From contig JAHEIH010000014.1 of NCBI GenBank assembly GCA_024639455.1, positions 1-40,915 of the forward strand: a stretch of 40,915 nt of DNA. Direction: 5' to 3'. Made by a program: the position numbers and the translations under genes. The notes under the pieces were generated by a model. It ran no database searches. It was not told where the DNA came from and saw nothing but the letters and a program-made list of their open reading frames with translations. The DNA is from Cellvibrionales bacterium. Lineage in GTDB: Bacteria; Pseudomonadota; Gammaproteobacteria; Pseudomonadales; JAHEIH01. Of the stretch, positions 1 through 40,915 are shown in pieces (within the stretch, counting starts at the first letter, position 1; each line of letters opens with the position of its first letter).

Positions 1-137
1 TGGTTATGCCTGGCGACAACGTACAAATGACTGTCACTCTGATCGCGCCTATCGCGATGGACGAAGGTCTGCGTTTTGCCATCCGCGAAGGCGGCCGTAC
101 CGTAGGTGCGGGCGTTGTAGCAAAAATTATCGAGTAA
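1..137 (+). CDS. tuf: Elongation factor Tu, C-terminal end (partial)
   Basis: This is the last part of translation elongation factor Tu, the GTPase that delivers aminoacyl-tRNA to the ribosome. The visible 44 residues read through the C-terminal beta barrel (domain 3), including [18 protein letters not shown] and [19 protein letters not shown] before a TAA stop at 135-137, which is essentially invariant in bacterial EF-Tu. The frame is open to the left edge, so the start and the GTPase domain lie outside the window. An intrinsic terminator follows at once, so this copy is the last gene of its transcript. It is followed by a convergent heme A synthase gene rather than by rpsJ or by tRNA-Trp and secE, which fits an E. 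coli-like str operon end. Identity is near certain; whether it is tufA or tufB cannot be told. Confidence 0.97.
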
Positions 138-159
138 TCGATAATTTAGATACACAAAG

Positions 160-184
160 AAACCCGCTACGGCGGGTTTTTTTG
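160..184 (+). terminator. Intrinsic terminator of tuf
   Basis: AACCCGC at 161-167 pairs with GCGGGTT at 172-178 around a four-base loop, followed by a run of seven T to position 183. It lies 23 bp after the EF-Tu stop, a textbook Rho-independent terminator. Confidence 0.93.
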
Positions 185-200
185 TACCTGAGCGAATCGA

Positions 201-301
201 CAAATTTGCCAGGAGCAAATTTGGACAGCTTCAGCTGGCCCTGCAAGGGCTAACGCCATGGATGGTGTGAGCACAAATTTGCCAGGAGCAAATTTGGACA
301 G
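201..301. repeat. Duplicated 28-bp intergenic repeat
   Basis: A 28-bp unit occurs identically at 201-228 and 274-301. Each unit is two copies of the palindrome CAAATTTG separated by CCAGGAG and followed by GACAG, so it can fold as a stem. The second copy runs into another small hairpin, CATCTC (306-311) with GAGATG (315-320). The stretch lies between two convergent terminators and has no credible gene. It looks like a mosaic intergenic repeat family, but only this pair is visible in the window. Confidence 0.8.
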
Positions 302-375
302 GAAGCATCTCGCAGAGATGGTGACACCCAATCCTATCGCCGTTTGCAAGCAGACGCCTCCTACAGCACCGCGCA

Positions 376-397
376 CAAAAAAACCCGCTTACGCGGG
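376..397 (-). terminator. Intrinsic terminator of ctaA (minus strand)
   Basis: On the minus strand CCCGC (from 397-393) pairs with GCGGG (from 388-384) around a short loop and runs into eight T (plus-strand A run 376-383). It lies 25-45 bp beyond the heme A synthase stop and faces the tuf terminator. Confidence 0.85.
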
Positions 398-421
398 CTT
401 TGTGTTTCTTATTCCAGGGAC

Positions 422-1477
422 TTAAAAAGTCGAGCGCCACTGCCTGACATCTGACAACCTATGCGCCACGTAAAGCGCTGCCGAAAGCAAGACAACGGCA
501 CCTGCTTGGTGAGCTGCCGCCAACGGCACAGGCACCAAATAGATCAACGTACTAATACCCAAGCCCACTTGTAAAATAAGCGCAATCAACAAGGCAAACA
601 TCGCGGTGTGAGCCTTACCAGACAACATACGCGCGGTCGTGCCTTTGTAGACGAAAATAGCAATACACACGGTCAGGAAGTAAGCAAACATGCGGTGATT
701 AAACTGCACCGTGGTGATGTCTTCAAACACCGCTTTAAAGCCTAGTTGCTCAGGGAACAATCCTGGAGGAAAAAACCACTCACCCATAAGAGGCCAGGTA
801 TTATAGGCAAAACCAGCGCGAATACCCGCCACCAATCCGCCAGTCAAGATCATGAAATAAATCAGCCATACCAAGACCTTAGAGAAGCGGGCGATATTGT
901 TGTGAATGTGGCCTTTCACAGGCTCAAGTAACAAATCCATCGCCACCCAGAGCATGTAGGCGTAGATCAAAACGGCCAAGCCAAGGTGGGCGGTCAAACG
1001 GTATTGAGAAACACGTGGATTATCCACCAAGCCACTCATCACCATGAACCACCCCATCAAACCCTGCAACCCCCCCATCACGAACAATATGGTCAGCTTA
1101 CGTTTATATCCCCCCGCCACTTTTTGCGTGACAAAGAAGTACACCATGGGGATAAAGTAGATGAGGCCGATGATGCGACCCAACACGCGGTGCAAGTACT
1201 CGTACATAAAGATGTACTTAAACTCGTCTAACGACATGCCGTAATTGACCTTCTGGTATTCTGGGAACAGTTTGTATTTTGCGAACACGTCCAACCAGTC
1301 TTGTTCGCTGATAGGGGGAATAATGCCTACCAAGGGTCGCCATTCCACCATCGACAATCCGGAATGGGTTAGGCGGGTAACACCACCCAACACAATCATG
1401 CCAAAAATTACTGCCGCACAAGCCAACAACCAGTATGCGATTTGTCGGTTATAACGTCTTTGCTCTACGCTGATCAT
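422..1477 (-). CDS. ctaA: Heme A synthase (COX15/CtaA)
   Basis: The 351-residue polytopic membrane protein oxidises the C8 methyl group of heme O to the formyl group of heme A, needed for aa3-type cytochrome c oxidase. Family marks include an early transmembrane helix with GGVTRLTHSGLSM (residues about 31-43), the following WRP, the paired histidines EYLHRVLGR and the later TAHLGLA, FNHRMFAY and AAHQAGA histidines that ligate heme. About eight hydrophobic segments are visible and the length is normal for the COX15-type (type 2) branch. The ATG at 1477 follows a GAGAG sequence. The gene stands alone: cyoE/ctaB, SURF1 and oxidase subunits, often its neighbours, are not in the window. Confidence 0.95.
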   Translation of the reverse strand: MISVEQRRYNRQIAYWLLACAAVIFGMIVLGGVTRLTHSGLSMVEWRPLVGIIPPISEQDWLDVFAKYKLFPEYQKVNYGMSLDEFKYIFMYEYLHRVLGRIIGLIYFIPMVYFFVTQKVAGGYKRKLTILFVMGGLQGLMGWFMVMSGLVDNPRVSQYRLTAHLGLAVLIYAYMLWVAMDLLLEPVKGHIHNNIARFSKVLVWLIYFMILTGGLVAGIRAGFAYNTWPLMGEWFFPPGLFPEQLGFKAVFEDITTVQFNHRMFAYFLTVCIAIFVYKGTTARMLSGKAHTAMFALLIALILQVGLGISTLIYLVPVPLAAAHQAGAVVLLSAALYVAHRLSDVRQWRSTF

Positions 1478-1737
1478 CTATCACTCTCTAGAGGATCTTG
1501 TGCCAACCTCCTGCCAACACAAGCTTCCAAGACCGGGGACATCCGATACCCCAATAAAAGTTGGACTAGTGTACCTAAATCATTGGAAATTTAAAGGTTA
1601 CTGCGCTACTTACGGAATTTTGAACGATAAAAGGGCGTCTAGTTCCACACATTAGAATTTACATGGCTAACGTTAACAGAAATTAACCAAACCGAGGCCA
1701 GACCGAAATAATGCCGTATTTAGTCTGTCGCATGGTG

Positions 1738-1766
1738 ATGACAACACCCCATCCATGGCTTATACT
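1738..1766 (+). promoter_or_regulatory. Sigma-70 promoter of the CAT tRNA
   Basis: ATGACA (1738-1743) and TATACT (1761-1766) are separated by exactly 17 bp and lie 15 bp before the tRNA, giving a predicted transcript start near 1773. This is close to the sigma-70 consensus. The rest of the 1478-1780 gap shows no coding sequence; it holds the upstream region of ctaA. Confidence 0.75.
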
Positions 1767-1780
1767 GCGCCGCATAAATT

Positions 1781-1857
1781 GGCCCTATAGCTCAGTTGGT
1801 TAGAGCATCCGACTCATAATCGGCAGGTCCCAGGTTCAAGTCCTGGTGGGGCCACCA
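1781..1857 (+). tRNA. tRNA with anticodon CAT (probably Ile2, or elongator Met)
   Basis: The 77-nt sequence folds as a cloverleaf with encoded CCA (1855-1857). The acceptor stem pairs GGCCCTA with TGGGGCC (one G-U pair), the D stem is GCTC/GAGC, the T arm is CCAGG-TTCAAGT-CCTGG, and the anticodon loop is CTCATAA with CAT at 1815-1817. The GGCCC acceptor and GGTTCAAGTCC T arm resemble E. coli ileX (tRNA-Ile2, whose C34 is converted to lysidine by TilS) more than metT, but elongator tRNA-Met in related bacteria can look alike. The outermost anticodon-stem pair (27-43) is a U-C mismatch. Confidence 0.93.
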
Positions 1858-2019
1858 TTTACCTACTTCTCATTCCGGACATCCTGTCCTTCATGTCGAA
1901 TCACTCTCTCAACTGGCGCAAAATGTCATTTTGCTGGATTCGTTTCGTTCGCGCTTCGCGGCTTCGCAGCCAGCTCAGAAACACCATTTACCTACTTCTC
2001 ATGTCGGACATTCTGTCCT
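1853..2019. repeat. Imperfect 38-bp direct repeat beginning in the tRNA 3' end
   Basis: Positions 1853-1890 and 1982-2019 match over 38 bp with 3 differences. The first copy begins with the CACCA of the tRNA terminus; the second also begins CACCA but has no tRNA in front of it. Each copy contains a small hairpin, GGACA and TGTCC around TCC (1877-1889) or TTC (2006-2018). The second copy ends at the stop codon of the minus-strand hydrolase gene. The 92 bp between them contain no gene. Confidence 0.75.
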
Positions 2020-2716
2020 ACTGAATGGCCAACTCAATACTACCAAGCTTTTCAATCGATCCTTCAATCTTGTCACCCGGCACGACGGGACCAACACCTT
2101 CCGGTGTGCCGGTATAGATAAGGTCACCAGGCTGTAAATGGTAAAATTGTGACAAGTGTGCAATCACTTCACGGACGTTCCAGATCATCATATTGACATC
2201 TGATGACTGTTTGGTTTCGCCATTCACACGTAACTCGATGGCCCCCTCTGTAACAATCCCCACTTCACTCTTGGGCACAATGGAAGAAATCACCGCTGAC
2301 TGTTCAAAATTCTTCCCCAAGTCCCAGGGTTTACCGCCATCTTTGCCCTTCTGTTGAAGATCACGGCGTGTCATATCTAGGCCACAGGCGTATCCAAACA
2401 CGATGTCATCGGCGGCGTTTTCCGCAACATTAAAGCCCGCGCTGCCGATGGCGACAACAAGCTCCATTTCATAATGGTAATTCGAGGTTTTCGGTGGGTA
2501 GGCAATACTCGTCCCAGAAGCTACCAACGCCGAATTATCTTTTAAAAAATAAAAGGGCTCCATGTTTGATTTGTCGACGGTCGATCCCATTTCGATGGCG
2601 TGAGCGAGATAATTTCGACCAACGCAGAAGATACGGTTAACAGGAAAACGTTGCTCTGAATGAGCGATATCGACACTGACAACAGGGTTAGCCGGGAATA
2701 CAAAATCAACGGTCAT
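2018..2716 (-). CDS. Fumarylacetoacetate hydrolase family protein (fumarylpyruvate hydrolase-like)
   Basis: The 232-residue protein is a compact FAH-family hydrolase that splits C-C bonds in beta-diketo acids with a divalent metal. Visible marks are FCVGRNYLAHA (substrate loop), EPFYFLKDNSAL, the metal-binding HYEMELVVAIG, GYACGLDMTRRDLQ and GDLIYTGTPEGVGPV near the C-terminus. Length and motifs fit the short FAHD1/NagK type, which includes fumarylpyruvate hydrolase and oxaloacetate decarboxylases. A GGAG precedes the ATG at 2716. It is the last gene of a four-gene minus-strand operon, directly after a maleylpyruvate/maleylacetoacetate isomerase-like gene, which supports a ring-cleavage step. 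No gentisate or homogentisate dioxygenase is nearby, so the substrate is inferred. Confidence 0.9.
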   Translation of the reverse strand: MTVDFVFPANPVVSVDIAHSEQRFPVNRIFCVGRNYLAHAIEMGSTVDKSNMEPFYFLKDNSALVASGTSIAYPPKTSNYHYEMELVVAIGSAGFNVAENAADDIVFGYACGLDMTRRDLQQKGKDGGKPWDLGKNFEQSAVISSIVPKSEVGIVTEGAIELRVNGETKQSSDVNMMIWNVREVIAHLSQFYHLQPGDLIYTGTPEGVGPVVPGDKIEGSIEKLGSIELAIQ

Positions 2717-2728
2717 AATTCATCTCCG

Positions 2729-3115
2729 TTAACAATCTGCCTGTTGTTGAGGGGTCGCTACTTGAAAGGCAGGCAACGCCGTACAGTGCTGATACATAGC
2801 CATGGCATGAGGATAATGCGGTACATCGCAGCCCATCCGAAGCGCATTCGCTATTTGAGGAATCAAGTCAACGTCGGCTAGCGTGGATTCATCGCCAACG
2901 CAGTACAAAATCGCCAACGACTGGGTAATCTTGCTGCCGTCGGCATCGATCAGCACCGGCACACCCTTTGACGGGTTGATCGCGATGTAATCCGTATCCG
3001 ATTGTTCGCCGATGCGAAGATTGACCCCATGATATTGATATTCAATGCCCTTTAACGCCAAGGCGATACGAACGCGATAGGAGGTTGAGCTATTAAAACA
3101 ACTATACAGTTTCAT
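2729..3115 (-). CDS. Zeta-class GST (maleylpyruvate/maleylacetoacetate isomerase type) with internal deletion
   Basis: The protein has 128 residues; zeta-class GSTs are normally about 210-215. Residues 1-70 are the usual thioredoxin fold, with the catalytic SSTSYRVR (9-16), INPSKGVPVLID and the glutathione-binding ITQSLAIL. Residue 71 onward matches the far C-terminus: YCVGDESTLADVDLIPQ and LPAFQVATP, which close the family. About 84 residues, most of the helical domain, are missing between L70 and Y71, in frame and without a stop. The ATG at 3115 has AAGGCAG upstream. Glutathione-dependent cis-trans isomerisation is the family reaction; activity here is doubtful because much of the hydrophobic-substrate site is gone. 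A functional minimal variant, decay or an assembly error are all possible. Confidence 0.85.
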   Translation of the reverse strand: MKLYSCFNSSTSYRVRIALALKGIEYQYHGVNLRIGEQSDTDYIAINPSKGVPVLIDADGSKITQSLAILYCVGDESTLADVDLIPQIANALRMGCDVPHYPHAMAMYQHCTALPAFQVATPQQQADC

Positions 3116-3134
3116 AATGACTGCCTTGTAACAA

Positions 3135-3938
3135 TTAATACCAGTACGCGTTCGCTCTAATCTCAATACTGGCCCTCGGCACTAGTCCGGTCATACCCAC
3201 ACATTGCGGATTATCAAACGCGACATGAGGCACCGCATTGATTTGACCACGCTCGCTGTCATTGGTAACAAACAATATAGCTTCATCACAATGCATATCT
3301 GGGTACCAATACCATCGGTGCTCGGGGGCAAAAGCAAACGTAAGACCTTCAAATGTCCACTCTGGGGCATCTTTCACATCAAAGACGGCCGTGGCTGGAA
3401 TTAAATCATCGGCACGCGTAGATGCTGCAGAACACAGCGCCAACGGTACATCTTGAGGCGCAGGGGAAATAGCTCGCCACATGTTATACGCCACGCAACG
3501 CTTCCACCCAGGCCGAGGGGCACTTCTCTCAGCAAAGATAGCGGCTGTCGCATCACTAATATCGATATGGGCGAAACGTGCGGGACGGCTATTATCGAAA
3601 CCGCCACACTCGGTTCTTGCTTCACTAAACCGCAATATCCCGGGTGAAGTCATCACCACCTCATCGGCCCCAACGTGACGCAAGATGGCGTCGCGCATCT
3701 CGGCGGAATATTGCGCCTGATGCTCGTGTATTGTTAATAGGTCTGCAATACTGGAGGGTGCTGAAATAAGCTCAAATCCATCGTCTTCGATACTTATCGC
3801 ATACTCTCTGGCCGAATGAATGCTCATCGTATGCGGCGCAATGATCACCGTATCTCGGCTACTGTCATTGGCATGATAACGCGCCTTTTCGAGCCCTTTT
3901 TGAACGTAATGAATGGCTGCTTCAACGGTATTATTCAT
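3135..3938 (-). CDS. CmcJ/NvfI (AsaB-like) family oxidoreductase
   Basis: The 267-residue protein resembles the CmcJ/NvfI/AsaB group, known mainly from fungal and actinobacterial secondary metabolism (CmcJ acts with CmcI in cephamycin methoxylation). Visible marks are CVAYNMWRAISPAPQDVPLAL followed by CSAAS, HRWYWYPDMHCDEAILFV, SERGQINAVPHVAFDNPQ and the terminal PRASIEIRA. The His, Asp and Arg residues of the central and C-terminal parts are those conserved in the family. Start choice: a TTG at 3965 would add nine residues but has no ribosome site; the ATG at 3938 gives a natural N-terminus. It lies 19 bp upstream of the truncated GST gene and after the epimerase gene. Its substrate cannot be told from sequence. 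Confidence 0.75.
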   Translation of the reverse strand: MNNTVEAAIHYVQKGLEKARYHANDSSRDTVIIAPHTMSIHSAREYAISIEDDGFELISAPSSIADLLTIHEHQAQYSAEMRDAILRHVGADEVVMTSPGILRFSEARTECGGFDNSRPARFAHIDISDATAAIFAERSAPRPGWKRCVAYNMWRAISPAPQDVPLALCSAASTRADDLIPATAVFDVKDAPEWTFEGLTFAFAPEHRWYWYPDMHCDEAILFVTNDSERGQINAVPHVAFDNPQCVGMTGLVPRASIEIRANAYWY

Positions 3939-3971
3939 ATCTTTATTATCGTTTTGTTGTTTCAAATTGGT

Positions 3972-4751
3972 TTAGTCAAAGACTAAACGCATAAGATTAG
4001 GGTAAATAAATTCATAACCCAAGACATGTTTGAGCTTTCGGTTACAAATCACCTTACCTGCCGAAAGATCTGCATCTCCAAACGTAGGCAGAGCTCCGCC
4101 GTACTCAAGGGTGTACTTGCCATAAAACTCACGCTTACTAGGGTGGGTATCGGCGCAGGCGTTGAAGATTTCCCCCCAGCAATGCTGTTGCACAATCTCG
4201 TGAATGATTGCTACACAATCCTCGAGATGAATCATATTTACCGGTGCGTCTGGGTTGGGCACCGGTCGGCCATGGGCAAAAAAGCGCCCGGGGTGGCGAT
4301 TGGGGCCGACAAGGCCGGCAAACCTAACCACGGTGGTCGAGCAGCGAGGGCATTCGATAAAGCGCTGTTCGATTTGTCGCAGCGGGGTGGGTTGCCCGTC
4401 ATCCGTATCGGCCTCGCTCATCGCGCGGGGTTCGTCGGGGTAAACGGATGTCGAACTGACAAAAACAATGCGCTCAATTGACGACCAAGCCAACTGATCA
4501 AGCAACCAGGCAAAGCCTCCGATATTTTTGGACGGAATATTCACGATCATTAGATCGGCTTTAAGGAAAGCGTCGCCTTCCATGCGCTGCACATCGATAT
4601 CTACCACGCACGGGGTAGCGCCTAGCGCGGCAAGTTCATCGCGGCGCTGTCGATGGCGGCACGAGGCGTTTACCTGCCACCCCAGATCGACGAAGTGTTT
4701 AATCAACGGCTTACCAAGCCAACCACTGCCAAGAATACTGAGTGTTTTCAA
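3972..4751 (-). CDS. NAD(P)-dependent epimerase/dehydratase, YeeZ-like SDR
   Basis: The 259-residue protein is an atypical short-chain dehydrogenase with an N-terminal Rossmann motif, ILGSGWLGKPL (6-16), as in the YeeZ group of sugar-nucleotide epimerase-like proteins. VNIPSKN, RIVFVSSTSVYPD (the SSTSVYP segment replaces the usual TSS..VYG) and VVRFAGLVGPNRHPG follow, then NMIHLEDCV and IFNACADTHPSKREFY. The start is a TTG at 4751: no in-frame ATG or GTG lies between it and the upstream stop, and AAGGA sits seven bases before it. It is the first gene of the minus-strand operon, 34 bp before the CmcJ-like gene, and diverges from asnB. The true substrate of this family is unknown. Confidence 0.85.
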   Translation of the reverse strand: MKTLSILGSGWLGKPLIKHFVDLGWQVNASCRHRQRRDELAALGATPCVVDIDVQRMEGDAFLKADLMIVNIPSKNIGGFAWLLDQLAWSSIERIVFVSSTSVYPDEPRAMSEADTDDGQPTPLRQIEQRFIECPRCSTTVVRFAGLVGPNRHPGRFFAHGRPVPNPDAPVNMIHLEDCVAIIHEIVQQHCWGEIFNACADTHPSKREFYGKYTLEYGGALPTFGDADLSAGKVICNRKLKHVLGYEFIYPNLMRLVFD

Positions 4752-4762
4752 TGCCGCATCCT

Positions 4763-4792
4763 TTGTTTATTTCCCGCACACAATGGCATAAT
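4763..4792 (+). promoter_or_regulatory. Candidate sigma-70 promoter of asnB
   Basis: TTGTTT (4763-4768) and CATAAT (4787-4792) are separated by 18 bp in the 73-bp divergent region between the epimerase gene and asnB, 33 bp before the asnB ATG. Each box is 4-5 of 6 to consensus. Confidence 0.45.
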
Positions 4793-4824
4793 TAGCGCCG
4801 CTTTTACACCTAGGGTTAATCATC

Positions 4825-6624
4825 ATGTGTGCTGTTTTCGGGATTATCGGTCGCTACGACGAGGGCATTGCTCGCCACGCGCTGTCTCTTATGCAGCACC
4901 GCGGTCCGGATTACAGCGGGGTGGCGCTCGCTGACAACTACTTCTTTGCCCATAACCTGCTCAGCATCATGGATTTGTCGCCGGCGGCGCGCCAGCCCTG
5001 CGCGCACAAAAATATTTTGCTGGCCTTCAACGGTGAGATCTACAACCTCGCCGAGCTCAAACAATCACTCCACATGGCACACAGCCATGCTGGGGAAAGC
5101 GAGGTACTGATCGAAGCCTACCTGACCTGGGGCGTCGATTTCGTCAAGCACTTACGCGGCATGTTCGCCATCGCGCTCAAAGATGGCGATACTCTTTATT
5201 TGTTTCGCGATCGACTAGGCAAGAAACCCCTGTTCTACCACTACGGTGAGAGCTTTGTGTACGCCTCTGAAATCAAAGCCATCGTGCCTTTTTTGAAGCA
5301 CAAGCGCCTTAATAACGACGCGCTGATGAGCTATCTGTCGTTTTTGGCACCGACCCCACCCCACACGTTCTACGAGGGCGTATGTAAACTGGCGGCGGGA
5401 GAGTACCTAGCATTTACCAACAATACCGTGACTATTTCGCGCTACTTTGACCTGTTGGATACCTCAGCAACACTCACGATGGATGAGCCCGAGGCGCTGA
5501 CCCACTTAGAAGAGCGCATTGTCGACGCAGTTTCATCGCGGCTTAACGCCAGCGTGCCCGTCGCATCGCTGCTATCTGGCGGGGTAGACAGTGCCCTGAT
5601 TGCAGCCATTGCTAGACAGTGCGGTCAGTCATTGCCGACCTTTACGCTGGGGTACAGCGAACACCAAAACTACGACGAGCGCCACAATGCCCGAGCCAGC
5701 GCGGATTTTTTAGGCCTTCAGCACCATGTCGTCGAAATTGACCAAACGCGCTTTATCGATGCCAGCGAGAAAGTGTTCAGCCAGCTTGATGAGCCACTCA
5801 ATGACCCAGCGGCAATCCCCCTTTACCTACTCTTTGAAGACATTGCCCAGCAGGGCTACCGTGTTGTCATGAGCGGAGAAGGCAGCGATGAGCTATTTCT
5901 CGGTTACCGGCAGTATTTTGAATACCTCGGCATCCAACAACTAGCGGCGCTAAAAAGTAAGAATTGGCTCAAAAACTTCTTTCGCGGTAATTTTTCGATG
6001 AACCGTGAATGGGAGTGGTACAAGCGTATGTGGAATGACTCACTGTTATTCCGTACATCGGGGGAAAAGTTCACCGACCTGCAAAAAAACACGCTACTGC
6101 AGCAAAACGTTAAAGACGATGCGTCGCTCGCCTATCTGCAAGACTACCGCGATCGCTTCGATGGCTCCACGCATTACGATGAAGCTACCTGGTATAGCTA
6201 TATCGACCTGAACCATTTCCAGGCAGAGCATTTCCTACGCAAGCTCGACCACGTCAGCATGGCGCACTCCGTCGAGTCGCGTACACCGTTTTTGGACCAC
6301 CCTTTGGCCAGTACCGTTTTTGGGCTTGCGCCCGAACTGCGCTATCGCGACGGGATGACTAAATCACTGCTAAAAAAGATTGCAAAACCCTACTTAAACG
6401 AAGAGATACTGACTCGCAAAAAGAAGGGCTTTTCTAACCCCTACATGGAATGGCTGATCGCGTCAGGAAGAATCGACCTTATCACCAAGGTCAACGAGCA
6501 GACGGGGCTTTTCAAACAAGAGGTGCTGGATAAATATATCGACATGGCGAAGCGTGGCCGCTTCAAGCAGCACGTGTGGGGACTTTACGTCTTATCTAAG
6601 TGGATACAGAGCGAACTACTTTAA
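4825..6624 (+). CDS. asnB: Asparagine synthase (glutamine-hydrolysing)
   Basis: The 599-residue enzyme makes asparagine from aspartate, glutamine and ATP. Cys2 after the initiator Met is the class II glutaminase nucleophile, and MQHRGPD, LAFNGEIYN, RGMFAIAL and FRDRLGKKPLFY define the N-terminal amidotransferase domain. The synthetase domain has the PP-loop SGGVDS (251-256), MSGEGSDELFLGYRQY and the late KLDHVSMAHSVESRTPFLD. Length and both domains are complete. It starts with an ATG 33 bp after a candidate promoter and diverges from the epimerase operon. Similar proteins also act as amidotransferases in surface-polysaccharide clusters, but nothing of that sort is nearby, so asparagine synthesis is the simplest call. 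Confidence 0.92.
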   Translation: MCAVFGIIGRYDEGIARHALSLMQHRGPDYSGVALADNYFFAHNLLSIMDLSPAARQPCAHKNILLAFNGEIYNLAELKQSLHMAHSHAGESEVLIEAYLTWGVDFVKHLRGMFAIALKDGDTLYLFRDRLGKKPLFYHYGESFVYASEIKAIVPFLKHKRLNNDALMSYLSFLAPTPPHTFYEGVCKLAAGEYLAFTNNTVTISRYFDLLDTSATLTMDEPEALTHLEERIVDAVSSRLNASVPVASLLSGGVDSALIAAIARQCGQSLPTFTLGYSEHQNYDERHNARASADFLGLQHHVVEIDQTRFIDASEKVFSQLDEPLNDPAAIPLYLLFEDIAQQGYRVVMSGEGSDELFLGYRQYFEYLGIQQLAALKSKNWLKNFFRGNFSMNREWEWYKRMWNDSLLFRTSGEKFTDLQKNTLLQQNVKDDASLAYLQDYRDRFDGSTHYDEATWYSYIDLNHFQAEHFLRKLDHVSMAHSVESRTPFLDHPLASTVFGLAPELRYRDGMTKSLLKKIAKPYLNEEILTRKKKGFSNPYMEWLIASGRIDLITKVNEQTGLFKQEVLDKYIDMAKRGRFKQHVWGLYVLSKWIQSELL

Positions 6625-6808
6625 ACCCCTCTCGAACTGACAACCCACTGAACTTTATTTCCCCCTCGCACTTTTCGCTGCGCGGCTAAATGCCGAGTTG
6701 AAAAAACCGCTTGATCGAGAAATGATTACGGCCTGCCTTGCAGATCTCGCCCATCTTCTGCACGATGTACAACGACATAGCTAACACACTAGGGTAAGAG
6801 ATGCCGTT

Positions 6809-7648
6809 ATGACAATACAGTTAGCCCTGATTGGCGAAAAGATCAGCCGGTCACGCATGCCTAAACTACAAATGTATCTCGCCCAAATGCGCGGTATTGA
6901 CCTTCATTATGAGCTTATCGATGTCGATGGCCAATCTGACTTTGTGCTTGCCGACGCTCTACATCGGCTTAAAGAACTGGGTTACCACGGCGCCAACATT
7001 ACCCAACCCTTTAAGCAACAGGCCTGGCAGTTGGTTCACGCCTCACAGCCCAGCGACAACCAATTAGGCGCCTACAACACGCTGACATTCAATCACACTA
7101 ACAGCGGCCTATTTGGCACCAGCACAGACCGCAGCGGTTTTGTTAGCGCCTATCAACGTCGCCTTGGGTATCACCCCCCAGGTCGCGTACTTCTCGCGGG
7201 CGCAGGTGGTGTGGGACGCTCAATAGCTTTTGGTCTCGCTGAACTCGGCGTCGATTTGTTGTGTATCTACGATAGCCACCTTGCCCAGGCCGAAGACCTC
7301 GCTGCCACCCTTCCCCATATATCCTGCCTAGTCGTAAGATCGGAAGAAGAATTTATCTCTCTGGCACCGCACGTGGATGGCCTCGTCAACTGCACCCCCA
7401 AAGGCATGTACTACCTCCCCGAAAGCGTCTTTCCTTGCAGCGCTATCGGTACTCAACAATGGGTTTTTGACGCAGTATACACTCCGCTCGAGACCGAATT
7501 CATCAAGCATAGCCAACGCGCCGGTTTGGCAATCATTAGCGGCTTCGACCTGTGGATCCACCAGGGACTCGATGCCTTTGAAGTATTTACGGATACTCGA
7601 GTGGAAGTCAGCGACGAGCTAATGAACGAAACGTTACACTGGCTTTAA
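6809..7648 (+). CDS. Shikimate dehydrogenase-family protein (divergent AroE/YdiB)
   Basis: The 279-residue protein has the AroE fold: GEKISRSRMPKLQ in place of the usual GxPIxHSxSP, the catalytic-Lys motif NITQPFKQQA, GAYNTL, a dinucleotide-binding GAGGVGRSIAFGL, VNCTPKGM, VFDAVYTPLETEFI and SGFDLWIHQGLDAFEVFT. The usual GxNTDxxG is here GTSTDRSGF, so one of the shikimate-binding positions differs (Asn to Ser). This suggests a paralogue acting on quinate, dehydroshikimate or an aminoshikimate-like compound rather than housekeeping AroE; that is inference. It follows asnB after 184 bp in which I see no gene or clear terminator, with GGTAAGAG before the ATG. Confidence 0.85.
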   Translation: MTIQLALIGEKISRSRMPKLQMYLAQMRGIDLHYELIDVDGQSDFVLADALHRLKELGYHGANITQPFKQQAWQLVHASQPSDNQLGAYNTLTFNHTNSGLFGTSTDRSGFVSAYQRRLGYHPPGRVLLAGAGGVGRSIAFGLAELGVDLLCIYDSHLAQAEDLAATLPHISCLVVRSEEEFISLAPHVDGLVNCTPKGMYYLPESVFPCSAIGTQQWVFDAVYTPLETEFIKHSQRAGLAIISGFDLWIHQGLDAFEVFTDTRVEVSDELMNETLHWL

Positions 7649-7743
7649 GGAATATATCTACCCAAGCACTCATCTAGCGCTATTCAATCGTCTATCCGAT
7701 CTGTCTTAACTTTGACGCAACACAAATCCCATATCGCTAAGAA

Positions 7744-7752
7744 TGCTATACT
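7744..7752 (+). promoter_or_regulatory. Extended -10 promoter of the PocR-GGDEF gene
   Basis: TGC followed by TATACT (7744-7752) is an extended -10 element 30 bp before the ATG, with no good -35 box at 17 bp. Extended -10 promoters often lack a -35. Confidence 0.45.
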
Positions 7753-7782
7753 CAAGGAGAAGAGATTTTTTGAGCAAGCCCT

Positions 7783-8820
7783 ATGAAGTATGCATTCGAC
7801 GAGATTTTTGACATTCCTAAGCTGACACGCTTGTGTGAAAACTTTACCAAAATCAATGGCACCGTCACCGCGCTACTGGATTTGGAGGGCACGGTTCACA
7901 TTAAGACCGGCTGGCAACGTATCTGCACCCAGTACCACCGCCAAAACCCAGTCTCAGCAGCCCGCTGTTTAGAAAGCGACACCTATATCGCCGGCCAACT
8001 TGCTGAGGGCTCTAAATACAATGCCTATCAATGTAAAAACGGCCTAGTCGATATTGCTGTTCCTGTGTATGTTGGAGAAGAACACGTTGCTAATTTCTTC
8101 ACCGGTCAATTTCTATACAAGCCACCTGAGAAAGAGTATTTCATCAATCAAGCTAACGAACTTGGCGTTGAGTTGATTCCCTATATTGACGCTTTGAACG
8201 ATGTGCCGATATTTGAAGAAGACGAGATCAAAAATATCTTAGATTTTCTCGTTTCTCTAGCTGAAACCATCGGAGAAATGGGACTAGCAAGGATCCAATT
8301 ACTTGAAATAAAACAGGGGTTTGAAAAGCTCGCCGCAGAAGACGCTCTAACCATGTTGTTCAATCGCCGCAGCTTTGAGATGCACCTCGACAGCGAATTT
8401 ATGCGTGCCCAACGCTATCATCACCCACTGGTCGTTTGCTTGATAGACATTGACCACTTTAAATCGATCAATGATACCTATGGTCACGCATGCGGTGATA
8501 AGGCATTGATTTCTATCTCGGAAACTTTAACCAACAACCTTCGCCAATCTGACATTGTGTTCCGTATTGGCGGTGACGAATTGTGCCTTCTTTTTCCAGA
8601 GTCCGACCTCAACGACATCAGCCATACCCTTGAAAAACTTCGCGATGCCATTGCAAGCACCCCCGTCACATCTTGCGAGGCCTCAATTTCGTTAACGTGC
8701 AGCTTTGGCGCAACCCAGCTACATAACGAGGATGACAGCAAGGAAGCGTTAATGACGCGCGCAGACCGCGCGCTTTATCAGGCAAAGGCTGAAGGAAGAA
8801 ACTGCGTCTACGCGATCTAG
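7783..8820 (+). CDS. Diguanylate cyclase with PocR sensory domain
   Basis: The 345-residue cytoplasmic protein begins with a PocR domain (about 5-165): IFDIPKL, then cysteines C48, C62 and C84 (ICTQ, ARCLESD, YQCKNG), GLVDIAVPVYVGEE and FFTGQF. PocR domains bind small ligands such as short diols or hydrocarbon derivatives. The GGDEF domain (about 185-345) has DALTMLFNRRSFE, DIDHFKSINDTYGH and the signature GGDEL (263-267), with an inhibitory RQSD site (254-257) five residues upstream. So it should make cyclic di-GMP with product inhibition. The last residue of the signature is L instead of F, a tolerated variant. No membrane segment is seen. Confidence 0.9.
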   Translation: MKYAFDEIFDIPKLTRLCENFTKINGTVTALLDLEGTVHIKTGWQRICTQYHRQNPVSAARCLESDTYIAGQLAEGSKYNAYQCKNGLVDIAVPVYVGEEHVANFFTGQFLYKPPEKEYFINQANELGVELIPYIDALNDVPIFEEDEIKNILDFLVSLAETIGEMGLARIQLLEIKQGFEKLAAEDALTMLFNRRSFEMHLDSEFMRAQRYHHPLVVCLIDIDHFKSINDTYGHACGDKALISISETLTNNLRQSDIVFRIGGDELCLLFPESDLNDISHTLEKLRDAIASTPVTSCEASISLTCSFGATQLHNEDDSKEALMTRADRALYQAKAEGRNCVYAI

Positions 8821-8982
8821 CCTATCGATACCCTCTAAACCGGTGCAATACTGATTTTTCGTCACGTTGATCCTGCGCTTTATTTTCTTGCTGCGCTTGT
8901 TGTCGATGTAAAAATCTGACTTGCCGACACGCCAACAATCTTTCACTATATTGATCAAACACTCACCACTAGGAACGCCCAT

Positions 8983-9399
8983 ATGACCGACCAGCAACGT
9001 CGCCGTTTTCTCACCCAAGCCACTGCCGTGGCGGCCACAGCGACTGTGGCGGGTTCTCTATCGGCCTCAGAAAAGGAATGCACCGCCATGTCGCCCCTGA
9101 TTCACAATGTCTACTTTTGGCTTAAAAACCCGGATTCACAAGAGGATCGTGATGCGTTGATTGCAGGTTTACACACCCTGCGCGAGGTGCCTCACGTGCA
9201 ATCGCTTTTTGTTGGTGTTCCTGCGTCCACCATGGAACGCGGCGTCATTGACACCAGCTACCACGTATCAGAAATGATGATGTTCAATAGTGTAGCCGAT
9301 CAAGACGCCTACCAAACCCACCCGCTGCACAACAAGTTTGTGGAAGAGTGCTCGCACCTGTGGGAGCGAGTGGTGGTTTACGATTCTCTGTCAGCCTAA
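8983..9399 (+). CDS. Tat-exported Dabb (stress-responsive A/B barrel) protein
   Basis: The 138-residue protein starts with a twin-arginine signal, [19 protein letters not shown] (residues 6-24), followed by a Dabb domain: [34 protein letters not shown] and the later [28 protein letters not shown]. Dabb domains are ferredoxin-like dimers; some act as olivetolic-acid-cyclase-like or heme-binding enzymes, but most are uncharacterised. AGGAA precedes the ATG. It is followed 16 bp later by the GFA-family gene, so the two are probably co-transcribed. A second exported Dabb gene sits at 12676-13077. Confidence 0.85.
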
Positions 9400-9414
9400 G
9401 GGAAAGCTCAAGCC

Positions 9415-9831
9415 ATGAATACAATCATTGGTGGTTGCTTGTGCGGAGGAGTGCGCTACCACAGCGACGAAGAGCCCAAAATGACAGCGGTGTGCCACTG
9501 TAACCACTGCCAAAAACAAAGCGGCACGGCGTTTTCGGTACTAGTAGGCGTCAGTGCGGCATCTATTCACTACTACGAGCAAGCCAGCTTGGCAGAATAC
9601 ACCGACCGCGGCGAATCGGGCGCGGCGGTGTACCGCCAGTTCTGCAACCACTGCGGCTCTCCTATCCTGTCGCTGGCCGACAGCATGCCCGGAATGGCCT
9701 TTATCAAAGCCGGCACCTTGGACGATACCTCGTGGTTAAAGCCCACCGCCCATGTATGGTGCCGTTCGGCACAACCCTGGGTAGAAATTCCCTCCGAGGC
9801 GGTGCAATTCCCGCGCGGTAGCCAAGCTTGA
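9415..9831 (+). CDS. GFA-family (Gfa/CENP-V) zinc protein
   Basis: The 138-residue protein has the Gfa fold with its three cysteine clusters: GGCLCGGVRY near the N-terminus, CHCNHCQKQSGTAFS, and FCNHCGSPI, giving two zinc sites. VWCRSAQPWVEIP closes the family. The founding member was proposed to aid glutathione and formaldehyde adduct formation, but most members have no proven reaction. It lies 16 bp downstream of the Tat-Dabb gene and is convergent with matB. Confidence 0.9.
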   Translation: MNTIIGGCLCGGVRYHSDEEPKMTAVCHCNHCQKQSGTAFSVLVGVSAASIHYYEQASLAEYTDRGESGAAVYRQFCNHCGSPILSLADSMPGMAFIKAGTLDDTSWLKPTAHVWCRSAQPWVEIPSEAVQFPRGSQA

Positions 9832-9876
9832 AATAGCTACAGCCTACCTAGCAGGCGCCACATCGCTAACGCTTTG

Positions 9877-11400
9877 CTAAGCGAATAGGGCTTTATTTTC
9901 CTCTCGCAAGACGTTTTTCTGTACCTTACCCATGGTATTGCGGGGCAGCTCGGCACGCACAATGACGCGCTTGGGTACTTTAAAGCCAGAGATCTGCTCT
10001 TTTAAGGCCGCGATAATATCTGCTTCGTGCGGCGTTTCCCCTGGCTTGGCGACAACTACCGCCACCACTCCTTCACCAAAATCGGGGTGGGCAACGCCGA
10101 TCACCGCTGACTCTTTGACGCCGGGTAATTCATCGACAATCAACTCAATTTCTTTTGGGTAGACATTAAGGCCACCGGTAATCACCATATCTTTAGCGCG
10201 CCCGACAATCGCCACATAGTGATCGGCGTCAATCGAGGCCTTGTCGCCGGTGTTAAAGAAGCCATCCGCAGTGAAGTCTTCGGCGGTTTTGTCGGGCATT
10301 TTCCAGTAGCCCTTAAACACGTTAGCGCCACGCACTTGCAGGTTGCCGATCTCACCTTGTTCAAGGATATTGCCAGCCTCGTCAACGACGCGTACCTCCA
10401 CCCCAGGCAAGGCCGGGCCAACGGTGCCGGCTTTGCGCACACCATTGAGTGGGTTGGAGGTATTCATGCCGGTTTCAGTCATACCGTAGCGTTCAAGAAT
10501 GCGCTGCCCAGTAAGGGTTTCGAAGTCGTTGAAGGTCTCTTCCAGCAATGGTGCAGACCCCGAGATGAACAGGCGCATGTTCTGGCAGTGATCCGCGCCG
10601 AACTCCGCGCTGCTCAGCAGTCGGGTATAGTAAGTGGGCACGCCCATCATCACTGTGCTGCGAGGCAGCTCTGTCAAGGCTTGCTGCAGATCGAAGCCCT
10701 TTAACCAACGCATCGAAGCGCCGCTCAAGAACACACAACTCAAAGCCACAAATAAGCCGTGTACGTGGAAAATGGGCAGGGCGTGCAACAGCACATCACG
10801 GTCACTAACGCCCCAAAACTTCACCAGCGACTGGCCATTGCTAAGTAGATTACCATGACTCAACATAATCCCTTTCGGCACGCCGGTAGTCCCCGAGGAA
10901 TATAACAGCGAAGCCAGTTCATCCGCTTCTTTATGGGCAATGCCGTAATCGGGCTCACAGCCCGCCGCCTGCTCGGTTAATGAACCAGCGCCATCGCCAT
11001 TCAAGGTGAGTAAATGTGGCACATTATTCTCAACGCACAGGCTTTGCATCATTGCCAAATCGCCGCTATCGCAAACCACCACCGAAGGCTCAGCGTTGCT
11101 TAAAAAATAACTCAATTCGCTCGACTTGTAGCCGGTGTTCAAAGGGTGAAACACCAAGCCGGCACGTAGACAGGCCAAGTATAAGCAGAGCGCCTGGGGG
11201 GATTTTTCCACCTGTACCGACACGCGAGCACCACCTTCACAACCCAGTGATTGCAAGAAGGCACTCAATCGCGCCGATTCGCGATCGAGGTCGGCAAAGG
11301 TCATGCTATGACCTTCAGCGGTTGTTAACGCCACACTGTCGAAGCGTTGTGAAAACTGTTGGTAAAAGTGGGCGAAAACGTTGCTATTGTTGTCAGACAT
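9877..11400 (-). CDS. matB: Malonyl-CoA synthetase
   Basis: The 507-residue adenylate-forming ligase converts malonate, ATP and CoA to malonyl-CoA. It shows the AMP-binding P-loop YSSGTTGVPKGIMLSHGN, the MatB-typical LPIFHVHGLFVAL with SMRWLKGF, RYGMTETGMN (A5) and TGDKASIDADHYVAIVGR (A7-A8), with the A10 lysine in RNTMGKVQKN. Length is standard. It is the third gene of madL-madM-matB, 23 bp after madM, so imported malonate is activated at once. No malonyl-CoA decarboxylase (matA) and no GntR-type matR are adjacent, unlike rhizobial mat operons. Confidence 0.92.
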   Translation of the reverse strand: MSDNNSNVFAHFYQQFSQRFDSVALTTAEGHSMTFADLDRESARLSAFLQSLGCEGGARVSVQVEKSPQALCLYLACLRAGLVFHPLNTGYKSSELSYFLSNAEPSVVVCDSGDLAMMQSLCVENNVPHLLTLNGDGAGSLTEQAAGCEPDYGIAHKEADELASLLYSSGTTGVPKGIMLSHGNLLSNGQSLVKFWGVSDRDVLLHALPIFHVHGLFVALSCVFLSGASMRWLKGFDLQQALTELPRSTVMMGVPTYYTRLLSSAEFGADHCQNMRLFISGSAPLLEETFNDFETLTGQRILERYGMTETGMNTSNPLNGVRKAGTVGPALPGVEVRVVDEAGNILEQGEIGNLQVRGANVFKGYWKMPDKTAEDFTADGFFNTGDKASIDADHYVAIVGRAKDMVITGGLNVYPKEIELIVDELPGVKESAVIGVAHPDFGEGVVAVVVAKPGETPHEADIIAALKEQISGFKVPKRVIVRAELPRNTMGKVQKNVLREENKALFA

Positions 11401-11423
11401 GAATTAAAACCACATTGCATTAA

Positions 11424-12185
11424 TTAGGAAAAGATGAGACGCACCGCGAAAAATAACACCGAGGGCGCCAGTAAGCAGCCGACACCGGTGTAAAAAGTAG
11501 CCGTCATAGCACCGTAGGGGACTAAGCGCGGATCGGTAGCCGCCAGCCCGCCAGCAACCCCTGAAGTCGTCCCCATTAGACCGCCGTAGATCATCGCCGA
11601 CAGAGGATTATTTAGGCCAATTATTCGGGCGACAAATGGGGTGGCGCTCATCACCAGCACCGACTTCACCAAACCCGCAGCCACACTCAAGGCAATCACT
11701 TCTGACGATGCCCCGAGCGCTGTGCCAGTGACAGGCCCCACAATATAGGTCGCCGCACCGGCGCCAATGGTACTGATATCTACCGGGTCGGTATAACCGA
11801 ACAACACAGCGATGATCGCACCCACGACGAAGGACACCACCACGCCCATGACCACCGATAGCGCACCGACAAAGCCAGCTTTTTTAATGACATCAAGGCT
11901 GGCGCCATAGGCGGTAGAAATAATGGCAAAGTCACGGAACATGGCACCACCTAACAAGGCCACTCCCGAAAATACCGCCACATCAGCCACGCCCTTTTTA
12001 CCCCCCGTATAGGTGCCAGCAATATAGGCAATGACAAGACCCAGCGCGATGGCAATGGCCGAGCCATGAACCTGACCCCGGGTAATTTTGTCAGACACCC
12101 AATAGGCAAACCACATCACCACGCCAACAAACATAAAGGCCGTAATCAAGCCCTGCTTCACTAACACGTTTTCCAGCATTTCCAT
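11424..12185 (-). CDS. madM: Malonate transporter subunit MadM
   Basis: The 253-residue protein is the large membrane subunit of the MadLM sodium-malonate symporter. It has about seven hydrophobic segments, with family stretches GQVHGSAIAIALGLVIAYI, AGTYTGGKKG, VFSGVALLGGAMFRDFAIIS, GPVTGTALGASSEVIALS, and GLMGTTSGVAGGLAATDPRL. TTGGAG lies ahead of the ATG at 12185. It starts 6 bp after the madL stop and is followed by matB, so all three are one transcript. Confidence 0.95.
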   Translation of the reverse strand: MEMLENVLVKQGLITAFMFVGVVMWFAYWVSDKITRGQVHGSAIAIALGLVIAYIAGTYTGGKKGVADVAVFSGVALLGGAMFRDFAIISTAYGASLDVIKKAGFVGALSVVMGVVVSFVVGAIIAVLFGYTDPVDISTIGAGAATYIVGPVTGTALGASSEVIALSVAAGLVKSVLVMSATPFVARIIGLNNPLSAMIYGGLMGTTSGVAGGLAATDPRLVPYGAMTATFYTGVGCLLAPSVLFFAVRLIFS

Positions 12186-12191
12186 GACGGC

Positions 12192-12575
12192 TTACTCCAA
12201 CGGCGGCAGTGGCTCGCTCGGGCCACCACTTAAACGGGTAAAAACAGGAATCAGTGCGAAGCTCACTAGCACCGCCAACACGCCAGCAATCAGGGCCATC
12301 CAGCCGCCAGACACCGCCGCTAGTACATTCTGTTTTGCCGCCATGGCTACCACGATAGGGATGTACATCGCGCTCCAGAACTTGATGCCATCCTCGCTGA
12401 CTGGTTTTAAATGAAAGCGCTTGTCCGACAGGTTCGACAGCACAATCAATAACAACATGGCGATACCCACTCCGCCCACGTTAGCCTTCACACCCAACAA
12501 CACCCCCAGTTGGTCCCCAGTGAACATACCGACAAGCATGCAAAAGGCCAACAGGGCGACGCCATATACCATCAT
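12192..12575 (-). CDS. madL: Malonate transporter subunit MadL
   Basis: The small subunit of MadLM, here 127 residues, with four hydrophobic helices: YGVALLAFCMLVGMFTG, VGGVGIAMLLLIVLSNL, the central FWSAMYIPIVVAMAAKQNVL and a last helix ending before the PLPPLE tail. The start is taken at the ATG at 12575 because GGAG lies six bases in front of it; a GTG at 12587 would add four residues but has no ribosome site. It leads the madL-madM-matB operon. A minus-strand TATACT-like box lies in the 100-bp gap upstream without a clear -35. Confidence 0.93.
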   Translation of the reverse strand: MMVYGVALLAFCMLVGMFTGDQLGVLLGVKANVGGVGIAMLLLIVLSNLSDKRFHLKPVSEDGIKFWSAMYIPIVVAMAAKQNVLAAVSGGWMALIAGVLAVLVSFALIPVFTRLSGGPSEPLPPLE

Positions 12576-12675
12576 AGGCTGCTCCACATTTTGTTCTTAT
12601 ATGAGATTAATTACTAAAAGGAGTATATAGCGGAGCCTACGACTTGGATATTGAGCAATTGCTTATCTGACAAAC

Positions 12676-13077
12676 CTAGGGCTGCGCAGGGTAATCCACG
12701 ACAAACACCCCCTCTAAAACCTCTAACTCGCCCAATAACTGGCCAAACTTGGCGTGCTCAGGGTGGGGTAGATAGGCGTCGCGCGCAGCCGCATCGGTAA
12801 AGGTCAATTGGTAAATGTGGCTAAAGCCTTGATCTAGCCCCTCGGGGCTGTTGTTGATACCGTATTCAAAGTGAGTAATACCGTCGATCTTATGCTGTAA
12901 TTCGCGAAACGCATCGGTCACACCCTGGATATCGCTTTCTGAGGCGTCGGGCTTGTACTTAAATACCACCACGTGGCGTAACCCGGCGCTAGGTTGGGTG
13001 GGGGTCGATAAATTGTCTGCCATCGCGTTTGCTCCTACTCCAAATATAAAAATGCAGCTCATTAAAAATGACTTCAT
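12676..13077 (-). CDS. Exported Dabb-domain protein
   Basis: The 133-residue protein starts with a Sec signal peptide (KSFLMSCIFIFGVGANAMA, cleavage near residue 21) and continues as a Dabb domain: LRHVVVFKYKPDASESDIQ, FRELQHKIDGITHFEYG, and HIYQLTFTDAAARDAYLPH followed by PEHAKF. The HVVVFKYK strand and the DAYLPHPEH segment are the family's usual marks. It is upstream of madL in the same direction, 100 bp away. It is a second exported Dabb protein beside the Tat-exported one at 8983. Function unknown. Confidence 0.85.
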   Translation of the reverse strand: MKSFLMSCIFIFGVGANAMADNLSTPTQPSAGLRHVVVFKYKPDASESDIQGVTDAFRELQHKIDGITHFEYGINNSPEGLDQGFSHIYQLTFTDAAARDAYLPHPEHAKFGQLLGELEVLEGVFVVDYPAQP

Positions 13078-13203
13078 GGTGGCTTCCCTAGTTATGAGAC
13101 AATCCCTACCGCAGCACGTATATGTTCAAAGGCAAGCGATAGAAACATTAGTTAATCATAGTAGCTTAAACATCTGTTGAGTGATGTCAGAATAAGGAGT
13201 CAA

Positions 13204-13776
13204 ATGCCCCACGACACTCGAGACCTCAATAGCGACCGCCGCGACATTGCCGATTTAGATGAAATCTGGCTATTCGGTTACGGCTCATTGATCTATAAGG
13301 TGGATTTCCCCTACGTCGACTGCGCCACGGCCTACCTAGATGGCTGGCAACGCCGATTTTGGCAGGGTAGCCACGACCACCGCGGCACGCCAGAGGCACC
13401 GGGGCGCGTGCTGACATTGATCGAAGCGCCTGCCAAGCGCTGCTTTGGCAAAGCCTACCGAGTCACCTTGAATGAGTTTGACCATCTAGATCACCGCGAA
13501 AAAAACGGTTATGTCCGCCAACTTGCCCCCCTCCAACTCGCGGATGGTAGGCAGCGAACAGGGGTATTTTACGTGGGACTCACCAACAGCCCGGCCCACC
13601 TAGGTGAAGCCAGTGAGCGCGCTATCGCCGAGCAGATTTTTCGCAGCGAGGGCCCTAGCGGCAGTAATCGTGATTACCTGCACCAACTCCAAGACGCACT
13701 TGCAGCCCACGGCGAAGTCGACGACCACGTCATGGCCATTGACCGCTTGGTGAGACAACTCGCCGGGGACGACTAG
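13204..13776 (+). CDS. chaC: ChaC-like gamma-glutamylcyclotransferase
   Basis: The 190-residue protein has the ChaC signature LFGYGSLIYK, then LDGWQRRFWQGSHDHRGTP (the RxFWQGSxDHRG motif), GRVLTL, the catalytic-Glu LDHREKNGYVR and later SEGPSGSNRDYLHQL. ChaC enzymes split glutathione to 5-oxoproline and Cys-Gly. The start is taken at the ATG at 13204, which has AAGGAG four bases upstream; an ATG at 13177 would add nine residues without a ribosome site. Its stop overlaps the stop of the convergent peptidase gene in the palindrome CTAG (13773-13776). Confidence 0.92.
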   Translation: MPHDTRDLNSDRRDIADLDEIWLFGYGSLIYKVDFPYVDCATAYLDGWQRRFWQGSHDHRGTPEAPGRVLTLIEAPAKRCFGKAYRVTLNEFDHLDHREKNGYVRQLAPLQLADGRQRTGVFYVGLTNSPAHLGEASERAIAEQIFRSEGPSGSNRDYLHQLQDALAAHGEVDDHVMAIDRLVRQLAGDD

Positions 13777-15983
13777 TCTTTCAGGTGACGATTAAAAAAA
13801 TTCATCACTGTTTTCGCGTAGTGGCTTCGGATCGCCTTACTGCTTGAAATACCATGCTTTTCTCCGGGGTAGTCCATCACTTCAAAGGACTTACCGGCTT
13901 CTTGCAAATGGCGATAAAGACGTGTGCTGTGGCTGAACAATACGTTGTCATCTGCCATGCCATGTACGACCAGCAAAGGGCCTTGCAGGCCGTCAGCATA
14001 AGGAAACACCGAGGACGCGGTGTAGGCATCCCCATCAACGCGAGGATCGCCCATGTAACGTTCGGTATAGTGGGTATCGTACAGGCGCCACTCAGTCACC
14101 GGTGCGCCCGCCGCGCCGGCGGCAAAGACATCACCGGCCTGGAACATGCTCATCAAGGTCATATAGCCACCGTAGCTATGCCCGTGCACGCCGATGCGAT
14201 TGGCATCGACGTATGGCAAACCGGCAAGGTACTTCGCTCCGGCCACCTGGTCTTGCACTTCAAGACTGCCCATTTTCTTGTAAATGGGCGACTCAAAGGC
14301 CACGCCACGATTGTCCGAACCGCGGTTATCAATACTGAATACCACGTATCCCTGACTCGCCCAGTACTGCATCAACAAGCCGCGCTGCCCCCACCAACTG
14401 TTGGCCACCACTTGCACGTGGGGACCGCCGTACAAATAGACAATGGCGGGATGCTTATCTTTTTGAACCCTTGGCTTGTAGAGGCGGTAGTAAAGTTCGA
14501 CCCCGTCTTCACTGGTAAAGCTGCCGAATTCGGGCTCGATCCAATCCTTTATATAGGGCGTCAGCGGGTGCTTGGCGTCGAGGGCATTTTCTTCTAGCCA
14601 CGTCAGTTGCTCACCATTAGCTCTATGTAAGCTCACCTGCGGCGGGCGGTTAATCGTTGAAAAGGTGTCGATGTAAATCGATGCATCATCGGCGAAGCTA
14701 ATGCTGTGTGACCCTTCGCGCTGGGTCACGCGGGCGATATCACCGCCAGATAGTGGCACGCGGTAAAGGTGGCTTTCCAATACCGTGTCTTTACGACCGG
14801 TAAAGTATACCTGCCCCGCCGTGTTATCGACCGCGACAACCTCGTCGACAACCCAATCACCAGCGGTCAGTTGGCGTAACAGTTTGCCATCCGTGTCATA
14901 CAAATACAGGTGCTTAAAACCCTCCCTTTCTGACGCCCATACAAATTGGTTGCGCCCAGCCAGAAAATGCAGGTCTTTATGCAGGTTGATCCAGGTGTCG
15001 CTGCGCTCAGTCAACAGCGTTGTCTGTGAGGCATCAGCCACATTCCAGCGACGAAGTTCCAGCTCTTTTTGATCGCGGCTCTGCCACTGATAGGTAAAGG
15101 CCTCTGACGTTGGCAACCATTGGCCGCGGGCGATGTAGATATCCTCGTCAAGCCCCAGATCAATCCAGCGCCGCTCGCCGCTGTCGATGGCCTGTACGGC
15201 CAAGGCTATTTGTACGTTGTCGGTGCCAGCGTAGGGGTACTTCTGACTGATCATTTTGATCTCGTCGGCGTAAATTTCCGCGCGAGTGACCACGTCTACC
15301 GGCGACTCATCCACGCGGGTGAAGGCAATATGGCGCTCATCCGGCGACCACCAATAGCCGGTCATACGGCTCATTTCTTCCTGCGCGACAAACTCGGCCA
15401 TGCCAAACTTGATATCGCCCCCCCCCTCGCTAGTGATGGCGGTTTCGCGGCCGCTGGCAATGTGTTTGATAACGAGGTTTTGATCGCGCACAAAGGAGAT
15501 GTAATTGCCCTTGGGAGATAGTTTGATGTCGGTTTCAAAGGCCTCGGTGCTTAGCAGGCGTTGCGCGCCTTTTTCACCGATGCGGTGGTAGTAAACATCG
15601 CCACCAATCGGAAACAAAAGTGCTTTACCATCCTGCGACCACTGATAACTCACAATGCCCTTGCCACGCAAACGCATACGTTCGCGGCGCGCCTTTTCTT
15701 CATCTGACAATTCAACATCCGCCGCGCCCAAAGCATTGGAATCGAACAACAGCCGCGTTTCGCCCGAGGCAATGTGGTATTCCCACAGGTCCAGTTGGTC
15801 GTAATCTTCTTGCTTACCCTTCAAAAACGTGACGCGCTGACCGTCTGGTGCCACCTTCAAGCTCATCGGCGCCGAGCCATCTAACGAGGGAGAATCAAAA
15901 ATACGTTCGAGGGTGAGTTCGCTCGCCTGGGTGGTGGCACTCAACATAAGGGTTCCTATTAAAACGCTAGCCAATTTATTCAT
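13773..15983 (-). CDS. Exported dipeptidyl-peptidase IV-type S9 peptidase
   Basis: The 736-residue protein has a signal peptide (NKLASVLIGTLMLSATTQA), an eight-bladed propeller and a C-terminal hydrolase domain. The catalytic serine is S603 in HGHSYGGYM, the acid D678 or D679 in HGMADDNVLF and the histidine H710 in GEKHGI. E202-E203 in EFVAQEEMSRM match the double-Glu motif that binds the free N-terminus in DPP IV, so it should remove N-terminal dipeptides, typically Xaa-Pro, from peptides in the periplasm. It diverges from the second S9 peptidase gene at 16148, so the two may be co-regulated. Confidence 0.92.
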   Translation of the reverse strand: MNKLASVLIGTLMLSATTQASELTLERIFDSPSLDGSAPMSLKVAPDGQRVTFLKGKQEDYDQLDLWEYHIASGETRLLFDSNALGAADVELSDEEKARRERMRLRGKGIVSYQWSQDGKALLFPIGGDVYYHRIGEKGAQRLLSTEAFETDIKLSPKGNYISFVRDQNLVIKHIASGRETAITSEGGGDIKFGMAEFVAQEEMSRMTGYWWSPDERHIAFTRVDESPVDVVTRAEIYADEIKMISQKYPYAGTDNVQIALAVQAIDSGERRWIDLGLDEDIYIARGQWLPTSEAFTYQWQSRDQKELELRRWNVADASQTTLLTERSDTWINLHKDLHFLAGRNQFVWASEREGFKHLYLYDTDGKLLRQLTAGDWVVDEVVAVDNTAGQVYFTGRKDTVLESHLYRVPLSGGDIARVTQREGSHSISFADDASIYIDTFSTINRPPQVSLHRANGEQLTWLEENALDAKHPLTPYIKDWIEPEFGSFTSEDGVELYYRLYKPRVQKDKHPAIVYLYGGPHVQVVANSWWGQRGLLMQYWASQGYVVFSIDNRGSDNRGVAFESPIYKKMGSLEVQDQVAGAKYLAGLPYVDANRIGVHGHSYGGYMTLMSMFQAGDVFAAGAAGAPVTEWRLYDTHYTERYMGDPRVDGDAYTASSVFPYADGLQGPLLVVHGMADDNVLFSHSTRLYRHLQEAGKSFEVMDYPGEKHGISSSKAIRSHYAKTVMNFFNRHLKD

Positions 15984-16147
15984 GGTGTCTTCACATGCTG
16001 ATCATCGATAACAACGCAGTGTATGCCAAGTCATGTTAGCCGCCCATGGCAGCAGCACTTTCTGGCAGGGACTGACACGCTCACCCGGCGACAATTGCTG
16101 ATACTTTCGCTATCTTGCTAAAGATAATGATATCGAGGTAAATCCCT

Positions 16148-18223
16148 ATGAAGAAAGCGCGTATTTTCACCCTTGCCAGCCTCACCCTGGCAGGCGTCAT
16201 CAGCGCGGCCACCAGCCAAGCCGACCACAGTGCGATCGAACACTCCCACGCCAAGCACTTTGATTATCGCGATATTTTTAACTTGGAAATGGCCGCCAAC
16301 CCCGTGGTAATGCCGGACAATAAACACGTGATCTACGAGCGCCGCAGCATGGATATTATGAATGACAGTATGCGCCGCAACCTATGGATAGTATCACTGG
16401 ACGGCAGTAAGCACTTACCTCTTCTATCTGACAGCAACAATCACTACAGCCCGGTTTTTTCTCCCGATGGCAGTAAAATGGCCTATTTATCGAGCGCCGA
16501 AGGCAACACTCAAATCTACCTGCGCGATATGGCCAGTGGCCTGACTGCCCGCGTCACCGATGTCGAACTAAGTCCGAGTCAGCTGAGCTTTTCGCCTGAC
16601 GGCGGCCAGCTGGCGTTTGTCATGTTTACCCCCACACCCGCCAACCCCGTATTTAGCCTGCCCTTCAAACCCAAGGGCGCGCAGTGGGCCGAGGAACCGC
16701 AGTACATCGATCAGACCCTGTTCCAAAACGATGGCCGCGGTATGAAAAAGCCAGGCAATACCCACCTTTATGTTGTCCCAAGCTTCGGTGGCACACCGCG
16801 CCAACTCACCTTTGGTCAACACGACTTTGGCGGCAAGCTAGCGTGGAGTAAGGACGGCAAACAGATTATCGTATCAGCTAACCTGCACGCCGATTTTGAC
16901 GTTGATGTTTTCAATCAGGACCTGCACGCGGTGGATGTCGCCAGTGGCGCCCTCACGACCCTAACCAACAGTACGGGCCCCGAGTATGACCCCGTACTCA
17001 GCCCTAATGGCAAGCAAATCGCCTTTATCGGGTTTGAAGACAACGTCAAATCTCATCAAATCGAGCAACTATACGTGATGGATCCTGACGGTAGTAACGT
17101 GGTCAATTTGACCGGCGATCTCGATCGCAGCGTCGCAAATATACAGTGGGACAAAGCGGGCAAGGGCTTGTATTTTAGCTACGATGATCACGGCCAAAAA
17201 CAGGTCGGCTACGTCTCGCTAAAAGGCAACATCACCACATTAACGGATGCCGTGGGCGGCACAACGCTTGGCCGGCCTTATACTTCTGGTGACTTTGCCG
17301 TCACCGACCGAGGCCAAGTGATTTACACCCACAACCACGGTAACCGACCCGCCGATCTCGCCTTGGCAGGCAAGCGCAGCCCCACCTTGCTGACGGATCT
17401 CAACGGTGATGTACTCGACCACAAGACATTGGCCAAACCCGAATTGTTAACGGTGAAAAGCTCTGTCGACGGACGCGAGCTGCAAGCGTGGGTAGTCACG
17501 CCTCCTAACTTCGACCCCACTAAAAAATATCCCATGATCCTTGAAATACACGGCGGACCTCACACTGCCTACGGGCCTATGTTTTCGGCCGAAGTGCAGT
17601 TATTCGCCGCCGCGGGCTACGTGGTACTTTACGGCAACCCCCGCGGATCGACCTCGCAAGGTGTCGAATTTGCCAATACCATCGACAAAAACTACCCCTC
17701 GCAGGACTACAACGACCTGATGGACATGGTCGATGGCTTACTGGCAAAGGGCTATGTCGATGATCAACAGCTGTTCGTTACCGGTGGTTCTGGCGGCGGC
17801 GTGCTTACGGCATGGATCATCGGAAACACCGACCGCTTCAAAGCCGCCGTGGTCGCCAAACCCGTGATCAACTGGATCAGTATGATCGGCACATCGGATA
17901 TCTATACCTTTATGGCCCGCTACTGGTTTACCGATCTGCCATGGAACGATGTCAACCAGTACTGGAAACGTTCGCCGTTGTCGCTGGTGGGCAATGTGGC
18001 CACGCCCACCATGGTGCTGACCGGCGAACTTGACGTGCGCACACCGATGGGTGAAAGCGAGCAGTATTACGGTGCGCTACGTTTGCAGGGCGTGGACAGT
18101 GCATTAGTGAGGATTCAAGGCGCGTACCACGGCATCGCCGTCAAACCCTCCAACCTGGCACGCAAAGTTGGCTATATCCTGCACTGGTTCGGCAAGTACC
18201 GCTCCAGCGAGTCACAGGAATAA
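16148..18223 (+). CDS. Exported S9 family oligopeptidase (DPP5/acylaminoacyl-peptidase-like)
   Basis: The 691-residue protein has a signal peptide (residues 1-25), WD40-like propeller blades of the TolB/PD40 kind (FSPDGSKMAYLSS, FSPDGGQLAFV, LSPNGKQIAFIG) and a C-terminal alpha/beta hydrolase: IHGGPHTAYG, the nucleophile S548 in GGSGGG, D629 in GELDVRTP and H661 in GAYHGI. The serine context GGSGGG points to the S9C branch. GAGGTAA lies before the ATG. The stop is 6 bp before the GTG of an amino-acid permease gene, so the peptidase, permease and DDAH genes look like one operon. Confidence 0.92.
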   Translation: MKKARIFTLASLTLAGVISAATSQADHSAIEHSHAKHFDYRDIFNLEMAANPVVMPDNKHVIYERRSMDIMNDSMRRNLWIVSLDGSKHLPLLSDSNNHYSPVFSPDGSKMAYLSSAEGNTQIYLRDMASGLTARVTDVELSPSQLSFSPDGGQLAFVMFTPTPANPVFSLPFKPKGAQWAEEPQYIDQTLFQNDGRGMKKPGNTHLYVVPSFGGTPRQLTFGQHDFGGKLAWSKDGKQIIVSANLHADFDVDVFNQDLHAVDVASGALTTLTNSTGPEYDPVLSPNGKQIAFIGFEDNVKSHQIEQLYVMDPDGSNVVNLTGDLDRSVANIQWDKAGKGLYFSYDDHGQKQVGYVSLKGNITTLTDAVGGTTLGRPYTSGDFAVTDRGQVIYTHNHGNRPADLALAGKRSPTLLTDLNGDVLDHKTLAKPELLTVKSSVDGRELQAWVVTPPNFDPTKKYPMILEIHGGPHTAYGPMFSAEVQLFAAAGYVVLYGNPRGSTSQGVEFANTIDKNYPSQDYNDLMDMVDGLLAKGYVDDQQLFVTGGSGGGVLTAWIIGNTDRFKAAVVAKPVINWISMIGTSDIYTFMARYWFTDLPWNDVNQYWKRSPLSLVGNVATPTMVLTGELDVRTPMGESEQYYGALRLQGVDSALVRIQGAYHGIAVKPSNLARKVGYILHWFGKYRSSESQE

Positions 18224-18229
18224 TCCAAC

Positions 18230-19468
18230 GTGACGGCACCGTCGCGACAGCGCCCTATCGGCTTATGGCGATCTTGGTCGATGGTCGCGGGCATGATGAT
18301 TGGGTCGGGGATCTTCACCCTTCCCAGTCTTCTCGCAGCTTACGGCAGCTTCAGCTTTATCGCGTGGGCATTGAGCGGCTTTGGCGCACTTTGCTTGGCG
18401 CTCACCTACGCTAACTTTGCTGCCCGCCAAGCCGGACTGGGCGGCCCTTACTTTTACGTCCGCGAGGTGTTCGGAAAGCGATGGGGCGCACTGGTAGCTT
18501 GGTGCTATTGGTTTTCACTGGTGTCTGCTGTTTCCGCCATTGCGCTCTCATTTGTGGGTTACATCGCCAATTTTCTTCCCTTTGAGCAAGACAATCTCAC
18601 CTCAACATTATTAGCCTTATGTGTCGTTTTAGCGTTTGTCGCCATCAACTTAGTCGGGGTTCGGAGCGCGAGCACCCTGCAATTAGTGGCAACTATTTGC
18701 AAAATACTTCCGTTATTAGTTATCGGCCTACTGGGAATAGGGTTCGGGGACATCCAGCATATTCCTGCTATCAAACCGGGTGACAGCTCAACCCTTGGCA
18801 TGCTCGCCTCGATGTGCCTATTGATTATGTGGGCCTTTATCGGCGTTGAATCTGCCACCTTACCCAGTGAAGACACCATCGATCCAGAAAAAACAATTCC
18901 GCGCGCGTCTATTCTGGGCACGCTAACGGCTACCACTGTCTATGTCATTGCCACATGGGGCATCATGTCGGTGCTTCCTCTAACTAGTCTTAAAACGTCT
19001 AATTCGCCTTTTTCGGATGCCGCGCAAATATTATTGGGCAATACCGGCGAGAACCTCATCACACTAGGGGCGCTATTCGCCATCGGCGGCACGCTGAATG
19101 TATGCATCATGATGAGTGGTACCATGATGCTCGCCGCCGCACGCGATAAGGTGTTTCCCTCCATGCTAGCGAAACAAAATAGACATGGCACAGCGACCCA
19201 TGCCCTGCTGTTTTCTAGCGCCATCAGTATTGGATTGCTATTACTTAATGTCAACGAGTCACTGCTCAATGGATTTGAAATCCTTTTGACACTCTCTACC
19301 TTTGCGGTGCTCGTGGTATATTTGCTGACAGCTTTAGCTAGCATGGCCATGCACTGGCGCGAGCGTCATCAATACCGCAGAACATTTCGACTGGATATGT
19401 GGGTGGCGACTCTCGCCTGCTGTTTTTCATTGCTCGCCATTATTGGCGCTTGGGTACTTTATCACTAA
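18230..19468 (+). CDS. APC-family amino-acid permease
   Basis: The 412-residue protein has about 12 transmembrane helices and the APC substrate motif GMMIGSGIFTLP in helix 1, with GGPYFYVREVFG after helix 2 and GVESATLPSEDTIDPEKTIP in the middle, as in AdiC/PotE-type basic amino acid or polyamine exchangers. It starts with GTG at 18230, with AGGAA nine bases upstream, only 6 bp after the peptidase stop. The next gene 12 bp later is DDAH, so methylarginine or arginine/citrulline-like substrates are plausible. That is inference from position; the sequence alone gives only the family. Confidence 0.9.
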   Translation: MTAPSRQRPIGLWRSWSMVAGMMIGSGIFTLPSLLAAYGSFSFIAWALSGFGALCLALTYANFAARQAGLGGPYFYVREVFGKRWGALVAWCYWFSLVSAVSAIALSFVGYIANFLPFEQDNLTSTLLALCVVLAFVAINLVGVRSASTLQLVATICKILPLLVIGLLGIGFGDIQHIPAIKPGDSSTLGMLASMCLLIMWAFIGVESATLPSEDTIDPEKTIPRASILGTLTATTVYVIATWGIMSVLPLTSLKTSNSPFSDAAQILLGNTGENLITLGALFAIGGTLNVCIMMSGTMMLAAARDKVFPSMLAKQNRHGTATHALLFSSAISIGLLLLNVNESLLNGFEILLTLSTFAVLVVYLLTALASMAMHWRERHQYRRTFRLDMWVATLACCFSLLAIIGAWVLYH

Positions 19469-19480
19469 TAAGAGTTAATC

Positions 19481-20239
19481 ATGTTTAACCACGCTATTGT
19501 TCGCACGCCTTGCCGCGCCATGTTACTCGGCCTCACTGAAGCCAACCTCGGTATTCCGGACTACAAGCTAGCGCTACAACAACACCTAGACTACGTTGCG
19601 GCGCTTGAGGAATGCGGGTTATCCGTCACCGTGTTGCCTCCCTTAGAAGACTACCCTGACTCGTGCTTCGTGGAAGATGTAGCTTTGGTAACCCCGCACT
19701 GCGCCATTCTTACCCACCCGGGTGCGCCAAGTCGCCGTGGTGAAGTCGACCATATTGAGCAAGCTGTGCGCGCCCACTACTCGGCGGTGCACCGCATCCA
19801 TCATGGCCACCTAGAAGCCGGTGACGTCATGATGGTCGGCAATCACTTTTATATCGGCTTGTCGGAACGCACCGACCATGACGGTGCCGAAGCACTGATT
19901 GACATCTTAAAGCGCTACAGCATGACCGGTTCTGTCGTTGCCATGTCGGAGATGCTGCATCTAAAAACCGGCATTAACTATTTGGAAAATAGTCATATGT
20001 TGGCTTACGGCGAAATGCTCGAACACCCCGATTTTGCCGTTTATCACCGCACACCCATCTGCGCTGCGGAGAGTTATGCCGCCAACTGCGTATGGGTCAA
20101 TGGTACGGTACTCGTCCCCGCTGGATTCCCACAGACACTTGCGTCGGTGAAGGCACTGGGCTACAACACGCGAGAAGTGGCCGTATCGGAATACCAGAAA
20201 TTAGACGGCGGCCTTAGCTGCTTGTCGTTACGATTTTAA
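19481..20239 (+). CDS. Dimethylarginine dimethylaminohydrolase (DDAH)
   Basis: The 252-residue pentein-fold enzyme hydrolyses N-omega-methylated arginines to citrulline and (di)methylamine. Diagnostic residues are visible: PDSCFVEDVAL (E65-D66, guanidinium binding), LEAGDV, IGLSERT, the catalytic H160 in HLKTGINYLEN, YAANCVWVNG, and C247 in LDGGLSCLSLRF at the C-terminus. Length agrees with Pseudomonas aeruginosa DDAH (about 254). AAGAG precedes the ATG. It sits 12 bp after the permease gene in the peptidase-permease-DDAH run. A related arginine deiminase-like activity is a less likely alternative because the DDAH-type Cys tail is complete. Confidence 0.92.
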   Translation: MFNHAIVRTPCRAMLLGLTEANLGIPDYKLALQQHLDYVAALEECGLSVTVLPPLEDYPDSCFVEDVALVTPHCAILTHPGAPSRRGEVDHIEQAVRAHYSAVHRIHHGHLEAGDVMMVGNHFYIGLSERTDHDGAEALIDILKRYSMTGSVVAMSEMLHLKTGINYLENSHMLAYGEMLEHPDFAVYHRTPICAAESYAANCVWVNGTVLVPAGFPQTLASVKALGYNTREVAVSEYQKLDGGLSCLSLRF

Positions 20240-20259
20240 CTCACAATTAGGATATCGCT

Positions 20260-20808
20260 ATGGCGGGAACGCTACAGGATCAACTACTGAAGGCCGGTCT
20301 GGTCAATAAAGACAAGGCCAAGAACATTGGCAAAGAAAAGCGCAAAGAGGCCAAGGCGGCGAAGGGTCGAGGCGTGGAATTAGTCAACGAGGCGCGTGAA
20401 GCAGCGCTGCGCGCGGCGAAGGAAAAAGCCGAAAAGGATCGTGCCCTCAACGCGAGTTTGAATGAGGCAGCGCAACGCAAAGCGATCAACGCGCAAATCA
20501 AGCAGCTGATCGACAACCATGGCGTCGATCGTAGCAAAGGCGATATCAGCTTTAACTTCACCGACGGCAAAAAGGTTAAAACCATTTACATCAACGCCAA
20601 ACAGCAAAACCAGCTTTCACTGGGGCTTCTGCACATCGCTAAACAAGGCGATCAGTATGTGCTTATCCCCAGCCCGATTGCCGACAAAATTGCTCAGCGC
20701 GATGCCCACCGCGTGATCAACTGCCGCGACAGCGAAGCGCCGCCAATGACCGTTGAAGAAGAGGAGTGGTATAAGGATTTCGAGGTCCCCGACGACCTGA
20801 TGTGGTAG
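20260..20808 (+). CDS. yaiL: DUF2058 family protein (YaiL-like)
   Basis: The 182-residue basic, charged protein matches the DUF2058 family of gammaproteobacteria: LQDQLLKAGLVNKDKAKN at the start, a long lysine/alanine-rich helix (about 25-70), DISFNFTDGKKVKTIYI, and the end EEEEWYKDFEVPDDLMW. The family is nucleoid- or ribosome-associated in some proteomes but has no proven role. AGGAT lies before the ATG, 20 bp after the DDAH stop. It may be co-transcribed with DDAH although no functional link is obvious. Confidence 0.88.
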   Translation: MAGTLQDQLLKAGLVNKDKAKNIGKEKRKEAKAAKGRGVELVNEAREAALRAAKEKAEKDRALNASLNEAAQRKAINAQIKQLIDNHGVDRSKGDISFNFTDGKKVKTIYINAKQQNQLSLGLLHIAKQGDQYVLIPSPIADKIAQRDAHRVINCRDSEAPPMTVEEEEWYKDFEVPDDLMW

Positions 20809-20825
20809 CGGCACCGAGGTGCCGC
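20808..20825. terminator. Hairpin between convergent genes
   Basis: GCGGCAC (20808-20814) and GTGCCGC (20819-20825) form a perfect 7-bp GC-rich stem with a CGAG tetraloop, exactly between the stops of the convergent DUF2058 and porin genes. There is no T run on either side, so termination is likely but not proven. Confidence 0.6.
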
Positions 20826-20833
20826 CATGGACA

Positions 20834-22183
20834 TTATTGCGAGAAGAAACTAGTGACCTGTAGCGATAATACGTCGCCCACTCCATCGAGGTTATTATTG
20901 GGACCCGCTCCTGCAGCAAAGTTGGGCGCATTGGCGCTGCGGATTTCGTAGTTAATCGCCAGGCGGGTTTTCTTGTCGAAGAAGTACTGCACCCCCAAGG
21001 TGATGTTGTCAAAATTCACCTCAAAACGATCACCTTCCAAACGGTTATACACGTCGTAGCGAAGATCGACTTCCCAGTTTGAGTCAGGCAAACGGTAACC
21101 GCCTTCTAGGTAGTAACCTGTCGATTTGCCAAACGCTCCGTGGCCATCTGCCGCCATGGGATTCCCCGCCGCTGGCCCCATGCCGAACGAAGGGTTGTGT
21201 GGCGCCACCCAGATCATCCCCTTACCCTTAAACAATTCACCCGACACGCGCAGCCCATTGCGCAGGTATTTGAACCCCACGCCGTGACGGTTGCGGTCGT
21301 AGTCAACCGGGTTAAACGTAGTGTCGTTGCTCAAGTCGGCGCTGCGCACGCCACGCTGTGACCAACCAAACAGCTTCATGCCTTGGCGTCGACCGCCCTT
21401 GCCCCCGAACACTTTTTCACCGGCCAAGTATAGGTAGGTGTCTTTGTCGCTGTTGTTATCGTTGAAATTCAAACCATTACCGTTGCCGAGCATGGCCGCG
21501 TAAGTGAGTTCCCAGTCCTCTTCTAGCTTAAACGTATCAAACACTTGCACGCCGACATCTCGAAAGGCTGCAACACCTTTCTGATAGCCATTCAGGTCAG
21601 TCTCTGGCGGCAGCGTTTGGGGAGCAATATTGGGTGTATAACTGTCGTTGGCAAAACGCTCCTGCAGGAGCTGATTCGTGGCCCAACTAAAATTGATATA
21701 GTTTTGCACAGCGACACCGCGCAACCCCTCTTCAGCCGTTGGTGTCTTGAACATTCCGGCGCGAATCTTGGCACCGTCAATATGGCTGAAGGTCACGCTT
21801 GCATCCACCAATTTAACTGCACTTTCGTTGGGCTCGGTAATACCGTTATTGCCAGCCTCGACAAGCAGCGCATAGTTAATATTTTTATTGTCAGGGTCAA
21901 GGTAGCCCCTAACCCCCAAACGTGCACGGTTGACGTTAAACGCCGATTGCGAGGTCAGGTTGGGGCCCACTAACTTGGGCGAAATGAAACCACCAGCAGC
22001 GTTTGGATCACTGCTGTTTTGCTGGTATTGCGCTTGGATAAAACCCCACACCCTCACTGCGCCTGCCGTCGCCGGCTCGGTACCTTGCAGGGACAGCCAG
22101 TCGGCGGCTACGGCGTGCTGATCAAGCACAATAAACAACAGGCCAAATCCAAAAGATCGTGTTCTTTTATAACTCACAGTCAT
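20834..22183 (-). CDS. OprP/OprO-like outer-membrane porin
   Basis: The 449-residue protein is a 16-stranded beta-barrel of the phosphate-selective porin O/P family. A signal peptide ends near AVAADW; the barrel starts RVWGFIQAQYQQNSS and includes VNRARLGVRGYLDPDN, IRAGMFKTPTAEEGLRG, YYLEGGYRLPDSNWEVDLRYD and the terminal LSLQVTSFFSQ, which ends in an aromatic-X pattern (FSQ, not the usual terminal F). An ATG at 22183 opens the frame but AGGA touches it directly; a GTG at 22177 has AGGA at six bases and may be the true start. I found no convincing Pho box upstream, so phosphate control is not supported. Confidence 0.8.
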   Translation of the reverse strand: MTVSYKRTRSFGFGLLFIVLDQHAVAADWLSLQGTEPATAGAVRVWGFIQAQYQQNSSDPNAAGGFISPKLVGPNLTSQSAFNVNRARLGVRGYLDPDNKNINYALLVEAGNNGITEPNESAVKLVDASVTFSHIDGAKIRAGMFKTPTAEEGLRGVAVQNYINFSWATNQLLQERFANDSYTPNIAPQTLPPETDLNGYQKGVAAFRDVGVQVFDTFKLEEDWELTYAAMLGNGNGLNFNDNNSDKDTYLYLAGEKVFGGKGGRRQGMKLFGWSQRGVRSADLSNDTTFNPVDYDRNRHGVGFKYLRNGLRVSGELFKGKGMIWVAPHNPSFGMGPAAGNPMAADGHGAFGKSTGYYLEGGYRLPDSNWEVDLRYDVYNRLEGDRFEVNFDNITLGVQYFFDKKTRLAINYEIRSANAPNFAAGAGPNNNLDGVGDVLSLQVTSFFSQ

Positions 22184-22386
22184 TCCTACACAGTGTTCTA
22201 GTAACTATAAAAGTAACAGCTAATGCCAAAAACGCCATGTAAATGTGACGGCCATGACATGACCGCCTATAACCGCTAAGTCGTTCAGTGACGCGTTTAA
22301 AATAAGGCAATTAATCTTTGCGGTACTGGGTGTACTTTTTGATCATTCTTAACTAAATTAAATGAACAACTCAAACGAGTAGTAAT

Positions 22387-24480
22387 ATGCCGATGATTAA
22401 TCATAAAGCGCTTATTGAACTCATACCCTTTGCCTTTAGCCAAGTAGACATAGAGGGCAAATATCTATTTGCCAATTCCAAGTACACTGAGCTAACCGGC
22501 TATACGCTAAAAGAGCTTGGCGATATTCCCTACTGGTCACGATTTACCTGTTCCGATACGCAACGGCAAAGTCAAACGTGGTTTAATCGCATCATTATTC
22601 AGCAGCCCATCCCTGAAGCCGTAGAGATGTGTGTCAACCACAAGGATGGCCGCCAGATTTTAACACGTACGCTGTGGGGGTATCTGCGAGACGATCAAGG
22701 CACTCTCACAAGTATTATGTTCTTCGTCGAAGACATCACCAAAAGCAAGCAAACCGAGCGATCACTTCAGCTGAGCGTGCAGCAATACCATGATTTATTT
22801 CGCAATTCCTACGACCCTGTATTAATCATAGAAAATAACCGCTTTGTAGATTGCAACCAAGCCACGATAGATCTGCTCGGTTACGACAGCAAAGAACAGT
22901 TCCTAAAAACCCACCCCTCAGAGCTATCACCACCTTACCAACCCGACGGCCAATCATCTTATAAAAAAGCTAATGAGATGGGGAAAATTGCCGCAGCAAA
23001 CGGCAGTCATCGATTTGAATGGATGCACCTCAAAGCGGACGAAGAGCCTTTTCCTGTCGAAGTGACGTTAACGTATTTAACGAATGTTGAAGGCACGCAA
23101 ACTGTTCATACCGCCTGGCGCGATCTGACAGAATACAAAAAACAACAGGCCCTGATTTTACAGCAGGCGCACTTTGACAGTCTCACCGCGTTGCCCAACC
23201 GCTTTTTGTTACTGGATCGCCTGCAACAAAACGTCAAAGAAGCACACCGTAATCGCAGCAATTTAGCGGTGATGTTTATTGATTTAGATAACTTTAAAGT
23301 GATTAACGATTCCATCGGCCATAAAGCAGGTGATGACATCCTAAAGGAGGCTGCCAACCGACTTAGCCGAGTGATTCGAGGCTCAGATACGGTGGGTAGA
23401 CTTGGAGGGGATGAGTTTTTCGTTATTTTGAATGATCTCGCTAAACCAAGTGACGCTGAATATGTGGCAATGAAGATTGTCGAACAATTCAATCGCTCTT
23501 TTCAAATCCAGGGTCGTGAATTTATGACGACGGCGAGTATTGGTATTGCGTGCTTCCCAGATGATGGGATCGACGACACCGAATTGCTACAGCATGCTGA
23601 CATGGCGATGTACCACTCAAAAGGTGAGGGCAAGAACCGTTTCCATTTTTTCACCGAGAGCATGAACAATAACGTGCAACGCCGACTGCAACTAGAGGGT
23701 CAGTTACACGGCGCGCTGGCACGGCGTGAATTCAAATTGCTATTCCAACCCATCATCCATTTAACCGACATGCGTGTAGAAGGTGCTGAAGCACTGCTTC
23801 GATGGGAAAATGGTGCATTTGGTAGTATCCCACCCGACGAATTCATTCCCATTGCCGAGCACATGAGTTTCATCGAGGACATCGGATATTACGTACTCGA
23901 AACAGCACTGCATGAAGCTCAAATTTGGCGCACTGCTATGCAGCGTGACTTTGTTATATCTGTCAATGTTTCGCCACAACAAATCAAAACGGGTAAACTT
24001 TTTAATGAGCTACTCGACACTATCGCGCAATCTCCTCTGCCCAATCATCTTATCCAACTTGAAATCACCGAAGGGGTGTTGATGGTGGCAGATGACGATA
24101 TTATGGCATGCTTCAAGCGCTTGAAATTGATGGGCGTTCAACTCGGCTTAGGCGATTTTGGTACCGGGTATTCCTCGCTTAGTTACCTGCGCAAATATCC
24201 CTTCACCTCGCTGAAGATTGACAAAAGTTTCGTGGATGCCGTGGAAGATGATGTGGCTGATCAGGAGCTTGTGAATGCCACTATTGCTATGGCCAATGCC
24301 ATGGGCTTAAAGCTTATCGCAGAGGGTATCGAAAATCGCCAACAGTGTGAGTACTTAACCCAAGCAAAGTGCCAATTAGGGCAAGGTTATTTATTTAGCA
24401 AACCCATCCCTGCCGACACCCTGTTCGATTTTGTCTCGCGCTTCGAGTACCAAGATCAGCGCACCTCGAAATTGCTGTAA
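22387..24480 (+). CDS. PAS-PAS-GGDEF-EAL cyclic di-GMP protein, EAL site altered
   Basis: The 697-residue protein has two PAS domains (about 10-120 and 135-250), a GGDEF domain (about 260-420) and an EAL domain (about 435-690). The cyclase part is intact: GGDEF 340-344 and the inhibitory RGSD 331-334. The EAL part keeps E468 (EALLRW), N527, E559 and E562 (LEITEG), K610, E646 (IAEGIEN) and Q666, but the invariant DDFGTG is GDFGTG, with Gly589 replacing the first metal-binding Asp. Phosphodiesterase activity is therefore doubtful, while cyclase activity looks possible. No membrane segment is visible. The porin gene is divergent. Confidence 0.92.
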   Translation: MPMINHKALIELIPFAFSQVDIEGKYLFANSKYTELTGYTLKELGDIPYWSRFTCSDTQRQSQTWFNRIIIQQPIPEAVEMCVNHKDGRQILTRTLWGYLRDDQGTLTSIMFFVEDITKSKQTERSLQLSVQQYHDLFRNSYDPVLIIENNRFVDCNQATIDLLGYDSKEQFLKTHPSELSPPYQPDGQSSYKKANEMGKIAAANGSHRFEWMHLKADEEPFPVEVTLTYLTNVEGTQTVHTAWRDLTEYKKQQALILQQAHFDSLTALPNRFLLLDRLQQNVKEAHRNRSNLAVMFIDLDNFKVINDSIGHKAGDDILKEAANRLSRVIRGSDTVGRLGGDEFFVILNDLAKPSDAEYVAMKIVEQFNRSFQIQGREFMTTASIGIACFPDDGIDDTELLQHADMAMYHSKGEGKNRFHFFTESMNNNVQRRLQLEGQLHGALARREFKLLFQPIIHLTDMRVEGAEALLRWENGAFGSIPPDEFIPIAEHMSFIEDIGYYVLETALHEAQIWRTAMQRDFVISVNVSPQQIKTGKLFNELLDTIAQSPLPNHLIQLEITEGVLMVADDDIMACFKRLKLMGVQLGLGDFGTGYSSLSYLRKYPFTSLKIDKSFVDAVEDDVADQELVNATIAMANAMGLKLIAEGIENRQQCEYLTQAKCQLGQGYLFSKPIPADTLFDFVSRFEYQDQRTSKLL

Positions 24481-24543
24481 GAAGCGATATCTTCGAAACC
24501 CAAATCAAGCGGCACGCGCAAAAGAACCTTTTTCCCGCCTCAA

Positions 24544-25389
24544 TCAAACCTGCAGCTGATCTAAGCAATCCTGAATAGCTACAAAATCGGCATTGTCTGG
24601 GTCGGCGTGTTCTTCCAGTAAGGTCAACATGGATTCACCGGCTTTGTTAGTCACACTCTTGTCAGCGCCGTGTTGTAGTAGTAACAACGCGACATCCAGC
24701 ATACCGCCCGACAATGCTAACAGCAGCGGCGTATTTCCGAGTGGGTCTCGCACCCCCAAGTCGGCGCCAGATTTAATTAATAGCTCGGTGATAGAGCGAA
24801 AACCGCGGGTCGTTTTACCACATGAAATAAGCAAAGGGGTAAGGCCTAGCTTGTCTTTAGCATTGGCGTAATCGCCCGCTTTTAACAGCATATGAGCGCA
24901 CACGGTGTAGCCTTTTTTTAGCGCTATCAGCAAGGGGGAGGATTCCTGCTTATCGCGCAGGTGCTGAAAGCGAAAACCAGCGTTGATAAACTGGTCGAGC
25001 GTTTGCTGATCACCGTCGAGCAACACCTTCATAAAATCGCCCGCTTCAAGCTTGAGCCCCTGCTGTTCCAATGCAGTAAGCGCTTGTTGTTTTAATTCTT
25101 GTAGGCGTAATTTTTCGGACTGACGGTATTCTTTTAAGCGAATGATGTCATTCAGCACATCGAGGGGAAACCCCTGCCTCCCTCCACGGCGATCGATGAT
25201 CAAGTCGGAAAACACTTCATCGATGTCAAAGCCATCCCAAGCGGCATCAATTTTAACGAGGATACGCTCGTATTGTTCCTGTAATGCAAAAGGATAACCC
25301 GAACCCAGTGCCTCAAAACGTGGAAAACGCATCTCTTGAAACGATGCAAGGTCGTGCTCATGCTCATAATTAATTAGAGACTTATCCAT
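24544..25389 (-). CDS. Ankyrin-repeat protein
   Basis: The 281-residue protein begins at the ATG at 25389, preceded by AGGGG; an open frame continues upstream but has no ribosome site. Residues 1-130 are unrecognised, with a charged helical stretch (RLKEYRQSEKLRLQELKQQ). The C-terminal half carries about four ankyrin repeats: SSPLLIALKKGYTVCAHML, LGLTPLLISCGKTTRGFRSI, LGNTPLLLALSGGMLDVAL and the last AGESMLTLLEE. Ankyrin repeats bind proteins; no partner is evident. It diverges from the membrane sensor gene at 25550 by 160 bp. Confidence 0.85.
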   Translation of the reverse strand: MDKSLINYEHEHDLASFQEMRFPRFEALGSGYPFALQEQYERILVKIDAAWDGFDIDEVFSDLIIDRRGGRQGFPLDVLNDIIRLKEYRQSEKLRLQELKQQALTALEQQGLKLEAGDFMKVLLDGDQQTLDQFINAGFRFQHLRDKQESSPLLIALKKGYTVCAHMLLKAGDYANAKDKLGLTPLLISCGKTTRGFRSITELLIKSGADLGVRDPLGNTPLLLALSGGMLDVALLLLQHGADKSVTNKAGESMLTLLEEHADPDNADFVAIQDCLDQLQV

Positions 25390-25549
25390 GCACACCCCTA
25401 TTAAAAAGTACAAGTTGCCGTTTTTTTGAACTACAATCAAGGTGTTTATACTTATAGAAGCCGCACATTGGAGGTGCACGTGAGTTTTTGCCAGCCGGAC
25501 TATCCATTTATTTGCCGTCGACCTCTCTACATCAACTGAGATCCGGACT

Positions 25550-26581
25550 ATGTCACGCACCTTCATTATCAGCTTATTGGCGGGCGCTTTACTGATGATC
25601 GGCAGTAGCTTGGTGATCAACGATCGTCTTCATAGCCAGGTTGAAAAGCAACTAAGCCGCATTGAATCACAACAGGCAGAAATTGCCACGCTGAAGCTGC
25701 AACGCCTGTTTAATGAAATGAAATTCAAACTTGCTCAACGCGCCAACCTCTTCAGCCCAAGCCACAGCAAAATCGAACAAACAATAAAGGCATCGCCACG
25801 TACCGATATCGCCAAACTTAAATCGCAAATGAGTATGGAGTTAGGGTTTGAGATTGATATCTTCCTTGTCAATCCCGACCTGATGGTGACAGATTCAACG
25901 TACCCACCCGATATTGGGCTCGATTTTACACAACCTTTTTTCCTGGATGCGCAAGCCGCGTTTGAGCATGCCAAACAATCTAAGAGCATCGTGCAAGGCC
26001 ACCCAACACTAGAAATTATTAGTTTGAGTTACAAAATCTATACCGTATCGATGCTTGACGATGGTAGCTTTCTCGAAGTCGGTTTTATCGACCCGCAAAT
26101 TGCAAAAATTTACAGTGCCGCACAGGATGCCATCATGACCGAGCAGGGCTTACTCAGCGTCGAGTTTTATGTCGAAGCTAATGGTGAGAGCCTGTGGCCG
26201 CTGACTCAGCTCATGACGTTTGAACCCACCGTTTCAAAGCACAGTGATAAAAGCGCCTACTTGCAATTGGTCAACGAATACCTTCAGGCACAGCATGGAT
26301 ACTTCAAGGAGCTTCCTGTCGGCGGATATCACGTGCTCAAAAGACCTGGAAAAGCTGAAGAAAGCTTTTTTTATATTGTGCTCGATGATGCCATCATGAC
26401 ACCGAACTATCACTACCGCATCATAGGCAAACTTCACGTCAAGCGTGAAACTTTTAGTTGGTGGGAAGAGCACGCCAATGCGATCGATATGTTACTAGCC
26501 TTGTTGACATTGCTACTGATTGTTATCGCACTGTGGCATAGTAGCCGCGCCAAAGTAGTCGCAGAAAGTGGCGCCGACTAG
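25550..26581 (+). CDS. Orphan membrane-anchored periplasmic sensor-like protein
   Basis: The 343-residue protein has an N-terminal helix (residues 4-23), a periplasmic part of about 280 residues and a second helix (about 313-332), the layout of a Cache-type ligand sensor: a long coiled helix (EKQLSRIESQQAEIATLK), FEIDIFLVNPDLMVTDSTYP, LEVGFIDPQIAKIYS and the end YRIIGKLHVKRETFSWW. After the second helix only 11 residues remain, so no HAMP, kinase, GGDEF or methyl-accepting domain is present. I do not recognise it as a named family. Its stop overlaps that of the convergent hybrid kinase gene. It may signal through a partner, or be a receptor whose output domain was lost. Confidence 0.7.
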   Translation: MSRTFIISLLAGALLMIGSSLVINDRLHSQVEKQLSRIESQQAEIATLKLQRLFNEMKFKLAQRANLFSPSHSKIEQTIKASPRTDIAKLKSQMSMELGFEIDIFLVNPDLMVTDSTYPPDIGLDFTQPFFLDAQAAFEHAKQSKSIVQGHPTLEIISLSYKIYTVSMLDDGSFLEVGFIDPQIAKIYSAAQDAIMTEQGLLSVEFYVEANGESLWPLTQLMTFEPTVSKHSDKSAYLQLVNEYLQAQHGYFKELPVGGYHVLKRPGKAEESFFYIVLDDAIMTPNYHYRIIGKLHVKRETFSWWEEHANAIDMLLALLTLLLIVIALWHSSRAKVVAESGAD

Positions 26582-29500
26582 GAGGCAGAGCGTTGCTTCT
26601 TGAACTCTTTCAGTCGTTTGCCGTATTCAATAAAGTTTTCTAGCGCGATATCGATTGTCAGTGGACGGGCTGACGTAAGTCGCCGAGAGATGGTTTTAAG
26701 CGGCTCATCTCCAAGCAAACTTCCTAGTGTGTTGAAATGAAAAGCCAGCGCTTGAATCGCCAATAGCTCTCCACGCGCCAAATGCATGCGCATCTCTTCT
26801 ACCAGCAACTCAAGCATAGTGTAACAAGGGACAAGCACGGCCTCTTGCCAGTCTTCTTCATTATTGTGACGCGCCAAATCCATGAAGAATTGCTTTACTC
26901 TTTCACCTTGGGTAACCGACGGCAAAGGAGCAGACTGCTCAACATGCTTCAGGTTATGCTCTGGCGAACTGAGGTTTAACTGACTCAAAACGCCCCGTAG
27001 GTGTTCGACACTCGTCGGCTTAGGAATGGCGCCATCAAACAGTAGCGCCAATTCGTCTACATTGTCTTCGCCAGTACACGCCACGATGGCGATAGACGGA
27101 TTGATTTTCTCAAACTTATTTTCACGGACGGTTTCTAGCAAATCAATACCGGTTTTGCCTGGCATTTGTATATCAGTGAAGACCAATGGGTAATTTTTTT
27201 GCTGCAAACAAACCAATGCCTCATCCACTGACTCAACCTCGTCGATCTCAGCGTTAGGTAAGCATTTGGACAACATCAAGTGTAGAACATACATGTTGGT
27301 TTTGACATCATCGACTAGCAAGATTGCCAGTTGGCCATCAGCAGGGTGAGGGCGAGGCATAGTCGCCACAAAGTCATCTACAGACTCCTCGCTAATAGGT
27401 TCTTTTTCCTTTGAGGCTTCTTCGATGACGGCCAAGGAGACTGCCGCCTGTTGGTGCTCGCTGTCTAGGGGTAAGTTAACCTCCAAACTGAAGCGTGTTC
27501 CAAGCCCATTGTCACTACTCACTAACAGCGTGCCGCCCATCAACTCAACCAACTCAAGGCTAATCGATAAACCCAGACCGGTACCGCCGAAGCGGCGTGT
27601 TGTCGAATCATCGACTTGTTTAAAGCGCTGAAAAATTTGTTTACGCTTGTCTGCCGGGATCCCAATACCACTATCTTCTACCAGGATAAGTAGGGAGCCT
27701 CCCTCACCCTCACTGATATCAACAGCCACAAAACCCTCGCGAGTAAACTTAATCGCATTACTCACTAAATTAGTAATGATCTGCATAAGCCTCGTTGGGT
27801 CACCTATTCGCTGCGGATTCACTACCTGGCAACGCCTTGGGCACTGTAAGCCAACACCTTTCTTTATGGCGGCGTCGCTGAACTGAGCATCGATGTCTTG
27901 TAATACTTGCAAGACGTTAAAACTAACATGCTCTATCGTTATCTCGCCGGCTTCAATTTTGCTGGAGTCCAACACATCATTAAGTAGATGCAGCATGTGC
28001 TTGCCGCTGCGGTGAATAATCTGCGCCTGTTCTTTTTCCAAAGGGGGGAGCGTGTCGCTATTCGCCATTAATTCAGCCATACCCAAAATACTGTTCATGG
28101 GGTTGCGCAATTCGTGTGACATATTGGCCAAAAAGTTTTGGGTGTGCCGTAGGGCTCTTTCCTGTGCAAGCTTGGCTTGCTTAGATAACCACGTGTAAAC
28201 TGCCAATGCCGCGAAAATACACAAGGCAAACCCTGTAAAAACACCTATTTGCAGCCAGGGCATCACCTTGACTTCAACTAGGCGTACTTCCCGCGCGGCA
28301 TATTCAGAAATAAGATTAGCTACGTAGTCTCGACCTAACGATGACATAGCAATTTCGATTAAATCACGAAGTGCTTCACTATGGGTTATCCACTGCATTT
28401 GAAAGTTCAATGGCTGAAACGCAGAAACGCTCAACCCTAATTTGCTAAGATGTGCTTTATTCGCCTCCCAATTGTACAAATCCATTAACAACAAATCAGC
28501 CCGACCCTTGACGACGTCTGCCACTTGGTTAAAGGGATCGCTGAGAATGATCTCGAAACGACTAAGGGATGTATCGCTTCTCACGATAGGCTCAATAATG
28601 CGGTTTATTGATAACTTTAAAGACTTAGCACTGTCGGCCACACCTTCCTTTTCTGACCTTTGTAATACCACAAAACTAGAATCCAAAACGGGTAATGAGC
28701 CATAAAGTGTGTGGTTATCTGCTAAACCAAATGGCGACCAAGATACATCACACTGACGACGAGCTACCGCAGAAGACTGAGCTGATGGGCTAGCCACAGG
28801 CAAAAAGGTGACTAATATCCCCAAGCTATCGAAAAGCGTATGTAGCACGTCGACAACCATCCCTTGAGCAATACCATTGACAAACGAATGGTAGGGGGGC
28901 AAAGCATCAGCTAAACACACCACGACAGAGTTTTCGTTACGTAACATCTGCCCCATCTCCTTAGACATTTGCCTCTGGCTTACAACTCGCTGGAGATTTA
29001 GTAACGCAGGACTGCCCTCTATTTCAGCGCCAATCGCCTCCAACAGCTCAGCCATACCTGGCGCTTGGCTATGTACCGCCAAATTCTCTGTCTTGGAGAA
29101 GGCGGGCATATCTAGGGCGATTCGAGTGTGTGTTTTGACATTAGACCAATTCAATGCATCCAAACCAACATGATTACTATTGGTAAGAATGGCCTCCACA
29201 GTACCCAGCGCCAATGCCATTTCTATATCTTGCTGACGATCAAAGACATGCACCTGTTGTGCCGGCAGATTTGCTAACAGGATGTCGAATGCTACTGAAT
29301 CAAATCCGTATAAGCCGATACTACGCTCCCCCAAATCACTCAGTTGATTAATTGGTGAAGCTCCGGCCAGATAACGGTACACATGAGGCATCGTGGTGAT
29401 GGGGTAAAAGCTATAGGAGAGCGCTCGTTCCGGGGTTTCGCTGATAAGGGCGATGATACTATTGGGATTAGATTCAAAAGACGGGTAAATCTCAGTCCAT

Positions 29501-29766
29501 GAACCACGCACCACCTCAAAAGGCAATTCAGTGCGAGCCTTAAGGTAGATGATCACATCCATTACTGCAGCATCTAAGTTATTGTTTCCATCCCCTGTCC
29601 CTGTGGAGCTAATCTGTGGTACATAAAAAGTTAACGGGCGATCTTCGGGCCAATCGATGGCAGCCTGAGACTGAGAAACCAACAGGAGACAACAGACAAA
29701 TAAAAAACTTGCCATTACAAAAGCAATAGAGCGAGGTCGTGAACTATTCAGTACAGTCAATCGCAC
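26578..29766 (-). CDS. BvgS-like hybrid histidine kinase
   Basis: The 1062-residue protein has a signal/anchor segment (14-36), two periplasmic solute-binding-type (SBP_bac_3-like) domains (about 40-270 and 275-495), a transmembrane helix (505-527), HisKA with H551 in NMSHELRNPMNSILGM, HATPase (NLVSNAIKF, EDSGIGIP and the glycine box GGTGLGLSIS 727-736), and a receiver domain with D819-D820, phospho-acceptor D865 (VFTDIQMPGKTG) and K916. The C-terminal 110 residues are helical with LAFHFNTLGSLLG (H1010): an Hpt-like helix in which the usual HxLKG reads HFNTL. The start is GTG at 29766, with AAAAAGG eight bases upstream. No separate response regulator is adjacent. Confidence 0.92.
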   Translation of the reverse strand: MRLTVLNSSRPRSIAFVMASFLFVCCLLLVSQSQAAIDWPEDRPLTFYVPQISSTGTGDGNNNLDAAVMDVIIYLKARTELPFEVVRGSWTEIYPSFESNPNSIIALISETPERALSYSFYPITTMPHVYRYLAGASPINQLSDLGERSIGLYGFDSVAFDILLANLPAQQVHVFDRQQDIEMALALGTVEAILTNSNHVGLDALNWSNVKTHTRIALDMPAFSKTENLAVHSQAPGMAELLEAIGAEIEGSPALLNLQRVVSQRQMSKEMGQMLRNENSVVVCLADALPPYHSFVNGIAQGMVVDVLHTLFDSLGILVTFLPVASPSAQSSAVARRQCDVSWSPFGLADNHTLYGSLPVLDSSFVVLQRSEKEGVADSAKSLKLSINRIIEPIVRSDTSLSRFEIILSDPFNQVADVVKGRADLLLMDLYNWEANKAHLSKLGLSVSAFQPLNFQMQWITHSEALRDLIEIAMSSLGRDYVANLISEYAAREVRLVEVKVMPWLQIGVFTGFALCIFAALAVYTWLSKQAKLAQERALRHTQNFLANMSHELRNPMNSILGMAELMANSDTLPPLEKEQAQIIHRSGKHMLHLLNDVLDSSKIEAGEITIEHVSFNVLQVLQDIDAQFSDAAIKKGVGLQCPRRCQVVNPQRIGDPTRLMQIITNLVSNAIKFTREGFVAVDISEGEGGSLLILVEDSGIGIPADKRKQIFQRFKQVDDSTTRRFGGTGLGLSISLELVELMGGTLLVSSDNGLGTRFSLEVNLPLDSEHQQAAVSLAVIEEASKEKEPISEESVDDFVATMPRPHPADGQLAILLVDDVKTNMYVLHLMLSKCLPNAEIDEVESVDEALVCLQQKNYPLVFTDIQMPGKTGIDLLETVRENKFEKINPSIAIVACTGEDNVDELALLFDGAIPKPTSVEHLRGVLSQLNLSSPEHNLKHVEQSAPLPSVTQGERVKQFFMDLARHNNEEDWQEAVLVPCYTMLELLVEEMRMHLARGELLAIQALAFHFNTLGSLLGDEPLKTISRRLTSARPLTIDIALENFIEYGKRLKEFKKQRSAS

Positions 29767-29907
29767 GTCGGCAACCTTTTTGGAATCAATATCATCTAAT
29801 ACTAAAGAAAGAGCAAGAGCTTTTATGACGTTAACACGCCTAACATTTGATTAAGAGTAAATTTTTATAAGTTCTAATTTTTATTGCGTTGCTTTGTAAA
29901 AATAGGA

Positions 29908-30237
29908 TTAACGATTGGTAAACACCGGCGACAATTCATAGGCATACCACTGCCCTACACAGTTGAGACCCTGTTCTTTCGCTTCATACAACGCGGCATT
30001 GGCTTCGTTAAATATCACGGCGGTATCCGACTCGGAATTTGGCAATACGCTGGCCACGCCCACACAGGCCGTTACCCGCTCAAGTGGACTGCCCGGATAA
30101 TCGATGGCGAAATCATACACCTGCTGACGGATGCGCTCCGCCACCCCCATTGCGCCACGAGCCGCAGTATCAGGCACAACCGTCGGTGTCTCAATATGTC
30201 GCATTAATTCAACGACAAAGTGACTTTCTGACTGCAT
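29908..30237 (-). pseudogene. Diguanylate cyclase remnant (C-terminal half of GGDEF domain)
   Basis: About 109 residues match only the second half of a GGDEF domain: VVPDTAARGAMGVAERIRQQ, PGSPLERVTACVGVASVLP, IFNEANAALYEAKEQGLNCV. Homology begins immediately after the place where the GGDEF motif should be, and the 5' side of the frame is unrelated AT-rich sequence. So the signature, metal site and regulatory domain are gone; a product, if made, could not synthesise cyclic di-GMP. No ribosome site is obvious. The flanks 29767-29907 and 30238-30436 contain no gene I can support. Confidence 0.8.
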
Positions 30238-30436
30238 GCACATTCTCAATAACTTTGTAATTAATTTGAATATAGATGCTATGCGTGAAACGTGAAATAC
30301 CAAATTGATATAAGGACTTGAATATCGATCCCCCAAGCTTCGTAAGGATTAATTTCGATCTGTTTTGTGACTTGGTTTTCACCGCCATACAAAAATTAAT
30401 TCTAATTTTTAGAACTTTAGGTCGCCAAATTTGCAA

Positions 30437-30465
30437 TTTTAACCCTTGCAACCAGGACATATAAT
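30437..30465 (+). promoter_or_regulatory. Candidate promoter of azoR
   Basis: A perfect -10 box TATAAT at 30460-30465 lies 25 bp before the ATG; the -35 position (30437-30442, TTTTAA) is weak. GGAG at 30481-30484 is the ribosome site, six bases before the ATG. Confidence 0.5.
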
Positions 30466-30490
30466 CATAGCATCACTCTTGGAGATCGCT

Positions 30491-31069
30491 ATGAACCATT
30501 TATTCATTTATACCTCTTTGCAAGGCACCAACAGCGCTTCTAGTAACTTGTTAAAACAACAAGCGGCGCGCCTTGAAGGCCAAATAACCGAGCGCGACCT
30601 GGCCGCGATGGCACTGCCCCATTTGAGTGGCGACGAAATGGCGGCCTGGAGTACGCCCGCTGAAGAGCGCAGCTCAGAACAAACCGAATTAGCAGCGCTT
30701 TCTGATAACTTGATCGGTGAACTTCGTGCCGCCGATCACGTGTACATTGCCCTGCCCATGTACAACTTTGGCATACCCAGCGTATTTAAAGCTTGGATTG
30801 ATCGCGTGGCCCGTGCGGGTGAAACATTCCGCTACACCAGCGAAGGCCCCGAGGGCTTGTTGGAGGGTAAGAAAGTTACTGTTGTGACAACCCGCGGCGG
30901 GGAATATCGCGACACCGCACTAGATGTGCAAAGCCAATACATCAAATTAGTATTGGGCTTTATCGGTCTGAACGACATTGAAATCATTTACGCAGAAGGC
31001 TTGGCCATGGGCAAGGCTGAACAAGCGATTGCCGAGGCAGCACAGGCTCTAGCGAAAACTGCCGCCTAA
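30491..31069 (+). CDS. azoR: FMN-dependent NADH azoreductase
   Basis: The 192-residue flavodoxin-like enzyme reduces quinones and azo compounds with NAD(P)H through FMN. Marks are FIYTSLQGTNSASSNLL at the N-terminus (phosphate loop), LPMYNFGIPSVFKAWIDRV (the AzoR FMN-binding motif), GETFRYTSEGPEGLLEGKK and VVTTRGGEY. The ATG at 30491 is chosen because GGAG lies six bases upstream; the frame is open 45 bp further without a ribosome site. It stands between a decayed cyclase and a PAS protein gene on the other strand. Confidence 0.93.
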   Translation: MNHLFIYTSLQGTNSASSNLLKQQAARLEGQITERDLAAMALPHLSGDEMAAWSTPAEERSSEQTELAALSDNLIGELRAADHVYIALPMYNFGIPSVFKAWIDRVARAGETFRYTSEGPEGLLEGKKVTVVTTRGGEYRDTALDVQSQYIKLVLGFIGLNDIEIIYAEGLAMGKAEQAIAEAAQALAKTAA

Positions 31070-31071
31070 AA

Positions 31072-31827
31072 TCACGACTTTAACAAACGGCTGTCTGTAT
31101 GACCGAGGACAGCCTCTCTTATTTTTGATTCCTCTATCACATCAACAGAAGATAACTGTGTCATTAACTGGCGAGCATCTTCTGTAATGGCATTCAATGC
31201 AGCCAAGACAGACGGATCGAAATCAGGATGACGTTCTATTTCAAGATTGATAATTTGCATCTGATTGAGAAGATTATTCAATATATGCTGCGCACCAAAC
31301 ATGGTCACGCGGTAGATCTTATCTTTTTCTGCCTGAATGAGTGCTTGTACCTCCAATGCATCTTGCGACAGCGCAAGCTCTTCTTTGCCTTCTCTTACTT
31401 GTCGATCAAGGCTGGAAATTTCACGCTGAGCCTGTTGCTCATCTTTCACGAATTGGCTGATATCATCGCCAGTAGTAATGAAATAGTCGCCAAAGGGCAT
31501 TGAAGTAAAGCGAAAATACTTATCTAAATTGGGAAAGTAATCAAGGTATTTGTAGGGCTGTTCGTCTTCGATAATTTTTTTCACGACGTCGAGATAGTGC
31601 TCACTGGCGCCGGCGCCGAAAATCTCATCGGTGGTTTTGCCGATAATTTCACTTACGCAACCAAATCCCCACGTTTGCAAGGTCACAGGATTGACATAAA
31701 CCAAGCGCCAATTGGCAATATCGCCATCACTGTTGCGGATAATTTTCCATATATGGACTTCGACAATGAGATTGTCGAAGATAATAAAGACGTCTTCTTG
31801 GGCGAGGACTTTGGATAGATCTGGCAT
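31072..31827 (-). CDS. PAS protein with histidine-bearing helical hairpin, no kinase domain
   Basis: The 251-residue protein has a PAS domain (about 10-125: IVEVHIWKIIR, WRLVYVNPVTLQTWGF, IIGKTTDEIFG, YFRFTSMPFGDYFITTGDD), a coiled coil (125-170) and a helical pair (170-225) with FGAQHILNNLLNQMQIINLE, H181. The H-x-L-N-N-L-L pattern resembles the phospho-acceptor helix of HisKA/HWE kinases, but no ATPase domain follows; only 25 residues remain. It could be a phospho-acceptor used by another kinase, such as the hybrid kinase 1.3 kb away, or a dimerisation module. The stop lies 2 bp past the azoR stop, on the opposite strand. The PAS call is firm, the role not. Confidence 0.75.
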   Translation of the reverse strand: MPDLSKVLAQEDVFIIFDNLIVEVHIWKIIRNSDGDIANWRLVYVNPVTLQTWGFGCVSEIIGKTTDEIFGAGASEHYLDVVKKIIEDEQPYKYLDYFPNLDKYFRFTSMPFGDYFITTGDDISQFVKDEQQAQREISSLDRQVREGKEELALSQDALEVQALIQAEKDKIYRVTMFGAQHILNNLLNQMQIINLEIERHPDFDPSVLAALNAITEDARQLMTQLSSVDVIEESKIREAVLGHTDSRLLKS

Positions 31828-31985
31828 GGCAGCCAGCTCTCAACAAGTTATTCAACATGAGCTGACCCTTGCTCGGGCACAACAAAACATGCACAACGAA
31901 TGCATCAAGCGTAGCCGCCACATTCAACATTAGCAAATGCAGCGGGGCTTTTATTGATATGCCTCAAGCGGAAGGCAACAACCGA

Positions 31986-33584
31986 CTACAGTGCGGCGTC
32001 GATAAGGCTGGCTAGATAATTGATTTTAACGGGTAGGCGCTTCATCACACGCTGCCCCACCCGCTCATACAAGGCGATGTCAGGGGCGTGCTCGGCACGC
32101 TGTAACATGACGGCCCACACGGCAAGCAGCAGCGCGTTGGCAGTGAGGTCCATAAAATCTTTAGCGCACGTCGCCGGTAACTGCTGTGCCACGAGTTTGT
32201 CAGCCATGTTGCGCCAAGTCGTCGCCGCGTTTGCCACGCTGTTGTTGCCAGTGTCTGCCGCCATTTGTTCGAGCAGCGCCACAAATGCCTGCGCGCCCTC
32301 TCCGCGCCCTAATTGGCGAGTCAGCAAGGTCATCGCGTGAACAGAGTTAGCCCCCTCATAGATACCGGTGATACGAGCATCGCGGTAAGTTTGGTCGGCG
32401 TAGTATTCGGTTAAGTAGCCGTAGCCACCCAACACATCCTGCGCCAAAGACGCCGCTTGCATGCCCGCTTCGCTACAAAACACTTTGGCGACCGAGGTAA
32501 GAAAGCTGACCAATGCTTCGTGCTCGCCACTTTCGTGAAGCACCATGATTTTAAAGGCCATGGCTCGACCACCGAGAGACAACAGGGCGATATCGTCCAA
32601 CATTTGTCGCACGATAGGCAGTTGATCAATGGATGTTGACTGCCCATTGGCGTCGCGACCTTGAATGCGCTCGGCAGCATAACTGGCTGCTATATCGTAA
32701 GCGCGGGAGGCATGGGCCACACCTTGCAGCGACACGTCAAGCCGTGCGTGATTCATCATCGCGAACATGCCTTTTAGCCCTTCACCGGGCTGCCCTATGA
32801 TCTCCGCCTGCGCGCCGTTAAAGCGCATTTGACATGTGGGCGAGGCGTGCAGCCCCATTTTTTCTTCGATACGTTCAACATTGACGGTATTGCGTGAACC
32901 ATCGTCAAGATGAGATGGGCATACAAACAGGCTTAGACCACGAGTTCCTCCGTCAGCGGTGCGCGCCAATACAAGATGAAAAATCCCGTCACTCAGATCT
33001 TGGTCACCGCCAGAGATAAAAATTTTCTCGCCGTCGATACGCCAGCCATCATCCGTCATTGTCGCTTTGGTGCGAATCGCCCCTAAATCTGAACCTGCAG
33101 CAGGCTCCGTTAAGCACATTGTTGCAACCCATTCGCCTGCAGCCAATAACGGAATGTATTTAGCGCGTTGCGCTTCAGTACCGAAATACTCAAGCACCGT
33201 TGAAGCGCCAGGGACTAACCCCAATACCATTTGCAAACTGTGATTTGCCCCAGAAAATATTTCGCTTAACACCGAATTGAGTGTAGAGCTCATGCCCTGC
33301 CCGCCGTACTCTTCGGGCAAGCACACACCCTGCCACCCGTCGGCGGCATAGCGTTGATAAACCTCTTTAAAACCCTCTGGCATCAGCACCCGGCCATCGA
33401 CAATGCGACAACCCTGCTCATCACCCACTGGGTTGAGTGGTGCCAGTTCTTGCTCGGCCACTTTGGCGTAAACCTCTACCACCTGCGCGGCCAATTCGTC
33501 ATCCCAATCGGACAACTGCTGGACACCAGCAATGTGGTTTAAACAAAAAAAGATGTCATCAACAGGGGCTTTAAAAGCTTTCAT
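31986..33584 (-). CDS. Acyl-CoA dehydrogenase
   Basis: The 532-residue flavoenzyme introduces the alpha-beta double bond in acyl-CoA. It has GWQGVCLPEEYGGQGMS, the FAD-binding CLTEPAAGSDLGAIRTKA, IDGEKIFISGGDQDL, MGLHASPTCQMRF, FAMMNHARLDVSLQGVAHAS, and GGYGYLTEYYADQTYRDAR followed by TGIYEGANSVHA with the catalytic Glu. The arrangement fits the 530-600-residue ACAD branch with an extra C-terminal domain (about residues 430-532). It follows the TonB receptor gene on the same strand, 123 bp away, and may be controlled with it. Chain-length preference cannot be inferred. Confidence 0.93.
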   Translation of the reverse strand: MKAFKAPVDDIFFCLNHIAGVQQLSDWDDELAAQVVEVYAKVAEQELAPLNPVGDEQGCRIVDGRVLMPEGFKEVYQRYAADGWQGVCLPEEYGGQGMSSTLNSVLSEIFSGANHSLQMVLGLVPGASTVLEYFGTEAQRAKYIPLLAAGEWVATMCLTEPAAGSDLGAIRTKATMTDDGWRIDGEKIFISGGDQDLSDGIFHLVLARTADGGTRGLSLFVCPSHLDDGSRNTVNVERIEEKMGLHASPTCQMRFNGAQAEIIGQPGEGLKGMFAMMNHARLDVSLQGVAHASRAYDIAASYAAERIQGRDANGQSTSIDQLPIVRQMLDDIALLSLGGRAMAFKIMVLHESGEHEALVSFLTSVAKVFCSEAGMQAASLAQDVLGGYGYLTEYYADQTYRDARITGIYEGANSVHAMTLLTRQLGRGEGAQAFVALLEQMAADTGNNSVANAATTWRNMADKLVAQQLPATCAKDFMDLTANALLLAVWAVMLQRAEHAPDIALYERVGQRVMKRLPVKINYLASLIDAAL

Positions 33585-33707
33585 AACTCAAACTCAAGGC
33601 AATACTAAAGCGTTAAACAAATACACTAGGCTTGTTTATTGTCATTCGTATATGGAAAAAGTGGCGACCTGAAGTGGGATGCCCCAAGCCGCCAATGCGT
33701 TAGACGC

Positions 33708-36032
33708 TTAGAAGTTGTAACCGACGGTCACACCTACCGTTCTTGGTGGTGCCAAGAAGCCAGCATTAGTCCGCGAACTATTCAGGATGAAGGTACCTTG
33801 GTAGATGAGCTCATCGGTCAAGTTCTTACCCCAAACGTTCACGTGCCACTTGTCATCTGGCGAATAGAACGCAAGGTTAGCATTAACCGTTGTCACCGCC
33901 TCTTGGCTCAGCGCATCTAAATTGAAGGGCGAGAAGTACACCTTACCCTTGTAGTTCAAACCCGCAGTGGCCATACCGTTCCAACCATTTTCCATATTGA
34001 AGCTGTAGTTACCCTTGATGGCATAAGATACCTTGGGTGACTGCACCAACTGATTACCGGCCAATTGCTGCTTGATGTTAACATCTGGAGCAATGATGCC
34101 AAATGCAGGTAATTGCTGTACTACGTCGAAGGGGTCAGCTGAGGTGTAGTCGTTGAATACGGGGTCCATCAACGTTGCGTTAGCATCGATGGTGAATTGG
34201 TCGTTAACCAACCATTTCACGTCCGCTTCGATACCTTTGATTTCTGCCGATGCTGCGTTTTCGTATACCAGCTGGAAGCCAGAAGCGCCCAGTGGCTCTG
34301 AACGGCCTTGTTGCAGGTCAGTGTAATCATAGAAGAAGGCAGCGGTGTTGAACTGAACCGTGCGATCCAAGAACATACCCTTCATACCAAACTCATATGA
34401 ATCGATAATTTCGGGATCCAGCGTTGCTGAACGCTGACCTGACAGGAAGATACCGCTCTTGAAGCCCTGTGAGTAAGAGCCGTAGAACATCACATCGTCG
34501 TTCATTGAATATTCCAAGCGCACGGTAGGCGTGAACTTGCTGAAGCTCTTCTCGTCTTGGTAGTCCAGCACAGGCGCGCCCGGCGCCGTCCAGTAAGAGG
34601 TGTCACCGCCGCGATCTTCTTGGCTGTAACGCCCGCCCAGAGTCAACTGCAGCTGCTCATTCAAGTCGATATCGACGTTGGCGAAAATAGCATTGGCTTT
34701 AGCAAAAGCGGTACCTTGGAACTGAATACAGTTGGTCTCGGGTGCCGCGCTCAGCAGGTCGCCACTATTGTTGTCACCAAAGCCACAGCCTGAAAGACCG
34801 GGCACATTGTTGGCAACTGCATCAGGTAGCAAGCGCAAATCTAAGCGAGTATCTGACGCCATGTCTTCTTTGAAGTAGTAGGCACCCACCAAACCGCGCA
34901 TCGTCTCGGTTTCGAAGTTCAAGCGGAATTCCTGACTGAACTGCTCGGTGTCGAGCATCTCTGACTGGATGTAGAAATCATCCTGGGTCATGTCGAAATC
35001 TTGCTGGGGTAGGCGGTAAAAGCTCTGCTTGTTGGTCACCGAGCTAAAGGTGTATCCGTCGGCCAAGTCGTAGCTAATATCCAGAGTGAAAGAATCCTGG
35101 TCTTTGTAGTTTTGCAAGTTAACATCTGAGTAGATGTCGCGATTGCCAACTGCGCGAGAGAATCCTTGTTTCTGAGGCACCAACATGGCAGCAACTGCCG
35201 GATCTACCGACGCTAATAGTTGGTCCGAGTATGACTGATCGCGGAATTTAGGCACGTAGTTTGTGTCGTCTTCTTTGTGCATCTCTGCTTTAAATAATAC
35301 GCGCAAATCGGTTTCGGCACCCCATAACAACTGCAAACGGGCCGACTGCTGCTTCGCGTCATCGATTTCGGTAATACCGTAGGCATTGTCGGCGTACAAG
35401 TTTTTACCATAACCGCCGCGGTCGATCATGCGGGCAGCGATACGGGCTTGCAGATTGTCACCCAGCGAACCACCGGCGGCCGCTTCCAATTTCATCAGAT
35501 TGTAATTACCCACGGTACCGCGGATGTAACCTTCAGTTTCAGCGGTGGGCTTTTTGGTGATGACGTTAACCGAACCACCAGTGGTGTTACGGCCGTAAAG
35601 CGTACCTTGTGGACCACGCAAAACTTCGATGCGATCAACATCGAATAAACTACCAAATTGCGCTGATGCCTGACTGGTAACAACGCCGTCGAAGTGCATC
35701 GCCACAGAAGGGTCACTGCCGGCGAAGGGGTTGTCGGTACCGATACCGCGGATCATGACTTGCGCGTAACCGAACGACTCACCGATCTGCAGGCTTGGTG
35801 CCATCGACATCAAGTCTTGAATGTTGTTTACGTCAGCGTTGACGATTTCATCTTCGCCCAACGCGGTAATGGCGATACCCACGTCTTGGCTGCTTTCAGA
35901 ACGCTTTTGCGCGGTAACCACAACTTCTTCAAGTTGGGCAGCGTTGGCGGCAGAAGCCCCCAAGCCAATAGCGGCACTAATGGCCAACGCAAGCGTTGAT
36001 CGGGTTGTTAGGGTTTTTGTGATGTGTGACAT
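33708..36032 (-). CDS. TonB-dependent outer-membrane receptor
   Basis: The 774-residue protein has a signal peptide (cleaved near ANAAQ, residue 32), a TonB-box-like LEEVVVTAQKR, a plug domain (about 45-160) with VMIRGIGTDNPFAGSDPSVA, VEVLRGPQGTLYGRNTTGG and VNVITKKP, and a 22-stranded barrel ending LAPPRTVGVTVGYNF with a C-terminal Phe. The plug layout is typical of the many Cellvibrionales/Sphingomonas-type receptors for hydrophobic or aromatic compounds and steroids rather than classic siderophore receptors; the ligand is unknown. AGGAG lies ahead of the ATG. The AraC-type regulator gene is directly upstream and an acyl-CoA dehydrogenase gene downstream. Confidence 0.95.
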   Translation of the reverse strand: MSHITKTLTTRSTLALAISAAIGLGASAANAAQLEEVVVTAQKRSESSQDVGIAITALGEDEIVNADVNNIQDLMSMAPSLQIGESFGYAQVMIRGIGTDNPFAGSDPSVAMHFDGVVTSQASAQFGSLFDVDRIEVLRGPQGTLYGRNTTGGSVNVITKKPTAETEGYIRGTVGNYNLMKLEAAAGGSLGDNLQARIAARMIDRGGYGKNLYADNAYGITEIDDAKQQSARLQLLWGAETDLRVLFKAEMHKEDDTNYVPKFRDQSYSDQLLASVDPAVAAMLVPQKQGFSRAVGNRDIYSDVNLQNYKDQDSFTLDISYDLADGYTFSSVTNKQSFYRLPQQDFDMTQDDFYIQSEMLDTEQFSQEFRLNFETETMRGLVGAYYFKEDMASDTRLDLRLLPDAVANNVPGLSGCGFGDNNSGDLLSAAPETNCIQFQGTAFAKANAIFANVDIDLNEQLQLTLGGRYSQEDRGGDTSYWTAPGAPVLDYQDEKSFSKFTPTVRLEYSMNDDVMFYGSYSQGFKSGIFLSGQRSATLDPEIIDSYEFGMKGMFLDRTVQFNTAAFFYDYTDLQQGRSEPLGASGFQLVYENAASAEIKGIEADVKWLVNDQFTIDANATLMDPVFNDYTSADPFDVVQQLPAFGIIAPDVNIKQQLAGNQLVQSPKVSYAIKGNYSFNMENGWNGMATAGLNYKGKVYFSPFNLDALSQEAVTTVNANLAFYSPDDKWHVNVWGKNLTDELIYQGTFILNSSRTNAGFLAPPRTVGVTVGYNF

Positions 36033-36107
36033 AGTGCTGTCTCCTATTGTAATGAATTACTGTCGTTATATTTATAAGTAAATTTAATTCTAAGTAGGCT
36101 TACAAAG

Positions 36108-36151
36108 AGTCACTATAGCAGTTAGTGACTAAAAAACATGCAAAAAGTGAC
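36108..36151 (-). promoter_or_regulatory. Candidate AraC-type operator and promoter of the TonB receptor
   Basis: AGTCACT (36108-36114) and AGTGACT (36124-36130) form an inverted repeat with a 9-bp spacer. The box GCAGTTAGTGAC (36118-36129) recurs as GCAAAAAGTGAC (36140-36151), 9 of 12 identical and exactly 22 bp apart, about two helical turns, as AraC proteins prefer. On the minus strand a TATAGT box (36112-36117) lies inside with only a weak -35, as at an activator-dependent promoter. The regulator gene is directly upstream. Confidence 0.5.
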
Positions 36152-36163
36152 AGGATGTTTTTT

Positions 36164-37216
36164 TTAGCTGCTTTTTTGTCCGCTTTTTAAACGATATTCA
36201 CGCGGGGAAATACCGGTCCACCCCTTGAAGGCTCGGGCAAACACCGCGGTATCTGAATAGCCAATGCGGCTGGCGATGTCAGCCACTGGTAAAGAATTGG
36301 CTAATAAATAGTGAATCGCCCTGTCTCGACGAACAATATCTTTCAATTCTTGATAACTTACCCCCTCTTCTTTTAACTTCCGAATGAACGTACGTTTCGA
36401 CATATGTAGACGGCGCGCCGCCGCCTCCAGGGTTGGAAGACCATCAGCTAGCGTCTTTTCGAGCAACGTTTTAATTTCGCGCGCCATACTGAATTCCACC
36501 CGTGGCTGCATGAACAGCTCATAAGGACAGTTACTCATAAATAGCCGCAGTGCTATAGCATCTTTCACCACTTCACGTTTTAAAAAGTTGCTCGAAAAGG
36601 ACAAACTCAACAGCTCTGCATCAAATGTAAATCGCGCAGGAAACATATGGTGATATTCTTCGCTGTGTTCGGTAAGCGCGTAGGGGAAATTAATCGATAC
36701 AAGCGGAATATTTTCACCAATCAACCACGCACTAAGCCGGTGCCAGGCCATCAGCGTCATTTCTGCAAATAAACGATGAGGATCTGAATGTGGCTGGTAA
36801 TTATGGAACACGAGCGTTGTTAAACCTTCTTCTTCTCGTAATTCGACCCGGTAGGCCTTAGTGGCAATACCATACATCCCTATAGCGGAATTCAAAGCCG
36901 ACTTTAAATTGGGTTCGTGCACCGCCAGCTTACATGCTATCCAAAATGTGCCACGAGGAATACGCGCGTTAGCGAGGCCCATTGCCTCATCGCCGAGCCT
37001 GTCCCAGATGATCAGCATCATATCAGCCAATTTTTTGATATCTACTCGCTGGGCAATGTCGGCAAATTCACCGCGCGCCAAATTGATCTCGTCCAATAAG
37101 GACTGCGCATCGATACCGTTTTTGATCGCCAATTCGAAGTAACGCACCACGAATAGATTAGAGGTAGTGCTAATGACTGGCGTAGGTGTATTAGGCATGT
37201 GTCGTTTTGCAATCAT
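36164..37216 (-). CDS. AraC-family transcriptional regulator (OruR/ArgR-like N-domain)
   Basis: The 350-residue regulator has an N-terminal ligand domain of the Arabinose_bd type (about 20-210; LFVVRYFELAIKNGIDAQSLL, FAEMTLMAWHRLSAWLIGE, SINFPYALTEHSEEYHHMF) and a C-terminal double helix-turn-helix (about 245-345): AAARRLHMSKRTFIRKLKE and VADIASRIGYSDTAVFARA followed by FKGWTGISPREYR. The length and N-domain are those of OruR-like regulators of catabolic genes. It starts at the ATG at 37216; M7 is an alternative. It lies upstream of the TonB receptor on the same strand, 131 bp away, and probably controls it. Confidence 0.93.
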   Translation of the reverse strand: MIAKRHMPNTPTPVISTTSNLFVVRYFELAIKNGIDAQSLLDEINLARGEFADIAQRVDIKKLADMMLIIWDRLGDEAMGLANARIPRGTFWIACKLAVHEPNLKSALNSAIGMYGIATKAYRVELREEEGLTTLVFHNYQPHSDPHRLFAEMTLMAWHRLSAWLIGENIPLVSINFPYALTEHSEEYHHMFPARFTFDAELLSLSFSSNFLKREVVKDAIALRLFMSNCPYELFMQPRVEFSMAREIKTLLEKTLADGLPTLEAAARRLHMSKRTFIRKLKEEGVSYQELKDIVRRDRAIHYLLANSLPVADIASRIGYSDTAVFARAFKGWTGISPREYRLKSGQKSS

Positions 37217-37385
37217 AAATGTATCTATGAAGTTAACTCAGCTGTTCAAAAGATGCTACATGGATGTGTAAAACATACTTTTCCATACAGTTAGCAAGGT
37301 TGACCTTTTCCCACATGAAAAATAAGGAATTTAATCTAGTCTTGAAACGCTATAAAAATATGTTGCAAGAGCGATATTTCGAGTA

Positions 37386-37556
37386 ATGACGACACACAAA
37401 GATAAAATTTTTGCCATTCGTGTGATGAGAATCTTTGTCACACCCACCTTTGTGCTCGACGCCGCGGGCAAGGTCATTATCTGGAATTTAGCCTGTGAAC
37501 GGCTAACCGGTGTTAAAGCTGAACACGTGATAGGCAGCAATGAGCAATGGCGCTAG
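37386..37556 (+). pseudogene. PAS-domain remnant ended by stop
   Basis: A 56-residue reading frame matches the first third of a PAS domain: TPTFVLDAAGKVIIWNLACE, RLTGVKAEHVIGSNEQWR, then a TAG at 37554. In many sensor proteins this stretch continues past the W with the rest of the PAS fold, which is absent here. No ribosome site is seen. It looks like the 5' scrap of a PAS-containing signalling gene. The 169 bp upstream to the AraC gene are intergenic without further features. Confidence 0.65.
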
Positions 37557-37896
37557 GTTCCTGTGTCCAAATCGCTTCTCGAAACCCTCCAAATAACGAT
37601 CCCTTTGGGTTTTACCCCATGTTCGCTCAGTATAACGACCGATATTTTTTACATCACGAGCGCGAGGAATAACTCGAACCTGAAACGTACAACTGAAGTG
37701 TAAGCGAACTTAACTCAGCAGGTCAGTCTGACAGGTGAAACATTTATCGGATTTGGCTTGAAGCTAACTTTTTCAAGGGATTAACAGATAAGGCCGCTTT
37801 ATTTCGGTCAATTGCGAATAAGTCCCTAGACCTGAGACAATCGAAAAGGCGGGAAGAAGTGGATGATCGTACCTTCCGTACCATGTTGATAAACTC
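37557..37896. other. Non-coding stretch before the AFG1-like gene
   Basis: I see no convincing gene in these 340 bp. Short open frames exist on both strands but none shows a family motif or ribosome site. A small perfect inverted repeat GTCAG-T-CTGAC is present near 37724. No promoter close to consensus stands ahead of the next gene. Confidence 0.5.
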
Positions 37897-39378
37897 ATGT
37901 GGCCCATAATGAAGACAGTAATGAAGAATATGGCAGCACAACAGCGTTTCCTACCGACAGGTCCCGTGACAGCGGCGTATGAACGCAAAGTGGATGCAGG
38001 GGAGGTGCAACGAGATCACGCGCAAGTCGCTCTGGCGGCAAAACTCGACGCCCTGCACGAGTCTCTTACCTCGCTCCCACCAGTACCCGTGCGCACCGAC
38101 AAACTAACCGAGAGCAACTCTACCAGCAGCAGTCCGCTGTTACTGATCAGATCCTTGGCATCCGTTCAGTCTTTTTTTCGAAAGAAGTTCCATTGGTGGT
38201 CTTTTAGTCCACCACCGCGGGGCATGTACATTCATGGACCGGTCGGGGCCGGCAAGAGCTTTCTAATGGATCTCTTTTACGCGTCGGTTAATGTTCCTGA
38301 AGATGATCCTTGCTTTAATCATGACAGCCACAGCCTCAAACACGCAAAAATTACCAAACGCCGCGTCCACTTTCATGCGTTCATGCTAGACGTCCATCAT
38401 CGAATCTTTGTCTACAAGCAGAGTCACCCACGAGATGATGCAATCCCCATCATTGCGCAGCAATTGGCACAGGAAGCGCAAATCCTCTGCTTCGATGAAT
38501 TTCAAGTAACAGACGTTGCCGATGCCATGATTTTGAAACGACTTTTTTTATCATTATTGGATTGGAATGTCGTGGTAGTGGCCACCTCGAATCGCTCTCC
38601 CGATGCCCTGTATGAGGGAGGCATTAACCGATCGCTCTTTTTGCCATTCATAGACATGTTAAAACACACGTTCGACATTATCTCCATGGACGATTCCGCC
38701 AAGGATTATCGACTCGAAACTCGAGCGGATGGTCAATCCTATTTTTGGTCAAACAAGGATGTTCATGGCGAAAATAATAGTGATAGCAACTTGCAGGCGC
38801 AGTTGAAAGAAATATTTGGTGACGCCGCATCCAGAACTGAAGCCGAGGTCGTTCACGTATTCTTCGGTCGCACCATCCAGGTCGCTCGATTGAATGATCG
38901 GTGCGCTTGGTTTGACTTTTCTGAGTTATGCTACCAACCGCTCGGCGCGGCTGATTATATTTCCCTCTGCGACCGATTTCCGGTCCTCATCGTCGACCGC
39001 GTGCCGCAATTAGACGCCAATCACCTCGACGAAGCGCGACGATTCGTGACCCTCATTGACGTGTGTTATGAATCTCGCACCCGATTGGTGCTGGGAGCAA
39101 AAGTCCCGCTCGATGAATTATTTGTCGATTTTGAAGCACAAGTCGAAAGCAGTGATGGAAATGAAGAATTGTTTGTCAGTGAGACAGGAGGGAGCTCGAG
39201 CTCCTTTGCGACGACCATGATCCGCACCAAAGAGGGTGAACAATTGGAATGGTCGGCGACGGGTCGGGTTGGCGTGTCATTGGCAAAATTGTCAGCCACC
39301 AATGATCTCGCCTTTTCCTTTCGACGAGCTGCGTCTCGGTTGGTAGAAATGGGTGGAAAGGAATGGGGACGGCAATAA
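37897..39378 (+). CDS. AFG1/ZapE-family ATPase, eukaryote-like
   Basis: The 493-residue P-loop ATPase belongs to the AFG1 (mitochondrial) / ZapE (bacterial division) family. Visible are TGPVTAAYERKVDAGEV at the N-terminus, Walker A GPVGAGKS (114-121), RRVHFHAFMLDVHHRI, Walker B ILCFDEFQ (196-203), sensor VVVVATSNRSPDALY, GGINRSLFLPFIDMLK, PLGAADYISLCDRF and RRFVTLIDVCYESRTRLVLGA. Bacterial ZapE is about 370 residues. Here there are extra stretches after the N-terminus and an insertion (about 410-470) with SSSSFATTMIRTKEGEQLEW and SATGRVGVSL before FSFRRAASRLVEMGGKEW, which I associate with plant and algal AFG1-like proteins. No Shine-Dalgarno is seen at this ATG or at in-frame ATGs 15, 27 or 36 bp downstream. 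Transfer from a eukaryote or contamination should be considered. Confidence 0.85.
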   Translation: MWPIMKTVMKNMAAQQRFLPTGPVTAAYERKVDAGEVQRDHAQVALAAKLDALHESLTSLPPVPVRTDKLTESNSTSSSPLLLIRSLASVQSFFRKKFHWWSFSPPPRGMYIHGPVGAGKSFLMDLFYASVNVPEDDPCFNHDSHSLKHAKITKRRVHFHAFMLDVHHRIFVYKQSHPRDDAIPIIAQQLAQEAQILCFDEFQVTDVADAMILKRLFLSLLDWNVVVVATSNRSPDALYEGGINRSLFLPFIDMLKHTFDIISMDDSAKDYRLETRADGQSYFWSNKDVHGENNSDSNLQAQLKEIFGDAASRTEAEVVHVFFGRTIQVARLNDRCAWFDFSELCYQPLGAADYISLCDRFPVLIVDRVPQLDANHLDEARRFVTLIDVCYESRTRLVLGAKVPLDELFVDFEAQVESSDGNEELFVSETGGSSSSFATTMIRTKEGEQLEWSATGRVGVSLAKLSATNDLAFSFRRAASRLVEMGGKEWGRQ

Positions 39379-39514
39379 CGAAAGGACCTCCCCTTATGAT
39401 TTGATTGATAAAAATTTTGAGAATTATAGATTGAGAGTATTAGCTCATTGAAGATGGGATAGTATTATCAACAGGGCAATATGAGTGCCATCCCCCGTTT
39501 ATGGTGTAGAGCCT

Positions 39515-39687
39515 AAGGTTGATCCTTTAAAATTGGTCGGGACGGCAGGGTGAAGGCGGGGTTTCAACAAGCAACGCTTGTTGCCGCCTGAACGACCGAG
39601 GGTCTCGCGAGGGCCGGGAATCCGAGGTGCGGACAACGAAAAAGGCCAACCGATAAGGTTGACCTTTTAGAATTGGTCGGGACGGCA
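39515..39687 (-). repeat. Two partial copies of a tRNA-Pro 3' end (att-like direct repeat)
   Basis: Positions 39515-39547 and 39655-39687 match over 33 bp with three differences. On the minus strand each reads TGCCGTCCCGACCA followed by an A/T-rich spacer and a terminator arm. GTCCCGACCA, with G72, A73 and CCA, is the 3' acceptor of tRNA-Pro, and the left copy also keeps the CCTGC of the T stem. Neither is joined to a tRNA body: to the right the sequence turns into unrelated DNA. The 107 bp between hold a 7-bp hairpin (AACAAGC and GCTTGTT near 39566-39582) and no gene. The 136 bp before the left copy, 39379-39514, are also non-coding. Confidence 0.75.
39637..39670 (-). terminator. Terminator of the lost tRNA-Pro gene
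   Basis: On the minus strand AAAGGTCAACC pairs with GGTTGGCCTTT (plus 39641-39651 with 39657-39667, one G-U pair) and ends in a T run. It directly follows the right-hand tRNA-Pro 3' end, as expected for that gene's native terminator. Confidence 0.8.
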
Positions 39688-39915
39688 TCGACTTAAAAGC
39701 CTCCCTATCTATCTGATTTTTAATAATTTAAATAAATTCGAAGTATATAAATACCGCCATTAATACCGCAAAATTTATGTACTGCATAATATATTTTTTA
39801 TAAAGGCGGACTGCTAAGTAACTACTACGCCCATCTTTAGCAGCTGACTTATTATGAACAATAACACGATTTGATGAATTGATAGCTATGGATCAAAAGG
39901 CGGTGATTATTATAA
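39688..39915. other. AT-rich spacer between the tRNA-Pro end and the endonuclease remnant
   Basis: This 228-bp stretch is much richer in A and T than the rest of the window and contains no gene. It has a short repeat, TACCGCCATTAA then TACCGC (near 39750-39768), and an inverted repeat CTGCTAA (39811-39817) with TTAGCAG (39837-39843). Confidence 0.55.
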
Positions 39916-40346
39916 CTACCCACACCTCCCTTCATAAACCCCATTAACATTCCCCTGAATCTTCCCAATCCTTTCCGCCCGGATACACTCCCAGTCACTC
40001 ACCGAATACATCTTGTCCCAGGCTTGCATGAGCTGGCGGGTTTGCTTGGACATTTTGTAGCAGGGGTATGTGGCCTCCATGTAGAGGTAGGCTCTGGCAA
40101 TTTGTCCTCGGGCATTCTCAGGAGGTTCAGCCTTGCGATCTTCAATCTTCATCTGGCAAGTGCCAAAGTCGGCTTCATCACCGGGCAGCATCGTGAAGTT
40201 ATAGTTAGACCGCATGGCATTCACGGCACCGATGGCGGGAAATAGATTGCACATATCAGACTGCATGTATCTGTACTCAGTATTCATCTTAGAGGCATAG
40301 TTTCGGCCTTTGAACGACTTACCCTCAGAACTGACACAGTCGGGAT
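39916..40346 (-). pseudogene. Endonuclease I (EndA/Vvn family), 5' end removed by an IS element
   Basis: The reading frame gives 143 residues of the C-terminal two thirds of a secreted/periplasmic endonuclease I: PDCVSSEGKSFKGRNYASKM, then NTEYRYMQSDMCNLFPAIG, AVNAMRSNYNFTMLPGDEAD, MKIEDRKAEPPENARGQIAR and AYLYMEATYPCYKMSKQ. The signal peptide and the EWEH-type catalytic His segment, about 100 residues, are missing. The break coincides with an IS6-like terminal repeat at 40347. A TTG at 40359, inside the IS end, could start a shortened frame, but without the catalytic His it should be inactive. Confidence 0.85.
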
Positions 40347-40582
40347 GGTTCTGTCGCAAACTGATACGAGATTCATCGAAATGGTATACTGACCCACCAA
40401 CATATCAAGGTTGAGCGGTTCATTATCAATTTCAAAGGCAGGCATTTTCATCAAGATATGATTATGTAGTCGGTGCGCTGGTATCTGGCTTACAGTCTCA
40501 GTTACCGCGATATTGAAGAGATTATGGCTGAACGTGGTTTCACAGTCGACCACAGTACAATCAACCGATGGGTTGTGTACTG
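40347..40582 (+). mobile_element. Decayed IS6-family insertion sequence (left end and N-terminal transposase)
   Basis: GGTTCTGTCGCAAA at 40347-40360 is an IS6-type terminal inverted repeat. About 80 bp inside, the frame FKGRHFHQDMIM (from 40431) leads, after an in-frame TAG at 40467, into SVRWYLAYSLSYRDIEEIMA and ERGFTVDHSTINRWVV, the N-terminal helix-turn-helix region of IS6-family DDE transposases. Homology stops near 40582; the catalytic DDE domain and the right terminal repeat are absent. The element is dead. Its left end lies precisely in the endonuclease gene. Confidence 0.85.
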
Positions 40583-40604
40583 TGGCTGCGCGCCATTCTC
40601 AATG

Positions 40605-40637
40605 CCGTCATCCCAGCAAAAGCTCGGATCTCGACGG
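40605..40637. repeat. REP-like imperfect palindrome
   Basis: CCGTC (40605-40609) and GACGG (40633-40637) enclose CCCAGC, AAAA and GCTCGG, giving an imperfect hairpin with a tetra-A loop. It resembles the dispersed CGTCATCCCAGC-type intergenic repeats of many proteobacteria. Only one copy is in the window. Confidence 0.5.
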
Positions 40638-40697
40638 GATAAGTGCCTAGGCCCTCTAAATGTGACAAGGCATCACCGATAGTTATGAAACGGCTTA

Positions 40698-40915
40698 TCA
40701 GCGTTTTGGCATCAGCAGCGCACATTTCAAGGCCATAATATTTCGACTGCCGGTCAGAAACATTGTCCAGCGGAGCTGTTCAGTTAATACATTTATTTTT
40801 TCTATTACCGCTTCGGCAGAATCTTGTGCCGGTTTTAAAAATGGCTGAGCCAATGCAGTTATGCCTGCACCAAGCCGAAGACACTTAGCGATGTCTAGCC
40901 CGCTGCGTATACCAC
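40698..40915 (-). CDS. fni: Type 2 isopentenyl-diphosphate delta-isomerase, C-terminus (partial)
   Basis: The frame enters from the right edge and ends at the stop at 40698-40700, giving the last 71 residues. GIRSGLDIAKCLRLGAGITA (FMN phosphate-binding loop of the TIM barrel), LAQPFLKPAQDSAEAVIEKI and LRWTMFLTGSRNIMALK are typical of the FMN-dependent type 2 IPP isomerase, which interconverts IPP and DMAPP. The gene was noticed by reading the minus strand at the window edge. The enzyme usually goes with a mevalonate or carotenoid cluster, which would lie to the right. Confidence 0.88.
   Translation of the reverse strand, partial: GIRSGLDIAKCLRLGAGITALAQPFLKPAQDSAEAVIEKINVLTEQLRWTMFLTGSRNIMALKCALLMPKR

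Follow-up and report, generated by a model that had tools for sequence, protein, structure and literature searches.

An AFG1/ZapE-type ATPase gene foreign to Gammaproteobacteria, recently spread between genera and possibly of mitochondrial origin

The open reading frame found at positions 37897-39378 (+) of a 40,915-nucleotide stretch of DNA from a Cellvibrionales bacterium, hereafter referred to as the window, is best explained as a copy of an extra, mobile AFG1/ZapE gene, deriving from the alphaproteobacterial/mitochondrial side of the family, which most likely reached Gammaproteobacteria by one entry from a eukaryotic donor and was then spread between genera; a probability of about 0.6 is assigned to this joint explanation. 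The draft genome in which the window corresponds to contig C29 amounts to 2.88 Mb and is rated 99.5% complete.

The frame is intact and complete and encodes a protein of 493 aa, which is a member of the AFG1/ZapE ATPase family (PF03969), as established by profile searches and by intact Walker motifs. It scores 273 bits against the Pfam AFG1_ATPase model (cut-off 27) and 321.5 bits against the NCBIfam ZapE model NF040713 (cut-off 140), and related genes were found at 75 or more loci. Like bacterial ZapE, known as YhcM in E. coli, it features an AAA+ core with an invariant Walker A motif (GPVGAGKS, 38236-38259, +; residues G117, G119, K120 and S121) and Walker B region (LCFDEF, 38485-38502, +; D200 and E201), the invariance being assessed in the same 37 aligned sequences. 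Unlike bacterial ZapE, the protein contains a basic N-terminal extension (residues 1-21, 37897-37959, +), a Ser-rich linker predicted to be unordered (residues 66-103, 38092-38205, +) and a 65-residue C-terminal insert including EWSATGRVGVSL (39124-39318, +), which none of the ordinary ZapE rows examined contains. Compared with the ordinary ZapE encoded by the same genome (L001; 367 aa from the start set by script, within an open frame of 381 aa), the window protein has 126 aa more. The original prediction, according to which the protein exceeds bacterial ZapE by more than 100 residues and carries a Ser-rich insertion followed by further segments, was accurate, and these segments occur in none of 58 prokaryotic ZapE rows. 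In the alignment, the spacing from LF to F.R..SRL.EM amounts to 65 residues in all 13 family rows and to at most 11 residues (median 8) in the 58 ordinary rows, one of which, L122, is truncated in this region. The motif WSATG is present in 67/67 family members vs 0/58 ordinary ZapE rows; similar segments presumably occur in algal AFG1, in agreement with the earlier suggestion.

Acidic residues are almost absent from the N-terminal extension throughout the family: 59 of 67 members have none, when counted from an anchor four residues inside the core and from the ATG giving about 23 residues. Most relatives display the motif RR[SC][FL][PS]T directly before GPV, which reads RFLPT in the window protein. 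Segments as basic and acid-free as the extension were found in 794 of 33,500 random internal windows, a figure to be read considering that family members are not independent, and the amphipathicity of two N-terminal consensus peptides was equalled by 5.8% and 16.6% of shuffles. The resemblance to a relic mitochondrial presequence is thus only suggestive, the signal being modest.

An AlphaFold model of the protein shows an AAA+-like core at low overall confidence (mean pLDDT 67.4, pTM 0.54), the C-terminal insert being mostly below a pLDDT of 50. TM-scores are low for its best structural matches in PDB, namely IstB, p97, DnaA and DnaC-type AAA+ proteins, and a function in transposition was not deduced from these matches. 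A sequence search of PDB with the window protein gave no match, and neither PHROGs nor PADLOC reported anything for it.

Within the window, the gene stands alone, without operon partners, as had been predicted: the nearest gene on the left, lying outside the unit, codes on the opposite strand for an AraC-family regulator identified by profile search (36164-37216, -), while fragments are found on the right. No promoter-like site was recognised upstream of the gene by scanning the + strand from 37217. The bases preceding the start lack a Shine-Dalgarno core, again as anticipated; by one simple rule, such a core is present in 13/66 relatives vs 16/31 native zapE genes. The integration-site remnants mentioned in the original prediction are real, and consist of two 34-nt direct repeats (39514-39547 and 39654-39687) carrying the 3' end of tRNA-Pro(GGG), i.e. 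two partial copies 140 bp apart (39514-39687). A 15-nt stretch of the repeat has one other genomic copy, on contig C16, where it terminates an intact gene for tRNA-Pro(GGG). Near the contig end (39916-40682), an endonuclease I gene and an IS6-family transposase are present in fragmentary form. No Rfam match was obtained within 36000-40915. The DNA in common with the closest relatives forms a block spanning 37806-39385 (+), about 90-91% identical, beyond which flanks are dissimilar; for some relatives, similarity to the window starts already at about 37791. A region matching the left neighbourhood of the window was sought in 18 related genomes and was found in none.

The family was collected by scanning one genome per species for 84,980 species and by keeping the best 80 of 547 candidates, corresponding to 79 distinct loci. 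Among these, 75 loci (L004-L078) encode the same protein, with 74-90% amino acid identity, and all their hosts are titled as Gammaproteobacteria or genera thereof, except L038, an 'uncultured proteobacterium'. The remaining four (L079-L082) are alphaproteobacterial ZapE genes with 40-43% identity, so that identity drops from 74% to 43% with no intermediate among the 79 loci listed. Best matches to proteobacterial ZapE, which had been named in advance as evidence against a transfer from eukaryotes, were literally obtained, but the genes so matched are themselves members of the unusual family of the window gene. NCBI ranks, available for 63 of 67 family members, cover eight families, four orders and 20 named genera.

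Distribution is patchy. The gene was found in 2/369 genomes of a class sample, in 4/398 genomes of an overlapping phylum sample, and in 11/120 Marinobacter genomes, always in single copy and in one case partial. In the genus of the window organism, one of two genomes carries it, the other genome being 75% complete. The gene is additional to zapE: a full-length ordinary zapE was found in 30/30 carrier genomes tested (for 30 of the 75 listed loci), and that of the window genome, whose presence the original prediction had proposed to check, is located on contig C8. A further AFG1/ZapE paralogue occurs in carriers G756, G757, G759, G892, G903, G904 and G909 with scores of about 244-281 bits and reading frames 367-477 aa long; judged by frame length, it is neither an ordinary zapE nor a member of the mobile AFG1-type family.

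Evidence for movement between hosts comes from near-identical copies. The coding DNA is 96.3-99.6% identical among 12 hosts belonging to several NCBI orders, which include Nitrincola, Alishewanella, Rheinheimera, Saccharospirillum, Pseudomonas, Arsukibacterium and Marinospirillum, whereas the native zapE genes of 10 of these hosts and of the window genome are merely 54.8-76.2% identical. The window copy shares 92.2-93.1% of its coding DNA with those of the 12 hosts. On a quick gene tree, where many forks are weak, the host family label changes 15 times vs a minimum of 7. The gene has therefore been transferred very recently across bacterial orders. Such a spread, together with the occurrence at 75 or more loci, replaces the single rare transfer into one bacterium originally envisaged with a mobile single-gene family, found in at least 20 named genera; of the proposed eukaryote-to-bacterium transfer, the foreign nature of the gene is retained and the single event in one genome is abandoned. 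No relative of the family was detected in the viral contigs scanned. Matches were found in 5 phage records and 52 plasmid records, all below 60% identity, which are named ZapE, AFG1 family or ATPase wherever a name is shown (20 of the 52 plasmid records being listed). A description of the mobile AFG1-type family is apparently absent from the papers retrieved, as judged from titles and the openings of abstracts.

The position of the family was evaluated by a tree of 71 rows, from which the gammaproteobacterial L087 was left out, having no usable ORF. The family is monophyletic (100/100), with a stem length of 1.33 and a shallow crown. Of the 28 gammaproteobacterial ZapE rows, 27 are cut off from it by a 100/100 branch, and the family falls on the side (100/100) containing 30 rows from other classes, including four named alphaproteobacteria. 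The gene is therefore not an orthologue of gammaproteobacterial ZapE, lying outside that clade, and phylogeny supports its being foreign to Gammaproteobacteria. When eukaryotic sequences are not included, the row nearest to the family is the other-class ZapE L139, with a weak support of 82/86.

Eukaryotic ZapE/AFG1 was itself placed with Alphaproteobacteria (PMC7314023), and the family lies on the same side as published for the mitochondrial proteins, i.e. AFG1, AFG1L (LACE1) and yeast Afg1; the section of that paper dealing with ZapE/AFG1 placement makes no mention of the mobile AFG1-type family. A further possible likeness to mitochondrial AFG1 is the presequence-like N terminus; family members differ in being specified by a single open frame of a bacterial genome. 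Direct comparisons were made by using approximate eukaryotic sequences. The approximate yeast Afg1 is 32.3% identical to the window protein vs 41.6% to alphaproteobacterial ZapE L079, and carries an insert in the corresponding C-terminal position, which is taken as a lead only. In a tree including this sequence, the family joins yeast on long branches (SH-aLRT 96); by adding an approximate vertebrate AFG1L and omitting nine odd rows, the family no longer joins the eukaryotic sequences, and holding the two approximate AFG1 sequences with the family gives a p-AU of 0.467, the hypotheses being indistinguishable. Because placement changed with the rows included, these trees were not used as proof. 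The nearly acid-free N-terminal extension and the 65-residue C-terminal insert suggest a mitochondrial past. A eukaryotic (mitochondrial) origin would be the best reading, although unproved. An even chance is given to its specific form, in which a nuclear gene for mitochondrial AFG1 entered one gammaproteobacterium in a single event, kept a relic targeting peptide and eukaryotic inserts, and became a selected mobile unit in at least 20 genera.

Alternatively, the gene may come from an alphaproteobacterium that evolved fast or has not been sampled, or from Pseudomonadota of some other class than Gammaproteobacteria; the additional segments would then have arisen in the donor lineage or along the long stem before the gene was spread in Gammaproteobacteria. 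This origin, possible but held to be the less probable one, agrees with the alphaproteobacterial side on which the family falls, beside a single other-class ZapE, with a core identity of about 38-49% to other-class ZapE genes, and with bacterium-to-bacterium transfer being far commoner. In addition, sequences of the Nitrosomonas, Methylomicrobium and Methylosarcina type are reported to fall among alphaproteobacterial ZapE (PMC7314023). Against such a donor, the identity gap contains no intermediate among the 79 loci listed; the C-terminal insert is found in no ordinary ZapE row examined, and had no match in 385 genomes of an alphaproteobacterial-side class, in a search run without positive control.

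Selection was analysed on 67 sequences, corresponding to the window and 66 of the 75 listed loci, after excluding the broken, partial or gapped L017, L049, L059, L069-L071 and L076-L078. The median dN/dS is 0.28 (2126 pairs with dS >0.05); values of 0.31 and 0.34 were obtained for 16 independent close pairs and for singleton changes in 13 close relatives, respectively. The family gene is thus under purifying selection, with a dN/dS of about 0.3, and the protein therefore appears to have been maintained in recent time. These data bear on the idea that the gene is neutral cargo, moved passively at repeat-rich hotspots and having no effect in bacteria. Such an idea would be in line with the patchy occurrence described above (2/369 and 11/120), with the lack of a recognised promoter and with the rarity of Shine-Dalgarno cores, but recent changes include 62 non-synonymous and 54 synonymous ones, vs a neutral expectation of 3.39:1, and an early in-frame stop was detected by our own scan in just 3 of the 75 listed loci (L017, L049 and L059), a few more being truncated or cut by contig ends. 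Neutral cargo is accordingly regarded as improbable.

Two other explanations are refuted. An ordinary gammaproteobacterial zapE, duplicated and diverged, would account for the NCBIfam ZapE cut-off being passed, but is contradicted by the 100/100 branch and by carriers keeping their ordinary zapE, which leaves it a very small probability. Smaller still is that of eukaryotic DNA contaminating the assembly, as the location beside fragmented sequence, close to one end of the 41-kb contig, might have suggested, because the gene recurs at 75 or more further loci with 74-90% amino acid identity, with differing flanks and in many cases deep in long contigs (up to 2.8 Mb) of both isolates and MAGs, and the GC content of the gene is 0.501 vs a mean of 0.504 for the 16 other ORFs of the window, codon use being likewise unremarkable.

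The sequences surrounding the family members were compared by single-linkage, joining loci which share at least 300 bp beyond 350 bp from the gene. About 61 contexts were defined for the 75 listed loci: 21 of the loci fall into seven clusters and the other 54 stand singly. Beyond 350 bp, few loci have flanks in common. One clean example of an occupied and empty site was found in Marinobacter, where genome G748 contains a 2017-bp insert and its relatives G809 and G785 are empty at the same site. The insert shows a possible 5-bp target duplication, with one mismatch. Its sole long ORF is the family gene, the next longest encoding 92 aa, and no other ORF of the size of a recombinase was seen within it. 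In a third relative, G820, the sequence differs from the insert point of G748 onwards. At L222:1400-1600, a different sequence follows at the site of the G748 insert, and a similar GTGCAGACTCTCGGTT stretch is present inside, indicating an insertion hotspot. A second search for empty sites, in Alteromonas, yielded no clean site.

In six Marinobacter loci and in the MAG locus L050 the shared DNA starts at GGTCGCRAAGCGRACATT; in 6 of the 7, this sequence recurs 3' of the gene, either unchanged or as a variant. GGTCGCRAAGCGRACATT may represent the end of a cassette-like unit not previously described. It was counted 1-10 times in each of 7 carriers (6 Marinobacter and 1 MAG; L143-L157, G748-G754) and in 0/6 other genomes tested, and tends to sit at junctions of unrelated sequences. 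In five close relatives, the left limit is marked by a GTTAAAC core. This core, and the fact that the ORF is found by itself in many unrelated settings, recall single-gene mobile units such as integron gene cassettes; the left junctions of L009 and L014 are attC-like by eye only, as they were not listed by the attC scan. Unlike integron cassettes, the right ends of the shared DNA vary between groups, Marinobacter limits being formed by another repeat, and the attC scan, run under relaxed rules (5 hits in 464,019 bases of the shuffled control), detected few sites near the loci; nothing comparable to the left junctions was seen on the right of the gene. The right flanks of L011 (from about 4914), L015, L008 and L016 run into a MSHQLTFADSEF... 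stretch, which by eye is presumably the start of an IS5-like transposase. By sequence comparison, a single mechanism fitting all groups was not found. After its entry, the gene would have been spread between genera as a unit of about 1.6-2 kb, in which no recombinase gene was seen; repeat-rich hotspots may be where recombinases or transposases of the host move it in trans.

As for function, E. coli ZapE is reported to bind FtsZ and phospholipids, ATP hydrolysis appearing dispensable for its role in division (PMC8503651), and mitochondrial ZapE/AFG1 to interact with Oxa1 (PMC7314023). By analogy with ZapE and AFG1, the likeliest role of the product is that of an accessory membrane-associated AAA+ ATPase acting beside ZapE. 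The protein would hydrolyse ATP at the inner membrane, to which it may be anchored by the basic N-terminal helix, and would handle membrane-protein or division substrates, much as ZapE acts on FtsZ and phospholipids and AFG1 on insertases of the Oxa1/YidC type.

Transfers of eukaryotic genes into bacteria are usually regarded as isolated cases. The family described here is an AFG1-type ATPase of the mitochondrial/alphaproteobacterial side, which is under selection and has crossed bacterial orders while its own DNA changed by a few percent. If the source is eukaryotic, the family would provide a natural experiment on AFG1 working outside mitochondria, beside the ZapE of the host. Whatever the source, it points to a mode of transport for a single gene of about 1.6-2 kb, unmatched to any known element.
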